The notes beneath the pieces are model-generated. The model saw only the letters and a program-made list of their open reading frames with translations, had not been told where the DNA came from and made no database searches. The position numbers and the translations under genes are program-made. Shown here one piece after another: positions 1 to 64,000 of a stretch of 64,000 nt of DNA. The number at the start of each line of letters is the position of its first letter. The stretch's first letter is position 1. Location of the stretch: contig CAJXSZ010000002.1 in the NCBI GenBank assembly GCA_913060815.1, positions 186,001 to 250,000 of the forward strand, written 5' to 3'. The DNA comes from an uncultured Sulfitobacter sp. (GTDB lineage Bacteria; Pseudomonadota; Alphaproteobacteria; Rhodobacterales; Rhodobacteraceae).

Positions 1-555
1 GCCTCGGCGCCCGATCTTGATCATCTCACCCATGATGTTGGGGCAAGTCGGCTCTCCCACTAGGCAGACATCCATACGCTCGTTGTTGTTTTCCATATAT
101 TCCAACAACGCGAGGGTGCCATCCACAGACTCTCCCTCTTCATCACCTGTGATCGTAATCACAACCGAACCATCAGGCGGCGTATTGCGCACAAAATCAA
201 CCGCGGCGGCGGCAAAGGCGGCGACACCTGATTTCATATCCGTGGTGCCACGTCCGTACATAATGTCATCTTTAATCTCGGCTCCAAAGGGTGGCATGGT
301 CCATGCCGCCTCATCTCCGATTGGCACCACATCTGTATGACCGTTAAAGCCAAAGCTGCGCGTGTTCCCCTGCGTCCCCCAGCGCGCGAACAGATTACGA
401 ATGCCACCGCGATCCGCCCATCCACAGCTAAATCCCGCGTCGCTCAACAGGTCATGCAAGATGTCCAAAGCCCCCGCATCTGCAGGCGTCACAGAAGGGC
501 AACGAACCAACGCAGCGGTCAGATCAACGGGATCAACAGGTGAAAATTGCGACAT
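1..555 (-). CDS. dapE: succinyl-diaminopimelate desuccinylase (partial, C-terminus outside window)
   Basis: Reading the minus strand from the ATG at 553-555 gives 185 codons running off the left edge without a stop. The protein starts [20 protein letters not shown] and shows M20-peptidase metal motifs: FNGHTDVVP (metal-binding His and Asp of HTDVV), [10 protein letters not shown] and GDEEGE. These identify DapE, the zinc-dependent cytoplasmic hydrolase that removes succinate from N-succinyl-LL-diaminopimelate in lysine and peptidoglycan synthesis. dapD, two steps earlier in the pathway, lies on the same strand at 4209-5036, but plus-strand Hint genes separate them, so dapE probably has its own promoter in 556-821. 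Only the N-terminal half is visible. Confidence 0.95.
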
Positions 556-821
556 TAGACAAAGCTCCTCACGAAAGTGCTGCGCCTTTATCCCCTCTGT
601 GGTGCAAAAGTGCCAGTCCCGACAGCACGCCACAAATCGCGCTTCATTTGCGGCAAAATTGTGTTAACCTAGACGGATAACAAATGACCCGAGGCAGGGT
701 GCGAGCAGTTCCAACACCTGAAAACAGGGGCGGAACAGTCTGGATACAGACAATTTCGAACGGGGTGACTCCCTGTGAGATATTTATGTGCGCTGTCTCA
801 TTTAAGGTGTGAGGCAGTGAC
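556..821. promoter_or_regulatory. divergent intergenic region dapE / Hint genes
   Basis: 266 bases between the divergent starts of dapE and the first Hint gene. It must hold both promoters, but I could not pick a convincing -35/-10 pair. Small hairpins are visible, e.g. GTCTG-gata-CAGAC at 738-751. The Hint gene has a GAGG ribosome site at about 809-812, before its ATG at 822. Confidence 0.4.
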
Positions 822-2405
822 ATGGTAGCAGCATCCGAGCTTGATATCGACACGGTGCGTGAAGGCACCACCGCGCTGGATATGGCGCAGGAAATGTTTG
901 GTGCAGGCGTCACGGTGACGGGTGCCACATACTATGGCGATACTGATAGCGCAGGCACCTATTCGGGCGGCGATACGACATCGCCGGGGGTAGTGCCGGG
1001 CGATACTGGCGTGATCATGTCCACAGGCGACGCCGAAGATTTCACCAACTCGAACGGGCAATCCAACCAAAGCGCCAGTACCTCGACCAACACGTCAGGC
1101 ACCAATAATTTTAGTCAGTACAACAACGCAGCGGGCGGCACGACCTATGACGCTTCAACGCTGGATGTGGATTTTATTCCCGACAGTGACACGCTTACGA
1201 TGCAGTTTGTCTTTAGCTCGGAAGAATACCCCGAGTTCGCGAATTCAATCTATCAGGATTTCTTTGGTGTTTGGGTCAACGGCAACTTTGTCGAGCATGA
1301 CGTGGGCGATGGCAGCACAGCGCCCTTCAATATCTCGACGGATAACAACATCAACATGTACGTCGACAATACGACCGACGATTACAACACCGAGATGGAC
1401 GGCTTTACCATCACGCTTACGTTGACGATGAATGTCAACGCGGGCCAGACGAACTCGATACGGATCGCACTGGCAGATGTTGGCGATACCCAGTACGATT
1501 CGAACGTGCTGATCGCAGGTAACTCGGTCCAGACCGAGGTCGTTGCCATATCGGACAATGTAAACGTCTATCCCGACGGGACAACGACGCTGAATGTGCT
1601 CGACAATGACATCAACAATAATGCTGGCACCACACTGACCATTACCCACATCAACGGGCAAGCAGCCACAGTCGGCACTGCGATCACCTTACCAACAGGC
1701 CAGCAGGTCACACTGAATGCGGATGGTACGTTTAACGTCGTTGGGGACGGGGACGAAGAAGACTTTAACTTCACCTACACAATCGACAACGGAACCCAAA
1801 CGGATGTCGGTTTTGTCAACGCGACATCGGTGCCTTGTTTTGTTGCAGGAACCTTAATCGCTACGCCATATGGGGACCGCCGCGTTGAAGGGCTGCGGCC
1901 TGGTGATCTGGTGATGACCAAAGATGAAGGCGCACAGCCTCTGCGGTGGATCGGGTCGCGAAGCGTGGCCGCTGTGGGCGACTTTGCCCCCATACACATC
2001 CGCGCCAATACGCTGGGCCAGCACAGGGATCTCCTCGTCTCACCGCTACACCGCGTATTGATCAAGGACAATTTGGCGGAACTGTTGTTTGGCGAGGCCG
2101 AAGTCTTGGTTGCTGCGCGTGATCTGGTGAACGACCACACAATTACGCGGCGCGCAGGCGGAGAAGTGACCTATGTCCATCTGTTGTTCGATCGCCATCA
2201 AGTCGTCTTCTCCGAAGGCCTTGAGACAGAGAGCTTCCTCCCTGGGCCACAGACTGCCGAGAGTTTCGAGGCTGAAGTCGTCGAAGAGATTTATAGCTTT
2301 TTCCCTGAATTAGACCCTGATACGGGCGCGGGCTATCCGCCTGCGGCACGCCGTACCCTGAAACGATATGAGGCGGAGCTCTTGCGCGCCGCAAAGGTGG
2401 CATAA
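822..2405 (+). CDS. choice-of-anchor L / Hint domain protein
   Basis: 527 residues. Residues about 10-235 resemble the choice-of-anchor L domain of bacterial surface proteins (Asn/Ser/Thr-rich, with FVFSSEEYPEF and FFGVWVNG). About 240-330 is a cadherin/Ig-like segment (VLDNDINNNAGT). About 337-490 is a Hint_2 (hedgehog/intein-like) domain starting CFVAGTLIATPYG, with the candidate nucleophile Cys339 and the block-B-type His410 in SPLHRVL. Hint domains can perform autoproteolysis; whether this one does is inference. I see no N-terminal signal peptide, so any export would need another route, such as type I secretion. Its TAA overlaps the next gene's ATG by one base (TAATG), implying translational coupling. 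Domain assignments rest on motif recognition. Confidence 0.85.
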   Translation: MVAASELDIDTVREGTTALDMAQEMFGAGVTVTGATYYGDTDSAGTYSGGDTTSPGVVPGDTGVIMSTGDAEDFTNSNGQSNQSASTSTNTSGTNNFSQYNNAAGGTTYDASTLDVDFIPDSDTLTMQFVFSSEEYPEFANSIYQDFFGVWVNGNFVEHDVGDGSTAPFNISTDNNINMYVDNTTDDYNTEMDGFTITLTLTMNVNAGQTNSIRIALADVGDTQYDSNVLIAGNSVQTEVVAISDNVNVYPDGTTTLNVLDNDINNNAGTTLTITHINGQAATVGTAITLPTGQQVTLNADGTFNVVGDGDEEDFNFTYTIDNGTQTDVGFVNATSVPCFVAGTLIATPYGDRRVEGLRPGDLVMTKDEGAQPLRWIGSRSVAAVGDFAPIHIRANTLGQHRDLLVSPLHRVLIKDNLAELLFGEAEVLVAARDLVNDHTITRRAGGEVTYVHLLFDRHQVVFSEGLETESFLPGPQTAESFEAEVVEEIYSFFPELDPDTGAGYPPAARRTLKRYEAELLRAAKVA

Positions 2406-3499
2406 TGACTTGGCTTGCACTTACCGACCACTCCGAGCGTCGCTTGTCCCTGCGCGGGCTTGGCCATGAAAAGCGCAATGAGCCGATCCTAATTGATCAC
2501 CCAGAGACCGAAATCACGCGCGGCAGCATCGTATTCGAGACGCAGGTCGCCGAGGACAGCAAGCCACAAGTGCTATTCGGCTTTACCACGCCACATCCAA
2601 GCCACCGCAGCCTTGTGTTTCAGGCAATTCCCGGAGGCGGCGTTGCAATGGTTCACGTACAGGGCGACAAGATTGCGCATGCCGCTATCGCGCATCGCAA
2701 TTCAGGCCGCGCCGAGGTGCTGCGTCTGACCTACGCGTGGGACACGAAATACAACTGGGGGCGGCTGACGCTTGAGCAGGAGGGCGAGCGTACTGTTACC
2801 AGTGTTGCTGTGGAGAATCCGCTGCCTTTCACACTGGATGATGCGCGCGATTTGATGTTGGGACGTGGCAGCCACACCTATGCGCCCGACATGGTCTTTG
2901 CTGCTCTCTCGGATCAGATCGAGGCGATCGGGGTCAATCCGACCCTATCCACCAACACGCCCGTTGCCACGCCTTGGGGCTACCGCGATATCGGCACGCT
3001 AAAGCGCGGAGATACGGTCTATACCACCGACGGCTCTGTTGTGCCTGTTCTGCAAACAGTGAGCCGCACGGTTCCGGCGCGCGGCAGCTTTGCTCCTATT
3101 CGGATGCGCGCGCCCTACTACGGCTTACAGGATGATATTGTCGTAGCCCCTGAACAGCATGTGGTGATCGATGGGCCAGAGGTAGAGTATCTTTTCTCTT
3201 GCGAGAAAGTGCTGACTCCTGCGCGCCATTTGGTAAACGGTTTTGCCGCCCGAACAGAGCCATCCGGACAGCTGATTACATACACGCAGCTTATCCTGCC
3301 ACAGCACGAGGCACTTATTGCTGGCGGAGCTCCTTTAGAGAGTATGTATATCGGCCGTATCCGCCGCGACACGCACCAGCTTGCCTCTAGCGTGATGTTT
3401 GGCGTGGACCGAAATGATCTGCCAGAACACAGAACGCCATCGCACAAGGTGCTTAAATGGTATGAGGCGATCCATCTGGCAAAGCGGCGCGCCGCCTAG
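2405..3499 (+). CDS. Hint domain protein lacking the catalytic cysteine
   Basis: 364 residues, coupled to the preceding gene through TAATG. Residues about 1-165 are beta-rich and look like a LamG/concanavalin-type jelly roll (FETQVAEDSKPQVLFGF; YNWGRLTLEQEG), an inference from pattern. The C-terminal half aligns with the neighbour's Hint_2 domain: ATPWGYRDIGTLKRGDTVYT matches ATPYGDRRVEGLRPGDLVMT, and both proteins end in a similar LKxYEAxxLxxAK tail. The position of the Hint Cys is Thr180, while the block-B His is kept (His252, PEQHVV). The domain is therefore probably unable to self-cleave through the usual thioester. The gene meets the 112-residue minus-strand gene tail to tail with a 4-base overlap. 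Function unknown; perhaps a structural partner of the first protein. Confidence 0.82.
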   Translation: MTWLALTDHSERRLSLRGLGHEKRNEPILIDHPETEITRGSIVFETQVAEDSKPQVLFGFTTPHPSHRSLVFQAIPGGGVAMVHVQGDKIAHAAIAHRNSGRAEVLRLTYAWDTKYNWGRLTLEQEGERTVTSVAVENPLPFTLDDARDLMLGRGSHTYAPDMVFAALSDQIEAIGVNPTLSTNTPVATPWGYRDIGTLKRGDTVYTTDGSVVPVLQTVSRTVPARGSFAPIRMRAPYYGLQDDIVVAPEQHVVIDGPEVEYLFSCEKVLTPARHLVNGFAARTEPSGQLITYTQLILPQHEALIAGGAPLESMYIGRIRRDTHQLASSVMFGVDRNDLPEHRTPSHKVLKWYEAIHLAKRRAA

Positions 3500-3834
3500 T
3501 CAAAGAATGGTGTCATCTGCGCAATGATGACGGAGTTCTCTTCAAGCGCGCGCATCATCAATCTGCGCTCCTCGGCGTCGATCTCTTCGCCCTCGGCCTC
3601 ACGTTCCGCCAGTGTGCCATAGCCAGTCACATCCAGCGGTGCCGTATCTGCTTGCTTAAGTATCGCGACGGTCTCACGGACAGCCTCAGCTTCATCAATG
3701 CCAGAGGCAAAGCACATAAGCGCAGCACCCGTTGATTTTTCGGGCAGGCCATCGCCCGTCTTGCGACCGATCTCAACCAGCAAAGTATATACTTGCTGCC
3801 GCGACGGCTTCTTGGGCTTTTTCTCTTCGGTCAT
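3496..3834 (-). CDS. conserved small cytoplasmic protein, unknown function
   Basis: 112 residues, Lys-rich at the N-terminus (MTEEKKPKKPSRQQ) and then mostly helical and acidic. There is no signal peptide or membrane segment, and I recognise no family. An AGGA ribosome site lies just upstream of the ATG at 3834, and the gene starts 18 bases after the stop of the secreted 118-residue protein, so it is probably the third gene of a dapD operon. The Glu-rich C-terminal part has no catalytic motif I can name. Probably a Rhodobacterales-specific protein. Confidence 0.7.
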   Translation of the reverse strand: MTEEKKPKKPSRQQVYTLLVEIGRKTGDGLPEKSTGAALMCFASGIDEAEAVRETVAILKQADTAPLDVTGYGTLAEREAEGEEIDAEERRLMMRALEENSVIIAQMTPFFD

Positions 3835-3852
3835 TCTTTAATCCTGAACAGG

Positions 3853-4209
3853 CTATTCGCATTTGCGCAGCATGCTGATCCGTGCGCCTTTTTGGATGAC
3901 AGCGATGCCCGTATCCGTCCGCATGATCATAATCCGCCTCTCGAACGGCGTGCCATCTGCACGGCAGATCGCAGTATAAAGCGTAGCATCCATACCGCCC
4001 ACCCGCGTCGCATCGCGTAAATTACAGCGGCTGCCAACAGCGAAAAAGATATTGGACGTCAACAAAATTGCCCCGCCATCTTTACCGATGCTGGTACAAT
4101 CCCAACTGTCGCCAGAGGAATGATCAGGGCGGTAGCGGCCGTCATACGGCCCTGCCCACACGCCTGCTGCCGTTACCGACAGCAAAAGTATAAGCAGGGC
4201 GCGCTGCAT
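3853..4209 (-). CDS. small secreted protein, unknown function
   Basis: 118 residues. A clear Sec signal peptide ([19 protein letters not shown], predicted cleavage after WAG or WA) is followed by a mature domain of about 98 residues with four Cys (DCTSIG, RCNLRD, ICRADG, RKCE), suggesting two disulphides in the periplasm. Its ATG overlaps the dapD stop (TGATG), so translation is probably coupled to dapD. I do not recognise the family. Confidence 0.75.
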   Translation of the reverse strand: MQRALLILLLSVTAAGVWAGPYDGRYRPDHSSGDSWDCTSIGKDGGAILLTSNIFFAVGSRCNLRDATRVGGMDATLYTAICRADGTPFERRIMIMRTDTGIAVIQKGARISMLRKCE

Positions 4210-5036
4210 CAGTCGCGCAGCAGTTCGTTGATGGAAGTCTTCGAGCGTGTCTTCTCGTCCACACGCTTGACGATTACCACACAGTAGAGGCTCACATTAT
4301 TCTTGGACGGCATAGAACCTGCGACAACGACCGATCCAGATGGCACTTCGCCGTACATGACTTCGCCTGTTTCGCGGTCTACGATTTTTGTGGACTGGCC
4401 AATATAGACGCCCATCCCCAAAACAGAGCCTTCGCGCACGATACAGCCCTCAACTACTTCGGAGCGCGCCCCGATAAAGCAGTTGTCCTCGATAATTGTC
4501 GGACCCGCCTGCATCGGCTCAAGCACACCGCCGATGCCTACACCGCCGGAAAGGTGCACGTTCTTGCCAATCTGTGCGCAGGACCCGACAGAGGCCCATG
4601 TATCAACCATCGTGCCTTCGCCCACGTTTGCGCCAAGGTTTACAAACGATGGCATCAGCACTGCGCCGGGAGCGATATAAGCAGACTTGCGCACGATGGA
4701 GCCAGGTACAGCGCGGAACCCCGCAGCATTCCAGTCCGCCGGACCCCAGCCTTTGAATTTACTGTCGACTTTGTCCCACCAGTTGGAGCCTTGTGGTCCG
4801 CCTGACTGCTCTTCCATATCCTGAATGCGGAAGCCCAACAGAACCGCCTTTTTCGCCCACTGGTTCACATGCCAATCGCCATTTTCCTGACGTTCGGCCA
4901 CGCGCAATTTGCCACTGTCGAGGGCCGCAAGCGTTGCCTCGATCGCATCGCGCGTCTCGCCTTTGGTGTCGGGCGTGATGGTGTCGCGGGCGTCCCATGC
5001 GGATTCAATTGCGGTTTCAAGCTGTGCGTTGGACAT
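4209..5036 (-). CDS. dapD: 2,3,4,5-tetrahydropyridine-2,6-dicarboxylate N-succinyltransferase
   Basis: 275 residues, the usual DapD length. The enzyme transfers succinyl from succinyl-CoA to tetrahydrodipicolinate in the diaminopimelate/lysine pathway. Residues about 1-100 form the helical N-terminal domain. From about 105 to 235 run hexapeptide repeats of a left-handed beta-helix ([47 protein letters not shown]). The C-terminal segment has [18 protein letters not shown] ribosome site lies 8 to 9 bases before the ATG. It is the first gene of a minus-strand group with the two small genes downstream. Confidence 0.97.
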
Positions 5037-5193
5037 GAATGGTGCTCCGTTGAGAAAAAGTGTTAGCCCGCGCTATACGCCGCCCTGCCTTTCCACGCAA
5101 TCCTAAGGGCGTTTTGGTGCGATGTGGAATGGCGTGGCACGCCACGTCAATTTTGTGCATGGTGCGCGAAAGAGCAATCGAATTGAGGACAAG

Positions 5194-6054
5194 ATGAGTA
5201 AGAAAACCCAGCACCCGTTGCGCGATGCAGGTACAGACCGTGAGGCAGCAGCCGGCGTTCCCGTCACACCGCAAACCCAAGCACCTGCGTACAAGCTCGC
5301 ATTCAACGACTTCGACTTCATGTGCCGTGACGATATGCGGCCCGTACGCTTCCAGCTTGAACTGCTGAAGCCCGAGGTGATGCTGAACGAATACGGGATA
5401 AATTCTACCATTGTTCTGTTCGGCGGTGCGCGGATTCCCGAACCATCCAAGAAAGATCAGGCGCGGACCAAAACGCTGGCCGATCTGTCGCGGTTCTATG
5501 ATGAAACGCGCGAATTTGCGCGGCTGATGACGCTTAAATCAATGGCAGGTGGCGGGCGTGATGATGTTATCGTCACAGGAGGCGGCCCTGGTGTGATGGA
5601 GGCGGGCAACCGTGGTGCCGTGGATGCGGGCGGCGTGTCCATCGGCCTTAATATCGTGCTTCCGTTCGAGCAGGCACCGAATGAGTATGTTTCGCCCGAG
5701 CTGTGTTTCAACTTCCACTATTTCGCGATCAGAAAAATGCACTTCCTGATGCGTGCAAAAGCGATCTGTGTCTTCCCGGGTGGCTTTGGCACCATGGACG
5801 AGTTGTTTGAGGCGCTCACCCTAATCCAAACGGGTCGGATGGAGCGGGTGCCGTTCTTGTTGTTTGGCCGCGATTTCTGGCAGGGCATTATCAATTGGGA
5901 CGCACTTGCAGACGCAGGCACCATCTCTGCCGAAGACCTTGATCTGTTCCGTTTCGTGGAAACAGCGCAAGAGGCCGTGGAGATGATCGAAAACTGGGGC
6001 GAGCCATCGGCGCGCGATAGTGTCCCCGGTCGGCAGTCGATCTCGACAGATTAG
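5194..6054 (+). CDS. LOG family protein (nucleotide 5'-monophosphate nucleosidase / Lonely-guy fold)
   Basis: 286 residues from the ATG at 5194, chosen because GAGG precedes it and upstream in-frame residues look non-coding. It carries both LOG signatures: GGGPGVMEAGNRGA near residues 128-141 and PGGFGTMDE near 195-203. Members cleave nucleoside monophosphates to base plus ribose 5-phosphate; plant and some bacterial forms release active cytokinins. About 90 residues precede the Rossmann core, so this is a longer subtype than the minimal LOG enzyme. Which nucleotide it uses cannot be told from sequence. Confidence 0.88.
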   Translation: MSKKTQHPLRDAGTDREAAAGVPVTPQTQAPAYKLAFNDFDFMCRDDMRPVRFQLELLKPEVMLNEYGINSTIVLFGGARIPEPSKKDQARTKTLADLSRFYDETREFARLMTLKSMAGGGRDDVIVTGGGPGVMEAGNRGAVDAGGVSIGLNIVLPFEQAPNEYVSPELCFNFHYFAIRKMHFLMRAKAICVFPGGFGTMDELFEALTLIQTGRMERVPFLLFGRDFWQGIINWDALADAGTISAEDLDLFRFVETAQEAVEMIENWGEPSARDSVPGRQSISTD

Positions 6055-6266
6055 TGAAAGAGCTCTTCGGGCAATTCACACAGAGCAACGCGGTGCGGCA
6101 ATGTTTCCAGAACATGCTTGCCATCCTCTGTATCGCGAATGGAGTAGCCATAGCCTGCAAGGCGGTGCTTCCATTCGCGTGCAGACAGTGCTGCGCAGCG
6201 CTCGCGTGTGACAAGCTGCATCACCTCGTCGGCGACAAAGGCATCCTGCTTTAAAATAATAGTCAT
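6051..6266 (-). CDS. small conserved protein, unknown function
   Basis: 71 residues, with a strong AGGAG-type site (AGGAGATCAACG) immediately upstream of the ATG at 6266. It overlaps the 3' end of the LOG gene by 4 bases, tail to tail. No signal peptide or membrane segment. The sequence (MTIILKQDAFVADEVMQLVT, REWKHRLAGYGYSIRDTEDG) suggests a compact alpha/beta fold that I cannot assign. The good ribosome site and plausible composition argue for a real gene. Confidence 0.65.
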   Translation of the reverse strand: MTIILKQDAFVADEVMQLVTRERCAALSAREWKHRLAGYGYSIRDTEDGKHVLETLPHRVALCELPEELFH

Positions 6267-6373
6267 CGTTGATCTCCTGATTAAGTCGTCTCAGGAAACA
6301 ATCTGTTTTGATACCATGTCAGGATTCGGATGCGATTATGGCAGAACAGAGGTTTTTACACCCTGACCACACG

Positions 6374-7552
6374 TCAGCGTTGAACAACCCCTGATTCCGC
6401 TTCGATCTGGCGCTTGGACTTGCGTGCGCGCTCTGTCTCGGACTTGAGCTGGCCACAAGCCGCCATGATATCCTCGCCACGTGGCTTTCGCACGGGAGAG
6501 GCGTACCCCGCCTTGTGAACAATGTCCGAAAAGGCGCGGATACGATTATTAGAGGACCTTTTATAGGGCGCGCCCGGCCATTCGTTGAAGGGGATCAGGT
6601 TGATCTTTGCGGGGATGCCTTCAATCAACTTCATAAGCCGGTGCGCATCCTCGTCGCTGTCGTTAACGCCGTGCAGCATCACATACTCAAACGTGATCCG
6701 CTCGGAGTTGGAGACTTTGGGATATTCGCGCAGCGCGTCGAGCAAAGTCTCGATGTTCCAGCGTTTGTTAATCGGGACCAGCTTGTCGCGGACCTCATCC
6801 GTTGTTGCGTGAAACGAAACAGCCAGCTGACATCCGATCTCGGCCGCAGTGCGCGCAATCTCGGGCACCACACCAGAGGTCGACAGCGTGATCCGGCGGC
6901 GGCTCAGCTGGATGCCTTCAGGGTCCATCGCGATTTTCATCGCGTCGCGCACATTCTCGAAGTTATAGAGCGGCTCGCCCATGCCCATCAGGACAATATT
7001 GGAAAGCAGCCGCGCCTCATAGGTACGCGTGCCTGATTTGGGCCATTCATCCAGATCATCGCGGGCCACCATGACCTGACCGATGATCTCACCTGCTGTC
7101 AGGTTTCGGACCAGTTTCTGCGTGCCAGTGTGACAGAACGAACAGGTAAGCGTGCAGCCGACCTGAGAACTCACGCAAAGCGTGCCGCGATCACTTTCGG
7201 GGATGTAGACCACCTCGACCTCATGACCGCCCGCAATGCGCACAAGATACTTGCGGGTGCCGTCCTCGCTCACTTGCTTGGTTACGACCTCGGGGACCTC
7301 GACAACAAAGTGTTCCGCCAAATCAGCGCGGAACGCTTTGCTCAGGTTGGTCATGGCGTCGAAATCGCGCACACCCCAGTTGTAGATCCACTGCCAAATC
7401 TGGCCGACGCGCATCTTAGCCTGCTTCTCAGGCGTACCAATCGCAATCAGCGCATCGCGCATCGCGTCGCGCGTCATACCCACAAGGTTCGCTGGCCCCT
7501 CAGGCAACCTACGCGGCATGGTATGGACGTCTTGGGTAATCGGTGCGGACAT
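6374..7552 (-). CDS. rlmN: 23S rRNA (adenine(2503)-C(2))-methyltransferase / tRNA m2A37 methyltransferase
   Basis: 392 residues. A radical-SAM enzyme that methylates C2 of A2503 in 23S rRNA and, in studied bacteria, A37 of some tRNAs. The 4Fe-4S cluster motif is C133-x3-C137-x2-C140 ([12 protein letters not shown]). GMGEPLYN lies near 191-197, and the methyl-carrying Cys near the C-terminus is Cys366 (DIMAACGQL). Length and both Cys sets are typical, so it should be active. Single gene; a terminator-like hairpin lies between its start and the upstream gene. Confidence 0.97.
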
Positions 7553-7602
7553 GGGTGCGATTCCTATCTGGGCTGAACGCTATATAGGGGCTAGGGCTTC
7601 AA

Positions 7603-7637
7603 AATGAAAACAGCCCCGCCTTGGACAGGCAGGGCCG
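7603..7637 (-). terminator. rho-independent terminator of the IalB-like gene
   Basis: On the minus strand a 10-base-pair stem (CGGCCCTGCC / GGCGGGGCTG, two G-U pairs) with loop TGTCCAA is followed by TTTTCATTTT. It lies 21 bases beyond the stop of the 7658-8188 gene and upstream of rlmN, so it should end that transcript. Confidence 0.75.
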
Positions 7638-7657
7638 TATTGATTCAATGACTGTTT

Positions 7658-8188
7658 TTAACCGCCGCAGCGCTTAGCCGCGTCTTCCACAGCTGCGGTA
7701 AAGCCAAGCAGAGAAAATGTATCCTCGGTCTTGGTCCCTCGGCCTGAACGGCCTGTCAGTTTGGCATCTGCACCGCGTTTCATCGCGGTGATGATCTTTG
7801 CATCATCCGCAGTTGTCGCAGGCCATGCCCACTCACCCTCTGTGAACAATTCGAAAGCGTTGCCCGAAATATCGAGGCTCACAGTTGAGCCACTGGCGAA
7901 CGGGTAACCACCTGTAAATGCGACCTGACCCTTTGCACCAGCGCTGGGGCGGTAAAACACCATCAGCAATGTCTGGCCGCGGTTCACGGCAACCACACGG
8001 CCATCGCGCGAGTTCACTGTTTCCTTCGGCGTGGAGACACCCCAACACTCTGTCGGGTTGTCTTCTACAAACACGCTCCAATCCGTCTTCGCCGCGACGC
8101 GATTGCTGCTTTGGCTTTGCGCAAACGCGCTGCCAGCAATAAGGGCCGCCATGCACGCAGCCGCTACGCCCGTTTTCAAAAATGCCAT
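7658..8188 (-). CDS. invasion-associated locus B (IalB) family secreted protein
   Basis: 176 residues from the ATG at 8188, which has GGAGAG upstream; a start 20 codons earlier would put extra residues before an obvious signal peptide. The signal is MAFLKTGVAAACMAALIAGSAFAQ, cleaved after AFA. The mature part begins WSVFVEDNPTECWGVSTPKE, the hallmark of the IalB-like family in Alphaproteobacteria, and ends with a paired Cys (AAKRCGG). The role is not established outside Bartonella, where IalB is linked to erythrocyte invasion; in a marine bacterium it is probably a periplasmic or envelope protein. Confidence 0.82.
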   Translation of the reverse strand: MAFLKTGVAAACMAALIAGSAFAQSQSSNRVAAKTDWSVFVEDNPTECWGVSTPKETVNSRDGRVVAVNRGQTLLMVFYRPSAGAKGQVAFTGGYPFASGSTVSLDISGNAFELFTEGEWAWPATTADDAKIITAMKRGADAKLTGRSGRGTKTEDTFSLLGFTAAVEDAAKRCGG

Positions 8189-8380
8189 CTGTCCAACTCT
8201 CCAGCCGTCTTGTTGCCCCAACATAATGCAAAACACTGCTGCAACCACTTTTGACTGGGTCGTTCTTATGCAATGGTTTACGTCTCTTTAGACAACAAAC
8301 ACCATAACGCGAAAGACGCGAGTACCGAAACCCCGCATTGGCAGGTTTTCGCGCATAAATCCGACGAAAAGGACCATCCA

Positions 8381-9364
8381 ATGACCTCTCCTGCCCCCTT
8401 TGCCGAAATCTGGCGCGGTGAATTTCTTGAAAGCGTACATTCAGGGCACGCTGTGATCTGTGACGAGAATGGCGACATCATGCAGGCATGGGGCAATCCT
8501 GAGGCAGTTGTGCTTGCGCGTAGCTCATCCAAGATGATTCAGGCCTTGCCACTTGTGCGCTCGGGCGCTGCAGATGCTTTTGGTCTTGGGACGCGACAGC
8601 TGGCCCTATCTTGTGCCTCCCACCAAGGGGCGCGCATCCATCTGGATGGTGTCGGTGCTTGGCTCAAAGAACTGGGGTTGAATGATGATGCCTTCCGTTG
8701 CGGACCGGAACAGTCCCGCGATCAGGAGGTGCGCGAAGCACAGATTCGCGCGCATGAAAGCCCGTGCCGCATTCACAACAACTGTTCTGGCAAACACACA
8801 GGCTTTTTGACGCTCTCCAAACATCTGGGCGGAGACGAGAATTACGTCGCCATAGACCATCCGGTACAGCGCGCTTGCCTAGAGGCGTTCGAAGAAGTGA
8901 CTGGCATGACCAGTCCGGGTTTCGGGATTGACGGATGCTCTGCCCCGAACCACGCGACCACACTGCACGGGATGGGCCGTGCTATGGCGCATTTCGCCGC
9001 TGCACCCGAAGGCAGCGCCGAGGCGCGCCTGCACGAGGCGATGCGCCTGCATCCCGAATTGGTTGCAGGAGAAACCCGCGCCTGCACCGAATTGATGCGC
9101 GCCTGTGATGGTAAGGTTGCCTTGAAAACAGGCGCCGAAGGGTTCTTTATCGCGATCATTCCAGAGCGGAAGATCGGCATCGCGCTCAAGGCTGCCTGCG
9201 GCACGACCCGTGCGGCAGAAGCTGCGATCGCAGCACTTCTGGTGCGGCTTGGAATATTGGACGCCAACCATCCAGCCACGCTCAAACGGATCAACGCACC
9301 GATCAAGAATTGGGACGGGCTGATAACAGGGGTGCTAAAACCAGCGGCAGGCTTGCTCGCTTAG
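8381..9364 (+). CDS. asparaginase, Rhizobium etli type (class 3)
   Basis: 327 residues from the ATG at 8381 (AAAGGA upstream). It belongs to the asparaginase family exemplified by ReAIV/ReAV of Rhizobium etli, unrelated to the E. coli types, and hydrolyses L-asparagine to aspartate and ammonia. The zinc/active-site features are present: Cys135 and Lys138 in NCSGKHTGF, Cys186 in IDGCSAP, and the Ser-Lys motif RSSSKMIQALPL near residue 47. No signal peptide, so cytoplasmic. It converges on serB with a 4-base overlap. The long upstream in-frame extension to 8273 has no ribosome site and was rejected. Confidence 0.92.
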   Translation: MTSPAPFAEIWRGEFLESVHSGHAVICDENGDIMQAWGNPEAVVLARSSSKMIQALPLVRSGAADAFGLGTRQLALSCASHQGARIHLDGVGAWLKELGLNDDAFRCGPEQSRDQEVREAQIRAHESPCRIHNNCSGKHTGFLTLSKHLGGDENYVAIDHPVQRACLEAFEEVTGMTSPGFGIDGCSAPNHATTLHGMGRAMAHFAAAPEGSAEARLHEAMRLHPELVAGETRACTELMRACDGKVALKTGAEGFFIAIIPERKIGIALKAACGTTRAAEAAIAALLVRLGILDANHPATLKRINAPIKNWDGLITGVLKPAAGLLA

Positions 9365-10236
9365 GCTTTAAAATCATCCTTGGCATAGCCCTGCACAAAC
9401 AGCAGTGCAGTCAGATCGCCAAATTTGATCCGCACATCACATTGGGCGGCAACAGCGGGTTTTGCATGAAGTGCAACGCCCATCCCCGCACGCGTCAGCA
9501 TGCCCAGATCATTGGCCCCGTCACCAACTGCAATTACGTCTGCATCCAGTAGATCAAGGCGCGCCGTGATATCTTCGAGCGCGTCCACCTTGGCCTGTCT
9601 TCCGAGGATCGGCATGCCGACTTCTCCTGTCAGCGTGCCATTTTCCACGATCAGCGTGTTCGCACGATTCTCATCAAATCCCAGCTCTTCAGCCACTTTG
9701 GACGTGAACGCAGTAAAACCGCCCGACACCAAAGCCGCATAGGCACCGTTTGCCTTCATCGTAGAAAGCAGCGCCGCGCCTCCTGGCATCAATTGAATAC
9801 GCTCGGCGAGAACCTTGTCGATGACCGTCTCTGGCAGCCCTTTGAGCAGACCAACGCGCTCGCGCAGGGCGCCGTCAAAATCAAGTTCGCCGTTCATGGC
9901 CCGCGCAGTGATATCTTTGACCCGTTCGCCAACACCCGCCTCATCAGCAAGCTCGTCGATACACTCCTGCTGGATCATTGTGCTATCCATATCGGCCAGC
10001 AGCATCTTCTTGCGCCGTCCGTCCTGTGGGACAATCACCAGATCAACGCCCAGCGCCTGACAGCTTTGCCAGACATCATCAAAATTATCAGGCATACCGC
10101 CCAAACCAAATTCTGCTGCCTCATCAGGAGCAAGCCAGATAGCATCGCCCCCACCCCACGCATTGCGCAACGATTCAACGAGAGCAGGATCAAGGTTGCG
10201 CATTTTTGGCGCACACAACAGGATAGCAGTATACAT
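9361..10236 (-). CDS. serB: phosphoserine phosphatase
   Basis: 291 residues from the ATG at 10236 ([10 protein letters not shown]). A HAD-superfamily enzyme that removes phosphate from L-phosphoserine, the last step of serine synthesis. Motif I is [17 protein letters not shown] (nucleophile and acid Asp of DxD), followed by [13 protein letters not shown], motif II in ALVSGGFT, and the C-terminal [10 protein letters not shown]. The N-terminal 80 residues resemble the ACT-like domain of longer SerB proteins. It is divergent from serC-serA, the other two serine genes, with about 156 bases between them. An alternative start 24 bases upstream (10260) is less likely. Confidence 0.96.
10206..10235 (+). 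promoter_or_regulatory. possible serC promoter overlapping the serB start
   Basis: TTGGCG at 10206-10211 and TATACA at 10230-10235, separated by 18 bases. If used, transcription would begin near 10242 and give serC a leader of about 150 bases. The match is moderate and the element lies inside the first codons of serB. Confidence 0.3.
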
Positions 10237-10241
10237 ATCAG

Positions 10242-10392
10242 TGTTTCCGATCAGCACCAAGGGGTCGCAAAAGAGTATTCAAACGGCGGTTTAGCCCTCA
10301 ATTGCCACTTGTGCCAGAGCGCAATGCGCCGTAACTCCAGCGGTGGGACACCCTTCCCCAACGAAGGGCATTTATCTGAGAGGGTAGCATCA
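10242..10392 (+). ncRNA. candidate serC leader RNA
   Basis: The non-coding segment upstream of serC contains a perfect hairpin CCCTTC-cccaac-GAAGGG at 10351-10368, 25 bases before the start codon, and further short dyads around 10315-10335. A conserved serC RNA motif upstream of serC-serA operons is described for Alphaproteobacteria (Corbino et al. 2005; an Rfam family). Position and gene context fit, but I cannot align it to the covariance model here. Confidence 0.45.
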
Positions 10393-11532
10393 ATGGCTAT
10401 TACACCACCGGACATCCGTCCGACGAATCCGCGTTTTTCCTCTGGGCCTTGCGCAAAACCCCCCACATTTGATCTCGCGAAACTGTCTGACGCGCCACTG
10501 GGCCGCAGCCACCGTGCCGCTCCTGGCAAGGCAAAGCTGCTGGCCGCGATTGAACAGACGCGTGAAATCCTCGGCATCCCCGACGACTACAAGATTGGCA
10601 TCGTGCCGGCGTCTGACACCGGCGCTTACGAGATGGCGATGTGGAACCTTCTTGGAGAGCGTCACGTCGAGATGTTGGCATGGGAAAGCTTTGGCGCAGG
10701 CTGGGTCACGGACGCGCTCAAACAGCTCAAGGTTGATGCAACCGAAAAGACCGCCCCTTACGGTGAGATCGTTGATCTGGGTGGTGTGAATTTCGACAAT
10801 GACGTCTGCTTTACCTACAACGGCACCACATCTGGCGTGCGCGTACCGGCGTCCTTTGACATTCCAGCGGACCGCGCAGGCCTGACGCTGTGTGACGCGA
10901 CCTCCGCCGCCTTCGCGATGGATTTACCGTGGGACCGTTTGGACGTGACCACCTTTAGCTGGCAAAAAGTGCTGGGTGGCGAAGCAGCACACGGCATGCT
11001 GATCCTGTCGCCACGTGCTGTTGAGCGTTTGGAAAATTACACGCCTGCATGGCCCTTGCCCAAAATTTTTCGCCTCACCAAAGGCGGCAAGCTGATCGAG
11101 GGTATCTTCCGTGGTGAGACGATCAACACGCCTTCCATGCTGTGTGTCGAGGACTACCTTTTCGCACTAGAGTGGGCGAAATCCGTTGGCGGCCTCAAGG
11201 GCATGATTGCGCGGGCGGACGCCAACACTGCGGCGATCAACGCCTTTGTCGAGACACACGATTGGCTCGATTTCCTTGCGGTGGACCCTGAGACGCGCTC
11301 GAACACTTCCGTGTGCCTCAAGTTCAACGATGAGCGCATTACTGATGGTGCAGCATTTGCCAAAGCGGTCGCAAAGCGGCTCGCGGATGAGAATGTCGCA
11401 CTAGATATCGGTGCTTACCGCGATGCCCCTGCGGGCCTGCGTATCTGGTGTGGTGCTACAGTCGAGACTTCCGACATCGAAGCAATGCTGCCGTGGCTCG
11501 ACTGGGCGTTCAACGCCGAGATCAACGCATAA
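10393..11532 (+). CDS. serC: phosphoserine aminotransferase
   Basis: 379 residues from the ATG at 10393. An open frame continues far upstream, but that part is antisense to serB and has no coding character. A PLP-dependent class V aminotransferase converting 3-phosphohydroxypyruvate plus glutamate to phosphoserine. The substrate region [13 protein letters not shown] lies at the N-terminus, and the PLP-binding lysine is Lys192 in [11 protein letters not shown]. This is the alphaproteobacterial/Methanosarcina subtype rather than the E. coli one. serA follows after 55 bases, and the two are surely an operon. Confidence 0.96.
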
Positions 11533-11587
11533 TTCGCGCAGGGGCACTGCCCCGCGCCCTTCCATATTTATTCAAAGGACCACTCAC

Positions 11588-13183
11588 ATGGCACCTAAAG
11601 TACTCATCTCCGATAGCCTCAGCGAAGCAGCTGTTCAGATTTTCAAAGACCGCGGCATCGACGTGGATTTCCAGCCCGATCTGGGCAAGGACAAAGACAA
11701 GCTGCTCGAAGTGATCGGGAAATATGACGGCCTCGCCATCCGCTCCGCGACCAAGGCGACGGAGAAAATCATCGCGGCGGCGGACAACCTCAAGGTTATT
11801 GGCCGCGCAGGCATCGGGACGGATAACATCGACAAGGATGCCGCCTCCAAGAAAGGTGTGATCGTGATGAACACGCCCTTCGGCAACATGATCACAACAG
11901 CAGAACACGCGATTGCGATGATGTTTGCTGTAGCGCGTCAAATCCCCGAGGCTTCCGCCTCTACCCATGCTGGTAAATGGGAAAAGTCCAAGTTCATGGG
12001 TGTCGAGCTGACAGGCAAGACTCTGGGCGTGATTGGTGCAGGAAACATCGGCGGGATCGTCTGTGACCGTGCCCGCGCCCTCAAGATGAAAGTGATTGCC
12101 TATGATCCCTTCCTTGGCGAAGAAAAAGCCAAGAAGATGGGCGTAGAGAAGGTCGAGCTGGAGGAGCTGCTCCCACGCGCCGACTTCATCACCCTGCACG
12201 TGCCCTTCACCGATCAAACCGCAAACATCCTGAGCCGCGAGAACCTTGAGAAGACCAAGAAGGGCGTGCGCATCATCAACTGCGCCCGCGGTGGTCTGGT
12301 GGATGAGGAAGCCTTGGCCGATATGCTGAAATCAGGCCATGTCGCAGGTGCTGCTTTTGACGTGTTCAAAGAAGAGCCTGCGAAAGAGAACCCTTTGTTC
12401 AACCTGCCCAATGTTGTGTGCACGCCGCACCTTGGTGCTGCCACGACAGAGGCGCAAGAAAACGTGGCCCTGCAAGTGGCCGAGCAAATGTCCGACTACC
12501 TGCTGACAGGTGCCGTGAGCAACGCGCTCAACATGCCGTCTGTTACCGCAGAGGAGGCGCAGGTCATGGGACCATGGCTCAAGCTGTCTGGTCATCTCGG
12601 CGCGTTTATCGGCCAGCTGACGGATGAGCCAATCAAGGCGATCAACATCCTTTACGATGGCACAGTGTCAGAGATGAACCTCGAGGCGCTGAACTGTGGT
12701 GTGGTTGCGGGTATCATGAAGCGCGCCAACCCTGATGTGAACATGGTGTCAGCGCCTGTGGTCGCCAAGGAAAAAGGCATCCAGATTTCCACCACCAATC
12801 AGGATAAATCAGGCGCATTTGATGGCTACATCAAGGTCACGGTTGTGACGGACAAGCGCGAGCGTTCTATCGCGGGCACAGTGTTCTCTGACGGCAAGCC
12901 ACGGTTTATTCAGATCAAGGGAATCAACATCGACGCTGAAGTGGGACGCCACATGGTCTATACCACCAATGAAGACGTGCCGGGCATCATCGGTACACTG
13001 GGTCAGACTATGGGCGCCAATGACGTCAACATCGCCAACTTTACCCTTGGCCGTGCCGGCGTAAAGGGGGAGGCGATTGCGCTTCTTTACGTAGATGCAC
13101 CCGTCCCTGCACCTGTTGTCAAAAAGCTGCACGACACCGGCATGTTCAACCAGATCAAGCTGCTGGAATTCGACGTCGCTTAA
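11588..13183 (+). CDS. serA: D-3-phosphoglycerate dehydrogenase
   Basis: 531 residues, the long form with substrate, NAD, allosteric-substrate-binding and ACT domains. It oxidises 3-phosphoglycerate, the committed step of serine synthesis. The NAD motif GVIGAGNIGG is near 147-156. Catalytic residues are Arg234 (NCARGG), Glu263 (KEEP) and His281 (TPHLGA). The ACT domain occupies about 455-531 (MVYTTNEDVPGIIG) and probably senses serine. The start at 11588 has AAAGGA nine bases upstream; an in-frame extension overlapping serC was rejected. Ends with a clear terminator. Confidence 0.97.
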   Translation: MAPKVLISDSLSEAAVQIFKDRGIDVDFQPDLGKDKDKLLEVIGKYDGLAIRSATKATEKIIAAADNLKVIGRAGIGTDNIDKDAASKKGVIVMNTPFGNMITTAEHAIAMMFAVARQIPEASASTHAGKWEKSKFMGVELTGKTLGVIGAGNIGGIVCDRARALKMKVIAYDPFLGEEKAKKMGVEKVELEELLPRADFITLHVPFTDQTANILSRENLEKTKKGVRIINCARGGLVDEEALADMLKSGHVAGAAFDVFKEEPAKENPLFNLPNVVCTPHLGAATTEAQENVALQVAEQMSDYLLTGAVSNALNMPSVTAEEAQVMGPWLKLSGHLGAFIGQLTDEPIKAINILYDGTVSEMNLEALNCGVVAGIMKRANPDVNMVSAPVVAKEKGIQISTTNQDKSGAFDGYIKVTVVTDKRERSIAGTVFSDGKPRFIQIKGINIDAEVGRHMVYTTNEDVPGIIGTLGQTMGANDVNIANFTLGRAGVKGEAIALLYVDAPVPAPVVKKLHDTGMFNQIKLLEFDVA

Positions 13184-13203
13184 GCGTATCAAACGGCACC
13201 ACA

Positions 13204-13236
13204 AAGGCGCAGCTCCTCGTGGGTTGCGCCTTTTTT
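13204..13236 (+). terminator. terminator of serC-serA
   Basis: AAAGGCGCA and TTGCGCCTTT form the stem around a CTCCTCGTGGG-type loop, followed by a T-run (TTTTTTATT). It lies 20 bases after the serA stop and immediately before the phosphatase gene. Confidence 0.88.
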
Positions 13237-13248
13237 ATTGGAGAACGC

Positions 13249-13995
13249 ATGACCAAACCCATTTATGCCATTGGCGATATCCACGGCCAGCACGATGAGC
13301 TTTTGCGCGTTCTGGCGTTGATTGAGGCAGATGGCGGGGCACAGGCCGAGATTGTATTCATCGGCGACTATACAGATCGCGGCCCCGCTTCCGCCGCCGT
13401 ACTTGATACGCTGATTGAGGGCGTGGAGCAGGGCAAGCCGTGGCGCTGTCTGATGGGCAACCATGACCGCATGTTCAGTTGGTTCATGCGCGATTACCCC
13501 CTCCATGATGCCTATCTTCCGGTCTACCTTTATTGGCTGCATGAGCGGTTGGGCGGCGACACCACGCTTGCCTCTTACGGGATCGAGATGACCCAGACCG
13601 AACGGCAAACCGCCGTGCATGAAAAAGCCAAAGCAGTCGTGCCCCAAGCCCATATTGATTTCCTGAACAGCCTTTCACACAGCTATCAGACGGACGATCT
13701 ATTCTTTGCCCATGCGGGTATCCGGCCAGGGATCGCGCTGGATGAGCAGACCGAGCATGACCTGCTGTGGATCCGCAAAGAATTTCACAAAGACACCCGC
13801 GATCATGGAAAGCTCATCGTGCATGGCCATACCCCTGTAGAGCAGACGACCCATTACGGGAACCGCATCAATATAGATGCGGGCGCGGGGTACGGACGTC
13901 CTCTCTGTGCGATCCGCATCGAAGGGCGTGAGTGTTGGAGCCTGACAGACGCAGGGCCAGTGCCGTTGCTTCCTGCGGACAGTGACGGAACGTAG
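13249..13995 (+). CDS. metallophosphoesterase (serine/threonine-phosphatase-like)
   Basis: 248 residues from the ATG at 13249 with GGAGAACGC before it. It carries the calcineurin-type metal motifs in order: GDIHGQHDE (about 8-16), GDYTDRGP (about 37-44), GNHDR (about 71-75), HAG (FFAHAGIRPG) and GHTPVE. This resembles bacterial Ser/Thr protein phosphatases of the PPP family and diadenosine-tetraphosphatase-like enzymes. The substrate is not evident. It follows the serA terminator, and the thiolase downstream has its own ribosome site. Confidence 0.88.
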   Translation: MTKPIYAIGDIHGQHDELLRVLALIEADGGAQAEIVFIGDYTDRGPASAAVLDTLIEGVEQGKPWRCLMGNHDRMFSWFMRDYPLHDAYLPVYLYWLHERLGGDTTLASYGIEMTQTERQTAVHEKAKAVVPQAHIDFLNSLSHSYQTDDLFFAHAGIRPGIALDEQTEHDLLWIRKEFHKDTRDHGKLIVHGHTPVEQTTHYGNRINIDAGAGYGRPLCAIRIEGRECWSLTDAGPVPLLPADSDGT

Positions 13996-14055
13996 CGCCT
14001 GACAACCAACCCTGCGTTTTGCTAAACGAATTGCATCATTTTCGGGAGAGAGAAC

Positions 14056-15234
14056 ATGTCGGACGATATCGTTATTCTGGGTGGTGCACGCACCGCAATC
14101 GGAACCTTTGGTGGCACCCTTGCAAGGACACCTGCCACAACGCTCGGGGCGACTGTTGCGCGTGAAGCGTTGACGCGGGCGGGCGTCGAGGGCGGGCAAA
14201 TCGGCCATGTCGTCTTTGGCAACGTCATCAATACCGAGCCTCGTGACATGTATCTCAGCCGCGTCGCGGCAATGGAAGCGGGTGTTCCCGATGCCGTGCC
14301 AGCAATGAACGTGAACCGTTTGTGCGGATCTGGCGTGCAGGCGATTGTGTCTGCGGTACAGTCTCTGATGCTGGGCGATGCAGACTTTGCGCTGGCTGGC
14401 GGAGCGGAGAGCATGAGCCGTGCACCCTATATTCAACCTGCTGCCCGCTGGGGCCAGAAAATGGGCGATGTCGCCTCTCTCGATATGTTGTTGGGCACGC
14501 TCAACTGCCCGTTTGGCACGGGCCATATGGGTGTGACCGCAGAGAATGTCGCAGGCGAGCACGAGATCACCCGCGAAGAGCAAGATGCCTTTGCGATGCT
14601 CTCCCAAGAGCGCGCTGCCGCCGCGATTGAGGCGGGCCATTTCACCGATCAGATTGTTCCGGTTGAAGTCCGCAAAGGTCGCGAAACTGTTTCTTTCGAA
14701 GTCGATGAGCACCCCAAGGCTACCACGCCAGAACAACTGGCAGGCTTGCGTGCCGTGTTCCAGAAAGACGGCTCTGTCACCGCTGGCAATGCGTCGGGCA
14801 TCAATGATGGTGCCGCTGCAGTCGTGCTGGCACGTGCATCCTCTGCACAAGCGAGCGGGTTGAAACCACTTGCGCGGATCATCGGCTATGCGCACGCAGG
14901 GGTGCGCCCTGAGGTAATGGGCATCGGGCCGATCCCTGCTGTGACAAAGCTGTTCGAGAAGACAGGTCTGAATGCAGGTGACTTCGACGTAATCGAAAGC
15001 AACGAGGCCTTCGCGTCACAAGCGCTCGCCGTGAGCAAGGCGCTAGGCTTTGATCCAGCGCGGGTAAACCCGAATGGGGGCGCCATTGCGCTGGGCCACC
15101 CAGTCGGCGCGACAGGAGCGATCATCACTGTCAAAGCGCTCTATGAGTTGGAGCGTATTCAAGGCAAGCGCGCGCTGATCACCATGTGCATCGGCGGTGG
15201 TCAGGGCATCGCGCTGGCGATCGAGCGGATGTAA
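14056..15234 (+). CDS. acetyl-CoA C-acyltransferase (beta-ketothiolase, BktB/PhaA type)
   Basis: 392 residues, the length of Zoogloea-type biosynthetic thiolases. Catalytic residues are at canonical places: Cys90 (NRLCGSGVQA), His348 (ALGHPVGATG) and Cys378 (MCIGGGQG). It condenses or cleaves acyl-CoA/acetyl-CoA in beta-oxidation or polyhydroxyalkanoate synthesis; which role is not clear since no reductase or PHA synthase is adjacent. GGAGAGAGAAC lies just before the ATG. The gene abuts ubiB tail to tail with no space, and no terminator hairpin is visible between them. Confidence 0.93.
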   Translation: MSDDIVILGGARTAIGTFGGTLARTPATTLGATVAREALTRAGVEGGQIGHVVFGNVINTEPRDMYLSRVAAMEAGVPDAVPAMNVNRLCGSGVQAIVSAVQSLMLGDADFALAGGAESMSRAPYIQPAARWGQKMGDVASLDMLLGTLNCPFGTGHMGVTAENVAGEHEITREEQDAFAMLSQERAAAAIEAGHFTDQIVPVEVRKGRETVSFEVDEHPKATTPEQLAGLRAVFQKDGSVTAGNASGINDGAAAVVLARASSAQASGLKPLARIIGYAHAGVRPEVMGIGPIPAVTKLFEKTGLNAGDFDVIESNEAFASQALAVSKALGFDPARVNPNGGAIALGHPVGATGAIITVKALYELERIQGKRALITMCIGGGQGIALAIERM

Positions 15235-16767
15235 TCAGAACACTGCGTCCAGAATACCGATCACGATAGCAGCCCCTGCCGCACCCAATACCGCGGCAAG
15301 GGCGATGTAGCGTTTGAACGGCTTGCGGGCAGGCGGCAGCGCTTCTGCCTGACGGATCAGCGCCGCCTCGACCAGCGCCGGCAAACGCGGGCCAAAGCGT
15401 GACAGCACTCGGGCAGTCTTGGTCAGATCGGTGATAATTGCCTTGGGACCGATGGATTTCGTGATGTAGTCGGTCACGATCGGCGCTGCCACCTGCCAGA
15501 TGTTCATCTGCGGGTTTAGGGAGCGGGCCACGCCCTCAACCACGATCATCGTGCGTTGCAACAGGATTAACTCTGTTCGTGTCTCCATGCCAAACCGCTC
15601 GGTCACTTCAAAGAGGTAGGCCAAGAGGCGCCCCATCGAGATGCGATCCGCATCCATTCCGAAAATCGGCTCTCCGACAGCGCGCAGAGCCCGCGCGAAT
15701 TCATCCACATCTTTGTCAGCAGGGATATAACCCGCTTCAAAATGCACCTCGGCCACGCGTTTATAGTCCTTGCGGATAAAGCCATAGAGGATCTCGGCGT
15801 AAACGCGACGGGTGTATTCATCGATGTGGCCCATGATCCCGAAATCAAAAGCTACGATATCGCCATTATCGGCGACCTTGAGGTTCCCTTGATGCATATC
15901 CCCGTGGAAGTAACCGTCGCGCAGGGCGTGGTTCAGGAACAATGCGAGGATACGCTCGGACAGCTCGACGCGGTCCACGCCAATTGCATCAATCGCAGCG
16001 TTATCGCCCATGGGCACACCTTCGGCCCAGCCAAGCGTCATCACACGCCGCGCCGAATAATCCCATTTGATCAGGGGCAGCTGGAAGCCCGCGTCATCCT
16101 TGGTGTTGGCCGCAAATTCGGACGCAGCGGCGGATTCCAAACGCAGGTCCAACTCCCCATGCACAACACCGTCAAAATGCTCGATCACATCCATGGGACG
16201 CAGGCGGCGCGAACCAGGGGAAAACAGCTCAACCATCCGCGCCGCAAGATAGAAGGCGTCCACGTCTTTCTGGAACGCCTTCTCTACCCCGGGCCTGAGC
16301 ACCTTGACCGCAACCTCTTCACCCGAGGATGCAAGGCGCGCACGGTGCACCTGCGCGATGGAGGCGGCTGCAACAGGTTCGCTGAACTCTGAAAAGATCG
16401 CGTCGATGGGCTGGCCCAGTTCTTTTTCGACCTCGGCTTTTGCGACATCGACAGGAAAAGCAGGTAGTTGATCCTGAAGCACACGCAGTTGCAGCGCCAT
16501 CTCCTCCCCAACCACATCGGGGCGGGTAGAGAGAATTTGACCGAATTTGATATAGGCAGGGCCCAGCGCCGTGAGCGCACGGGTTGCAGGCTGCAGATTT
16601 GGATCACCCTTATAGCCAAGCGGCTTGAACGGAATCGCAAGCGCACGCGCCACCAGACGCACAGCTTTGGGTGCTTCAAATGCATCGAGAACGAAATTCA
16701 TCGCGCCCGTGCGCTCTAGCGTGGCACCAGTGCGGATCAGTCGCCAGATATTGTGTGGGCCACGCAT
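15235..16767 (-). CDS. ubiB: ubiquinone biosynthesis kinase-like protein UbiB
   Basis: 510 residues. A membrane-associated atypical kinase/ATPase of the ABC1/ADCK family needed for ubiquinone synthesis. The family KxGQ motif is in AYIKFGQILSTRPDV (about 72-84). Ala-rich ATP-loop features occur around SIAQVHRA, with FHGDMHQGN and IVAFDFGIMG as catalytic and metal loops. The C-terminal hydrophobic hairpin (YIALAAVLGAAGAAIVIGIL) anchors it in the inner membrane. It follows ubiE after 29 bases in one operon. Older annotation as a 2-octaprenylphenol hydroxylase is superseded. Confidence 0.96.
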   Translation of the reverse strand: MRGPHNIWRLIRTGATLERTGAMNFVLDAFEAPKAVRLVARALAIPFKPLGYKGDPNLQPATRALTALGPAYIKFGQILSTRPDVVGEEMALQLRVLQDQLPAFPVDVAKAEVEKELGQPIDAIFSEFSEPVAAASIAQVHRARLASSGEEVAVKVLRPGVEKAFQKDVDAFYLAARMVELFSPGSRRLRPMDVIEHFDGVVHGELDLRLESAAASEFAANTKDDAGFQLPLIKWDYSARRVMTLGWAEGVPMGDNAAIDAIGVDRVELSERILALFLNHALRDGYFHGDMHQGNLKVADNGDIVAFDFGIMGHIDEYTRRVYAEILYGFIRKDYKRVAEVHFEAGYIPADKDVDEFARALRAVGEPIFGMDADRISMGRLLAYLFEVTERFGMETRTELILLQRTMIVVEGVARSLNPQMNIWQVAAPIVTDYITKSIGPKAIITDLTKTARVLSRFGPRLPALVEAALIRQAEALPPARKPFKRYIALAAVLGAAGAAIVIGILDAVF

Positions 16768-16796
16768 CAGTTAATAATCCCCTGCGGTCCGCGCAT

Positions 16797-17540
16797 TTAG
16801 ATTTTCCAGCCCGAATGCAGGGCTGCGATGCCCATCGTCATGTTGCGGTACTTTGCGTTCTCGAACCCTGCAGCCCGCACCATTCCAAGAAAAGTCTCCT
16901 GATCCGGAAAATTGCGGATTGATTCAACAAGGTACTGATAGCTGTCGCGGTCATTGGCGATGATCTGGCCCATGCGCGGGATGACATTGAAACTGTAGAG
17001 GTCATAGGCCTTTTGCATCATCGGGTTGGGCAACTGGCTGAACTCCAACACCATCAGACGGCCGCCTGGCTTGAGCACACGATAAGCCTCGTTCAGCGCC
17101 TCTTGGGGGCGGGTCACGTTCCGGATGCCGAATGAGATCGTGTAGACATCAAAGGTGTTGTCCTCGAACGGCAGGTCCATCGCATCGCCAACAATCCAGT
17201 CGAGGCTGTCTTGCATCGCTTCAGCCTCGGCACGCTTGCGCCCCTCGATCAGCATCCCTTCGGTCAGGTCACAGACGGTGGCATGGCCAGAGCCTGCGCG
17301 TTTGAGAAATTTGAAGGATACATCACCCGTACCGCCCGCCACATCCAGAAGCCTTTGACCTGCACGCGGCGCGAGCCAATCCATCATCGCCTCTTTCCAG
17401 ATACGGTGGATGCCGACGCTCATCACGTCATTCATGATGTCGTAATTATTGGCCACATCCGAGAAAAGGCTGCGCACCTTGCCTGCCTTCTCGTCCTCGC
17501 GAATGGTTTGAGCGCCGAAATGGGTGGTGTTGTCGGTCAT
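16797..17540 (-). CDS. ubiE: ubiquinone/menaquinone C-methyltransferase
   Basis: 247 residues, typical UbiE length. A SAM-dependent C-methyltransferase of the ubiquinone pathway (methylates demethoxy-benzoquinol). Motif I is [13 protein letters not shown], preceded by the family signature [22 protein letters not shown]. The second UbiE signature is [20 protein letters not shown] lies before the ATG at 17540. Divergent from mutM (81 bases between starts) and co-directional with ubiB. Confidence 0.97.
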
Positions 17541-17621
17541 GATGTGGGTCCTGATCTTGTTATCTTGGAGATATAGCCTCAGGTAGGGAGGTGCAAACCG
17601 CCATTTGCCGCAGGAGATGCC

Positions 17622-18473
17622 ATGCCAGAGCTGCCCGAAGTCGAAACCGTCCGCCGTGGCCTTGCCCCCGTCATGGAAGGTGTAGAAATTAGCCGCGCCG
17701 ATGTGAACCGTCCTGACCTGCGCTGGCCCTTTCCGACGCGCATGGCAGAGCGTTTGACAGGCCAGCGGGTCGAGCGTTTGCGCAGGCGATCAAAATACGT
17801 CCTCGCGGATCTTAGCTCGGGGGAGACGCTACTCATTCACCTTGGAATGTCGGGACGGATGCTCATTTCCGGCGATCCGCTGGGTCAGTTCGTCCACGAA
17901 CATCCCGCGGCTGAGAAGCACGATCATGTCGTGTTTCATATGGAGAACGGCGCGCGCATCACCTTCAACGATCCCCGCCGCTTTGGTGCGATGGATCTGA
18001 TGGAGACGGCGAGAGAATCAGAGCACAAGCTGCTTGCTGCGCTGGGACCAGAACCCTTGAGCAATGATTTTTATGACAAAATTCTGGTAGAGGCCTTCAA
18101 GGACCGCAACACGCCCGTGAAATCTGCGCTGCTGGATCAGCGGATCGTGGCTGGTTTAGGCAATATCTATGTCTGCGAAACTCTTTTTCGCGCAGGGATC
18201 AGCCCCAAACGCAAGGCAGGACGCATTGCCGCAGCGCGTGTTGCCGCAATGGTTCCCATCATCCGCGATGTCCTGTCCGAGGCAATTGACGCGGGGGGAT
18301 CATCGCTCAAGGATTTTCGCCAAGCCGATGGAGAACTTGGATATTTTCAGCATTCCTTTGATGTTTACGGAAGGGAAAGCGAGCCCTGCAAGCGTGAAGG
18401 CTGTGAGGGAATCATTGCCCGTGTCGTCCAGTCCGGACGCTCATCCTTCTACTGTCCGCAATGCCAAAGATAA
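17622..18473 (+). CDS. mutM: formamidopyrimidine-DNA glycosylase (Fpg)
   Basis: 283 residues. A bifunctional base-excision glycosylase/AP lyase removing 8-oxoguanine. After Met the N-terminus is [13 protein letters not shown], with the catalytic Pro and Glu. The conserved Lys lies in RRRSKYVL. The helix-two-turn-helix contains [16 protein letters not shown], and the C-terminal zinc finger is CKREGCEG...YCPQC. GGAG precedes the ATG. The enoyl-CoA hydratase follows after 62 bases. Confidence 0.97.
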
Positions 18474-18535
18474 CTTGAACCAAGTTGCGGCCATGTTATG
18501 GAAGGGCTTCCGAGAAACGATAGAGGGCCGCACTC

Positions 18536-19312
18536 ATGGCTTATGAAACGATCAATCTGGACGTCGATAACCACGTAGCTTTGGTAACACTGAACCGTCC
18601 GGATGCGCTTAATGCGCTCAATGATCAGCTCATGAGTGAGTTGGCCGATTGCCTCAAAAGCTGTCAGGACAATGAGAAGGTCCGCTGCATCGTGATCACC
18701 GGCTCGGAGAAGGCGTTCGCCGCTGGTGCCGATATTGCGATGATGAAGGACAAGAGCTTTGTTGATGCGTTCGCAGGGGATCTGTTCACGCCAGAGACAG
18801 ACCAGATCATGCGCGTGCGTAAGCCAATCATCGCTGCTGTATCAGGCTATGCGCTGGGCGGTGGCTGCGAATTGGCGATGATGTGCGATTTCATCATTTG
18901 TTCCGAGACCGCGAAGTTCGGCCAGCCCGAGATCAACCTCGGTGTCGTGGCCGGCATCGGCGGCACGCAGCGTTTGACGCGAATCGTCGGGAAGTCCAAA
19001 GCGATGGACATGAACCTGACGGGTCGCTTCATGGACGCCGAAGAAGCTGAGCGTTCGGGCCTCGCCTCGCGCGTTGTGCCCGTGAAAAAGCTGATTGAAG
19101 AGGCGCTGGGCGCTGCGCAAAAGATCTCAGAAAAATCCATGGTCTCCGTGATGGTCGTCAAAGAAGCTGTGAACCGCGCCTATGAGGTGCCGCTGCGCGA
19201 AGGACTGCTGTTTGAACGCCGCATGTTCCACGCGCTGTTTGCAACCGAGGATCAAGCCGAAGGTATGGGCGCGTTTTTGGAAAAGCGTGAGGCGCAGTTC
19301 CGCGACCGTTAA
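18536..19312 (+). CDS. enoyl-CoA hydratase
   Basis: 258 residues of the crotonase superfamily, hydrating trans-2-enoyl-CoA in fatty-acid oxidation. The oxyanion-hole and active-site regions are present: [30 protein letters not shown] (catalytic Glu in GCELAM) and [19 protein letters not shown] (second Glu in PEINLG). Length and both glutamates match mitochondrial-type short-chain hydratases. It sits between mutM and rpsT, a position it holds in other Rhodobacterales. Its physiological substrate is not shown by context. Confidence 0.93.
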
Positions 19313-19616
19313 GGTCGGGCAGCGATTAGTCCGACAGGTCGTGCGTGAGCGCATCGAGCCACTGCCCCAGTGTTTTGAGTTGGATAGCAAACACATCTAG
19401 GCAAGTATCTCCTAACGCATAAAAAATGCTAAAAAGACCAAGGCCGATATCCTAGCCTATCTTCGCAATAAGAGGCCCTGATTTGCGCGTTGCTTTCCCC
19501 ATGCTAACTCGGGGAGTGCGCGAATGAGGTGGTAGATAGTCACACCAACCAAGGCCCCAGCACAGCAGACCTTTACAAGTCGGGATAAACACCGCTATAG
19601 CCCACCTCATACATGC
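19313..19616 (+). ncRNA. gene-free structured segment; candidate small RNA between enoyl-CoA hydratase and rpsT
   Basis: No convincing protein frame. CACTG-ccc-CAGTG-TTTT at 19360-19376 may be a weak hydratase terminator. Beyond it, an imperfect hairpin with CCCC/GGGG core spans about 19491-19520, followed directly by a perfect 9-base dyad AATGAGGTGG / CCACCTCAT (19524-19532 with 19602-19610), extended by ATAG / CTAT (19536-19539 with 19595-19598). The stacked dyads suggest a folded RNA. I could not match 6S, SRP or tmRNA signatures. Confidence 0.35.
19360..19376 (+). terminator. weak terminator after enoyl-CoA hydratase
   Basis: CACTG-ccc-CAGTG stem followed by TTTT, 48 bases after the stop. 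The stem is short, so the call is tentative. Confidence 0.35.
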
Positions 19617-19680
19617 GCGTGCAGCCCGCTCAGGCTAGAATCACCTATCGGTGTCCTCCCAAGCGGGAGCGATTGCACGC
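19617..19680 (+). promoter_or_regulatory. structured leader upstream of rpsT
   Basis: Nested perfect dyads: GCGTGCA (19617-19623) with TGCACGC (19674-19680), CCCGCT (19625-19630) with AGCGGG (19662-19667), AGG (19632-19634) with CCT (19655-19657), and a terminal hairpin CACC-tatc-GGTG (19642-19653). It ends 32 bases before the rpsT start. Position suggests a 5' untranslated element that could control S20 synthesis. Confidence 0.45.
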
Positions 19681-19712
19681 TTTGACACGAATAATTTGAT
19701 AGGATGATCCTC

Positions 19713-19976
19713 ATGGCCAATACACCACAAGCAAAGAAGCGCGCGCGTCAGAACGAAAAGCGTTTCGCAATCAACAAAGCACGTCGCTCACGCATTCGTA
19801 CATTCATCCGTAAAGTCGAAGAAGCCATCGAATCGGGTGTAAAGGACGACGCGGTTGCAGCACTCAAAGCAGCTCAGCCAGAGCTGATGCGCGGTGTGAC
19901 AAAGGGCGTTTACCACAAGAACACAGCGTCGCGGAAAATGTCTCGCTTGGCCGCGCGGGTCAAAGCAATCGCATAA
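19713..19976 (+). CDS. rpsT: 30S ribosomal protein S20
   Basis: 87 residues from the ATG at 19713 (AGGA eight bases upstream; an in-frame ATG three codons earlier is less likely). The N-terminus [17 protein letters not shown] is the S20 signature; the protein is rich in Lys/Arg and helical and binds 16S rRNA early in 30S assembly. It stands alone between the enoyl-CoA hydratase and dnaA, with a structured leader and its own UUCG-loop terminator. Confidence 0.98.
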
Positions 19977-20000
19977 TTTGCGATCAAGACTAAAAATTTT

Positions 20001-20034
20001 ACAGGCGTCACTTCGGTGGCGCCTGTGTTGTTTT
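20001..20034 (+). terminator. rpsT terminator
   Basis: An 11-base-pair stem ACAGGCGTCAC / GTGGCGCCTGT (one G-U pair) closed by a TTCG tetraloop, followed by GTTGTTTT. It begins 25 bases after the rpsT stop. Confidence 0.93.
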
Positions 20035-20461
20035 GAGACCTCTTTCACGGGTCCGTGAGATTCTTTTCGTGCAAAGACAGAGTCAACGATTAAGTTCTGT
20101 TGAACCGCCATGTGCCCCCTTGGTAGTTAGTGTGAGCGAGTCACATCGCAGGGGGACAGACCCGACAATCCGACACCGTTTTGCTAGAGGCGGCGCTTGG
20201 ACCGAAGGTATTTTGCGAGGAGCCAATGGCTCTTTGTCATTAACTGCAAATGCTGCTGCCAGCAGTTTTGCCTGTCACTAAATGTAGTTTGTTTCGTTCG
20301 TTGTCTGTGATGCACTCATGTATCTGGGCGGGGTACGTGAGCCTTTTGGGGCCGCTAGAACTGGGCTGTTGTCTGTTGGGACCAGAGCAGCCCGAATGTG
20401 TTCTGGGGCTTTGTCGGGGATTGTCGCATGGGGCGGCGCAAGTGATGGTGGTTGGAATAGA
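20035..20461 (+). promoter_or_regulatory. long dnaA upstream region with strong dyads
   Basis: 427 bases with no supportable gene. A two-level hairpin spans 20111-20158: TGT-g-CCCCCT pairs with AGGGGGACA, and TGTGA-gcgag-TCACA is nested within. Further on, GAGCC-aat-GGCTC (20220-20232) is followed by two mutually exclusive stems, AACTGC (20242-20247) with GCAGTT (20262-20267) or CTGCT with AGCAG (20253-20265) followed by TTTT. These resemble attenuation elements. No TTATCCACA-type DnaA box is seen here. Confidence 0.45.
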
Positions 20462-21826
20462 ATGACGCGGGAAGAATGGAGCAACGTCAAACAACGTTTG
20501 CTGAAGACGGTTGGTCAAAACAATTTTACGACATGGATAGAACCCTTGATGCTGGCGCAGTCCAGTAGTGGCATTGCTGTTCTTAATGTCCCCACGACGT
20601 TCTTTGGAAATTACGTTTCCCAGAACTTTGCCGATCTCATTGTGCATGAGATGCGTGCGTTTGATGACACCATCTCTCGATTGAAATTTGAAGTCGCTCA
20701 GGCGCGCCCGAAGCCCGTCACCCGTCAGACAGACGCTATCGCGCAAAACAACACCAAGGCATCAAAGCCGGCGAATACTTCGACAGTATATACAGCCCCT
20801 CTCGAACGTCGGTTTTCATTCGATTCCTTCGTCGTCGGAAAACCCAATGAGTTGGCCCATGCTGCGGCAAAGCGTGTGGCCGAGGGCGGACCCGTAACGT
20901 TCAACCCACTGTTTTTGTATGGCGGGGTCGGCCTTGGTAAAACGCACCTGATGCATGCAATTGCACAGGAGCTGCAGGCACGGAAGCCAGAGCTGAATGT
21001 TCTGTACCTCTCCGCAGAGCAGTTCATGTACCGCTTTGTGCAAGCGCTGCGCGATCGCAAGATGATGGATTTCAAAGAAATCTTCCGCACTGTCGATGTA
21101 TTGATGGTCGATGATGTTCAGTTCATTGCAGGCAAAGACAGCACTCAGGAAGAGTTCTTTCACACCTTCAATGCACTGGTGGATCAGAACAAACAGATCA
21201 TCATTTCTGCGGACCGCGCACCGCAAGACATCAAAGACCTTGAGGATCGCGTAAAATCGCGTCTGCAATGCGGACTGGTGGTTGATTTGCATCCGACGGA
21301 TTATGAGCTGCGCTTGGGCATTCTACAGACGAAAGTCGATATCCACCGCGCCTCTTATCCCGATCTCGAGATGGAAGACGGTATCCTTGAATTTCTTGCG
21401 CACCGCATCTCTACCAATGTTCGTGTCCTTGAGGGCGCGCTTACGCGGCTCTTTGCCTTTGCTTCTCTTGTGGGGCGCACCATTGATATGGAGCTGACAC
21501 AGGATTGTCTTGCCGATGTGCTGCGCGCTTCGGAGCGAAAGATCACCGTTGAGGAAATCCAGCGCAAAGTATCGGACCACTACAACATTCGCCTCTCCGA
21601 TATGATCGGGCCTAAACGTCTGCGCAGTTTTGCACGCCCTCGTCAGGTTGCGATGTATCTGAGCAAACACATGACCAGCAGATCGCTGCCCGAGATCGGC
21701 AGGCGTTTTGGTGGGCGGGACCACACCACTGTGATGCACGGCGTCAAGCGGATCGAGGAGCTGAAGGTCTCGGACGGTCAAATTGCAGAAGACCTCGAAC
21801 TTCTGCGCCGCGCACTCGAAGCATAG
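20462..21826 (+). CDS. dnaA: chromosomal replication initiator DnaA
   Basis: 454 residues from the ATG at 20462 (MTREEWSNVKQRLLKTVGQN). Domain I covers about 1-85 (NNFTTWIEPL). A linker of about 45 residues is followed by AAA+ domain III with RRFSFDSFVVGKPN, Walker A GGVGLGKTHLMHA and Walker B LMVDDVQF. Domain IV carries the DNA-binding signature GGRDHTTVMHGVKRIEEL. It binds DnaA boxes and melts oriC. An in-frame extension of 48 codons upstream looks non-coding. The ribosome site before the ATG is weak (GGTTGGAATAG), so the exact start is a little uncertain. dnaN follows. Confidence 0.97.
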   Translation: MTREEWSNVKQRLLKTVGQNNFTTWIEPLMLAQSSSGIAVLNVPTTFFGNYVSQNFADLIVHEMRAFDDTISRLKFEVAQARPKPVTRQTDAIAQNNTKASKPANTSTVYTAPLERRFSFDSFVVGKPNELAHAAAKRVAEGGPVTFNPLFLYGGVGLGKTHLMHAIAQELQARKPELNVLYLSAEQFMYRFVQALRDRKMMDFKEIFRTVDVLMVDDVQFIAGKDSTQEEFFHTFNALVDQNKQIIISADRAPQDIKDLEDRVKSRLQCGLVVDLHPTDYELRLGILQTKVDIHRASYPDLEMEDGILEFLAHRISTNVRVLEGALTRLFAFASLVGRTIDMELTQDCLADVLRASERKITVEEIQRKVSDHYNIRLSDMIGPKRLRSFARPRQVAMYLSKHMTSRSLPEIGRRFGGRDHTTVMHGVKRIEELKVSDGQIAEDLELLRRALEA

Positions 21827-21853
21827 CCCGTTATCGGTGCAGTGTTGCCACAG

Positions 21854-21879
21854 GGCTGCCTTTCGCAGGGCGGCCTTTT
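21854..21879 (+). terminator. terminator after dnaA
   Basis: GGCTGCC and GGCGGCC form a 7-base-pair stem (one G-U pair) around TTTCGCAG, followed by TTTT. It lies 28 bases after the dnaA stop and suggests that dnaN has a promoter of its own in 21880-21960. Confidence 0.6.
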
Positions 21880-21963
21880 GCGCCTGTTGCGCGTTAAGTC
21901 TTGTGATTGGCTGGGAAGCGGGTAATTTGCCATTCCCGACCCTGTGCAGTGGAGAATAGGCAT

Positions 21964-23082
21964 ATGAAATTCAGCATCGAACGCGCCGCGTTGCTCAAAG
22001 CCGTGTCTCAGGCACAATCCGTGGTCGAGCGTCGCAATACAATTCCGATCCTTGCAAACGTTTTGATCGAGGCAGAAGGCAGCGATGTATCATTCCGCGC
22101 CACCGATCTGGATATCGAAGTTGTCGACAAAGCCCCTGCTCAGGTCGAGCGTGCAGGCGCTACAACGGTCGCTGCAACAACACTGCATGAGATCGTGCGC
22201 AAACTGCCTGATGGCGCGCTTGTTTCGCTAACCGCCGATAATGCTGCCGGTCGTCTGACTGTCGAGGCAGGCCGCTCCAACTTCTCACTGGCGACACTGC
22301 CGAAAGAAGACTTTCCTGTAATGGCTTCTTCGGAATATGCGTCGAACTTCTCGGCCAAGGCACCTGTGCTACGTCGCCTGTTTGATAAGTCCAAATTCGC
22401 TATTTCTACTGAGGAAACGCGTTACTATCTCAACGGTGTCTACATGCACATCGCGGAAGGTGATGGCGGCAAGATGTTGCGCTGTGTTGCCACAGACGGT
22501 CACCGCCTTGCACGGATCGATGCAGATATGCCTGATGGTGCCGCAGACATGCCTGGCGTGATCGTACCGCGCAAAACCGTGGGCGAGCTGCGCAAGCTGT
22601 TGGACGATGACGATATGGTCATTGCCGTGTCTGTCTCCGAGACCAAAGTTCGCTTTGCCACACCGCAGATTACACTCACCTCCAAAGTAATTGATGGCAC
22701 TTTCCCAGACTATACCCGTGTTATCCCCCAAGGAAACACACGTAAGCTGGAAGTAGATGCCGCTGATTTTGCCCGCGCCGTTGACCGTGTCGCGACTGTG
22801 AGCTCGGAACGGTCCCGCGCGGTAAAGCTCCAACTTGACGAAGATCGTTTGGTTCTCTCGGTCAATGCGCCTGACAGTGGCGCCGCTGAGGAAGAACTGG
22901 CTGTGGCCTACAGCGACGAGAAGCTGGAAATCGGTTTTAACGCGAAATACCTGCTCGAAATCGCATCTCAGGTAGATCGTGAGAACGCCGTTTTCATGTT
23001 CAACTCCTCAGGCGATCCAACGCTTATGCGTGAGGGGAATGACACCTCGGCGGTTTATGTCGTCATGCCAATGCGTGTGTGA
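21964..23082 (+). CDS. dnaN: DNA polymerase III beta sliding clamp
   Basis: 372 residues from the ATG at 21964 (MKFSIERAALLKAVSQAQSV, with GGAGAATAGGCAT upstream). Three repeated clamp domains of about 120 residues, typified by VVERRNTIPILANVLIEA, STEETRYYLNGVYMH, ATDGHRLA and the C-terminus YVVMPMRV. It encircles DNA and tethers polymerase III. It lies between dnaA and recF in the usual order; recF starts 33 bases later. Confidence 0.98.
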   Translation: MKFSIERAALLKAVSQAQSVVERRNTIPILANVLIEAEGSDVSFRATDLDIEVVDKAPAQVERAGATTVAATTLHEIVRKLPDGALVSLTADNAAGRLTVEAGRSNFSLATLPKEDFPVMASSEYASNFSAKAPVLRRLFDKSKFAISTEETRYYLNGVYMHIAEGDGGKMLRCVATDGHRLARIDADMPDGAADMPGVIVPRKTVGELRKLLDDDDMVIAVSVSETKVRFATPQITLTSKVIDGTFPDYTRVIPQGNTRKLEVDAADFARAVDRVATVSSERSRAVKLQLDEDRLVLSVNAPDSGAAEEELAVAYSDEKLEIGFNAKYLLEIASQVDRENAVFMFNSSGDPTLMREGNDTSAVYVVMPMRV

Positions 23083-23115
23083 GGACTACGAGATTTTTGA
23101 AGGCCCCACATTCTG

Positions 23116-24213
23116 ATGGCGGGTCTTTATCTTTCTAGTCTGACGTTGTCGCACTTCCGCTCTCACAAGAGGGCCGTGATTGAAGTGATCGACACGCCCG
23201 TGGCGATTCACGGCGATAACGGCGCTGGTAAAACCAACATTCTCGAAGCGCTCTCGCTGCTATCCCCTGGCCGTGGCCTACGCCGTGCCAGTGCAGAGCA
23301 AATGACCCGCCGCCCCGAAGGGCTGGGGTGGAAAATCACCGCTGTGCTGCATGGCCCTCTGGGCGCGAGCGAGATTGACGTCACATCAGAGAAAGGTGCG
23401 GCACGGCAGGTTCGAATTGATGGCAAGCCAGCCCCACAAACAGCTCTCGGGCGCATTGCACGCGTGCTGTGGCTTATTCCCTCCATGGACCGTTTGTGGA
23501 TTGAGGGCGCGGACGGGCGGCGGCGCTTTCTGGACCGTATGACGCTAAGCTTTCTGCCCGATCACGCCGATATCTCGCTCGCATACGAAAAGGCGATGCG
23601 CGAGCGAAACCGCCTCCTCAAAGATATGGTGAAAGAACCCTCGTGGTATGCTGCTCTTGAGGCACGCATGGCCGAAACGGGCGTTGCCATACACCACAAT
23701 CGTTTGCACGCACTTGCTGCCCTATCGCAGGCTCAGGATGCAGCGGAAACCGCATTTCCAACCGCATCCCTTGCGCTCGAATGTGACATGCCTACCGATG
23801 TCGAAGAAATGCGCGCAGCCCTATCCGAGAACCGCATGCGTGACCTCGCGGCGGGGCGTACCCTGATTGGTCCCCACCGCGCCGACCTGATCGGAACATA
23901 TGCCGCCAAAGGTATTCCTGCACGGGATTGTTCGACGGGAGAGCAGAAGGCGCTGCTCGTCTCGCTGATCCTCGCCAACGCCCGCGCATTGGCTGCTGAT
24001 TTCGGCGCGCCGCCACTGTTGTTGCTCGATGAAGTCGCCGCACATCTGGATGCAGGTCGCCGCGCAGCACTTTATGACGAGATCATCGCTTTGGGTGCCC
24101 AAGCGTGGATGACGGGGACCGAAGACGGTCTTTTTGATGCGATGGGGGACCGTGCGCAAAGCGTTTTGGTCACCGAAGAGGACGGAGTATCGACGGTGAA
24201 ATTAGCGCCCTAA
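23116..24213 (+). CDS. recF: DNA replication and repair protein RecF
   Basis: 365 residues. An SMC-like ATPase acting in recombinational repair of gaps at stalled forks. Walker A is GDNGAGKTNILEAL (about 33-46). The RecF signature LSLLSPGRGLRR follows. The ABC-type signature is STGEQKALLVSLILANA and Walker B is LLLLDEVAAHLD. Between dnaN and gyrB, as in most bacteria. Confidence 0.96.
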   Translation: MAGLYLSSLTLSHFRSHKRAVIEVIDTPVAIHGDNGAGKTNILEALSLLSPGRGLRRASAEQMTRRPEGLGWKITAVLHGPLGASEIDVTSEKGAARQVRIDGKPAPQTALGRIARVLWLIPSMDRLWIEGADGRRRFLDRMTLSFLPDHADISLAYEKAMRERNRLLKDMVKEPSWYAALEARMAETGVAIHHNRLHALAALSQAQDAAETAFPTASLALECDMPTDVEEMRAALSENRMRDLAAGRTLIGPHRADLIGTYAAKGIPARDCSTGEQKALLVSLILANARALAADFGAPPLLLLDEVAAHLDAGRRAALYDEIIALGAQAWMTGTEDGLFDAMGDRAQSVLVTEEDGVSTVKLAP

Positions 24214-24309
24214 TTCTGTGTAACTCCGACCACAAAATCTTGTGTCAATCGCGTGACAATGCACGCGAAAAACCGTATATTTAGCAGGTTGAATAACAGG
24301 ATCACATGA

Positions 24310-26724
<2,415 letters not shown>

Positions 26725-26756
26725 TCACAAGTCCGCCTGCGATACGCTGGGCGGCC

Positions 26757-28988
26757 TTATGCTTTCATCTTCCGCAATCGCAAAGCATTGCTGAGCACGA
26801 AGAGTGATGAAAGCCCCATGGCACCTGCCGCGAGACCTGGTGACAGTAGAATTCCGAACATGGGATAGAGCACACCAGCTGCGACAGGGATGAGGGCAAC
26901 ATTGTATCCAAAGGCCCAGACAAGGTTCTGCTTTATATTGCGCATCGTCTTTTGCGATGCGTCCATTGCAATCTCGACGCCCAAGGGATCGCCACCCATC
27001 AGCACAACATCCGCCGCATCCATTGCAACATCGGTCCCTGTACCAACCGCAATACCAACATCCGCATGGGCAAGCGCTGGCGCATCATTTATGCCGTCTC
27101 CGACGAACGCGATCACATCACCTTCGCGACGCAGGCTATCCAAAGCCGCGATCTTTCCATCTGGCAGCACATCCGAGATTACGTGATCCACGCCAAGTTC
27201 TGCCGCGAGGTTGCCAACAGCGGCGGCACTATCCCCACTGATCAGAGCAACCCGCACACCACGGGACTGCATGGCCGAAATCGCAGTCTTTGCACCTGAT
27301 CTCAAAGTGTCAGAGATCACCAGCATCGCCAGCGCCGCACCGTCGCGGGCCGCAAAGAACACTGTTTGCCCCTTGGCTTCCGCTGCAGCCTGCTCTGTTT
27401 CAAAGGCGCTGAGATCAACACCTAGCGAGGTCAGCCAAGCATATTTGCCGATATCTACCGTGGCGCCCTTGACCACTCCACTCACACCACGCCCTGCGAT
27501 GGCTTCTGAATTCTGAACCTCGAAGAGATCCAGCCCTTTCGCCGCTTCGAGAATTGCGCGGGCCGCAGGGTGTTGGGAGGAGGCTTCGACAGACGCGATC
27601 TCGATCAGTGCGGCCTGCTTGTCCATCCCGGTCACGGGCACGATGTCGACCAAGGTTGGCCGCCCTTTGGTCAATGTGCCCGTCTTATCAAAGGCAACCA
27701 ATGTCGTGCGTTGCAGATGCTGCAAGGCATTGCCCGTCCGAAACAGCACCCCGAGTTCAGCCGCACGACCCGTGCCGATCATGATGGACACAGGCGTCGC
27801 AAGCCCCATCGCACAGGGGCAAGCAATGATCAGAACAGAGACACCGACCACCAGCATGAAGGGCAATGTAGGCTCTGGCCCCACGATACCCCAAACCGTC
27901 ATCGTGACTATGGCAATCACCAGAACAGCAGGGACAAATCGCAGGGTGATCTGGTCAACCAGAGCTTGAATGGGAAGCCGCGCCGACTGCGCTGTCTCGA
28001 CCAACCGAATGATCTGGGCAAGCTTGCTGTCCTCCCCCATCGCTTGGGCATGACAGACCAGCGTGCCATCCATGTTGACCGTGCCCCCTGTCACCTTGTC
28101 ACCAACGGTTTTGGTGACAGGCATCGGCTCACCTGTGAGCATGCTTTGATCGACATCGCTGCTGCCCTCGACAACTTCGCCGTCTGCTGCGATACGCTCT
28201 CCCGCACGCACCATGAAGGCTTGACCAAGGGCAAGTTCCGCCATCGGCCTGTCCTGCCAGTCTCCATCAACGCGCAACCGCACCACATCAGGGCGCAAGC
28301 CGATCAGCCGCTCAATCGCGGCACCTGTCCGGTTTTTTGCACGCGCTTCCAGCCAGCGACCCAGCAGGATCAGCACGATAATCACACAAGCGGATTCAAA
28401 ATAGACAGCCCGCGATTGCTCGGGCAGCAACTCTGGTGCGGCGAGGACGAAGACGGAGTAGGCATAGGCAGCACCCGTGCCGAGTGCTACCAGACTGTTC
28501 ATATCAGGGGCGGCGCGGAACAGCGCGGGAATGCCGCGCCTGAAAAACCGCAAACCAGGTCCAAGCATCAGGATCGTCGTGAAGACGGATTGTATCTGCC
28601 ACGATGTCTCGAACCCTATGGTATTGTGGATCGCGTGGTGCACCGCGGGAAATACGTGGCTTCCCATTTCGAGCATGAAGACAGGAAGCGCCAGAAGCGC
28701 CGCAATGATCGTAGCGCGGCGCAGAGCAGAGACATCGTTCTCTTTGGCCTCACGGCGCTCCGCCGCGTCCTCGTCTTCCTTGAGCAACCCCGGATAGCCT
28801 GCTTTTTCCAAAGCCGCGAATGCGTCTTTCAGAGCCTTCGCTGAAGTGACGTTAAATTGCGCACTCTCATCAGCAAAATTTACCGCTGCGTCCTCAATGC
28901 CCTCCACGCTGTGCAATGCTTTCTGCGCACGCGCAGCGCATGAACCGCATGACATATTCTGCACGCGTATCGTGAATGTTTCGGACAT
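26757..28988 (-). CDS. copA: copper-translocating P-type ATPase (P1B-1 type)
   Basis: 743 residues. An N-terminal heavy-metal-associated domain with the metal site MSCGSC (Cys14 and Cys17) is followed by eight predicted membrane segments. The ion motif is [12 protein letters not shown], the phosphorylation site DKTGTLTKG, the nucleotide-domain HP motif [10 protein letters not shown], and the hinge [11 protein letters not shown]. The CPC motif and later MGLSS-type sequence fit Cu(I) export to the periplasm. Only one metal-binding domain. It follows the hemY-like gene on the same strand after 33 bases; a G-rich dyad lies at its ribosome site (28993-29008). No CueR-type regulator gene is adjacent. 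Confidence 0.92.
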
Positions 28989-29021
28989 TTCTTACCCCCT
29001 CAGGAGGGTGGGACTGGCCTG

Positions 29022-30512
29022 CTATTTGGCAGCCTCGTCACCCTCGGACTTCTTTGAAGAAGTGGCACCCTCAGCTTCGATAATCTCGGCGTCTTCGATA
29101 ACGACATCCTTAACTACTGTTTCGGTGTTATCCTCAAGTGCCCCAACGATCAGCGGTAGCATCTGCACGCCAGCGGGCATTGCAACTTCGGAGACGGGCG
29201 GGCGTTTCCATGCAAGCGTATCAAAGCTGGAACAGTTCTCGCAGACCGGCTTCCACTCGGCGTGAATGTGCTGACAGTTGTCGCAAATCCACTGTGGACC
29301 ACGCGGCACCGCAAGAGCACGCGCAAGCCAACCTTTTACAACCGTATCCGAGGCCCCTTCACCGCGTTCAATCACAGCCATAAGCGTGACGGAGCGTGCG
29401 TCGGGATCAACCTCGACCAGATCGCCCAGCGCACGGCGCGCTTCAGGGAAATCTTCGTTGGCGATATGAAGCTCGGAGAGTAGCATTTTTGTTTCGGGAT
29501 GATCAGCGTTCAGTTTTGTCAGCACCTTAAAACGTTTGATCCGCTCTGTCGGCGTCTCGTCTGGTGCGATAGCGGCAAAGGTGGCGGCCAGATCAGGATG
29601 TGGCTGCACTTCCCATGCCTTCTTCAAGACACGCGTGGCATAGCGCGGCTTATCCTGCTCAATATACCCGTTCGCAGCCATCACCGCAGCGGGGACCAGA
29701 TCGGGGGAAAGGCGGTTTGCCTCGATCGCTGTCTCGCGTGCCTCGATCGAGCTTCCGTCTGCAACAACATCTTTCGCTTCAGACAAGGCAAGCACAGCAT
29801 CGCGGCGCTTGTGAACATCGCGTGGCAATTGGCCATTGCGCAGCTTGGTGCTCAGCGTTTTACGCGCACCGGTCCAATCCTCTTTCTCTGCCTGAAGGCG
29901 TAGCAACAGATCGCCCGTCTCTTCATGCTTTGGCTTGAGCGCGAAAGCTTTCTCGGCCAGCTGGATCGCAGTCTCGGTATCACCCTCGGCCAGTTTTTGT
30001 TTCATGATCCCGCGCACACCCACAAAACGGGTCTGTTCGTTCTCGACCAGCTTGCGGTAGGTTTCCTCGGCCTTGCGTGTATCGCCTGCCATCTCAGCCG
30101 CTTGGGCCGTGAGCAGATTAGTCAGCGCGGGCTTGTTAAGGTATTTGTCTGCTTTGGCTGCCTTCGCCATCGCAACATTTCCCTCACCATTGGCCAGCGC
30201 CATCAAACCCTGTGACAGTGCGTCAAAGCCTTTGCGCTCGCGGTTGCGATCAAAATAACGCGACAGCGCAGTCTCGTCGCCGTTAAGAAACTTCCAAACA
30301 GCGGCCAGCAGGGACAGCACTTTGAGGAAAACCCAGACGAGGAAGACCAGCAGAACCAACAGAAGGATCGATTCCAGCGGACCAGGGTTCAGCTCAACCC
30401 CCATTGCCCGAATTTGCAGACCACCTTCGGCTTGAAGCAAGAAATTTGCGCCCCATGCCAGCGCACCTACGATGCAAAAGAAAAAGACGATTTTGATGAG
30501 GGACCAGAGCAT
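29022..30512 (-). CDS. HemY N-terminal domain membrane protein with C-terminal rubredoxin-like knuckles
   Basis: 496 residues. Two N-terminal membrane helices (WSLIKIVFFFCIVGALAWGA and ILLLVLLVFLVWVFLKVLSLL) are followed by TPR-like helical repeats (about 100-390), the HemY_N/TPR architecture of heme-operon proteins of unresolved biochemistry. The C-terminal part has a CDNC...CENC pair (WICDNCQHIHAEWKP, VCENCSSFDTLAWK), a rubredoxin-like metal site like that of LapB. The last 60 residues are acidic. It directly follows mic60 and hemD. Despite the name, this is not protoporphyrinogen oxidase. A scaffold role in the membrane is inference. Confidence 0.88.
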   Translation of the reverse strand: MLWSLIKIVFFFCIVGALAWGANFLLQAEGGLQIRAMGVELNPGPLESILLLVLLVFLVWVFLKVLSLLAAVWKFLNGDETALSRYFDRNRERKGFDALSQGLMALANGEGNVAMAKAAKADKYLNKPALTNLLTAQAAEMAGDTRKAEETYRKLVENEQTRFVGVRGIMKQKLAEGDTETAIQLAEKAFALKPKHEETGDLLLRLQAEKEDWTGARKTLSTKLRNGQLPRDVHKRRDAVLALSEAKDVVADGSSIEARETAIEANRLSPDLVPAAVMAANGYIEQDKPRYATRVLKKAWEVQPHPDLAATFAAIAPDETPTERIKRFKVLTKLNADHPETKMLLSELHIANEDFPEARRALGDLVEVDPDARSVTLMAVIERGEGASDTVVKGWLARALAVPRGPQWICDNCQHIHAEWKPVCENCSSFDTLAWKRPPVSEVAMPAGVQMLPLIVGALEDNTETVVKDVVIEDAEIIEAEGATSSKKSEGDEAAK

Positions 30513-30522
30513 ATTGTTTTCC

Positions 30523-31722
30523 TTAGTCTGCCGTCAGGCGTTGTGCCAAAGCATCAGCCGCGGCGCGGGCTGCAACGCGGGCATCAGCCGCCGCGCGCCA
30601 GTCTGCGATCACGGCTTGCGCGTCTTCGGGCAGGGTATCGAGTTCGGTCAATGCGGTCGTCAGATCACCGGATTTAATCGCAGCTTCAGCGCGCGAAAGA
30701 ACCGCGTCGGGGTCATCCCCCTCACGCGGCGCGACAGAGCGCACGCCAAGGGAGCGGGTCAGAAAACCGCCAATGCCTTGTTGACCCTCATCCGTTCCAG
30801 TAGAACGTGCCGCTGCCAGCGCAGCCCGTGCCTGATCAGGGAAATCGGACTGAAGCGCGCTGAGCGTTGCAACGCCTTCAGCAGACGGGTCGATCAGGGC
30901 TGGGTCAATGTCGCCCAAATCGAGCCCTTGTAACGTTGCTACGGCTTCCGCAAATGGCTGACCTGCATCAAGTGCGGATACGATTTTTGCAATTGCAGCC
31001 TGACCGTTTGCAGCACGGGCAGCATCTGCTGTGGCTTCCTCGACGCTTTTCGCATTCGCAATAAGCGCTTCAATTTCGCTACGCTGCGCTTCCGCCGCCT
31101 CCTTGAGCGCTGAGAGTTCCGCAGCGTATGCGCCAACAGCATCGCCATCGACACCTTCGGGGACAGCAACCGCAGGCCGCTCTTCCAACGCAACAATGCG
31201 CGTTTCAATCTCGGCCAGCTGGTCTTCGATAGGAGATAAATCTACCGTGGGGGCCTCCGCCTGTTCCAACGCGGAGATACGCTCTTGCTGGGCAGTCAAA
31301 TCCCCGCGCAGTTTTGTTGTGATCTCTGCGTCGGCATTGCCGAACACGTCATATTCAGAGGCCATGAAGCCCAGACCACCTGCAATGATCCCGCCCAAAA
31401 CCAACGGCAGGAAAATACTCTGCTTCTCGGGCTCTGGTGGGGGCGCTACGGCTACCGGAATATTCGCGGACGTATCAGGCGCATCGCCCTCATCGGTCTG
31501 CGCCTTATCTTCTTCTATGGGTGCTGTATCGTTTGGCGTCGTCTCTTCGACTGTAGTTGTTTCTACCGGTTCAGACGTCTTCTTATCTTCAGACGTCTTT
31601 TCATCTTCCACAATTACCGCGTCTTCGACACTAGTCTCGACCGGTTCGGTACCAGCTTTCTCGGTTTTTTGAGAGACGGATTTCTTCGATGATGCCACAA
31701 CACGTACCTTTTCGATTCTCAC
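30523..31722 (-). CDS. mitofilin-family membrane protein (alphaproteobacterial Mic60)
   Basis: 399 residues. A cytoplasmic acidic N-terminus (about 1-100, Glu/Asp/Thr/Val-rich) is followed by one membrane helix (IFLPLVLGGIIAGGLGFMA, about 105-123), a long coiled coil (about 140-235), and a C-terminal mitofilin-like domain ending LDTLPEDAQAVIADWRAAAD. This matches the alphaproteobacterial relative of mitochondrial Mic60 (COG4223), which is known to sit between hemD and hemY and to bend membranes. It starts 44 bases after hemD ends and is followed by the hemY-like gene after 10 bases. Role in this organism is inferred from family and synteny. Confidence 0.85.
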   Translation of the reverse strand: MRIEKVRVVASSKKSVSQKTEKAGTEPVETSVEDAVIVEDEKTSEDKKTSEPVETTTVEETTPNDTAPIEEDKAQTDEGDAPDTSANIPVAVAPPPEPEKQSIFLPLVLGGIIAGGLGFMASEYDVFGNADAEITTKLRGDLTAQQERISALEQAEAPTVDLSPIEDQLAEIETRIVALEERPAVAVPEGVDGDAVGAYAAELSALKEAAEAQRSEIEALIANAKSVEEATADAARAANGQAAIAKIVSALDAGQPFAEAVATLQGLDLGDIDPALIDPSAEGVATLSALQSDFPDQARAALAAARSTGTDEGQQGIGGFLTRSLGVRSVAPREGDDPDAVLSRAEAAIKSGDLTTALTELDTLPEDAQAVIADWRAAADARVAARAAADALAQRLTAD

Positions 31723-31771
31723 CCGTTGGATTGGGTCAACTCCAACAGCTTAGCCGTCATCCTCAAGCCTC

Positions 31772-32467
31772 TCAAGGCAAGCCGAGGCTCAAGCATAAGT
31801 TTTCAACTGCTTTACGCATATAATGCGCTTCGGGCGCAGGTAAAATGATACAACTAGCGGTGCTTTCCCCGCTCAAGGGGGCCGCGACTGCCTTGCTCAG
31901 CGCAACCACGTGAGAATTTCCGAGGCGTCCTTGTGCTTTTTCGGCCAATTGCTGGGCACTGCGCGGTGAGAAAACCGGCACAATGCAGCAATGCGTCAGC
32001 GCATCTGTCGCGGTTGGACCAAGAGGCAAAAGGTTCTGTTTATAGATCGCAACATGCTGCGTCTCGATACCATTGGCGGAAAGCGTTTGCGCGATATCGC
32101 CGATCGTGTGCTCTCCACCCAGATGAAACAGCCTTATGCGGGGCACGGAGGCGCACAAGCTCACGATAAGTTCTTTTGCGGTGTTGCCTGCCTGCGTTGC
32201 TTTCCATCCATTCGCTACTGCGGCCTGCGTGGTTTGCAGACCCACGCAAAATGCCAATCGCCCTTCACCGTCCGGCGCAAAACGCACACCGTTTCTGGAG
32301 GTGAAAATCACCCCATCATCGGGGCCCAGCACGGGAGTGTTCCCAATCCCTACAATTTCCATCAAAGGTGCTAACACAAGGCGGACTGCGCCAAGCGCAT
32401 CAGATGAAAGCGTAGCTACAAATGCACGCGCGCTTGTTTCGGGGCGGGTCAGGAGTAGGGTTGGCAT
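31772..32467 (-). CDS. hemD: uroporphyrinogen-III synthase
   Basis: 231 residues from the ATG at 32467 (MPTLLLTRPETSARAFVATL); the longer frame would overlap the tsaD promoter region. It cyclises hydroxymethylbilane to uroporphyrinogen III, the branch point to heme and cobalamin. The N-terminal TRPE is the family signature, followed by ITSRNGVRF-type sequence (VIFTSRNGVRFA) and the conserved C-terminal part PVFSPRSAQQLAEK. HemD proteins diverge strongly, so identification leans also on the hemD-mic60-hemY order and on being divergent from tsaD. Confidence 0.9.
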   Translation of the reverse strand: MPTLLLTRPETSARAFVATLSSDALGAVRLVLAPLMEIVGIGNTPVLGPDDGVIFTSRNGVRFAPDGEGRLAFCVGLQTTQAAVANGWKATQAGNTAKELIVSLCASVPRIRLFHLGGEHTIGDIAQTLSANGIETQHVAIYKQNLLPLGPTATDALTHCCIVPVFSPRSAQQLAEKAQGRLGNSHVVALSKAVAAPLSGESTASCIILPAPEAHYMRKAVENLCLSLGLP

Positions 32468-32557
32468 TGCCATTAGCCGCAGAACGCTCTCAGGATTGTT
32501 TGCAGAACGCCTAAGTGTTACCTCCGCAATGTGCACTTCGCAACGGAAACAACCTAA

Positions 32558-33643
32558 ATGACCAGCCTGACCATTCTTGGCATCGAAAGCAGCTGCGACG
32601 ATACCGCCGCGGCTGTTCTGCGCGGTGAAGCATGCGCAGCGGATGTTCTGTCATCCATCGTCATGGGGCAGACGGAATTGCATGCCAATTTCGGGGGGGT
32701 CGTGCCCGAAATCGCGGCGCGCGCGCACGCTGAAAAACTTGATACCGCAGTAGTCCAAGCGCTGAATGAGGCGCAGGTGACGTTGGACGACATTGATGCC
32801 GTGGCTGTGACCGCCGGACCTGGATTGATTGGAGGCGTCGTGTCGGGTGTGATGTGCGCCAAGGGGATCAGCCTTGCGCGAGGGCTTCCCCTGTATGGCG
32901 TGAACCATTTGGCCGGTCATGCGCTAACGCCGCGGCTCACGGATGGTGTCACGTTTCCCTATCTGATGCTGCTCGTCTCGGGCGGCCATTGCCAGTTTTT
33001 GATTGCGTCTGGACCGGATGAATTCAAACGCTTGGGCGGGACTATCGACGACGCCCCTGGTGAAGCGTTTGACAAAGTAGCGCGCCTCATCGGTTTGCCC
33101 CAACCAGGCGGCCCATCAATTGAAACACTCGCCCTTCAAGGTGACGCAAAACGATTCAAGTTTCCACGACCGCTCTTGGATCGTGAAGGCTGCGATATGT
33201 CTTTCTCCGGTCTAAAAACCGCTGTCCTGCGGCAGCGCGATGCATTGATCGTAGAAGATCGGTTGACCGCTCAGGATCAGGCTGATCTTGCCACTGGCTT
33301 TCAAGCAGCAGTTGTCGATGTGCTGACCGAGAAAACGCGCCGCGCTTTGGCCCAGTATACTGATCTCACCGACACACCAATCATTTGCGTGGCAGGCGGC
33401 GTTGCCGCCAATCTGGCAATTCGCGGATCGCTTGAAACCCTTGCATCTGAGACAGGCGCCCGATTTGTGGCACCCCCTTTGGCGCTTTGCACCGATAACG
33501 CTGCCATGATCGCTTATGCCGCGCTTGAGCAGGCAAACACGCGGATCCCCGACGACCTATCACTTTCAGCGCGACCACGCTGGCCTTTGGATCAACATTC
33601 GCCCGCAATGCTTGGTAGCGGCAAGAAAGGTGCGAAGGCATGA
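32558..33643 (+). CDS. tsaD: tRNA N6-adenosine threonylcarbamoyltransferase
   Basis: 361 residues. The catalytic subunit of t6A37 modification, transferring threonylcarbamoyl to tRNAs reading ANN codons. ASKHA-fold signatures are [15 protein letters not shown] at the N-terminus, VNHLAGHAL (metal-binding HxxxH), VSGGHCQFL, and the C-terminal [10 protein letters not shown] with [13 protein letters not shown]. Another t6A enzyme gene, tsaE, lies at 43700. tsaD overlaps gpsA by 4 bases (ATGA), heading a tsaD-gpsA-yciI-EVE operon. Confidence 0.97.
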
Positions 33644-34593
33644 GTATCAGCGTTCTGGGCGGCGGTGCTTTCGGAACGGCCTTGGCGATTTCATTGGCGC
33701 AAAAGGGGCCAGTCACCCTTTGGGCGCGTGATGCGGGTGACATGCAAACAGCGAGAGAAAACAAAAAACGCCTGCCTGATTTCCTTTTTCCAGATAGTCT
33801 GATCGCCACAGGGGATGTTGCCCTAGCGATGGATTCAGAGACGCTCTTGCTGGCCGTTCCGATGCAGCAACTTCGCAGTTTCGTTACCGCCCACGCGAGC
33901 AAGCTAAGCGGCAAAGCCTTGGTCGCTTGTTGCAAGGGCATCGAACTCGGCACTGGCGCAGGACCTGTCGAAATCCTCTCGGATGAAGTTCCAAACGCGC
34001 AAGCGGCTCTGCTCACGGGCCCCAGCTTTGCCGCCGATATTGCACGGGGACTGCCAACAGCACTGACCTTGGCCGCTGTGAATAACGACACTGCAGAGGC
34101 GCTGCAGAAACAACTCACGACACCTGCGCTACGATTGTATCGCACGACTGATACGATCGGGGCAGAGTTGGGCGGCGCGATGAAGAATGTGATCGCGATT
34201 GCCTGCGGCACAGCGATGGGGGCGGGCATGGGGGAAAGCGCACGCGCCGCGCTAATGACCCGTGGCTATGCCGAGATGAAGCGATTGGCGACATATCGCG
34301 GCGCTGATCCCGATACGCTTGCGGGTTTGTCAGGTTTTGGTGATTTGACCCTCACGTGCACTTCGGAGGGATCGCGTAATTACCGCCTTGGCCTGAGCCT
34401 TGGTCGCGGTGAAGAATTTGACGCGGGCACCACGGTTGAAGGCGCGGCAACAGCACGTGCGGTGTCGAAGGTTGCGCAGGATGCTAACCTCGAAATGCCA
34501 ATTACGTTGGCCGTTGCCGCATTGATCGATAAAAAGGTAGACGTGAAAACAGCAGTGCAAAGCCTGCTCACCAGACCGCTGAAGGAAGAGTAA
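33640..34593 (+). CDS. gpsA: glycerol-3-phosphate dehydrogenase [NAD(P)+]
   Basis: 317 residues. It reduces dihydroxyacetone phosphate to sn-glycerol 3-phosphate for phospholipid synthesis. The nucleotide-binding motif [12 protein letters not shown] is at residues 5-16. The catalytic region includes [17 protein letters not shown] (active-site Lys of MKN) and the family signature [23 protein letters not shown]. Coupled to tsaD by ATGA and followed by a YciI gene one base after its stop. Confidence 0.96.
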
Positions 34594-34594
34594 T

Positions 34595-34867
34595 ATGCTT
34601 GTATGCTTGATGGCCAAAGATAAAACTGGCGCACTGGATGTGCGGATAGAGAACCGTCCCGCGCATGTGGATTACCTCAAGGGGAGCGATCATGTTCACC
34701 TTGCCGGACCTCTGATTGATGCGCAGGGCGGCATGTGTGGCTCGATGATTGTTCTGGATGTGCCTGATATGGCAGCGGCCGAGAATTGGGCTGCGAATGA
34801 TCCCTACGCGCTGGCAGGTTTGTTCGAAAGCGTCACCCTGACCGAGTGGAAAAAGGTGATCGGTTGA
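34595..34867 (+). CDS. YciI family protein
   Basis: 90 residues. The YciI/YCII fold is a small ferredoxin-like dimer, with the conserved Asp-His region visible as NRPAHVDYLK and the C-terminal ENWAANDPYALAGLF. Biochemical function is generally unknown; some relatives are dehydrochlorinases or dehydrogenase-like. It begins just after gpsA stops and ends in TGATG overlapping the EVE gene, so it is part of the same operon. Confidence 0.88.
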   Translation: MLVCLMAKDKTGALDVRIENRPAHVDYLKGSDHVHLAGPLIDAQGGMCGSMIVLDVPDMAAAENWAANDPYALAGLFESVTLTEWKKVIG

Positions 34868-35286
34868 TGCGCTATTGGCTTTTCAAGTCCGAACCTTCGG
34901 TTTGGAGCTGGAATGATCAGGTTGCCAAAGGTGACATCGGCGAGGAATGGGACGGCGTGCGAAACTATCAGGCGCGTAACTTCATGCGTGAAATGGCAGT
35001 TGGCGACCTTGGCTTCTTTTATCATTCACAAAAAGAGAAAGCCGTGGTGGGTATCGTAAGCGTTTGCGCCTCTGCCCACCCTGACAGCACAACGGATGAT
35101 GCGCGCTGGGAGTGCGTCGATATTCGCGCGGTGCGCTCCTTTAGACAGCCCGTCACGCTGGAGCAGGTAAAGGCCGTACCGGCCCTGTCGGAGATGGCAC
35201 TGGTGCGAAGTTCGCGCCTTTCCGTGCAACCGGTGACTACCGAGGAATGGCAGAAGGTATGCGCGCTTGGGAAAACTGATCCCTGA
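34867..35286 (+). CDS. EVE domain protein (THYN1-like)
   Basis: 139 residues from the ATG that overlaps the YciI stop (TGATG). It opens with MRYWLFKSEPSVWSWNDQ and contains WDGVRNYQARNFMREM and LGFFYHS, the EVE-domain hallmarks. EVE is a PUA-like fold thought to recognise modified bases in DNA or RNA; in bacteria it is often linked to restriction or RNA modification. Here it is the last gene of the tsaD operon, which fits a housekeeping RNA-related role better than defence. Ends with a strong terminator. Confidence 0.92.
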   Translation: MRYWLFKSEPSVWSWNDQVAKGDIGEEWDGVRNYQARNFMREMAVGDLGFFYHSQKEKAVVGIVSVCASAHPDSTTDDARWECVDIRAVRSFRQPVTLEQVKAVPALSEMALVRSSRLSVQPVTTEEWQKVCALGKTDP

Positions 35287-35307
35287 CAAAACGATGATAG
35301 AATGAAA

Positions 35308-35341
35308 AAAGGGTTCCGGCACCCCGCCAGAACCCTTTCTC
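35308..35341 (+). terminator. terminator of the tsaD-gpsA-yciI-EVE operon
   Basis: AAAGGGTTC pairs perfectly with GAACCCTTT across a 13-base loop; TTTCTC follows and an A-run precedes it. It lies about 20 bases after the EVE stop. Confidence 0.85.
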
Positions 35342-35470
35342 ACCCCGTGCGCTCCCTAAACCCCGGCACACGTATTCGAAATATGTTCTGGCCGTACTGG
35401 CCGTTCCCTAGCTATACTTCATTCTGCGTTTTTCACAAGAAATCAGTCATTTGAATTGGTCCTAAATACG

Positions 35471-35498
35471 AAACGCCCGCTTAACCAAGCGGGCGTTT
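35471..35498 (-). terminator. terminator of the DUF2853 gene
   Basis: A perfect 11-base-pair stem AAACGCCCGCT / AGCGGGCGTTT around a short TTAACCA-type loop, 24 bases beyond the DUF2853 stop. Both flanks are A/T-rich, so it may work in both directions. Confidence 0.88.
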
Positions 35499-35521
35499 CT
35501 TACATTCAATTTACGAGTAGC

Positions 35522-35863
35522 TTACTCGTACACGGCTTCTTTGCCGAAGTGCTTTGTCAGCATGTAATAGATAACTGCGCGATATTTGTTGCGCTCTGAT
35601 TTGCCATATGTCTCGATCACAGAGTTGATGGCTTCCATAAGGTTCGGACCGTCAGGCAGGCCAAGCTTTTTCATCAGGAAGTTGTTTTTGACAGTCTCAA
35701 GTTCGGCAGGCTGGCTGCCTGCAACTGTGGATGCGTCCGCGTTGTAGATCGATGGGCCGCAGCCTATCGTTACTTTTGTCAGCAAATCCATATCCGGCTC
35801 CATGCCGCATTTGCCTTTAAGATCTTCCGCGTATTTCGCGATCCACTCGTCCCGCTTACCCAT
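35522..35863 (-). CDS. DUF2853 family protein
   Basis: 113 residues starting MGKRDEWIAKYAEDLK with GGGAGCGAAC before the ATG. The pattern ...LTKVTIGCGPSIYNADASTVAGSQPAEL... and the C-terminal YRAVIYYMLTKHFGKE match the DUF2853 family, a small helical protein of unknown function common in Alphaproteobacteria. No signal peptide. It is a single-gene unit with a strong terminator and a 108-base gap before the extensin-like gene, and its short, well-spaced layout suggests good expression. Confidence 0.85.
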   Translation of the reverse strand: MGKRDEWIAKYAEDLKGKCGMEPDMDLLTKVTIGCGPSIYNADASTVAGSQPAELETVKNNFLMKKLGLPDGPNLMEAINSVIETYGKSERNKYRAVIYYMLTKHFGKEAVYE

Positions 35864-35971
35864 ATTGTTCGCTCCCTGATGCTATTTTGCGCCGTAATCG
35901 GCTTACGGCCTAACCCTAGTCACAATTTTTCCACCGCAAAAGGAATTTCTAACTTTTCATTTCCCCGTAGA

Positions 35972-36712
35972 TTATCGGCACAGACCATACCCTGTATGCT
36001 GGAGGTGGAAATGGTCCGCATGCAGGCGGTTATATCGCGGGCCAAGAGTGAGGCGGAACCAGTCGCAAGCACTGTCGTTTGCGCGTTTCAAGAACGCGCT
36101 TTTGGCAGTGTCGCCACTCCAATCGCGCAGCAAGCTCAGGCGTGTACCATCATCAAGCACAAAACCGCTGACGTCGATCGCATCCGCCGTTGCATGACTG
36201 CTCATCCTGCTGGAATTTCCAGACGCTGTACGCATTGGGCGGCAAGAGTAGCTTGAGAAGTGGTTAATCTGTGAAATGTCCTGCCCGAACAGATCCTGTG
36301 CTGCTGGCTGTAGTGCGTGCTGCGTCCACATTGCCAGTCGCAGGGCCGTCTGGCACCGAGTGTTGACGGGCGCAACCGATGCACCACCCGCACTGCTGAG
36401 GCTGACTTGAGGCGTAATACCACAGCGCGAGGTTTCAACGAAATCGGGCTTCCGCTCAATCTGTGCTCCTGTTTCCAGAGCAGCGAGACAGGTAGCAGCA
36501 CTGCCCAGCGCGCGAGTGAGTTTCCATTGTGTGAGGCTCGTTAGCGGATCGCCAACTGAAAGCGGCTGTACCGGATTCCACTCAGGGGGAAGTGGTGTAT
36601 CGGGATGGACCATCGCCTGCCATCCGCCAAACCCGATCCCGCCTATTATAAATGACAAAAGCACCACCCAGTGCAGAACCGGGCGGTGCTTGTATCTGTT
36701 TTTATCCGGCAT
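35972..36712 (-). CDS. extensin-like C-terminal domain protein
   Basis: 246 residues. An N-terminal signal-anchor (LHWVVLLSFIIGGIGFGGWQAM, about 13-34) directs it to the periplasmic side. The remaining part carries the alphaproteobacterial extensin-like domain: several Cys (TCLAAL, RCGI, RCQTAL, SYSCRPM, ACDW), then HATADAIDVSGFVLDDG and the C-terminal LHADHFHLQHTGYGLCR. The His/Asp motifs HATADAID and HADHFH resemble metal sites of D-Ala-D-Ala/LAS peptidases, so a cell-wall hydrolase role is possible but unproven. It lies 8 bases beyond the ahcY start side on the same strand, downstream of ahcY. Confidence 0.85.
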   Translation of the reverse strand: MPDKNRYKHRPVLHWVVLLSFIIGGIGFGGWQAMVHPDTPLPPEWNPVQPLSVGDPLTSLTQWKLTRALGSAATCLAALETGAQIERKPDFVETSRCGITPQVSLSSAGGASVAPVNTRCQTALRLAMWTQHALQPAAQDLFGQDISQINHFSSYSCRPMRTASGNSSRMSSHATADAIDVSGFVLDDGTRLSLLRDWSGDTAKSAFLKRANDSACDWFRLTLGPRYNRLHADHFHLQHTGYGLCR

Positions 36713-36720
36713 GGCGCGGA

Positions 36721-38112
36721 TTAATAGCGGTAGTGCTCTGGCTTGAACGGACCTTCAGGCGACACACCAATATAGGCGGCTTGCTCTGGATCAAGTTTGG
36801 AAAGCTTCACGCCAATCCGGTCAAGGTGCAGACGTGCCACTTTCTCGTCCAGATGTTTGGGCAGAATATATACTTCGTTCTTGTATTCATCACCGCGCAT
36901 CCACAGCTCCATCTGCGCCAACACCTGGTTGGTGAAGGAGGCGGACATCACGAATGACGGGTGGCCCGTCGCATTGCCAAGGTTCAGCAGACGCCCCTCA
37001 GACAGCAAGATCAAACGATTGCCGCTTGGCATCTCGATCATATCCACTTGCTCTTTGATGTTGGTCCATTTGTGGTTCTTGAGGCTTGCGACCTGAATTT
37101 CATTGTCGAAGTGGCCGATGTTGCCAACGATCGCCATGTCCTTCATCTCGCGCATATGCTCGATGCGGATCACGTCCTTGTTGCCAGTGGTGGTGATAAA
37201 GATATCAGCCGTGCTGGCGACATCTTCGAGCAATACAACCTCGAAACCGTCCATTGCGGCCTGCAATGCGCAGATCGGATCGACTTCGGTCACTTTCACA
37301 CGAGCGCCCGCACCCGCCAATGACGCGGCAGATCCTTTGCCCACATCGCCATAGCCCATCACAACGACGACCTTACCCGCCATCATCGTGTCGGTCGCGC
37401 GGCGGATGCCGTCCACAAGGGATTCCTTACAGCCGTATTTGTTGTCGAACTTCGACTTGGTGACAGAGTCGTTCACATTGATCGCAGGGAAGGGCAGCTG
37501 CCCTTGCTTGACCAGATCATAGAGGCGGTGCACACCAGTCGTCGTTTCCTCGGAAACGCCCTTAATCTGGTCGCGCATTTTGGTGAACCAACCGGGGGAT
37601 GCGGCCATCCGCTTTTTGATCTGGGCGAATACGGCGACTTCTTCTTCTGATGTCGGCACTTCGATCAGGTCTGTCTCACCATTTTCCACACGCGCGCCCA
37701 GCAGAATATAAAGAGTCGCATCGCCACCATCATCAAGGATCAGGTTCGGACCTTCAGGGAACATGAAAGATTTATCGAGGTAGTCCCAATGCTCTTCGAG
37801 CGACTGGCCTTTGATCGCAAAGACTGGGGTGCCGCCTTCGGCAATCGCAGCGGCTGCGTGATCTTGGGTCGAGAAGATGTTGCACGACGCCCAGCGCACA
37901 TCGGCCCCAAGCTCCACCAACGTCTCGATCAGAACAGCTGTCTGGATTGTCATATGCAAGGAGCCAACGATACGGGACCCTTTGAGCGGCTTTTCCTCAC
38001 CGTATTCAGCACGCAGCGCCATCAGGCCCGGCATTTCCGTTTCAGCGATATCGAGCTCTTTGCGGCCATAAGCGGCGAGGCTGATGTCCTTTACGATGTA
38101 GTCATTTGCCAT
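36721..38112 (-). CDS. ahcY: adenosylhomocysteinase
   Basis: 463 residues. It hydrolyses S-adenosylhomocysteine to homocysteine and adenosine, recycling the product of SAM-dependent methylation. NAD-binding is seen in [23 protein letters not shown]. Substrate residues lie in [15 protein letters not shown], and the C-terminal NAD-contact tail is [24 protein letters not shown]. The length includes the 40-residue insertion typical of bacterial forms. In Rhodobacter ahcY belongs to the regA-hvrA-ahcY region; here regA lies 1.2 kb away with two other genes between. I saw no SAH-riboswitch core upstream. Confidence 0.97.
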
Positions 38113-38280
38113 CTTTGAAATTCCTTATCTGGTTGAGGGGGAGATAGTCCGTTTTGGCTCTAATCTCAATGGATCATGTGCGCGCAGGCCGCGGGTGATC
38201 GAGATTTTGATTTTATGAGGTGGAAAATACGGAGGCACGCAGTGTAGCGTGACGCATACGAGCGACGAAAAGGAACACAG

Positions 38281-38877
38281 ATGGCCCAGCAGCCGCGCGC
38301 ATGGCAACGCATGTTATCAGGTCGGCGTCTTGACCTGCTTGATCCAACGCCAGTTGATATTGAAATCGAGGATATCGCACATGGACTTGCCTTTGTCGCC
38401 CGCTGGAACGGGCAGACTCGCGGCGATTTTGCCTATTCCGTAGCTGAACATTCGCTGTTGGTTGAAGTTATCTTTGGTCGCATTGCTCCAAATGCCCCAG
38501 CAAAATGGCGGCTCGCGGCTTTGCTGCATGATGCACCAGAGTATGTGATCGGCGACATGATTTCGCCTGTGAAGGCGGCAGTAGGACCGGGGTATGGCGC
38601 GCTGGATGAACGGCTGGAGGCAGCCGTACACATCAGATTTGGATTGCCTGCAAAAGTCCCCGTATCGATCAAGAAGCAGATAAAGAAAGCGGACCGGATC
38701 AGCGCTTGGATGGAAGCATTTCAGATCGCAGGGTTCGAGCCAAGTGAAGCAGATCGCTTTTTCGGAAAACCTGACCCGAAGCTGATGCAAGGGCTGGAAA
38801 TAACACTGCGCCCCCCCGTCGAGGTGCGTGCAGATTTCACAGCGCGGCATGCGGAGCTTCTCAAGGAAATCCCATGA
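38281..38877 (+). CDS. HD domain phosphohydrolase (YfbR-like)
   Basis: 198 residues. HD-superfamily metal residues are visible in order: His of YSVAEHSLLV, His-Asp of LLHDAPEYVIGD, and Asp of KKADRISAW. This arrangement is like YfbR-type 5'-deoxynucleotidases. AAAAGGAACAC lies before the ATG. It is divergent from ahcY (168 bases) and overlaps the next gene by 4 bases (ATGA). The exact substrate is unknown. Confidence 0.85.
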   Translation: MAQQPRAWQRMLSGRRLDLLDPTPVDIEIEDIAHGLAFVARWNGQTRGDFAYSVAEHSLLVEVIFGRIAPNAPAKWRLAALLHDAPEYVIGDMISPVKAAVGPGYGALDERLEAAVHIRFGLPAKVPVSIKKQIKKADRISAWMEAFQIAGFEPSEADRFFGKPDPKLMQGLEITLRPPVEVRADFTARHAELLKEIP

Positions 38878-39359
38878 TTAATGTCCGTCCCGCGATGCAG
38901 CTTGATGCAGGCTCCATGGCGAAGCTGCTCAATGAGATTATCACTATCGGGGGAACTACTGCTTTGGTGCGCCCTGTCACCGCAGACGATCTACGTGAAT
39001 GGATGCAAGGATCGCCTGAGCAGTCGGCGTGGCATGTAGCTCTTGATGAGTCAGAGCGTGTTGTTGGCTTCCAGTGGATTGAGCCCAGCGATCAGCTTCC
39101 GCTGGAGGCTGCCGAAATTGCTACCTTTGTGCAGGTCGGTCAAACAGGTCTCGGGATCGGATCAGCGTTGTTCAGCGCCACGGCAAAGGCGGCAAAGTCA
39201 CTCGGGTTTGTATGGATACGCGCCAACATCCGCGCCGATAACGAAGGTGGATTGACTTATTATCAAAGCCGCGGGTTCCGCGACTATGCTGTTATCGAGG
39301 ACTATAAACTTGCCGATGGCAGTGTGGTGAGCAAACGCCTCAAGCGCTATGACATCTAG
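38874..39359 (+). CDS. GNAT family N-acetyltransferase
   Basis: 161 residues. The GNAT core includes the acetyl-CoA-binding stretch FVQVGQTGLGIGSALFSATAKAAKSLG (Q/RxxGxG/A type: QTGLGIG) and the final YQSRGFRDYAVIEDYKLADG. It resembles phosphinothricin acetyltransferase-like enzymes, but no substrate can be named. Coupled to the HD gene through ATGA; converges on regA with a 4-base overlap. This HD-GNAT pair occupies the space between ahcY and regA. Confidence 0.88.
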   Translation: MINVRPAMQLDAGSMAKLLNEIITIGGTTALVRPVTADDLREWMQGSPEQSAWHVALDESERVVGFQWIEPSDQLPLEAAEIATFVQVGQTGLGIGSALFSATAKAAKSLGFVWIRANIRADNEGGLTYYQSRGFRDYAVIEDYKLADGSVVSKRLKRYDI

Positions 39360-39910
39360 CGCGGGCTGCGTTTCGCCAGAATACGTTGCAGCGTGCGACG
39401 GTGCATATTGAGGCGGCGCGCTGTCTCGGAGACGTTGCGGTCACACAACTCATATACCCGCTGGATATGCTCCCAGCGCACACGATCCGCACTCATCGGA
39501 TTTTCAGGCGGAGGGGGCAGGTTATCACCGGTGGCAAGCAATGCGTTTGTGATGTCAGTCGCATCCGCAGGCTTGGACAGGTAATCCGTCGCTCCAATCT
39601 TTACGGCAGCAACAGCCGTCGCAATCGCTCCATATCCCGTGAGCACAACAACCCGCGCATCGGGGCGGCGTTCGCGCAAGATTTCTACAACATCGAGGCC
39701 GTTACCGTCTTCAAGCCGAAGATCGCACACTGCATATGCTGGCGGCCGCGCTGTTGCGATCGCAGAGCCTGCCGCGACAGATCCTGCCATCTCGACCTCG
39801 AACCCGCGTTTCTCCATCGCTTTTGCCAAGCGGCGCAGAAACGGCTCGTCGTCATCAAGCAAAAGCAGCGTTTTATCAGGCCCGATATCGGGCATAAGTG
39901 TATCTGGCAT
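39356..39910 (-). CDS. regA: redox response regulator RegA/PrrA/ActR
   Basis: 184 residues, the exact size of the family. The receiver domain has the acidic pair LLLDDDEPF, the phosphoacceptor Asp63 (VCDLRLEDGNG, identical position to R. capsulatus RegA), Thr in VVLTGYG and Lys in DYLSKPAD. The C-terminal Fis-type helix-turn-helix is NVSETARRLNMHRRTLQRILAKR, nearly invariant in the family. With RegB it controls energy metabolism (photosynthesis, carbon and nitrogen fixation, respiration) according to redox state. senC lies upstream on the same strand; regB is divergent. Confidence 0.97.
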   Translation of the reverse strand: MPDTLMPDIGPDKTLLLLDDDEPFLRRLAKAMEKRGFEVEMAGSVAAGSAIATARPPAYAVCDLRLEDGNGLDVVEILRERRPDARVVVLTGYGAIATAVAAVKIGATDYLSKPADATDITNALLATGDNLPPPPENPMSADRVRWEHIQRVYELCDRNVSETARRLNMHRRTLQRILAKRSPR

Positions 39911-39977
39911 GGTCGTCGCGCCCTATTTCAAACGGATTATCCTTATGGGTTAGGATATGGAGCGCTATGATCGCGGG

Positions 39978-40586
39978 TCAAATGCGTTCGACAAAACAAC
40001 CGATCTTATCTGCCAACTGTTCGGGGGTGAGTTCGCGGCGAAAGAAATCCAGAAAGCCGTGCTCAGGCGTCACGAGATAACTGAATGTCGAGTGATCCAC
40101 GAGGTACTCACCATCCACAGGCGGGTGCGCTTTGTAATAGGTACGGTAGGCTTTGCTCGCCTGTGAAATCTGTTCTTCCGTTCCTGTAAGACCGATCATG
40201 CGTGGATGCATCGCTTCTGCAAAATCATTTACGACCTCACTGGTATCGCGGGCCGGATCAATTGTGATGAAAACGGGTGTCACAGACTGTCCACGTTCCT
40301 CAAGAATTTCTATAGCAGCCGCATTTCGGTCTACATCGAGGGGGCACACATCGGGACAGTACGTATAGCCAAAATAGATCAAGGTAGGCTCGGTGATAAC
40401 CTGTTCGCTCGTGACTGTTTCACCAGCGCCATTGACCAAAGTAAACGGCCCCCCCAGATCGCCCGCGACAGTGGCCCCGCCACATTGTGCAAACTGGTTT
40501 TCATCACCCCCACTTGTCAGCAATGTCATGGCGACAAGCCCGGCACCCACGACAGCAACAGCACTAATTGCAGCAACACGGATCAT
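39978..40586 (-). CDS. senC: SCO1/SenC/PrrC family copper chaperone
   Basis: 202 residues. One N-terminal membrane anchor (VAAISAVAVVGAGLVAMTLL) and a periplasmic thioredoxin-like domain. The copper site is the CPDVC motif (FGYTYCPDVCPLDV) with the distal His in YLVDHSTFSYLV. SCO proteins deliver copper to, or reduce, the Cu-A site of cytochrome c oxidase. In the reg locus SenC/PrrC is also implicated in signalling to RegB. Upstream of regA on the same strand (67-base gap) and divergent from regB. Confidence 0.95.
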   Translation of the reverse strand: MIRVAAISAVAVVGAGLVAMTLLTSGGDENQFAQCGGATVAGDLGGPFTLVNGAGETVTSEQVITEPTLIYFGYTYCPDVCPLDVDRNAAAIEILEERGQSVTPVFITIDPARDTSEVVNDFAEAMHPRMIGLTGTEEQISQASKAYRTYYKAHPPVDGEYLVDHSTFSYLVTPEHGFLDFFRRELTPEQLADKIGCFVERI

Positions 40587-40692
40587 AAATACTCCTCTGC
40601 GCGCAGCGTCATTGCGCGCCCTTGATGATGATTTGTGCGAGTCCTACGCTAGCTTCACACCATTGCAAGTCACATTTGAGAGAAGCGCCCAG

Positions 40693-42084
40693 ATGCCGCA
40701 GTCCAACATCCGCCCCTTCGGCGAACGAAAAAGAGCGAACTGGATCAGACTGCGCACGATGATCTTGTTGCGTTGGTTCGCGATCGCGGGCCAGTTTGTT
40801 GCGGTGTCCGTCACGCCATATATGTTCGGCATCCAGCTGGAACTGGGATGGTGCTATTTCGTGATCGGCATCTCGATCATCGGCAACCTGATTGCAGGCT
40901 TTATCTTTCCCGAAAACAAGCGTCTGTCGGAACGTCAAAACATGGCAATGGTCAGTTTTGATCTGGTGCAGCTCAGTGTCCTGTTATTTCTGACGGGTGG
41001 GTTAAACAATCCGTTCACACTCTTGCTGCTCGGGCCAGTCACGATTTCTGCAACCGCGCTTAGCCTGCGCTCAACTCTTGCTCTGTGCGCGATGGCAATT
41101 GTCAGCGTAAGCATACTTGCGTTCTTTCACCTGCCGCTACAGACGATGGCCGGCGATATCCTGAACATCCCTCCGTTGTTCATCTTTGGCCAATGGATCG
41201 CATTGATCATCGCGGTTGTGTTTACTTCGGCCTATTCGCGGCGTGTGACGTCAGAGATTCATTTAATGTCCGACGCACTTGCGGCCACACAAATGGCTTT
41301 GGCCCGCGAGCAGAAGCTGACCGACCTTGGAGGTGTCGTCGCCGCAGCCGCGCATGAACTGGGCACGCCTTTGGCCACAATAAAACTTGCCAGCACCGAG
41401 CTGGTATTCGAGCTTCGCGATCACCCTGAACTGCGGGAAGACGCAGAGTTAATAACCCAACAAACCGATCGTTGCCGCGATATCCTGCGGGATATGGGCC
41501 GCGCTGGAAAGGACGACCTGCACATGCGGCAGGTTCCCCTTGTCACCCTGATCGAGGTCGCAGCAGAGCCGCATATGGACCGCGGAAAAGATGTCATTAT
41601 CAACTTCGAAAGTCTGGACCACCCGGAAGAGGCGCAACCATCGATCCTGCGCATGCCCGAGATCATACATGGGTTGCGAAACCTGGTTCAGAACGCTGTG
41701 GATTTCGCACAGAGCGCGGTTTGGATCGAGACACGCTGGAACGACGATACGATTACAATCCGAATAGTGGACGACGGGAAAGGCTTCCCCCCACAATTAC
41801 TTGGTCGGTTGGGTGACCCATTTATGGGTCAACGTGGTCGCCGAAAGCGTGATGCCACACGACCCGAGTATGAGGGTATGGGACTTGGTCTCTTTATCGC
41901 TAAAACGCTGTTGGAGCGCTCAGGTGCCACGCTTGCCTTTGCAAATGGTGCCGATGAAACTGATGATAAGAACCAGAATATAGGCGCCGTTATCGAGGTA
42001 CGATGGCCACGGCATAAGATTGACGCCCGCGAGGGAGAGAATGCAGTAATCACAGGCCAGAATACCCGCTTCGCAGAGAGTTAG
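40693..42084 (+). CDS. regB: redox sensor histidine kinase RegB/PrrB
   Basis: 463 residues from the ATG at 40693 (GAGAG upstream); the in-frame extension of 100 codons upstream is antisense to senC. Six membrane helices (about 25-180) include the ubiquinone motif GGLNNPF at 102-108. The H-box is AAAAHELGTPLATIKLA with phospho-His221. The redox-active Cys is Cys261 (TDRCRDIL), the counterpart of R. capsulatus Cys265. The ATPase domain has IVDDGKGFP and GMGLGLFIAKTLLERSG. All sensing residues are intact, so quinone and thiol redox control of RegA is expected. Confidence 0.97.
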   Translation: MPQSNIRPFGERKRANWIRLRTMILLRWFAIAGQFVAVSVTPYMFGIQLELGWCYFVIGISIIGNLIAGFIFPENKRLSERQNMAMVSFDLVQLSVLLFLTGGLNNPFTLLLLGPVTISATALSLRSTLALCAMAIVSVSILAFFHLPLQTMAGDILNIPPLFIFGQWIALIIAVVFTSAYSRRVTSEIHLMSDALAATQMALAREQKLTDLGGVVAAAAHELGTPLATIKLASTELVFELRDHPELREDAELITQQTDRCRDILRDMGRAGKDDLHMRQVPLVTLIEVAAEPHMDRGKDVIINFESLDHPEEAQPSILRMPEIIHGLRNLVQNAVDFAQSAVWIETRWNDDTITIRIVDDGKGFPPQLLGRLGDPFMGQRGRRKRDATRPEYEGMGLGLFIAKTLLERSGATLAFANGADETDDKNQNIGAVIEVRWPRHKIDAREGENAVITGQNTRFAES

Positions 42085-42161
42085 ATTGTCGTAAAATTAA
42101 CACTTTATAAAGGTTAATTGGTACAGTGTATGATTGGGTCTGAAGCATTTGGGGTGCTGTA

Positions 42162-43658
42162 TTGAACGATGTTGTCCTGACACTTGCTGTTACTATCCCT
42201 ACGATTGCTATTGGCTTTTGGTGGGTTATGCGGTCGAAAGTAGCCCCTGCCGTGACTACGGGTCCCGCCATCGAATTGCCCGTGATCCTATACAGAGATG
42301 GTGTGATCGAACATGCGTCAGAGGCGGCGCTACGTCTTTTCCCGATCGCCATCGGTGCACACAGCTGGGCAGATATCGAGGAAATAGTAACGCCAGACTA
42401 TCCTGATTTTCCTTCACAACCACCGCCAAAAGGCAGCGATATCGAGATCATAGCAGGTAGGGTTGGACAGCTTCAGATTGAACGTCACGATACCGCAACT
42501 TCCCTCACATTTCATGGTCTGGATTCGTCGGCAGCACCGACGAGGCCTTCCGAGGAACTGGAGGTATTACAGCAGGTCAGCGACAGCCTCCCCTATCCCG
42601 TTTGGAAAACAGGCGAGGCGGGTGCTGTAGTTTGGCAGAACTCCAAGTATTCTGACCTACAAAAAAGGCTCAAGTTTGGATCGAAAGGTCTGGCAGCAAA
42701 GATTTTTGATATGCCCCAGACAGACGTCACGCCGAAGGAAACCCGGATAAGACTGGACCTGACATCCGATGCCGAGCCGGAATGGTACAATGTTGTCCAT
42801 TGCGCACTGGATACCGGGATGATCTACCACGCAATGCCACTCGACGAATTGGTGAAGACCGAAGACGCCCAGCGCGATTTTGTTCAAACACTGGCAAAAA
42901 CCTTTGCGCATTTGTCGACAGGTCTCGCGATTTTCAACCGGGACAGGCAGTTGGCTCTCTTCAACCCTGCCCTTGTCGATCTGACAGGTTTGTCTGTTTC
43001 ATTTCTCAGCCCTCGACCAACAATCGATTCATTTTTTGACGCTTTGCGCGAGAATCGGCGGATGCCTGAACCAAAGAACTACAAAACTTGGCGCCACAGA
43101 ATGGCAGACCTCATCAGCGCTGCTGAAATCGGTCAGTTTGAAGAGACTTGGTCCTTGGAAACAGGTCAGACCTACCGTGTCACGGGACGCCCGCATCCAG
43201 ACGGTGCAATTGCGTTTCTCTTGGAGGACATCAGTACGGAAGTTCTGCTTACACGCAACTTTCGCGCTGAGCTTGAGATGGGACAGAGTCTCGTTGATAC
43301 ATTCGACGATGCTTTGGCGGTATTTTCCCGCGCAGGTGTCCTGACCTTTTCGAACAAGGCCTATGATGTGCTATGGGGCTTTCAGGGCGACAGTAGTTTC
43401 GCTGATGTAACGATTGCGGACGCGATAAAGTTATGGCGGGAAAAATCTGCACCGAACGTGAATTGGGAAACCCTGCAAAATTCAATTACGACCCTCGGTC
43501 GGCGTGACGCGTGGGAAATGCCGGTTTCTATCAATGGCCAGAATCCGATGCTCTGCAAAGTTGTGCCGATTGCATCTGGTGCCACGGTTGTTCGCTTTTC
43601 ACAGAGCCCAACCAAAAATCTTGCCCTTGAGGATGTATCCGAAGCATTGGAGCGATGA
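42162..43658 (+). CDS. PAS domain protein, DivL-like, without kinase domain
   Basis: 498 residues. It probably starts at a TTG (42162) with GGGGTG upstream; the N-terminal membrane helix VVLTLAVTIPTIAIGFWWVM supports this start. Several PAS/PAS_7-type segments follow, e.g. FAHLSTGLAIFNRDRQLALFNPALVDLTGL (about 245-275) and LVDTFDDALAVFSRAGVLTFSNKAYDVLW (about 375-405). It ends without a histidine-kinase H-box or ATPase domain. From memory, R. capsulatus has a PAS-only DivL near its reg genes that affects CtrA and gene-transfer-agent control, and this looks like its counterpart. That identity is inference from architecture and position. Confidence 0.75.
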   Translation: MNDVVLTLAVTIPTIAIGFWWVMRSKVAPAVTTGPAIELPVILYRDGVIEHASEAALRLFPIAIGAHSWADIEEIVTPDYPDFPSQPPPKGSDIEIIAGRVGQLQIERHDTATSLTFHGLDSSAAPTRPSEELEVLQQVSDSLPYPVWKTGEAGAVVWQNSKYSDLQKRLKFGSKGLAAKIFDMPQTDVTPKETRIRLDLTSDAEPEWYNVVHCALDTGMIYHAMPLDELVKTEDAQRDFVQTLAKTFAHLSTGLAIFNRDRQLALFNPALVDLTGLSVSFLSPRPTIDSFFDALRENRRMPEPKNYKTWRHRMADLISAAEIGQFEETWSLETGQTYRVTGRPHPDGAIAFLLEDISTEVLLTRNFRAELEMGQSLVDTFDDALAVFSRAGVLTFSNKAYDVLWGFQGDSSFADVTIADAIKLWREKSAPNVNWETLQNSITTLGRRDAWEMPVSINGQNPMLCKVVPIASGATVVRFSQSPTKNLALEDVSEALER

Positions 43659-43699
43659 GAGGCCTTTCAAGCCTGATCTAGCACGGGTAGTTTGCAGAC

Positions 43700-44167
43700 A
43701 TGCAAATCTCCGTATCTCTAAACTCTGCCGATGAAACTGCCCTGTTCGCACGTAGGCTCGGGACCTACCTCACGGCAGGTGATACCATTCTTCTGACCGG
43801 AGATGTGGGTGCGGGCAAAACCCATCTGGCGCGTGCACTAATCCAGTCCATGCTCTCTGTGCCCGAAGATGTCCCCTCCCCCACGTTTACGCTTGTACAA
43901 ACGTATGATGCTCGGGACGGTATCGAAATCTGGCACGCCGACCTCTACCGCCTGAACGATCCATCCGAGATAGAAGAGCTTGGCTTGACCGATGCGCTGC
44001 CCCAAGCGGTTTGTATCATCGAATGGCCTGACCGCCTTTCCAGCCTCAGGCCCGAGGACGCACTAGACATCACTCTTGTCGCGACAGATGTTGAGGATCA
44101 ACGCATCCTGACAGCCGTTTGGACTGATCCGCGCTGGGATACAAAATTGACGGATTTTATCGAATGA
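43700..44167 (+). CDS. tsaE: tRNA threonylcarbamoyladenosine biosynthesis ATPase
   Basis: 155 residues. The small ATPase of the t6A complex (with TsaD, TsaB and TsaC). Walker A is LTGDVGAGKTHLARALIQ (about 31-48); VPSPTFTLVQTYD and WHADLYRL are the family motifs, and CIIEWPDRL follows. It heads a chain of tightly overlapping genes (ATGA with amgK). Confidence 0.96.
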   Translation: MQISVSLNSADETALFARRLGTYLTAGDTILLTGDVGAGKTHLARALIQSMLSVPEDVPSPTFTLVQTYDARDGIEIWHADLYRLNDPSEIEELGLTDALPQAVCIIEWPDRLSSLRPEDALDITLVATDVEDQRILTAVWTDPRWDTKLTDFIE

Positions 44168-45174
44168 CCGACCGCGAACAGCTCCTCATAAAATTTATTC
44201 AAAAATCGGGTTGGTCCGATGCGACACGCCAAACGGTCGCGGGAGACGCCTCCAACCGCCGCTATGAGCGTTTGGCCAAACAAGACGGCGCAACAATCAT
44301 CCTGATGGATGCTCCGTATGAGCGCGGGGAAGACATCCGCCCTTTCATCGCAATCGCAGAGCATTTGCGCAGCATTCCGTTAAGCGCACCAAAGATCATA
44401 GCGCGCGACATGAGCAACGGTTTTTTGCTCATTGAAGACCTTGGCGATGACTTGTTCAAAACCGTTGTCGCGCGCGATCCATCGCTTGAAGTGCCGCTGT
44501 ATGAGGCAGCAACAGACGTTCTCAGCGTTTTGCACAGCGCCCCTCTCCCTGTGCTGGATGCCTATGACACTGATACCATGACCAGCTTCGCTGCGCGCTC
44601 ATATGAGTGGTATTTGTTCGGGGCGACCGGAGCGCAGAACACGGCCGAGCAAGCCACATTCGAAGCGATGATGTCGGAGTTGCTCGGACCGCTTGAAACC
44701 GCACGAAAGGTTTTGATCCAGCGGGATTATCATGCCGAAAACCTGCTTTGGCTACCAGAGCGCCATGGGCCAGAGCGTGTCGGGCTGCTTGATTTTCAGG
44801 ACGCTATGTCGGGTCACGCTGCTTATGATCTCGTCTCAATTCTTCAAGATGCCAGACGTGAAGTCCCGCGCGAGATTGAAGGCAGAATGATCGAGCGCTA
44901 CCTATCTCAAAACCCGCAAGATGAGGCCGAGTTTCGAAAGGCTTATGCAATTCTAGGGCTACAACGAAACTTGCGGATTGTTGGTGCCTTTGCCAAACTT
45001 TGTATCGATCTCGGCAAGCCCAGATATGTCGATTTAATACCGCGGGTTTGGGAATTTGTGGAACGCAACCTTGCCCATCCTGCGCTTCACTCGATCTCGG
45101 ATCACATCAAAACGACCCTTCCTGCGCCGACGCCTGCATTGTTGAAGCACCTCAAATCGCAGTCGGCAACATGA
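44164..45174 (+). CDS. amgK: N-acetylmuramate/N-acetylglucosamine kinase AmgK (APH-fold)
   Basis: 336 residues with the aminoglycoside-phosphotransferase fold. The catalytic loop is LIQRDYHAENLLWLP and the metal Asp is in VGLLDFQDAMSGHAAYDL. Next to murU, this is AmgK: it phosphorylates MurNAc/GlcNAc at C1 in the recycling route that bypasses de novo UDP-MurNAc synthesis and gives intrinsic fosfomycin resistance in Pseudomonas. The assignment rests on fold plus neighbour. It overlaps tsaE and murU by 4 bases each. Confidence 0.9.
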   Translation: MTDREQLLIKFIQKSGWSDATRQTVAGDASNRRYERLAKQDGATIILMDAPYERGEDIRPFIAIAEHLRSIPLSAPKIIARDMSNGFLLIEDLGDDLFKTVVARDPSLEVPLYEAATDVLSVLHSAPLPVLDAYDTDTMTSFAARSYEWYLFGATGAQNTAEQATFEAMMSELLGPLETARKVLIQRDYHAENLLWLPERHGPERVGLLDFQDAMSGHAAYDLVSILQDARREVPREIEGRMIERYLSQNPQDEAEFRKAYAILGLQRNLRIVGAFAKLCIDLGKPRYVDLIPRVWEFVERNLAHPALHSISDHIKTTLPAPTPALLKHLKSQSAT

Positions 45175-45851
45175 GCTTTCCTGTCATGTTATTCGCTGCG
45201 GGCTTCGGTACGCGTATGAAGCATCTTACGGCCAATCAACCAAAGCCGATGGTAGAAGTTGCGGGTGCGCCGTTGATTGATCACGCGATAGCTCTTGCAC
45301 ATGAGATCAGTCCCAGCGTGATCGTCGCAAACCTCCATTACCTGCCTGAGCAACTTGAAACCCATCTTGCACAAACAAGCGTACAAACGGTGATAGAGGC
45401 GCCTGACATTCTGGAAACAGGTGGCGGGCTCAGGAATGCCTTGCCCCTTTTGAAAACAAATCCCGTGATCACGATGAACACTGATGCGATCTGGCATGGG
45501 CCCAACCCGCTAGAGCTGTTGATCAAGGCTTGGGATCCCACGCGCATGGATGCGCTGCTGATGTGCGTTCCTCCGTCTCGCGCGCTTGAGCATAGCGGGA
45601 CGGGTGATTTTACATGTGCCAGCGACGGGCGTCTTTCACGCGGTGCTGGAGTCGTGTTCGGCGGCGTTCAGATTATCAAAACCGATCTGCTGGAAAGCAT
45701 TCAAGAGCAATCATTTTCTCTCAATCTTGTTTGGGATGCCATGTTTGAGTCGAAAACCGTCTATGGTTTGGAATACCCTGGCCGCTGGTGTGATGTTGGT
45801 CATCCAGGCGGCATTGCTACAGCCGAAGAATTGCTGAGATCAGATGTTTGA
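45171..45851 (+). CDS. murU: N-acetylmuramate alpha-1-phosphate uridylyltransferase
   Basis: 226 residues from the ATG at 45171 (ATGA overlap with amgK). A nucleotidyltransferase of the GlmU/RmlA type: signature MLFAAGFGTRMKHLTANQPKPMVEVAG, then NLHYLPEQL, metal Asp in MNTDAIW, and the C-terminal GRWCDVGHPGGIATAEEL. It converts MurNAc-1-phosphate and UTP to UDP-MurNAc in peptidoglycan recycling. Pairing with amgK is diagnostic. addB starts 8 bases before its end. Confidence 0.93.
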   Translation: MSFPVMLFAAGFGTRMKHLTANQPKPMVEVAGAPLIDHAIALAHEISPSVIVANLHYLPEQLETHLAQTSVQTVIEAPDILETGGGLRNALPLLKTNPVITMNTDAIWHGPNPLELLIKAWDPTRMDALLMCVPPSRALEHSGTGDFTCASDGRLSRGAGVVFGGVQIIKTDLLESIQEQSFSLNLVWDAMFESKTVYGLEYPGRWCDVGHPGGIATAEELLRSDV

Positions 45852-48795
45852 ACCGCAAGAAACCCCTCGTGTTTTTGGCCTGCCGTCTGGTGTTGATTTC
45901 CCTCGTGCATTGGTTGATGGCCTTATGCGCCGTTTACAATCGCAACCCCCCGAGGCACTGGCCCGTGTTGATCTGATCGTAAACACCCAGCGCATGGCAA
46001 GGCGCCTCCGCGCAATATTTGAAGATGGTCCCGCGCTGCTCTTGCCGCGCATTCGCTTGATTACCGATCTCGAGACGCTCGCGCCTAGTGTGATCATCCC
46101 ACAAGGAATACCCGCGCTACGCCGCCGCCTTGAGCTCATCGGCTTGATCTCTGCATTGCTTGAAAAGTCTCCTGACTTGGCCTCGCGCGCGTCACTCTAT
46201 GACCTCGCAGACAGCCTTGCCGCGCTTATCGACGAAATGCAGGGCGAAGGTGTCTCACCAGACGCTATTTCCGAGCTGGATGTGACAGATCAGTCGGGCC
46301 ATTGGGAGCGAGCGAAAGTCTTTTTGGGGATTGTCCAGAACTACCTTTCACTGACAGAGGCCAAGCCCGACAAAGAGGCGCGGCAACGGGCGAGAGTCAG
46401 CGCCATTGCCGCATTATGGGCGGAGCAGCCTCCTCAAAATCCGATTATCCTCGCAGGCTCGACAGGGTCACGCGGGACAACGATGATGTTGATGCAGGCG
46501 GTCGCAAGGCTGCCGCAGGGCGCGCTGATCCTCCCGGGGTTCGATTTCGATTTGCCGTCCGAAGTTTGGGCCGCACTCGATGATCCGCTGATTTCAGAAG
46601 ACCATCCCCAGTACCGTTTTTACAACTTGATGAAGGGGTTGGGAGGTACCGCGAACGCTGTCGAGAACTGGCATGATGCAGCACTGCCCACTGCGCCAGA
46701 CCGCAACAAGCTCATTTCGCTGTCGCTTCGCCCTGCGCCTGTCACGGATGCGTGGCGCATTGAGGGTCCGCACCTTGGCGATCTTGGCTCGGCAACGAAA
46801 GATATGACTTTAGTTTTGGCAGAGACGCCGCGCGCGGAAGCTCTTGCGATTGCGCTGCGGATGCGTCGCGCTGTTGAGGACGGCCAAACCACAGCACTCA
46901 TTACGCCAGACCGGATGTTGAGCAGACGGGTCACCGCCGCCCTTAGCCGTTGGGATATCTTGCCAGACGACAGTGCGGGGACGCCTTTGCATCTCTCTCC
47001 TCCGGGGCGGTTTTTGCGGCATGTCGCATCGCTGATGACTCACAAGCTTGATGCAGAGGCGCTGCTCACCCTTCTCAAACACCCCCTCACCCACAGCACT
47101 GATGAGCGCAACAAGCACCAGCTGAACACGCAGCGCTGCGAGCTTGCCATTCGCAAACAAGGCCTGCCGTACCCTGAGCCAGCTGCGTTTCAGGCCCTGT
47201 GCGAAAAAGCAAAGCCTGAAGACAGCGAAATGCAACAATGGGCAGCGTGGGTCGGCGACGCGGTGATGGGACATCAGGACCATGACAGCCGCCCGCTTAG
47301 CCATTGGGTGGAGCGGCATCTTGCCATCGCGAATGCGATTGCCGCAGGCCCAAGCGGCGATCCCGACCACGGGCTTTGGCAGAAAAAGGCAGGGCAGGAA
47401 GCCCAGCGCGTCATGCGCGACCTTATGTCAGAGGCCGAATATGGCACGAGCCTGTCCGCGATGGACTATAGCGATCTTGTCGGTGCGCTTCTGTCCGCAG
47501 GTGAAGTGCGTGACCGCGATGCCCCCCGAGCGGGCGTGATGATTTGGGGCACGCTCGAGGCCCGCGTCCAAGGGGCCGATCTGGTTATTCTGGGTGGTCT
47601 GAATGACGGGACATGGCCAGAGGCGCCACCGCCTGACCCGTGGCTCAATCGCAAAATGCGAAATGACGCAGGTCTTTTGTTGCCCGAACGGCGCGTGGGG
47701 CTGGCTGCACATGACTACCAACAGGCAGTGTGCGCGCCCGAAGTCTGGATCACCCGATCAATACGCTCCGAAGACGCCGAAACCGTGCCATCAAGGTGGG
47801 TGAACCGCCTTGGAAACCTGATGTGCGGACTGCCAAAGGTTGGCGGCGTTACCGCATGGGACAACATGATCAAACGCGGGGACTACTGGCTTGGTCAGGC
47901 GCGCGCCCTCGAAGCGGTTGAGCCTGTCGCATCCGCGCCGCGCCCCTCGCCGCGCCCGCCTCTTGCTGCGCGTCCGCGCAGCTTGTCTGTGACTGAAATC
48001 AAGACCCTTATCCGCGATCCCTACGCAGTCTATGCGCGCCATAGTCTGAGGTTGCGTGGCCTGCGACCCTTGGTCCAATCGCCCGATGCGCCGTTGCGCG
48101 GGATCGTGGTGCACAGTGTGATGGAGCATTTTGTAAAGTCGGTCATGGCCGACCCTCAGAACCTCGACCGTGCCCATCTTATGGATATTGCAGAAGATAC
48201 ATTGAGCGAACTGGTCCCATGGCCCGCGGCCCGCACGATCTGGCTTGCCCGTATTGCGCGGATTGCAGACTGGTTCATCGAGCACGAAGCAACAAGGCTT
48301 GCCACTGCGACACCTGTCGCCTTTGAGAATGACGCACGCGGGACGCTAGAATTGTCCGACCTTGGCTTTACTCTTCGTGGCGTGGCCGACCGGATTGACC
48401 GCAACATCAGCGGAGAAATCCAGATTTACGACTATAAGACAGGCAGTCCGCCCACGGAAAAGCAGCAAAAGCACTTTGACAAACAACTGCTGATCGAAGC
48501 GGCAATGGTGGAAGAGGGTGCGTTCAAAAAAGTAGGTGCCGCGCCCGTCTCCAAGGCAACATTTATCGGGCTGAGCAATCCGCCAGCAGAGACCGATGCA
48601 CCTCTCGGGGAAGAACCCCCGCGCGAGGTGTTGGCCAATCTACGTAAGCTCATTGCTGCCTACCTCGATCTTGATCAGGGGTTCACCTCGCGCAGGATGA
48701 TGGAAAAGGTCATTTATGCTGGTGAGTACGATCACCTTGCGCGCTTTGGGGAATGGGACGGATCAGACCCCGCCACACCGGAGGATCTGACATGA
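45844..48795 (+). CDS. addB: double-strand break repair protein AddB
   Basis: 983 residues. Alphaproteobacterial-type AddB, partner of AddA in the RecBCD-like helicase-nuclease that resects double-strand breaks up to Chi-like sites. The N-terminal two thirds is an inactivated helicase fold. The C-terminal third is a PD-(D/E)xK nuclease with HSVMEHFVK, the metal motif IQIYDYKTGSPPTEKQ and KQLLIEAAM. Short overlaps with murU (8 bases) and addA (4 bases) suggest coupled translation. Unlike Bacillus AddB, the Cys iron-sulphur ligands are not obvious. Confidence 0.93.
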   Translation: MFEPQETPRVFGLPSGVDFPRALVDGLMRRLQSQPPEALARVDLIVNTQRMARRLRAIFEDGPALLLPRIRLITDLETLAPSVIIPQGIPALRRRLELIGLISALLEKSPDLASRASLYDLADSLAALIDEMQGEGVSPDAISELDVTDQSGHWERAKVFLGIVQNYLSLTEAKPDKEARQRARVSAIAALWAEQPPQNPIILAGSTGSRGTTMMLMQAVARLPQGALILPGFDFDLPSEVWAALDDPLISEDHPQYRFYNLMKGLGGTANAVENWHDAALPTAPDRNKLISLSLRPAPVTDAWRIEGPHLGDLGSATKDMTLVLAETPRAEALAIALRMRRAVEDGQTTALITPDRMLSRRVTAALSRWDILPDDSAGTPLHLSPPGRFLRHVASLMTHKLDAEALLTLLKHPLTHSTDERNKHQLNTQRCELAIRKQGLPYPEPAAFQALCEKAKPEDSEMQQWAAWVGDAVMGHQDHDSRPLSHWVERHLAIANAIAAGPSGDPDHGLWQKKAGQEAQRVMRDLMSEAEYGTSLSAMDYSDLVGALLSAGEVRDRDAPRAGVMIWGTLEARVQGADLVILGGLNDGTWPEAPPPDPWLNRKMRNDAGLLLPERRVGLAAHDYQQAVCAPEVWITRSIRSEDAETVPSRWVNRLGNLMCGLPKVGGVTAWDNMIKRGDYWLGQARALEAVEPVASAPRPSPRPPLAARPRSLSVTEIKTLIRDPYAVYARHSLRLRGLRPLVQSPDAPLRGIVVHSVMEHFVKSVMADPQNLDRAHLMDIAEDTLSELVPWPAARTIWLARIARIADWFIEHEATRLATATPVAFENDARGTLELSDLGFTLRGVADRIDRNISGEIQIYDYKTGSPPTEKQQKHFDKQLLIEAAMVEEGAFKKVGAAPVSKATFIGLSNPPAETDAPLGEEPPREVLANLRKLIAAYLDLDQGFTSRRMMEKVIYAGEYDHLARFGEWDGSDPATPEDLT

Positions 48796-51700
48796 GTGCT
48801 CCGCCAAACTGGAACGACGCGACACACGCGCAGATCACCGCTGCGCGGCCTGATACATCCACATGGCTCAGCGCGAATGCGGGGTCTGGCAAAACCCGCG
48901 TCCTGACGGACCGCGTTGCGCGCCTGTTGCTCGATGAGGTCAAGCCACAGCATATTCTGTGCCTCACCTACACAAAAGCCGCCGCATCCGAGATGCAGAA
49001 CCGTCTGTTCAAGCGGTTGGGCGAATGGGCGATGATGGAGGATGATGATCTGCGCGATGGTCTGCGCGACCTCGGAGTTCTCAAAGATATCGCACCTGAA
49101 AAGCTCCGCGAAGCGCGCACATTGTTTGCGCAGGCGATCGAGACACCCGGTGGTCTAAAAATCCAGACAATCCACTCGTTCTGCGCCTCTCTCTTGCGGC
49201 GCTTTCCGCTGGAGGCGGGTGTCAGCCCCCAGTTCAAAGAGATTGAGGACCGCGCCGCCGAATTGCTGCGGGCTGACATTCTGGATGCGATGGCCGAAGG
49301 GCCAGACGCACACCTCGTGAGCGACCTCGCCGCGCATTACACAGGGGAGAGTTTCGCCTCCCTGACTCAGTCGGTTACGGGCAAGCGGGAGTTGTTTGAA
49401 GTGCTCCCCAATGATCTGAATACGCTGTTCGATCTGCCACAAGGTTTTGATGTGGGCGCCCTGCCCGCCGAGGTGATGGACACGGCCGTTGCCCGTTGGA
49501 TGCCAGATGCAATTGCCGTGTTCGCTATGCAAAAGACGGTTACGATGCAGCGACTGGCCGAAAAGCTCAAAGAGATTGATTTCGGCAATCCAACGCCAGA
49601 TGATCTGGAAAAGCTGAAAGCGCAGCTTTTGACCCAGAAAATGGAGCTTCGTAAGAAATTCCCAACGAAAGATGCCCAAGCAGATCTTGGCTCCATGCTC
49701 AGCGCGTTCGAGGATCTCGCCCAGCGCACGATGGAAGCGCATGACCTGCAAATGCGCGCGCGCAATGTGGCCCGAACGGGCGCGCTGCACCGCTTTGCCA
49801 CCGAATTTATCCGTCGGTATGAGGCTGCAAAACAACAGCGCGGATGGCTGGATTTTGACGATCTGATCTTGCGCGCACGTGCTTTGCTGAATGACAAGAA
49901 CGTCGCCGCATGGGTGCTCTACCGCATCGACGGCGGCATTGATCATATTCTGGTGGATGAGGCACAGGATACATCGCCGCGCCAGTGGGATGTGATTGAA
50001 AAGCTCGCCGCTGAATTTACAACAGGCGAAGGCGCGCGGGATGGCGACGTAGAGCGGACCCTATTTGTGGTAGGTGACAAGAAACAGTCGATCTATTCAT
50101 TCCAAGGGGCCGATCCGCGCGAATTCGACCTCAAGCGAGCTAGTTTTCAAGACAGCCTGCTTGCAGCCAATTTGAAGTTCCAGAATCAGAGCCTTGATTA
50201 TTCTTTCCGCTCTTCGCCTGCCGTTTTGCGGGCCGTGGACCAGACATTCAACACCCAACCCGACCCGCGGATGGGCGAGACGATGCAACACCTTGCATTC
50301 AAAGATGCGCTGCCCGGTCGCGTTGATCTTTGGCCCGTGGTGGAGCCAAACAAAGATGAAGAGGACGAGCCCGATTGGACCGATCCGGTTGATCGAAAGA
50401 GCCCGCAGCATCACACGGTTATCCTTGCGGATCAAATCGCAAGCCAGATCAAACATCTGACCGAGAACGAGCATTACATACCTGATGAGGCCAAGGATCA
50501 CGGCCTTCATCGCCGCAGGATCACCGCGGGCGATTTTCTCATTCTGGTGCGCGGTCGGAAGACAGGTCTGTTCTCCGAGATTATCCGCGCGTGCAAGGCT
50601 GCTGATCTACCCATCGCTGGCGCAGACCGCCTGAAAGTCGGCGCTGAACTGGCCGTGCGTGATATCGGAGCGCTCCTCTCATTTCTGGCAACGCCTGATG
50701 ACGCTCTGTCATTGGCGACTGCGCTGCGCTCTCCTTTGTTTGGATGGAGCGAGCAGGATATTTTCACCCTCGCGCACCATCGGCCCCATAAACAAGAGCT
50801 TTGGCAAAGCCTGAGAACGCAAGAAGGCACCTACCCCGCCACCCTTGCGATTCTGCATGATTTGCGGGCTCAGGTCGATTTTCTGCGTCCCTATGATCTC
50901 ATTGAACATATTTTGACGCGCCACGATGGCCGCCGCCTGCTGCTTGCCCGTCTGGGGACAGAGGCGGAAGATGGCATTGACGCCTTGTTGGGTCAGGCAC
51001 TGGCCTATGAGCGGACCGAAGTGCCCAGCCTCACAGGGTTCCTTGAATGGATGCAGGCGGATGACCTCGAGATCAAACGCCAGATCGACAGCGCCTCTGA
51101 CCAGATCCGCGTAATGACCGTACACGGTGCCAAAGGGTTGGAAGCGCCGATTGTGATCCTGCCCGATACAGGCATCAGAAAGAACGATGTCAAAGGCGAG
51201 ATTATCACGCTGGACGGTGTGCCGATCTGGAAGCCCAATGCGCCCGAGATGACACAAGGTATCGCGGCACAAATCGATACGTTGAAAGATGCACAGCACC
51301 AAGAAAACCTGCGCCTTCTCTATGTCGCGATGACGCGTGCTGAAAAGTGGCTTATTGTTGCTGCCGCTGGCGGCTTACCCAAGGATGGAAGCAGCTGGTA
51401 CCAGATGGTCGAGACAGCAATGGGCCACCTCAATGCCGTCCCGTTCAATGACGGTGCCGCCTTCGGCATCCGACATGACGAGGCGGGCTGGGATGCGTTA
51501 CCGATTGTAGAAAATCCGCGAAACATAGTGAATAACGCAGTGTTAGAGCCTGTTTTCACAACTAACCCACCGCCAGAGCCTGAGGGTCGGGAGACAGTAT
51601 CGCCTTCTGATTTGGGTGGTCCAAAAGCTTTGGCCGGTGAAGTGGAAATGGATGAAGAAACTGCCAAGTCCTATGGAACACTGGTACACCTGCTGCTGGA

Positions 51701-52178
51701 GCACCTCGCCGCGATCGACCCTGCCCAGCGCAGCGCTGCCGCAGCACAGCTGACGCAGAATATGGATGAAAACCTCAAAGAGCAGGCTTTAGCGGAAGCG
51801 ATTGAATGTCTTGAGACCCCTGCCCTTGCCCCGATCTTCTCCTCAACTGCGTTGCCCGAAGTCGCAATCACCGCCGATCTCGGCAAGGCGCGCCTCTACG
51901 GCATCATTGACCGCTTGATCATCGAGAATGACCGTGTCCTCGCTGTCGATTTCAAAACCAACCGCACCGTGCCTGATACACCTGACGCTTGTCCTGAAGG
52001 GTTGTTGCGTCAAATGGGTGCTTATGCGCATGCGCTCCGCGACATCTATCCCGAGCACAGAATTGAGACCGCAATCTTGTGGACGCATACAAGAGCCCTC
52101 ATGTTGCTGCCCCACAATACTGTGACTGCGGCGTTGCATAGGACGGCTCACCTTGACGCAGACACCACAGCTTCTTAG
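48792..52178 (+). CDS. addA: double-strand break repair helicase AddA
   Basis: 1128 residues from the ATG overlapping the addB stop. A UvrD-family 3'-5' helicase with Walker A SANAGSGKTRVLTDRVARLLL (about 31-51), motif Ia TYTKAAASEM, motif II VDEAQDTS, motif III VGDKKQSIYSFQGA, motifs V/VI TVHGAKGLEAPIV and LLYVAMTRAEKWL. A C-terminal nuclease domain follows (KSYGTLVHLLLEH; VLAVDFKTNR). With AddB it processes broken DNA for RecA loading. trxA follows after a 33-base gap. Confidence 0.96.
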   Translation: MSAPPNWNDATHAQITAARPDTSTWLSANAGSGKTRVLTDRVARLLLDEVKPQHILCLTYTKAAASEMQNRLFKRLGEWAMMEDDDLRDGLRDLGVLKDIAPEKLREARTLFAQAIETPGGLKIQTIHSFCASLLRRFPLEAGVSPQFKEIEDRAAELLRADILDAMAEGPDAHLVSDLAAHYTGESFASLTQSVTGKRELFEVLPNDLNTLFDLPQGFDVGALPAEVMDTAVARWMPDAIAVFAMQKTVTMQRLAEKLKEIDFGNPTPDDLEKLKAQLLTQKMELRKKFPTKDAQADLGSMLSAFEDLAQRTMEAHDLQMRARNVARTGALHRFATEFIRRYEAAKQQRGWLDFDDLILRARALLNDKNVAAWVLYRIDGGIDHILVDEAQDTSPRQWDVIEKLAAEFTTGEGARDGDVERTLFVVGDKKQSIYSFQGADPREFDLKRASFQDSLLAANLKFQNQSLDYSFRSSPAVLRAVDQTFNTQPDPRMGETMQHLAFKDALPGRVDLWPVVEPNKDEEDEPDWTDPVDRKSPQHHTVILADQIASQIKHLTENEHYIPDEAKDHGLHRRRITAGDFLILVRGRKTGLFSEIIRACKAADLPIAGADRLKVGAELAVRDIGALLSFLATPDDALSLATALRSPLFGWSEQDIFTLAHHRPHKQELWQSLRTQEGTYPATLAILHDLRAQVDFLRPYDLIEHILTRHDGRRLLLARLGTEAEDGIDALLGQALAYERTEVPSLTGFLEWMQADDLEIKRQIDSASDQIRVMTVHGAKGLEAPIVILPDTGIRKNDVKGEIITLDGVPIWKPNAPEMTQGIAAQIDTLKDAQHQENLRLLYVAMTRAEKWLIVAAAGGLPKDGSSWYQMVETAMGHLNAVPFNDGAAFGIRHDEAGWDALPIVENPRNIVNNAVLEPVFTTNPPPEPEGRETVSPSDLGGPKALAGEVEMDEETAKSYGTLVHLLLEHLAAIDPAQRSAAAAQLTQNMDENLKEQALAEAIECLETPALAPIFSSTALPEVAITADLGKARLYGIIDRLIIENDRVLAVDFKTNRTVPDTPDACPEGLLRQMGAYAHALRDIYPEHRIETAILWTHTRALMLLPHNTVTAALHRTAHLDADTTAS

Positions 52179-52211
52179 GTAGGACGCATACCCGAATTCA
52201 TGGAGAGCTTT

Positions 52212-52532
52212 ATGGCCACCGTTTCAGTTACAGACGATACATTCGACGCCGAAGTCAAAAACTCGGACATCCCCGTAGTAGTGGATTTCTGGGCAGAATG
52301 GTGCGGCCCGTGCAAGCAGATTGGCCCCTCCCTTGAGGAGCTTTCCGCCGAGATGGAAGGCAAGGTGAAGATTGTCAAAGTAAACGTCGACGATAACCCG
52401 AATTCCCCTGCACAAATGGGTGTTCGCGGCATTCCGGCCCTGTTCATCTTCAAAGATGGCGAAGTTGTTTCCAACATGGCAGGTGCGCGTCCCAAAGCAG
52501 CCCTGCAAAGCTGGATCGAAGAATCCATCTAA
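52212..52532 (+). CDS. trxA: thioredoxin
   Basis: 106 residues from the ATG at 52212, chosen because GGAGAG lies 8 bases upstream. Active site WCGPC (Cys31 and Cys34) within [18 protein letters not shown]; the cis-Pro is in [13 protein letters not shown] general cytoplasmic disulphide reductant serving, for example, ribonucleotide reductase and PAPS reductase. Last gene of the tsaE-to-trxA series, ended by a UUCG-loop terminator. Confidence 0.98.
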
Positions 52533-52555
52533 GCCGATAAGAGTTTCTATAGAAC

Positions 52556-52582
52556 GGGCGTACCTTCGGGTGCGCCCTTTTT
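52556..52582 (+). terminator. trxA terminator
   Basis: GGGCGTACC / GGTGCGCCC (one G-U pair) with a TTCG tetraloop, then TTTTT. It lies between trxA and the convergent gene at 52583. Confidence 0.93.
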
Positions 52583-53482
52583 CTATGTGACAGGCCAGTC
52601 GAAGCGTTTAAGCCGTGCTTTGATCATATCCTCCGCCTCGGGCCTGCCCGCATTAATGTTGTTCTTCTGCCAGAACCAGTGAACATAGGCGGCGTAGTCT
52701 GGCTGTATCTGCTGAACCGCTTCAAACCCCGCTGCGAGCTGATCAATGTCAGCCTGCACCGCGATATGATGGAAATCGGTCTTGCGAAACAAAAGTGAGG
52801 GCTTGCCGAAGAAATACCCGTTGAAGGCAACGCTCGAATTCTGCGTCACGATGTAATCACACTGCCCCAGCAAATCCCCCATGCCGCCCGACTGGACGGT
52901 CAGACGCTTGTGTGCCTTTTCCAACTTACCAAGCGCCGCGATCTCCGCCTTCTCGTAATGCTCATTCGGGTGCAGAGTGGCGACGACCTGACAAGATGTA
53001 TGTGCAAGGCAATGCTCGACCATCTCTAACGGGCTGCATATCTGGAACGGGCGGTGGGACAGCAATTTCCCCTGCAACGGAACATAGACAAGCCCGTCTC
53101 CTGAGGTCTTCTGGGGCGCATCCCCGAATAGCCGCTTTTGCCAGAAGCTATAGAACCAAGCCGCCTGTTTTGCCTCGGCAGGATCAGGTTCAAATGCTGC
53201 TTGGGCCACATCCCATGACCACCGCTCGGCACTCTGCTCAATTTGCCAAAAGGGGTAGTGATACGCACGGCGGAAACACAGACCACCCTGATCTGGCGGG
53301 GTTTTGATGTGGGACATGGACCAGCCTTTGCCTATCGAGCGTCCGAAGGGCTTATAGGCAACATCCAGCCCGGATTCGATTAACACCCGCGCCACCTTAC
53401 CAATGAAATTGTGCTTGCCCGCTTGCGCAGACGCGCACAGCTCAGGCTCCATATAGAAGGTAACGGTTTCGAGATCGCTCAT
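52583..53482 (-). CDS. capsule polysaccharide synthesis-like protein, function unproven
   Basis: 299 residues from the ATG at 53482; a longer frame would run into hslV. No signal peptide. The layout resembles the Capsule_synth (KpsC/KpsS, GT-B-like) family: an N-terminal part with FRRAYHYPFWQIE, a middle part opening DGLVYVPLQGKLL, LHPNEHYEKAE (a K/LHP motif), and VTQNSSVAFNGYFFGKPSLLF, the typical donor-site NSSVA...GKP pattern. Such enzymes transfer Kdo or similar sugars to a lipid or capsule. It stands alone between convergent trxA and divergent hslV, away from other polysaccharide genes, so its substrate is unknown. Confidence 0.7.
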   Translation of the reverse strand: MSDLETVTFYMEPELCASAQAGKHNFIGKVARVLIESGLDVAYKPFGRSIGKGWSMSHIKTPPDQGGLCFRRAYHYPFWQIEQSAERWSWDVAQAAFEPDPAEAKQAAWFYSFWQKRLFGDAPQKTSGDGLVYVPLQGKLLSHRPFQICSPLEMVEHCLAHTSCQVVATLHPNEHYEKAEIAALGKLEKAHKRLTVQSGGMGDLLGQCDYIVTQNSSVAFNGYFFGKPSLLFRKTDFHHIAVQADIDQLAAGFEAVQQIQPDYAAYVHWFWQKNNINAGRPEAEDMIKARLKRFDWPVT

Positions 53483-53578
53483 GGCAGTGACGCTAGCCTC
53501 GTGTGTGGCGCGCAACAAGGGGTACCCTTGTTCACGCGCATGCGTCACGCCATATAGAAGGCAACAAACGGAGGTTTT

Positions 53579-54136
53579 ATGGCAGATAGCGAATTCCCGG
53601 GTTGGCACGGCACAACCATTATCGGCGTAAAGAAGGGCGGCGAGGTGGTCATCGCAGGCGACGGACAAGTGAGCCTTGGCCAGACGGTGATCAAAGGGAC
53701 CGCCCGCAAGGTGCGCAGGCTCTCTCCAGGTGGCTATGACGTGGTTGTAGGGTTTGCTGGCTCCACTGCTGATGCGTTTACATTGCTTGAGCGGCTTGAG
53801 GCTAAATTAGAAGCAACCCCGGGTCAGCTTCAGCGCGCAAGTGTCGATCTGGCCAAGGACTGGCGCACGGATAAGTACCTGCAAAAACTCGAAGCGATGT
53901 TGATCGTCACCGATGGCACAGAATTGCTAATCATTACGGGCGCGGGTGATGTGCTTGAGCCCGAGCATGACATCGCAGCCATCGGCTCTGGCGGGAACTT
54001 TGCCCTGGCAGCGGCGCGCGGTCTTATCGACAGTGACCGTGATGCCGAAACCGTGGCACGCGATGCCATGAAGATCGCCTCTGACATCTGCGTTTATACC
54101 AACGGCAATCTGACCGTAGAAAAGATCAAAGCATGA
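53579..54136 (+). CDS. hslV: ATP-dependent protease subunit HslV
   Basis: 185 residues with GGAGG before the ATG. A proteasome-beta-type threonine protease. The mature enzyme should start at Thr12 ([12 protein letters not shown]), with the conserved [16 protein letters not shown] and [12 protein letters not shown] following. It forms a double hexamer capped by HslU. Its stop overlaps the hslU start by 4 bases. Confidence 0.97.
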
Positions 54137-55440
54137 CCAATTTGACCCCACGCGAAATCGTATCCGAGCTGGACCGTTTTATCATCGGCCAGAATGACGC
54201 CAAGCGCGCTGTGGCGGTGGCCCTGCGCAACCGCTGGCGCTGTCGCAATCTGCCCGATGACATCCGCGCCGAAGTCTACCCCAAGAATATCCTGATGATC
54301 GGACCCACAGGTGTCGGCAAGACCGAGATTAGCCGCCGTTTGGCCAAGCTGGCGCGCGCGCCCTTCCTCAAGGTTGAAGCCACGAAGTTCACCGAGGTCG
54401 GCTATGTCGGCCGCGATGTGGAGCAGATCATCCGTGATCTGGTGGATGCGGCAATTGTCATGACCCGCGAGCATATGCGTGAGGACGTTAAGGCAAACGC
54501 GCAAAAGGCCGCAGAGGAACGTGTGATCGACGCCATCGCAGGACCAGACGCGCGCAGCGGCACCCGCGACATGTTCCGCAAAAAGCTGCATGACGGACAG
54601 CTTGACGACACGATGATCGAGCTTGAGGTCGCCGACACCTCCAACCCGTTCTCGGCCATGGAAATCCCCGGACAGCCCCAAATGGGCGGCGGGATGATGA
54701 ACATCGGTGACATTTTTGGCAAAGCCATGGGCGGGCGAACCACCAAAAAGCGTCTGAGCGTGGCCGATAGCTATGAAGTTCTGATCGGGGAAGAAGCAGA
54801 CAAACTGCTGGATGATGAGACAGTCACCCGCGCCGCGATTGAAGCGGTCGAGCAGAACGGCATTGTCTTCCTCGATGAGATCGACAAGGTCTGCACCCGC
54901 TCGGATGCGCGCGGCGGAGACGTGAGCCGCGAAGGGGTACAGCGCGATCTACTGCCCTTGATCGAAGGCACCACGGTGAGCACCAAACACGGCGCTGTTA
55001 AAACCGATCACGTGCTGTTTATCGCTTCGGGTGCGTTCCACATCGCAAAGCCCTCGGACCTGCTGCCTGAGCTTCAGGGCCGTTTGCCCATTCGTGTCGA
55101 GCTGCGCGCACTGACCGAGGATGATTTTGTAAGGATCCTGACCGAGACCGACAATGCGCTGACGCGGCAATACACGGCACTTATGGGCACCGAAGAGGTC
55201 GAAGTCAGCTTCACCCCCGAAGGGATCGCGGCGCTGGCCAAGATCGCGGCAGATGTGAACCAATCGGTTGAAAACATTGGCGCGCGTCGCCTGTATACCG
55301 TCATGGAGCGCGTGTTCGAAGAGCTGAGCTTTACCGCGCCAGATCGGAGTGGTGAGACAATCGTGGTGGATGCTGCTTTTGTGGATGCCAATCTGGGTGA
55401 GCTGGTAAAATCCACCGATCTGAGCCGCTACGTGCTTTAA
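54133..55440 (+). CDS. hslU: HslUV protease ATPase subunit HslU
   Basis: 435 residues. An AAA+ unfoldase that feeds substrates to HslV. N-terminal [34 protein letters not shown]-type signature, Walker [17 protein letters not shown] (about 57-72), the I-domain (about 110-240), Walker [12 protein letters not shown], and the C-terminal tail LSRYVL that inserts into HslV. Coupled to hslV by ATGA. Confidence 0.97.
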
Positions 55441-55454
55441 CCCCTTTCCATTCT

Positions 55455-55482
55455 CATGCACCCGCGCAATCAAGGGTGCATG
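55455..55482 (+). repeat. perfect inverted repeat over the MFS start codon
   Basis: CATGCACCC (55455-55463) and GGGTGCATG (55474-55482) are perfect 9-base arms around GCGCAATCAA. The ATG of the second arm (55480) is the favoured start of the MFS gene, and its likely ribosome site (AAGGG) is also in the loop and arm. No T-run follows, so it does not look like an hslU terminator. Confidence 0.75.
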
Positions 55483-56703
55483 AGCTATCTCCGCTTCCTT
55501 CTCGAGAACCGCTTGTTCCTGCTTGCGGGATTCTTGCTGACGTTCACCTCGTCCTTTGGGCAGACCTATTTCATCGCGCTTTTCGCGGGTGAGATTAAAG
55601 ATGACTTTGGCCTGACCGATGGACAGTGGGGCGGGCTCTATACGATAGCTACGACACTGTCGGCGATCACCATGGTTTGGGCCGGCGCGTTGACCGACCG
55701 TTTTAGGGTGAGGCAACTCTCGCTGGGGGTGATGCTTCTATTGGCGCTGGCATGTGTCAGCATGGCGCTGGTCCGCAATGCCGTTCTGCTTGTGATCGTA
55801 ATCTATGCCCTAAGGCTGACAGGGCAGGGGATGTTGTCACAGCTTGGAGCTGTGGCGATGTCGCGCTGGTTCATCGCGACACGTGGCCGTGCCTTGTCCC
55901 TATCCTCCATGGGGTTTGCAGTGGGTCAGGCGATCCTGCCCATCAGCTTTGTCGCTCTGTTGGTGGCATGGGATTGGCGCATGCTTTGGCTCGTGGCGGC
56001 GGGCTGTATCATGCTGCTCATTCCCGTGATGCAAACGCTGTTGCGGTTCGAGCGCACACCCCAGTCTATGGCAAAAGATATCCAAGCCCTCGGGATGGGT
56101 GGCATCCACTGGACCCGCACTCAGATGCTGCGACATCCGCTATTCTACATGTTGGTTCCGCTTATCCTTGGTCCTGCGGCATGGGGCACAGCGCTGTTCT
56201 TTCAGCAGGTGCACCTCACGGAGGTAAAGGGATGGAGCCTTGCGGGGTTTGTGGCGCTCATGCCAGTGTTCACCGTGTCCAGTATCATCTTTATCTTCAT
56301 CACAGGGTGGGCAATTGATCGGATCGGGGTCAAATGGATCGTACCCTTCCAGATCGTGCCATACGGCGTGTCGTTCCTCGTCATGGCCTATGCCGATACG
56401 CTGTTCATGGCGGGGATTGCCATGTTCATCTTCGGTATCGGGCAGGGGATGCAAGGCACGGCAACAGCCGCCTTCTGGGCAGTTTTCTATGGCACACGAA
56501 ACTTGGGTTCTATCAAAGCTGCCGCAGCGGCTCTGATGGTGTTCGGCACCGCGATCGGGCCAGGTATAAGCGGCGCTTTGATTGATCTGGGCGTAGATTT
56601 CCCTGACCAGATGATCCCGATTGCAATATTCTATTTTGCGGCTGCAATCCTCGCTGGGGTCGGCATTCTACGCTATCAGCGCGATCTACCTTTGGCGCCG
56701 TAG
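55480..56703 (+). CDS. major facilitator superfamily transporter
   Basis: 407 residues if started at 55480 (MSYLRFLLENRLFLLAGFLL); an ATG at 55456 would add eight residues. Twelve predicted membrane helices, with the MFS loop 2-3 motif GALTDRFRVRQLS and an equivalent in the second half (GWAIDRIGVK). The N-terminal helix includes FGQTYFIALFAGEI, recalling monocarboxylate/oxalate-type carriers. Substrate unknown. It follows hslU after 39 bases and converges on the Smr gene with an 18-base overlap. Confidence 0.85.
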   Translation: MSYLRFLLENRLFLLAGFLLTFTSSFGQTYFIALFAGEIKDDFGLTDGQWGGLYTIATTLSAITMVWAGALTDRFRVRQLSLGVMLLLALACVSMALVRNAVLLVIVIYALRLTGQGMLSQLGAVAMSRWFIATRGRALSLSSMGFAVGQAILPISFVALLVAWDWRMLWLVAAGCIMLLIPVMQTLLRFERTPQSMAKDIQALGMGGIHWTRTQMLRHPLFYMLVPLILGPAAWGTALFFQQVHLTEVKGWSLAGFVALMPVFTVSSIIFIFITGWAIDRIGVKWIVPFQIVPYGVSFLVMAYADTLFMAGIAMFIFGIGQGMQGTATAAFWAVFYGTRNLGSIKAAAAALMVFGTAIGPGISGALIDLGVDFPDQMIPIAIFYFAAAILAGVGILRYQRDLPLAP

Positions 56704-57282
56704 ATAGACATAGTAGGCGCCACCTCCGCCGTGGCTCACATGGGCTTGGGCGACCTGAAGCACAACAGATTTCATTGGCTGCATCGCCAGCCATTGTGGC
56801 ACCTGATGCCGAAGCACGCCGTGGCGTACGGGGATAGGACCACCTTCGTCGCGCTGTTTTCCTTTACCCGTCACCACCAGCACCAAACGCTTTCCGCTGG
56901 CGTGTGCATTCATCACAAAACCAGTCAGAGCAGGATGGGCACGATCAAGCGTCATGCCATGTAAATCAAGCTTGCCCTCTGGTCGCAGCTTCCCGCGTTT
57001 AAGTTTACCAAAGGACTTTTGATCCATCTGCACAGGTGTTTGGCGGATTTGGTCGTGAATGGCGGGTGCCAGATTGTGCGATGGCCCGCTCTTGGTTCCC
57101 GCTGGCTTGCCAAGGATAGCCTTACTCGCCTTATGTAGGCTTTTTGGCGTAGCGGGTGCAGGCAAACCCATATCAGGATCAAAACGCTGCACCTCAAGAT
57201 TGCTACGCTCTATCGGCTCGGCACTGGCGCGCACACGGTCCCACAACTCATGATCTTCTGCGGTTAAACGGCGGCGTTTCAT
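56686..57282 (-). CDS. Smr/MutS2 C-terminal domain protein
   Basis: 198 residues. The C-terminal half is an Smr domain: KLDLHGMTLDRAHPALTGFV (DLHG), VLVVTGKG and GVLRHQVPQWL. The N-terminal part is basic and disordered (RRRLTAEDHELWDRV). Stand-alone Smr proteins are putative endonucleases acting on nucleic acids, including stalled-ribosome mRNA in some relatives; the role here is unknown. It overlaps mltA by 4 bases, so it is in the same operon (timA-mltA-smr). Confidence 0.9.
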   Translation of the reverse strand: MKRRRLTAEDHELWDRVRASAEPIERSNLEVQRFDPDMGLPAPATPKSLHKASKAILGKPAGTKSGPSHNLAPAIHDQIRQTPVQMDQKSFGKLKRGKLRPEGKLDLHGMTLDRAHPALTGFVMNAHASGKRLVLVVTGKGKQRDEGGPIPVRHGVLRHQVPQWLAMQPMKSVVLQVAQAHVSHGGGGAYYVYLRRQR

Positions 57283-58340
57283 ATCGCGCTTTCAGGTAGC
57301 AGGGCATAGGCCCGCTGGATCGGCATCAACACCACCAATCGGCCGGGATCGCGCAGCGTGCCCGCTTTGCGCCCTGCTTCATCACCTGTCCCAAAGAAGA
57401 CGTCCGCGCGCTGGGCACCCTTGATTGCTGATCCCGTATCTTGGGCAACCATCAAGCGGCGCAACGGCTCTTTGCCATCCTTTTCGATCCACACGGGCGA
57501 TCCGAGGCGCACGAAGGAGGGATCAATTGCAACAGTTCGCATCGTCGTGATTGAACGGTTCATAGCACCAAGCGGACCTTTGTCGCTTGGGACTTTAGTC
57601 ACCTCACGGAAGAAGACGTAGGAATCGTTATGATACAGCAGTTCCTGACCGGGTTCAGGGTTTCGCCTGACCCAATTCTTGATCACTTCGGCGCTTACCT
57701 GATGTGGCTGGTAAATGCCCTGACGCACCAATTCTTGCCCGATTGAGCGGTAGTTGTGACCGTTGGAGCCGCGATATCCTACGCGCACTGTCCCGCCGTC
57801 CGACAGACGAATACGCCCCGAGCCCTGAATTTGAAGAAAAAACAGCTCAACCGGATCATCAACATAGGCGATGACCAAACCACGTCCGTCCATCACGCCG
57901 CTTTCCAAAATCTCGCGTCGGGTGAGCCACGGACGATTCTGACGTGCTTCGGGTGGCATCTTGTAGACGGGAAAGCGGTAGCGCGGAGTGCGCGTGAGAG
58001 AACCCTCCAACTCGGGCTCGAAGTAGCCAGTAAAAAGCGCCTCTTTCCCATCGTCCATGACAACAGGACGGAACAGCAACTCAAAGAACTCGCGCGGATC
58101 AGGGCCAGATTGAGCATAGGCACAGACCGCTTTCCAGTCCACGCCCTTCATATCTTTGCACGTGTTCAGAAACGTCTCGAAGGCGGCTGCATGGTCATCA
58201 TCTTCCCAGCCATCAAGCTGGTCAAACGAGAGCACATCGTATTTCACCTCAGACGCCAAAGGCCCCGCACACAGCGAGGCCCCGATCATGGCACTGATGC
58301 GCAGCGCGCATGCTACCCGTCTGTAGAAACCAAAAACCAA
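57279..58340 (-). CDS. mltA: membrane-bound lytic murein transglycosylase A family
   Basis: 353 residues. A signal peptide (FYRRVACALRISAMIGASLCAGPLASE) leads to the periplasm; I see no clear lipobox. MltA domain features are FTGYFEPELEGS, the barrel region LFFLQIQGSGRIRL, and the C-terminal 3D domain VAQDTGSAIKGAQRADVFFGTG with the three Asp residues. It cleaves peptidoglycan to 1,6-anhydro-muropeptides, which fits the amgK-murU recycling genes elsewhere in the window. The start lies 28 bases inside the end of the Tim44-like gene; a start at 58289 is possible. Confidence 0.93.
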   Translation of the reverse strand: MVFGFYRRVACALRISAMIGASLCAGPLASEVKYDVLSFDQLDGWEDDDHAAAFETFLNTCKDMKGVDWKAVCAYAQSGPDPREFFELLFRPVVMDDGKEALFTGYFEPELEGSLTRTPRYRFPVYKMPPEARQNRPWLTRREILESGVMDGRGLVIAYVDDPVELFFLQIQGSGRIRLSDGGTVRVGYRGSNGHNYRSIGQELVRQGIYQPHQVSAEVIKNWVRRNPEPGQELLYHNDSYVFFREVTKVPSDKGPLGAMNRSITTMRTVAIDPSFVRLGSPVWIEKDGKEPLRRLMVAQDTGSAIKGAQRADVFFGTGDEAGRKAGTLRDPGRLVVLMPIQRAYALLPESAI

Positions 58341-58969
58341 TTCGGATCATCCGAGCCCATGTGGCGGGCAAATACCCACGTGTCTTTTTGTTTTTTAGCG
58401 TCCGTCAAGCTGCCCTCGACTATCTCGCCTTCAGCGTTGCGCACAGCCTGCGTCAGCTCTGCGACGAATTTAAGCGTCAACTCAGCCTCTTTTGTATCAG
58501 GGTCCAGTTTCACGTTCTCGAGACTCATCTCGCGGACACCGATGAAGTTTGCCTCGATGGTCAGGCCCTGATCTTCTCGGGCCGCTACTCCATCAACGAA
58601 GCTCTCGTAAATCTCTTCGGACAGGAACGGCTTGATGTTATCAAGTTCACCCGTCTCGTAACCCATGACGATCATTTCATATGCCCCGCGCGCACCCGCG
58701 ATAAAGTCGGTCACATTGAACGAAGGCTCAATCCGCTTCATCTCGGCCAATGCGCGCGCCTGTGGTGTGCCCTCGTCGAAATGATCGGTGATGTCCAAAT
58801 CAGGACCGCCCTCGATAACTTCGAATGCGGGGCCACTGCGTTGCTGGGTTGGCGCGGGAACGGGCGGCTTCTCAAACCCTTCCCGCGTGCCAAGAACGTT
58901 TCGGAGGCGTAGAATGAGAAAAACCGCGATTGCGGCGAGCACCAGAAGCTGGATAAGCGGCGAATTCAT
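58313..58969 (-). CDS. Tim44/TimA domain protein
   Basis: 218 residues. An N-terminal membrane helix (LIQLLVLAAIAVFLILRL) is followed by a variable linker and a Tim44-like domain (about 75-215) with FIAGARGAYEMIVMGYETGELDNIKPFLSEEIYE and HMGSDDPNWFLVSTDG. The mitochondrial relative links TIM23 to the import motor; bacterial ones have unclear function. Divergent from fxsA, and first of the timA-mltA-smr operon. This order (fxsA-secB / timA-mltA-smr) is common in Rhodobacterales. Confidence 0.9.
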   Translation of the reverse strand: MNSPLIQLLVLAAIAVFLILRLRNVLGTREGFEKPPVPAPTQQRSGPAFEVIEGGPDLDITDHFDEGTPQARALAEMKRIEPSFNVTDFIAGARGAYEMIVMGYETGELDNIKPFLSEEIYESFVDGVAAREDQGLTIEANFIGVREMSLENVKLDPDTKEAELTLKFVAELTQAVRNAEGEIVEGSLTDAKKQKDTWVFARHMGSDDPNWFLVSTDG

Positions 58970-59074
58970 ATAGACCTCTTGAAGGCTAGGCGTGGAAACA
59001 TGTCTTGTTGACCCTTATGTAGGTGTGGAAGGGGTCCAAGTCCACTGTAAGGCCCTATGAAAGGAAGCAATAAG

Positions 59075-59557
59075 ATGTGGTTTTTAATCGCATTCATCGC
59101 AGTACCGATGATCGAGATCGCTTTGTTTATCCAGGTTGGCGGTTTTATCGGCCTTTGGTGGACCCTTTTGATCGTCCTCGGGACTGCCATCGGAGGCGCC
59201 TATCTGGTGCGCAGTCAGGGACGCCTCGCGCTGGGTCAGCTTCAGCGGTCCTTTGGCGAAATGCGCGACCCGACAGAGCCGTTGGCCCATGGCGCGATGA
59301 TCCTGTTTTCTGGCGCCCTTTTGCTGACTCCGGGTTTTTTTACCGATTTTATCGGCTTTTCACTTTTGATCCCCGGCGTTCGGGCAAGGGTATTTAACTA
59401 TATCCGTGCACGCATGACTGTTCGCAGCTTTAGCACAGGGCAATCCCACCCTCAGCAACAGCAGCACAATCCGCGTGAGGATATAATTGATGCAGAGTTT
59501 ACCGAACTGCCCGACGACGATGCACCCAAGGGCACCTCAGGCTGGACTAAGAACTAG
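59075..59557 (+). CDS. fxsA: FxsA family membrane protein
   Basis: 160 residues from the ATG at 59075, with AAGGAAG upstream; a start six codons earlier is unlikely. FxsA-type sequence: MWFLIAFIAVPMIEIALFIQ, GGFIGLWWTLLIVLGTAIGGAYLVR and LTPGFFTDFIGFSLLIPG give three to four membrane segments, then a soluble Gln/Asp-rich tail. In E. coli FxsA overproduction relieves F-plasmid exclusion of phage T7; its normal function is unknown. Confidence 0.92.
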   Translation: MWFLIAFIAVPMIEIALFIQVGGFIGLWWTLLIVLGTAIGGAYLVRSQGRLALGQLQRSFGEMRDPTEPLAHGAMILFSGALLLTPGFFTDFIGFSLLIPGVRARVFNYIRARMTVRSFSTGQSHPQQQQHNPREDIIDAEFTELPDDDAPKGTSGWTKN

Positions 59558-59642
59558 TCCTCCAACTAAGCGATTGAGCGCTGTGATCTGACCTGATAAG
59601 CCGACCCGAGTAAATTTCACCCTCCAAAAAGGAGTGCCGTCC

Positions 59643-60122
59643 ATGGCCGAGGCCGAAGCAACACCAGCACAATCCCCACAACTGCGCGTTTTGGGTCAGT
59701 TCATCCGCGATATGTCATTCGAAAACATCATGGCCCAAAAAGGCGCGCCCAGCGACGTGCAGCCTGACGTACAGGTTCAGGTGAACCTTGATGCGAAAAA
59801 GCGCACTGCCGAGAATCAGTACGAGACCGCGATCAAGCTCAACGTGACCTCCAAGGCGAAAGAGGGCGATGCCACGCTCTTCGTGCTCGAGATCGACTAT
59901 GTCGGCATTTTCGACATTCAGGATGTCCCAGAAGAGCAGCTGCACCCCTTCCTGCTGATCGAGTGCCCGCGCATGATTTTCCCGTTCCTGCGCCGCATCG
60001 TGAGCGACGTGACGCGCGACGGTGGCTTCCCACCGCTCAACCTCGAGAACATTGACTTCGTATCATTGTACCGCAACGAGATTGCCCGTCGACAGTCAGA
60101 GGCACAGCCTGCAGACGCCTAA
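59643..60122 (+). CDS. secB: protein-export chaperone SecB
   Basis: 159 residues from the ATG at 59643 with AAAAAGGAGTG upstream. A homotetrameric chaperone that keeps preproteins unfolded and hands them to SecA. Family motifs are VLGQFIRDMSFENIMAQ near the N-terminus, HPFLLIECPRMIFPFLRRIVSDVTRDGGFPPL, and the acidic N-terminal AEAEATPAQSP. The terminator of this gene lies inside the opposing dnaQ gene. Confidence 0.97.
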   Translation: MAEAEATPAQSPQLRVLGQFIRDMSFENIMAQKGAPSDVQPDVQVQVNLDAKKRTAENQYETAIKLNVTSKAKEGDATLFVLEIDYVGIFDIQDVPEEQLHPFLLIECPRMIFPFLRRIVSDVTRDGGFPPLNLENIDFVSLYRNEIARRQSEAQPADA

Positions 60123-60126
60123 GCTT

Positions 60127-60813
60127 TCAAGCTTTTAGCCAGACAGCATCGCCGCCCAATTTGCCGACAAATTCGGCATGGGCGGCGTTTTCTTTTTCGG
60201 TAAGCCGTGACGGCAATGGTATCGCGCGCGGACGCGGCGTCCACTCGGTGTTGATGTCGCCGGCCTTTGGTTCTGCGCGCGTAGACAGGCCAAAATCCGG
60301 CTGCTTTCCACCAATGAGCTCCAGATAGACCTCTGCCAGAATTTCACTGTCGAGCAGGGCACCGTGCAGCGTACGCGCATCGTTGTTGATGCCAAAGCGT
60401 CGGCACAAGGCATCGAGCGATGACGGAGAGCCGGGGAATTTCTTGCGCGCTATTGCGAGAGTATCAACAGCCTGCTCCCACGGGAGTTGACGTAAGCCCA
60501 TTTTGCCCAATTCGAAGTTCAAGAACTTCATATCGAAAGCGGCATTGTGGATGATCATTTTGCTGTCGCCGACAAAATCCAGAAATGCCTGTCCAACCTG
60601 CGCAAATTTCGGCTTGTCACGGAGGAAGTCATCGCCAAGCCCGTGCACTTCAAACGCCTCTTGTGGCATGCCGCGTTCCGGGTTGATGTATTCGTGAAAT
60701 GTCTTGCCCGTGGCCACATGGCCCTTCAGCTCAACCGCACCAATCTCGACAATCCTGTCGCCTGTTTTGGGGTCAAAGCCTGTGGTTTCGGTATCGAGGA
60801 CGATCTCACGCAT
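60127..60813 (-). CDS. dnaQ: DNA polymerase III epsilon subunit (proofreading exonuclease)
   Basis: 228 residues. DEDDh 3'-5' exonuclease motifs: ExoI VLDTETTGFDP (about 5-15), ExoII IIHNAAFDMKF, ExoIII HGALLDSEILAEVY. The C-terminus (about 190-228) would bind the alpha subunit. It begins 8 bases before the coaE stop and ends 5 bases past the convergent secB. Last gene of maf-aroE-coaE-dnaQ. Confidence 0.95.
   Translation of the reverse strand: MREIVLDTETTGFDPKTGDRIVEIGAVELKGHVATGKTFHEYINPERGMPQEAFEVHGLGDDFLRDKPKFAQVGQAFLDFVGDSKMIIHNAAFDMKFLNFELGKMGLRQLPWEQAVDTLAIARKKFPGSPSSLDALCRRFGINNDARTLHGALLDSEILAEVYLELIGGKQPDFGLSTRAEPKAGDINTEWTPRPRAIPLPSRLTEKENAAHAEFVGKLGGDAVWLKA
60150..60197 (+). terminator. 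secB terminator embedded in the dnaQ coding sequence
   Basis: On the plus strand CGCCGCCCA (60150-60158) pairs with TGGGCGGCG (60179-60187), and nested TGCCG (60162-60166) with CGGCA (60174-60178). TTTTCTTTTT follows. The stem encodes the final residues of DnaQ on the other strand. It begins 27 bases after the secB stop. Confidence 0.85.
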
Positions 60814-61393
60814 TAAACTGGCTCCGAATGGTTTTCACTATGTTTTGCACCTGCAAACGTGCGTGTTCAAGGGTGTCCGTTTCAATGACATAGGTCGCGC
60901 GGGCGAATTTTTCAGCCGCAGGAAGCTGCTTTTCTTTGATTGCGTGGAATTGCGCGAGGGTCATCGTGCCGCGGGCCAGAACGCGGGCCTCTTGCGTTGC
61001 ATCATCCGTGATGACGCAGGCCGTCGCATCAACGCGCGCCTCTCCGCCAGTCTCGAACAAAAGGGGGATATCGAGCACGACGATATCTGCCTTGGCGTTC
61101 CCTAGAAATTCGGCGCGGTCCTGACCGACCAGCGGATGCACAATCGTCTCGATGTGTTTAAGCGCCGCCGGGTCGCGGGCTATGATCTCTTTGAGGGCAG
61201 GGCGGGACACAGCCCCATCAATAACAGCATCCGGAAACGCTTCTTCAAATGGCGCAACTGCAGCGCCTCCTTTTGAGTAAAGCCGGTGGACAGCCGCATC
61301 CGCATCCCAGACGGCGCACCCTTCATCCGCGAACATTTGCGCAGTCGTGGATTTACCCATCCCGATGGAGCCTGTCAGACCCAGCTTGAACAT
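60806..61393 (-). CDS. coaE: dephospho-CoA kinase
   Basis: 195 residues from the ATG at 61393, whose first base is also the last base of the aroE stop (TGATG). P-loop GLTGSIGMGKSTTAQMF (about 4-20), the CoaE Asp in WDADAAVHRLY, and VVLDIPLLFETG. It phosphorylates dephospho-CoA in the last step of CoA synthesis. A longer frame upstream is inside aroE and was not chosen. Confidence 0.96.
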   Translation of the reverse strand: MFKLGLTGSIGMGKSTTAQMFADEGCAVWDADAAVHRLYSKGGAAVAPFEEAFPDAVIDGAVSRPALKEIIARDPAALKHIETIVHPLVGQDRAEFLGNAKADIVVLDIPLLFETGGEARVDATACVITDDATQEARVLARGTMTLAQFHAIKEKQLPAAEKFARATYVIETDTLEHARLQVQNIVKTIRSQFNA

Positions 61394-62229
61394 CAACGCA
61401 ACGCCGCCGCGCGGGTGGCACGGTCTACATCGGGGCGACGACCGAACCACCGCTCGAATGCGGGAACCGCCTGATGCAGGAGCATCCCAAGACCATCAAC
61501 CGCCACACATCCAGCTTCTTCTGCCGTTGCAAGGAGCTTTGTCTTGAGCGGAGCGTAGACAAGATCGGTCACAACTGTCGTTGCGTGCAATCCGTCGAGT
61601 GGTACGCGCAGCTCAGGCTTACCAATCATCCCCAGCGAAGTCGTATTCACCAATAGCGCTGCATCATCGACCATATTTCCGGCCTGCAACCAATCAAACA
61701 CCCTTACGCGGCTGCCAAACTCTTTTTGCAAAACCTCCGCACGGACACGGGTACGGTTTGAGAGCAAAATTTCGGGAACGCCCGCTTCGAGAAGAGAGGA
61801 CATCACCGCCCGCGCCGCACCCCCAGCGCCAAGAACAGCAGCAGGGCCGCTTCGCGGGTTCCAGGACGGCGCACCTGCTTTCAAATTCTCGATAAAGCCA
61901 TATCCGTCTGTATTATCGGCATGAATCTTTCCATCTTTGCGGAAAATCAGCGTATTCGCCGCACCGATCAGGATCGCCCGATCCGTAATCAGATCAGCAA
62001 TTTCCATGACGGCCTCTTTATGCGGTATCGTGATGTTGACCCCGACAAAGCCCATAGTGGGCAACGTACGCAGAACATTTTCGAGGTTGTCAGCACTCAC
62101 ATCCATGGGGATGTAATGGCCGGGTATCCCATAAGTTTTAAGCCAGTGGCGATGCAACTGTGGCGATTTTGAATGCGCAATAGGGGAGCCGATGACACCA
62201 GCGAGGGGAATACGGGAAAGTTCGGTCAT
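61393..62229 (-). CDS. aroE: shikimate dehydrogenase (NADP+)
   Basis: 278 residues. Reduces 3-dehydroshikimate in the aromatic pathway. N-terminal substrate motif GVIGSPIAHSKSPQLH, catalytic Lys in NITIPHKE, Asp in ADNTDGYGF, and NADP-loop VLGAGGAARAVM. Coupled both to maf (4-base overlap, ATGA) and coaE. Confidence 0.97.
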   Translation of the reverse strand: MTELSRIPLAGVIGSPIAHSKSPQLHRHWLKTYGIPGHYIPMDVSADNLENVLRTLPTMGFVGVNITIPHKEAVMEIADLITDRAILIGAANTLIFRKDGKIHADNTDGYGFIENLKAGAPSWNPRSGPAAVLGAGGAARAVMSSLLEAGVPEILLSNRTRVRAEVLQKEFGSRVRVFDWLQAGNMVDDAALLVNTTSLGMIGKPELRVPLDGLHATTVVTDLVYAPLKTKLLATAEEAGCVAVDGLGMLLHQAVPAFERWFGRRPDVDRATRAAALR

Positions 62230-62825
62230 TGAGCAATATCTCCACGTAGCGTTAGGTAGTTCAGGATTTCCAACAAAGGCATGCCGAGGACGTTAAAGTA
62301 ATCCCCCTCAATACGCGAGAACAGCCGCACACCCTCTTCCTCGAGCTTATAGGCACCCACAGCGTGTCGTATGCTGTCCCAATTGCGCTCGACATAATCT
62401 GTGAGGTAAGGGTCGCTTGCATCACGCATACGTAATCGGACAACTCCGATGTGGCGCCAAAGCGGTTTGCCGTCCTCGTAGATTACAGCCGCGGACAGCA
62501 GTGTATGCCGATCACCGCGCATTGATTGAAGCTGTGCCAGTGCTTGTTCTGGCGTTTCAGGCTTGCTCAGGAGGTTTCCACCGTGTTCCAATACCTGATC
62601 ACAGCCGATAACCAAGGCACCGGCATTCTTGTCACTTACCTTCGAGGCTTTCATTTCGGCCAACGCATCGGCAATATCGCGCGGTGGTGCACCCTCGGAA
62701 ACGAGCGATGCTTTGATCATCTCTTCGTCTACACGCGCAACCTGCACCTCATGCGCGACGGCTGCCCGAGTCAGCATCTGAGTTCGGATGCTGGAACCAG
62801 ACGCCAGGATGATGGGGACACTCAT
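62226..62825 (-). CDS. maf: Maf family nucleoside triphosphate pyrophosphatase
   Basis: 199 residues. Hydrolyses non-canonical or canonical NTPs (e.g. dTTP/UTP or 7-methyl-GTP) to monophosphates. N-terminal ILASGSSIRTQML is the Maf signature; VIGCDQVLEHGG carries the catalytic Asp, and VGAYKLEEEGVRLFSRIEGDYFNVLGMPL is the conserved C-terminal region. It heads the maf-aroE-coaE-dnaQ operon. Its start codon overlaps a perfect DnaA box, so its promoter lies in the origin. Confidence 0.93.
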   Translation of the reverse strand: MSVPIILASGSSIRTQMLTRAAVAHEVQVARVDEEMIKASLVSEGAPPRDIADALAEMKASKVSDKNAGALVIGCDQVLEHGGNLLSKPETPEQALAQLQSMRGDRHTLLSAAVIYEDGKPLWRHIGVVRLRMRDASDPYLTDYVERNWDSIRHAVGAYKLEEEGVRLFSRIEGDYFNVLGMPLLEILNYLTLRGDIAQ

Positions 62826-62833
62826 GTGGATAA
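62825..62833 (-). promoter_or_regulatory. DnaA box, perfect consensus
   Basis: TGTGGATAA, the complement of TTATCCACA, overlapping the first base of the maf start codon. Confidence 0.85.
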
Positions 62834-62890
62834 CTCATGCATAGTCTTAAGGATTTCCTAACAACAAGGTGTCGACAATTAGGGAGCCAA

Positions 62891-62929
62891 GTTCAAGAGG
62901 GGGAGAAGTGCATACTTCCACCTTTGAAC
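62891..62929. repeat. interrupted dyad in oriC
   Basis: GTTCAA-g-AGG-gggga-GAAGT-gcat-ACTTC-ca-CCT-TTGAAC: three consecutive pairs of complementary arms (6, 3 and 5 bases) around a GCAT centre. It lies between the two perfect DnaA boxes and could form a cruciform or be a protein-binding dyad. Confidence 0.7.
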
Positions 62930-63005
62930 CACCAGATTCCCCCACCGTGGAAAAGAACAATTCTACGGTTTAGTAACTTGAGTGAGGGCAACTAAACTCA
63001 CAGTC

Positions 63006-63014
63006 TTATCCACA
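63006..63014 (+). promoter_or_regulatory. DnaA box, perfect consensus
   Basis: TTATCCACA, followed by the A/T-rich block starting about 63047. Confidence 0.85.
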
Positions 63015-63123
63015 AATTTTGACCAGTTCGGCTTCCATCAAGTATTTGGAATATAATATAAAAATTTTCATTCTGAAAGATATCAACCATCTCTTTGCTG
63101 CTCGCGAAAAGACTATGACGTTC

Positions 63124-63146
63124 TGGGGATAAGAATTTGATCCACA
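63124..63146. promoter_or_regulatory. pair of near-consensus DnaA boxes
   Basis: TGGGGATAA (63124-63132; complement TTATCCCCA, one mismatch) and TGATCCACA (63138-63146, one mismatch), in opposite orientation and five bases apart. Confidence 0.6.
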
Positions 63147-63230
63147 GATTTTCGCGTGCCTACTTAAAACAACAATCTTTCTTTCTTTACTTATTATTAT
63201 AAAGAGAGGGCCAAGAGCGGAGAGAAAACT

Positions 63231-63680
63231 ATGGGTGATATCCTGAGCACGGCGTATCCTTGGATCAAGGGTATTCATATTATGGCGGTGATCTCATGGA
63301 TGGCAGGGTTGTTCTATCTTCCGCGCCTTATGGTGCACCATACAGAGCGTGTGGGCCTTAGCGGAGAAACCCATGATCTGTTTGCAATGATGGAGTACAA
63401 GCTGGCCAAAGTGATCATGCAGCCTGCGATGATGGCAACGTGGATCTTCGGTCTGTTGTTGGTATCGACGCCTGGTATTGTCTACTGGGGTGATGTTTGG
63501 CCATGGCTCAAAGGGGCGGGAGTTATCGCTATGACCGTTTTTCACGTCTGGCTGATGCGGCGCATGCGTGGCTTTCAGGCGGGTGAGAATACCATGACCG
63601 GCAAGCAATACCGCATGATGAATGAGGTGCCCACGCTGCTGATGATCCTGATCGTCTTTTCGGTGACGGTGAAGTTCTAA
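63231..63680 (+). CDS. hemJ: protoporphyrinogen oxidase HemJ
   Basis: 149 residues, four predicted membrane helices. HemJ oxidises protoporphyrinogen IX to protoporphyrin IX in the inner membrane. Conserved features are WIKGIHIMAVISWMAGLFYLPRLMVHHTE (His and Arg of the active face), MEYKLAKVIMQPAM and FHVWLMRRMRGFQ. GGAGAGAAAAC lies before the ATG. It follows oriC directly and is followed by rho after 133 bases. Confidence 0.95.
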   Translation: MGDILSTAYPWIKGIHIMAVISWMAGLFYLPRLMVHHTERVGLSGETHDLFAMMEYKLAKVIMQPAMMATWIFGLLLVSTPGIVYWGDVWPWLKGAGVIAMTVFHVWLMRRMRGFQAGENTMTGKQYRMMNEVPTLLMILIVFSVTVKF

Positions 63681-63692
63681 AACGTACCTAGA

Positions 63693-63721
63693 TTGACAGC
63701 TCATGACGAGCGGCGTATTGC
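63693..63721 (+). promoter_or_regulatory. sigma-70-type promoter for rho
   Basis: TTGACA (63693-63698), 17-base spacer, TATTGC (63716-63721). Transcription would begin near 63728. A hairpin CCCC-gttc-GGGG (63732-63743) then lies at the start of the rho leader, with ATGAGC after it complementary to GCTCAT at 63699-63704. Confidence 0.6.
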
Positions 63722-63813
63722 AGATGCATCGCCCCGTTCGGGGATGAGCCAACCCGATCTTATTTTGCAAGACCGACCCGACAGCGCCTTTGCGCGGGGT
63801 TAAGGATATTTCC

Positions 63814-64000
63814 ATGACACAAGAAACACTCAACCTCGCTGATCTGAAGAAGCAATCACCCAAATCATTGCTGTCTATGGCTGAAGAGCTGGAGATCGAA
63901 AACGCGTCAACGATGCGTAAGGGCGAGATGATGTTCCAGATTCTGCGGGAACGCGCGGATGAAGGCTGGGAGATTTCCGGTGACGGGGTTCTTGAGGTTC
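63814..64000 (+). CDS. rho: transcription termination factor Rho (partial, C-terminus outside window)
   Basis: The first 62 codons are visible from the ATG at 63814 (AAGGA upstream). The sequence MTQETLNLADLKKQSPKSLL ... NASTMRKGEMMFQILRERAD is the Rho N-terminal helical domain, which precedes the RNA-binding CSD fold. Rho is a hexameric RNA helicase that ends transcription. The leader from the promoter at 63693 is about 86 bases with a GC hairpin, possibly for autoregulation, which is known for rho in other bacteria. The frame runs off the right edge. Confidence 0.92.
   Translation, partial: MTQETLNLADLKKQSPKSLLSMAEELEIENASTMRKGEMMFQILRERADEGWEISGDGVLEV

Follow-up and report, generated by a model that had tools for sequence, protein, structure and literature searches.

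Among the closest described systems, the origin of Caulobacter crescentus (Cori) lies between hemE and the COG1806 gene CC0001 (PMC1914354). Within the Rhodobacteraceae, the oriCs of 101 strains have been predicted by Ori-Finder on the basis of DnaA boxes, GC disparity, the local GC minimum, and closeness to parAB; these origins come from the same family as the DNA considered here, and the available part of that report does not describe their flanking genes or fine structure (PMC6699656). The parAB genes have been recommended as an anchor for the alphaproteobacterial ori (PMC8116508), and the shift in GC skew, which can spread widely, cannot by itself locate it (PMC1914354). Below the level of gene order, the BUS rule specifies a DnaA box, a spacer of 0 to 16 bp, and at least three trios (PMC8287927). 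Neither a Sulfitobacter origin nor a maf-hemJ origin is named in the literature titles and abstracts searched.

The locus studied here shares with Cori the genes maf, aroE, coaE, and dnaQ on one side and hem genes and rho on the other, a DnaA box (R4) with the G-box sequence TGATCCACA (PMC4285127), and, in gaps from across the genus, CtrA- and IHF-type sites. Unlike Cori, it is not flanked by hemE and COG1806, the neighbors of the Caulobacter and Rickettsia origins, and it carries perfect E. coli-type boxes; its one CtrA-type site is mismatched and it has no recognizable IHF site. Judged from its sequence, this member of the Sulfitobacter group of the Rhodobacteraceae very probably has its chromosomal replication origin in the gap between maf and hemJ, as the class-level alphaproteobacterial origin minus COG1806 and with hemE moved. 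This reading is based on the conservation of the box cluster, on a skew breakpoint obtained jointly with control for strand, on parS and parAB nearby, and on class-level gene order, and it makes the gap an ordinary origin of a known kind, from which both classic neighbor genes are gone.

The maf-hemJ gap and its conservation

The window, meaning the whole 64,000-nucleotide stretch that was analyzed (C2:186001-250000), belongs to a 3.51-Mb draft genome in 45 contigs. Close to its end, maf (62226 to 62825, minus strand; Pfam PF02545) and hemJ (63231 to 63680, plus strand) are transcribed away from each other. The hemJ product matches PF03653 at 185.6 bits against a cut-off of 34.2, and its score of 126.2 bits with the NCBIfam HemJ model is under the cut-off of 138.05. 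Downstream of hemJ, beyond the window, Pfam and NCBIfam matches identify rho, mnmE, mnmG, rsmG, parA, and parB. The features of the gap are as follows.

62826 to 63230, no strand: proposed oriC, the 405-bp gap between diverging maf and hemJ (from boxes, conservation, parS, and skew)
62825 to 62833, minus strand: DnaA box R1, perfect, sharing one base with the maf start codon
62847 to 62861, plus strand: CtrA-type site TTAA-N7-CTAA, one mismatch against TTAA-N7-TTAA
62949 to 62960, plus strand: GGANAAGGANAA-like block conserved in the genus, here GGAAAAGAACAA
63006 to 63014, plus strand: DnaA box R2, perfect
63036 to 63048, minus strand: approximate place of the genus IHF-type site, at which this gap is negative at one mismatch
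63045 to 63080, no strand: AT-rich block, up to 95% AT in 21 bp
63124 to 63132, minus strand: DnaA box R3, one mismatch, TTATCCCCA
63138 to 63146, plus strand: DnaA box R4, one mismatch, TGATCCACA
63160 to 63205, plus strand: conserved pyrimidine- and AT-rich tract after R4 with DnaA-trio-like triplets (from conservation and composition)

The initial annotation had described two perfect boxes in opposite orientation, two one-mismatch boxes, and A/T-rich blocks in a gene-free region from which the genes on both sides point away, and had proposed a likely chromosomal origin; each of these elements was recovered, and the proposal gains from the comparisons below. The boxes are clustered in noncoding DNA, with R3 and R4 forming an inverted pair five bases apart, and the AT peaks of the gap are centered at about 63051 to 63071 and 63171 to 63201, so that by composition it has a putative AT-rich unwinding region of a DnaA-type origin. 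The sole open reading frame of at least 80 amino acids lying mainly in the gap (63006 to 63278, minus strand, 90 amino acids) is without a Pfam match, and nothing in Rfam matched positions 60000 to 64000 at gathering thresholds. A plasmid collection gave two short matches only, both inside the coding part of hemJ. The GGANAAGGANAA-like block inside the proposed origin matched none of the site types tested.

A search for HemJ in 60 genomes, this one included, gave matches in 50, among them 33 of 36 genomes of the genus. In the 30 genus loci examined (this one and 29 relatives, with three more in-genus matches left out), maf and hemJ always diverge around a gap of 392 to 406 bp. A gap of 386 to 434 bp is kept in 36 of 37 named family loci, five of which repeat records among the 30; the closest five HemJ relatives among the named loci are Sulfitobacter records, at 82 to 88% identity. 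The exception is a Paracoccus locus with no maf match, where the next queried gene before hemJ is aroE and four boxes fall within the last 300 bp ahead of hemJ.

The boxes are held in place across the genus. With up to one mismatch, a box occurs at the R1 position in 39 of the 41 genus-set gaps, at R2 in 24, at R3 in 27, and at R4 in all 41. The corresponding counts among 20 other Rhodobacteraceae gaps are 8, 10, 10, and 2, taken over fixed position ranges that miss a few slightly shifted R4 boxes. The R4 core is the most conserved 8-mer among the genus gaps, most relatives having TAATCCACA at the place where this gap has the Caulobacter G-box sequence. Boxes are often few in the 20 other gaps, one of which has none. 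Six loci from Nioella, Alterinioella, and other Rhodobacteraceae (L101 to L103, L105, L112, and L116) have a maf-hemJ gap of similar length with zero to two boxes of up to one mismatch, and box usage seems to have diverged in their origins.

In five of five genomes, with 174 to 281 kb read in each, the best 420-bp cluster of DnaA boxes is the gap, and parS-like sites stand at +3.6 and +5.5 kb from it, nine of the ten being perfect.

Perfect boxes are also in excess genome-wide: in the whole of G000, TTATCCACA occurs perfectly 33 times, against 6 for a reversed control pattern. Other close pairs of perfect boxes (C1:247364/247708, C10:49445/49547, and C11:58977/58997) were set aside, as no other box with at most one mismatch lies within 500 bp of them. 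The last of these (C11:58977-59005, or L012:5978-6006) consists of two same-strand boxes with starts 20 bp apart between two called open reading frames and is possibly a DnaA-regulated promoter or titration site.

Gene order at the locus in other families

The observation that maf and hemJ, and not hemE, are the direct neighbors of the gap holds in this genome, where the single copy of hemE is on contig C33 beside hemC. In five relatives hemE shares a contig with the gap, about 0.13 to 0.91 Mb away from it, and in a sixth it is on another contig. COG1806 (PF03618) gave no match anywhere in this genome, the Caulobacter control being positive.

For other families, the comparison took in every one of the 17 HemJ loci that 24 genomes yielded. 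In 13 of them hemE precedes hemJ and is co-oriented with it, directly before it in 3 of these and with the ferrochelatase gene (hemH) between them in the other 10; one locus (L165) has no hemE match, and the gene there was read as hemH. Among the 10 loci that have both maf and hemE, 6 carry the COG1806 gene between them. In the remaining four (L156, L158, L163, and L166), maf and hemE face each other about 316 to 390 bp apart without COG1806, and these may be possible intermediates between the Caulobacter and Rhodobacteraceae arrangements.

The boxes of other families lie ahead of hemE, being found within 500 bp upstream of it in 10 of 12 testable loci (a count without a shuffle control), and none of the 17 loci has boxes in the 300 bp upstream of hemJ, which in those families is mostly the end of the preceding gene. 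In several of these loci a box leads into triplets rich in CTAC or ACAACA and then into an AT-rich tract immediately ahead of hemE, a block that resembles the one before hemJ in the window. We read the arrangements as a series, from maf-COG1806-ori-hemE-(hemH)-hemJ through maf-ori-hemE-(hemH)-hemJ to the maf-ori-hemJ order seen in the Rhodobacteraceae, in which maf and hemJ adjoin the origin because COG1806 is gone and hemE has moved away.

Strand composition and rival placements of the origin

Skew was followed over 174 contiguous kb of contig C2 and over stretches of four relatives. According to the initial annotation, a skew minimum and a marker-frequency peak elsewhere on the replicon would tell against its proposal. 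Over the 174 kb, the raw cumulative minimum of this genome falls in the gap (63190; +0.4 kb); those of the four relatives lie 18 to 32 kb to the maf side (-30.4 kb in G035, -32.2 kb in G012, -18.3 kb in G022, and -21.2 kb in G014). On the hemJ side, raw cumulative skew climbs from the gap onward; on the maf side, it stays level between about -50 and 0 kb.

Because many maf-side genes, including every one of the 32 at -20 to -10 kb, run toward the gap, third-position skew was compared within gene strands. Pooled in 10-kb bins, it changes across the gap from -0.008 to +0.115 in plus-strand genes and from +0.019 to -0.128 in minus-strand genes. The strand-controlled joint breakpoint of the five genomes is at 0 kb on a 1-kb grid; the next optimum, in a 5-kb listing, is near -30 kb and 18 log-likelihood units lower, with an overdispersion of 1.9 to 3.0. 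The switch in strand composition thus appears at the gap in the joint fit, and single genomes do not pin its position: their best breakpoints are at +56 (this genome), -27, -42, +2, and -18 kb, with this genome favoring +56 kb by 27.7 units and G012 favoring -42 kb by 17.8 units, both before the same overdispersion of 1.9 to 3.0 is considered.

About 50 kb on the maf side (approximately 10000 to 62825 in the window, and likewise in the four relatives) has almost zero net GC skew. Gene direction explains this only partly; in plus-strand genes at -35 to -10 kb, the expected negative third-position skew that is seen further out is missing.

On the scale of a chromosome, skew was sampled in 40 stretches of G014, a single contig with the gap at 123 kb. 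Of the 19 stretches between the gap and 2.25 Mb, 16 have positive skew, and of the 15 between 2.31 Mb and the contig end, 14 have negative skew, half a chromosome away from the gap corresponding to 2.22 Mb; the six that precede the gap, counted from base 1, divide evenly into three negative and three positive. A step model of the 40 samples places the origin best at 100 kb; positions from 4.01 Mb, across the contig ends, to 0.13 Mb come within 15% of the lowest error, and the gap is close to the edge of this range. The sequence GGGNAGGG, which we take to be a polarity motif, occurs 30 times forward and 5 times in reverse in 11 samples from 0.42 to 2.25 Mb, and 8 times forward and 37 times in reverse in the 15 samples that cover the contig from 2.31 Mb onward; its polarity separates the arms at the terminus side and is uninformative close to the gap. 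A search of eight genomes for dif, with what we presume to be its consensus, gave one three-mismatch match only, on the second contig of G012.

If the true origin were in the 0 to 50 kb of flat skew on the maf side, the gap could be a DnaA-responsive promoter for maf and hemJ-rho. The flatness itself, the minima that four of the five genomes have between -18 and -32 kb, and the second joint optimum would speak for this, and the conserved block directly precedes hemJ and could include its promoter. That optimum is nevertheless the poorer one, the top box clusters listed for the maf side in the five genomes have at most two one-mismatch boxes, and the idea that the conserved block serves as the hemJ promoter is made less likely by the other families, which carry their boxes upstream of hemE and not of hemJ. 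We consider this placement very improbable. An origin at dnaA has still less to commend it and would be a great surprise. It might be suggested by records that open at dnaA, as the main contigs of G002, G014, and G035 do (40 to 122 kb off the gap), and the dnaA of this genome is within the flat-skew stretch, but dnaA is separated from the gap by about 42 kb in this genome and by about 40, 78, 98, 122, 127, and 383 kb in six relatives, the maf-gap-hemJ arrangement staying constant while this distance varies, and the rise in skew begins near the gap in the five genomes tested.

That the box cluster arose by chance is the least credible reading of all and borders on the negligible. More box matches do arise in AT-rich DNA such as this; yet among 3,000 dinucleotide shuffles of the gap, none had at least two perfect boxes and none had at least four boxes of up to one mismatch. 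Across the 41 gaps of the genus set, perfect boxes number 41, where shuffles average 0.13, a significance that is overstated because the gaps are related and not independent, and the positions of the boxes are conserved across the genus.

Apart from its dnaA gene, G002 has nine extra weak matches to the DnaA domain (PF00308), eight of them in 270-codon open reading frames and seven of those on the main contig; we presume that these are possibly the helper ATPase of a multicopy transposon.

Proposed initiation and CtrA- and IHF-type sites

From the boxes, conservation, synteny, parS motifs, and skew obtained here, we infer DnaA binding, an opening site, and initiation in the following way. DnaA would bind all four boxes, R1 close to maf, R2 midway, and R3 and R4 as an inverted pair. 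From R4 it would then extend across the pyrimidine- and AT-rich tract toward hemJ. The duplex would open at 63160 to 63205, adjoining R4, and helicase loading would follow; this tract is probably the unwinding region, as its position, conservation, and composition suggest, and may also hold the hemJ promoter. Replication would depart in both directions, with ParB at the parS sites 3.6 and 5.5 kb away handling segregation.

The region after R4 resembles a BUS in having a box, a 13-bp spacer, CTA CTT (3'-GAT-GAA-5' on the other strand), and an AT-rich tract, and it differs in having only two in-phase trios where the available account of the rule has at least three (PMC8287927). The gap accordingly has zero forward matches to the rule; on the other strand it has four, the longest being four triplets after R3 that point away from the tract. 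Over 61 gaps, counted without a shuffle control, matches are forward in 31 and reverse in 22. Runs of at least six NTN triplets before hemJ are found in 23 of 41 genus gaps, against a shuffle mean of 1.5 and a largest value of 5; the window has five such triplets.

A perfect TTAA-N7-TTAA stands 21 to 22 nucleotides past the maf start in 13 of the 41 genus-set gaps, and a site with up to one mismatch is at the same place in 22 and absent in 19, against shuffle means of 0.1 and 1.35, respectively. With any other TTAA spacer of 3 to 12, these gaps yield 0 perfect sites and at most 7. Of the 41 gaps, 25 have an IHF-type site, one mismatch being allowed, at around -190 relative to hemJ (shuffle mean, 0.88). 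Both kinds of site are degenerate in the gap of the window, and this genome encodes CtrA (NF045991; 426 bits against a cut-off of 350). These patterns suggest, as a tentative and on balance unlikely possibility, that in the Sulfitobacter group CtrA may directly control replication via TTAA-N7-TTAA beside R1, perhaps opposed by IHF as in Caulobacter. In Dinoroseobacter shibae, the CtrA phosphorelay affects chromosome number and CtrA is dispensable, its loss being viable; the available text of that study names no origin site (PMC4046655).

If CtrA does act at this site, a direct mechanism would be at hand for the altered chromosome numbers of D. shibae ctrA-phosphorelay mutants, and the positioned CtrA-type site makes direct control of replication by CtrA testable in the Rhodobacterales. 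The very probable placement of the origin in the maf-hemJ gap would fix it for a genus of marine bacteria whose records may open at dnaA, and it would provide a synteny rule for the family: the origin should be sought between maf and hemJ-rho-parAB and not near hemE or dnaA.
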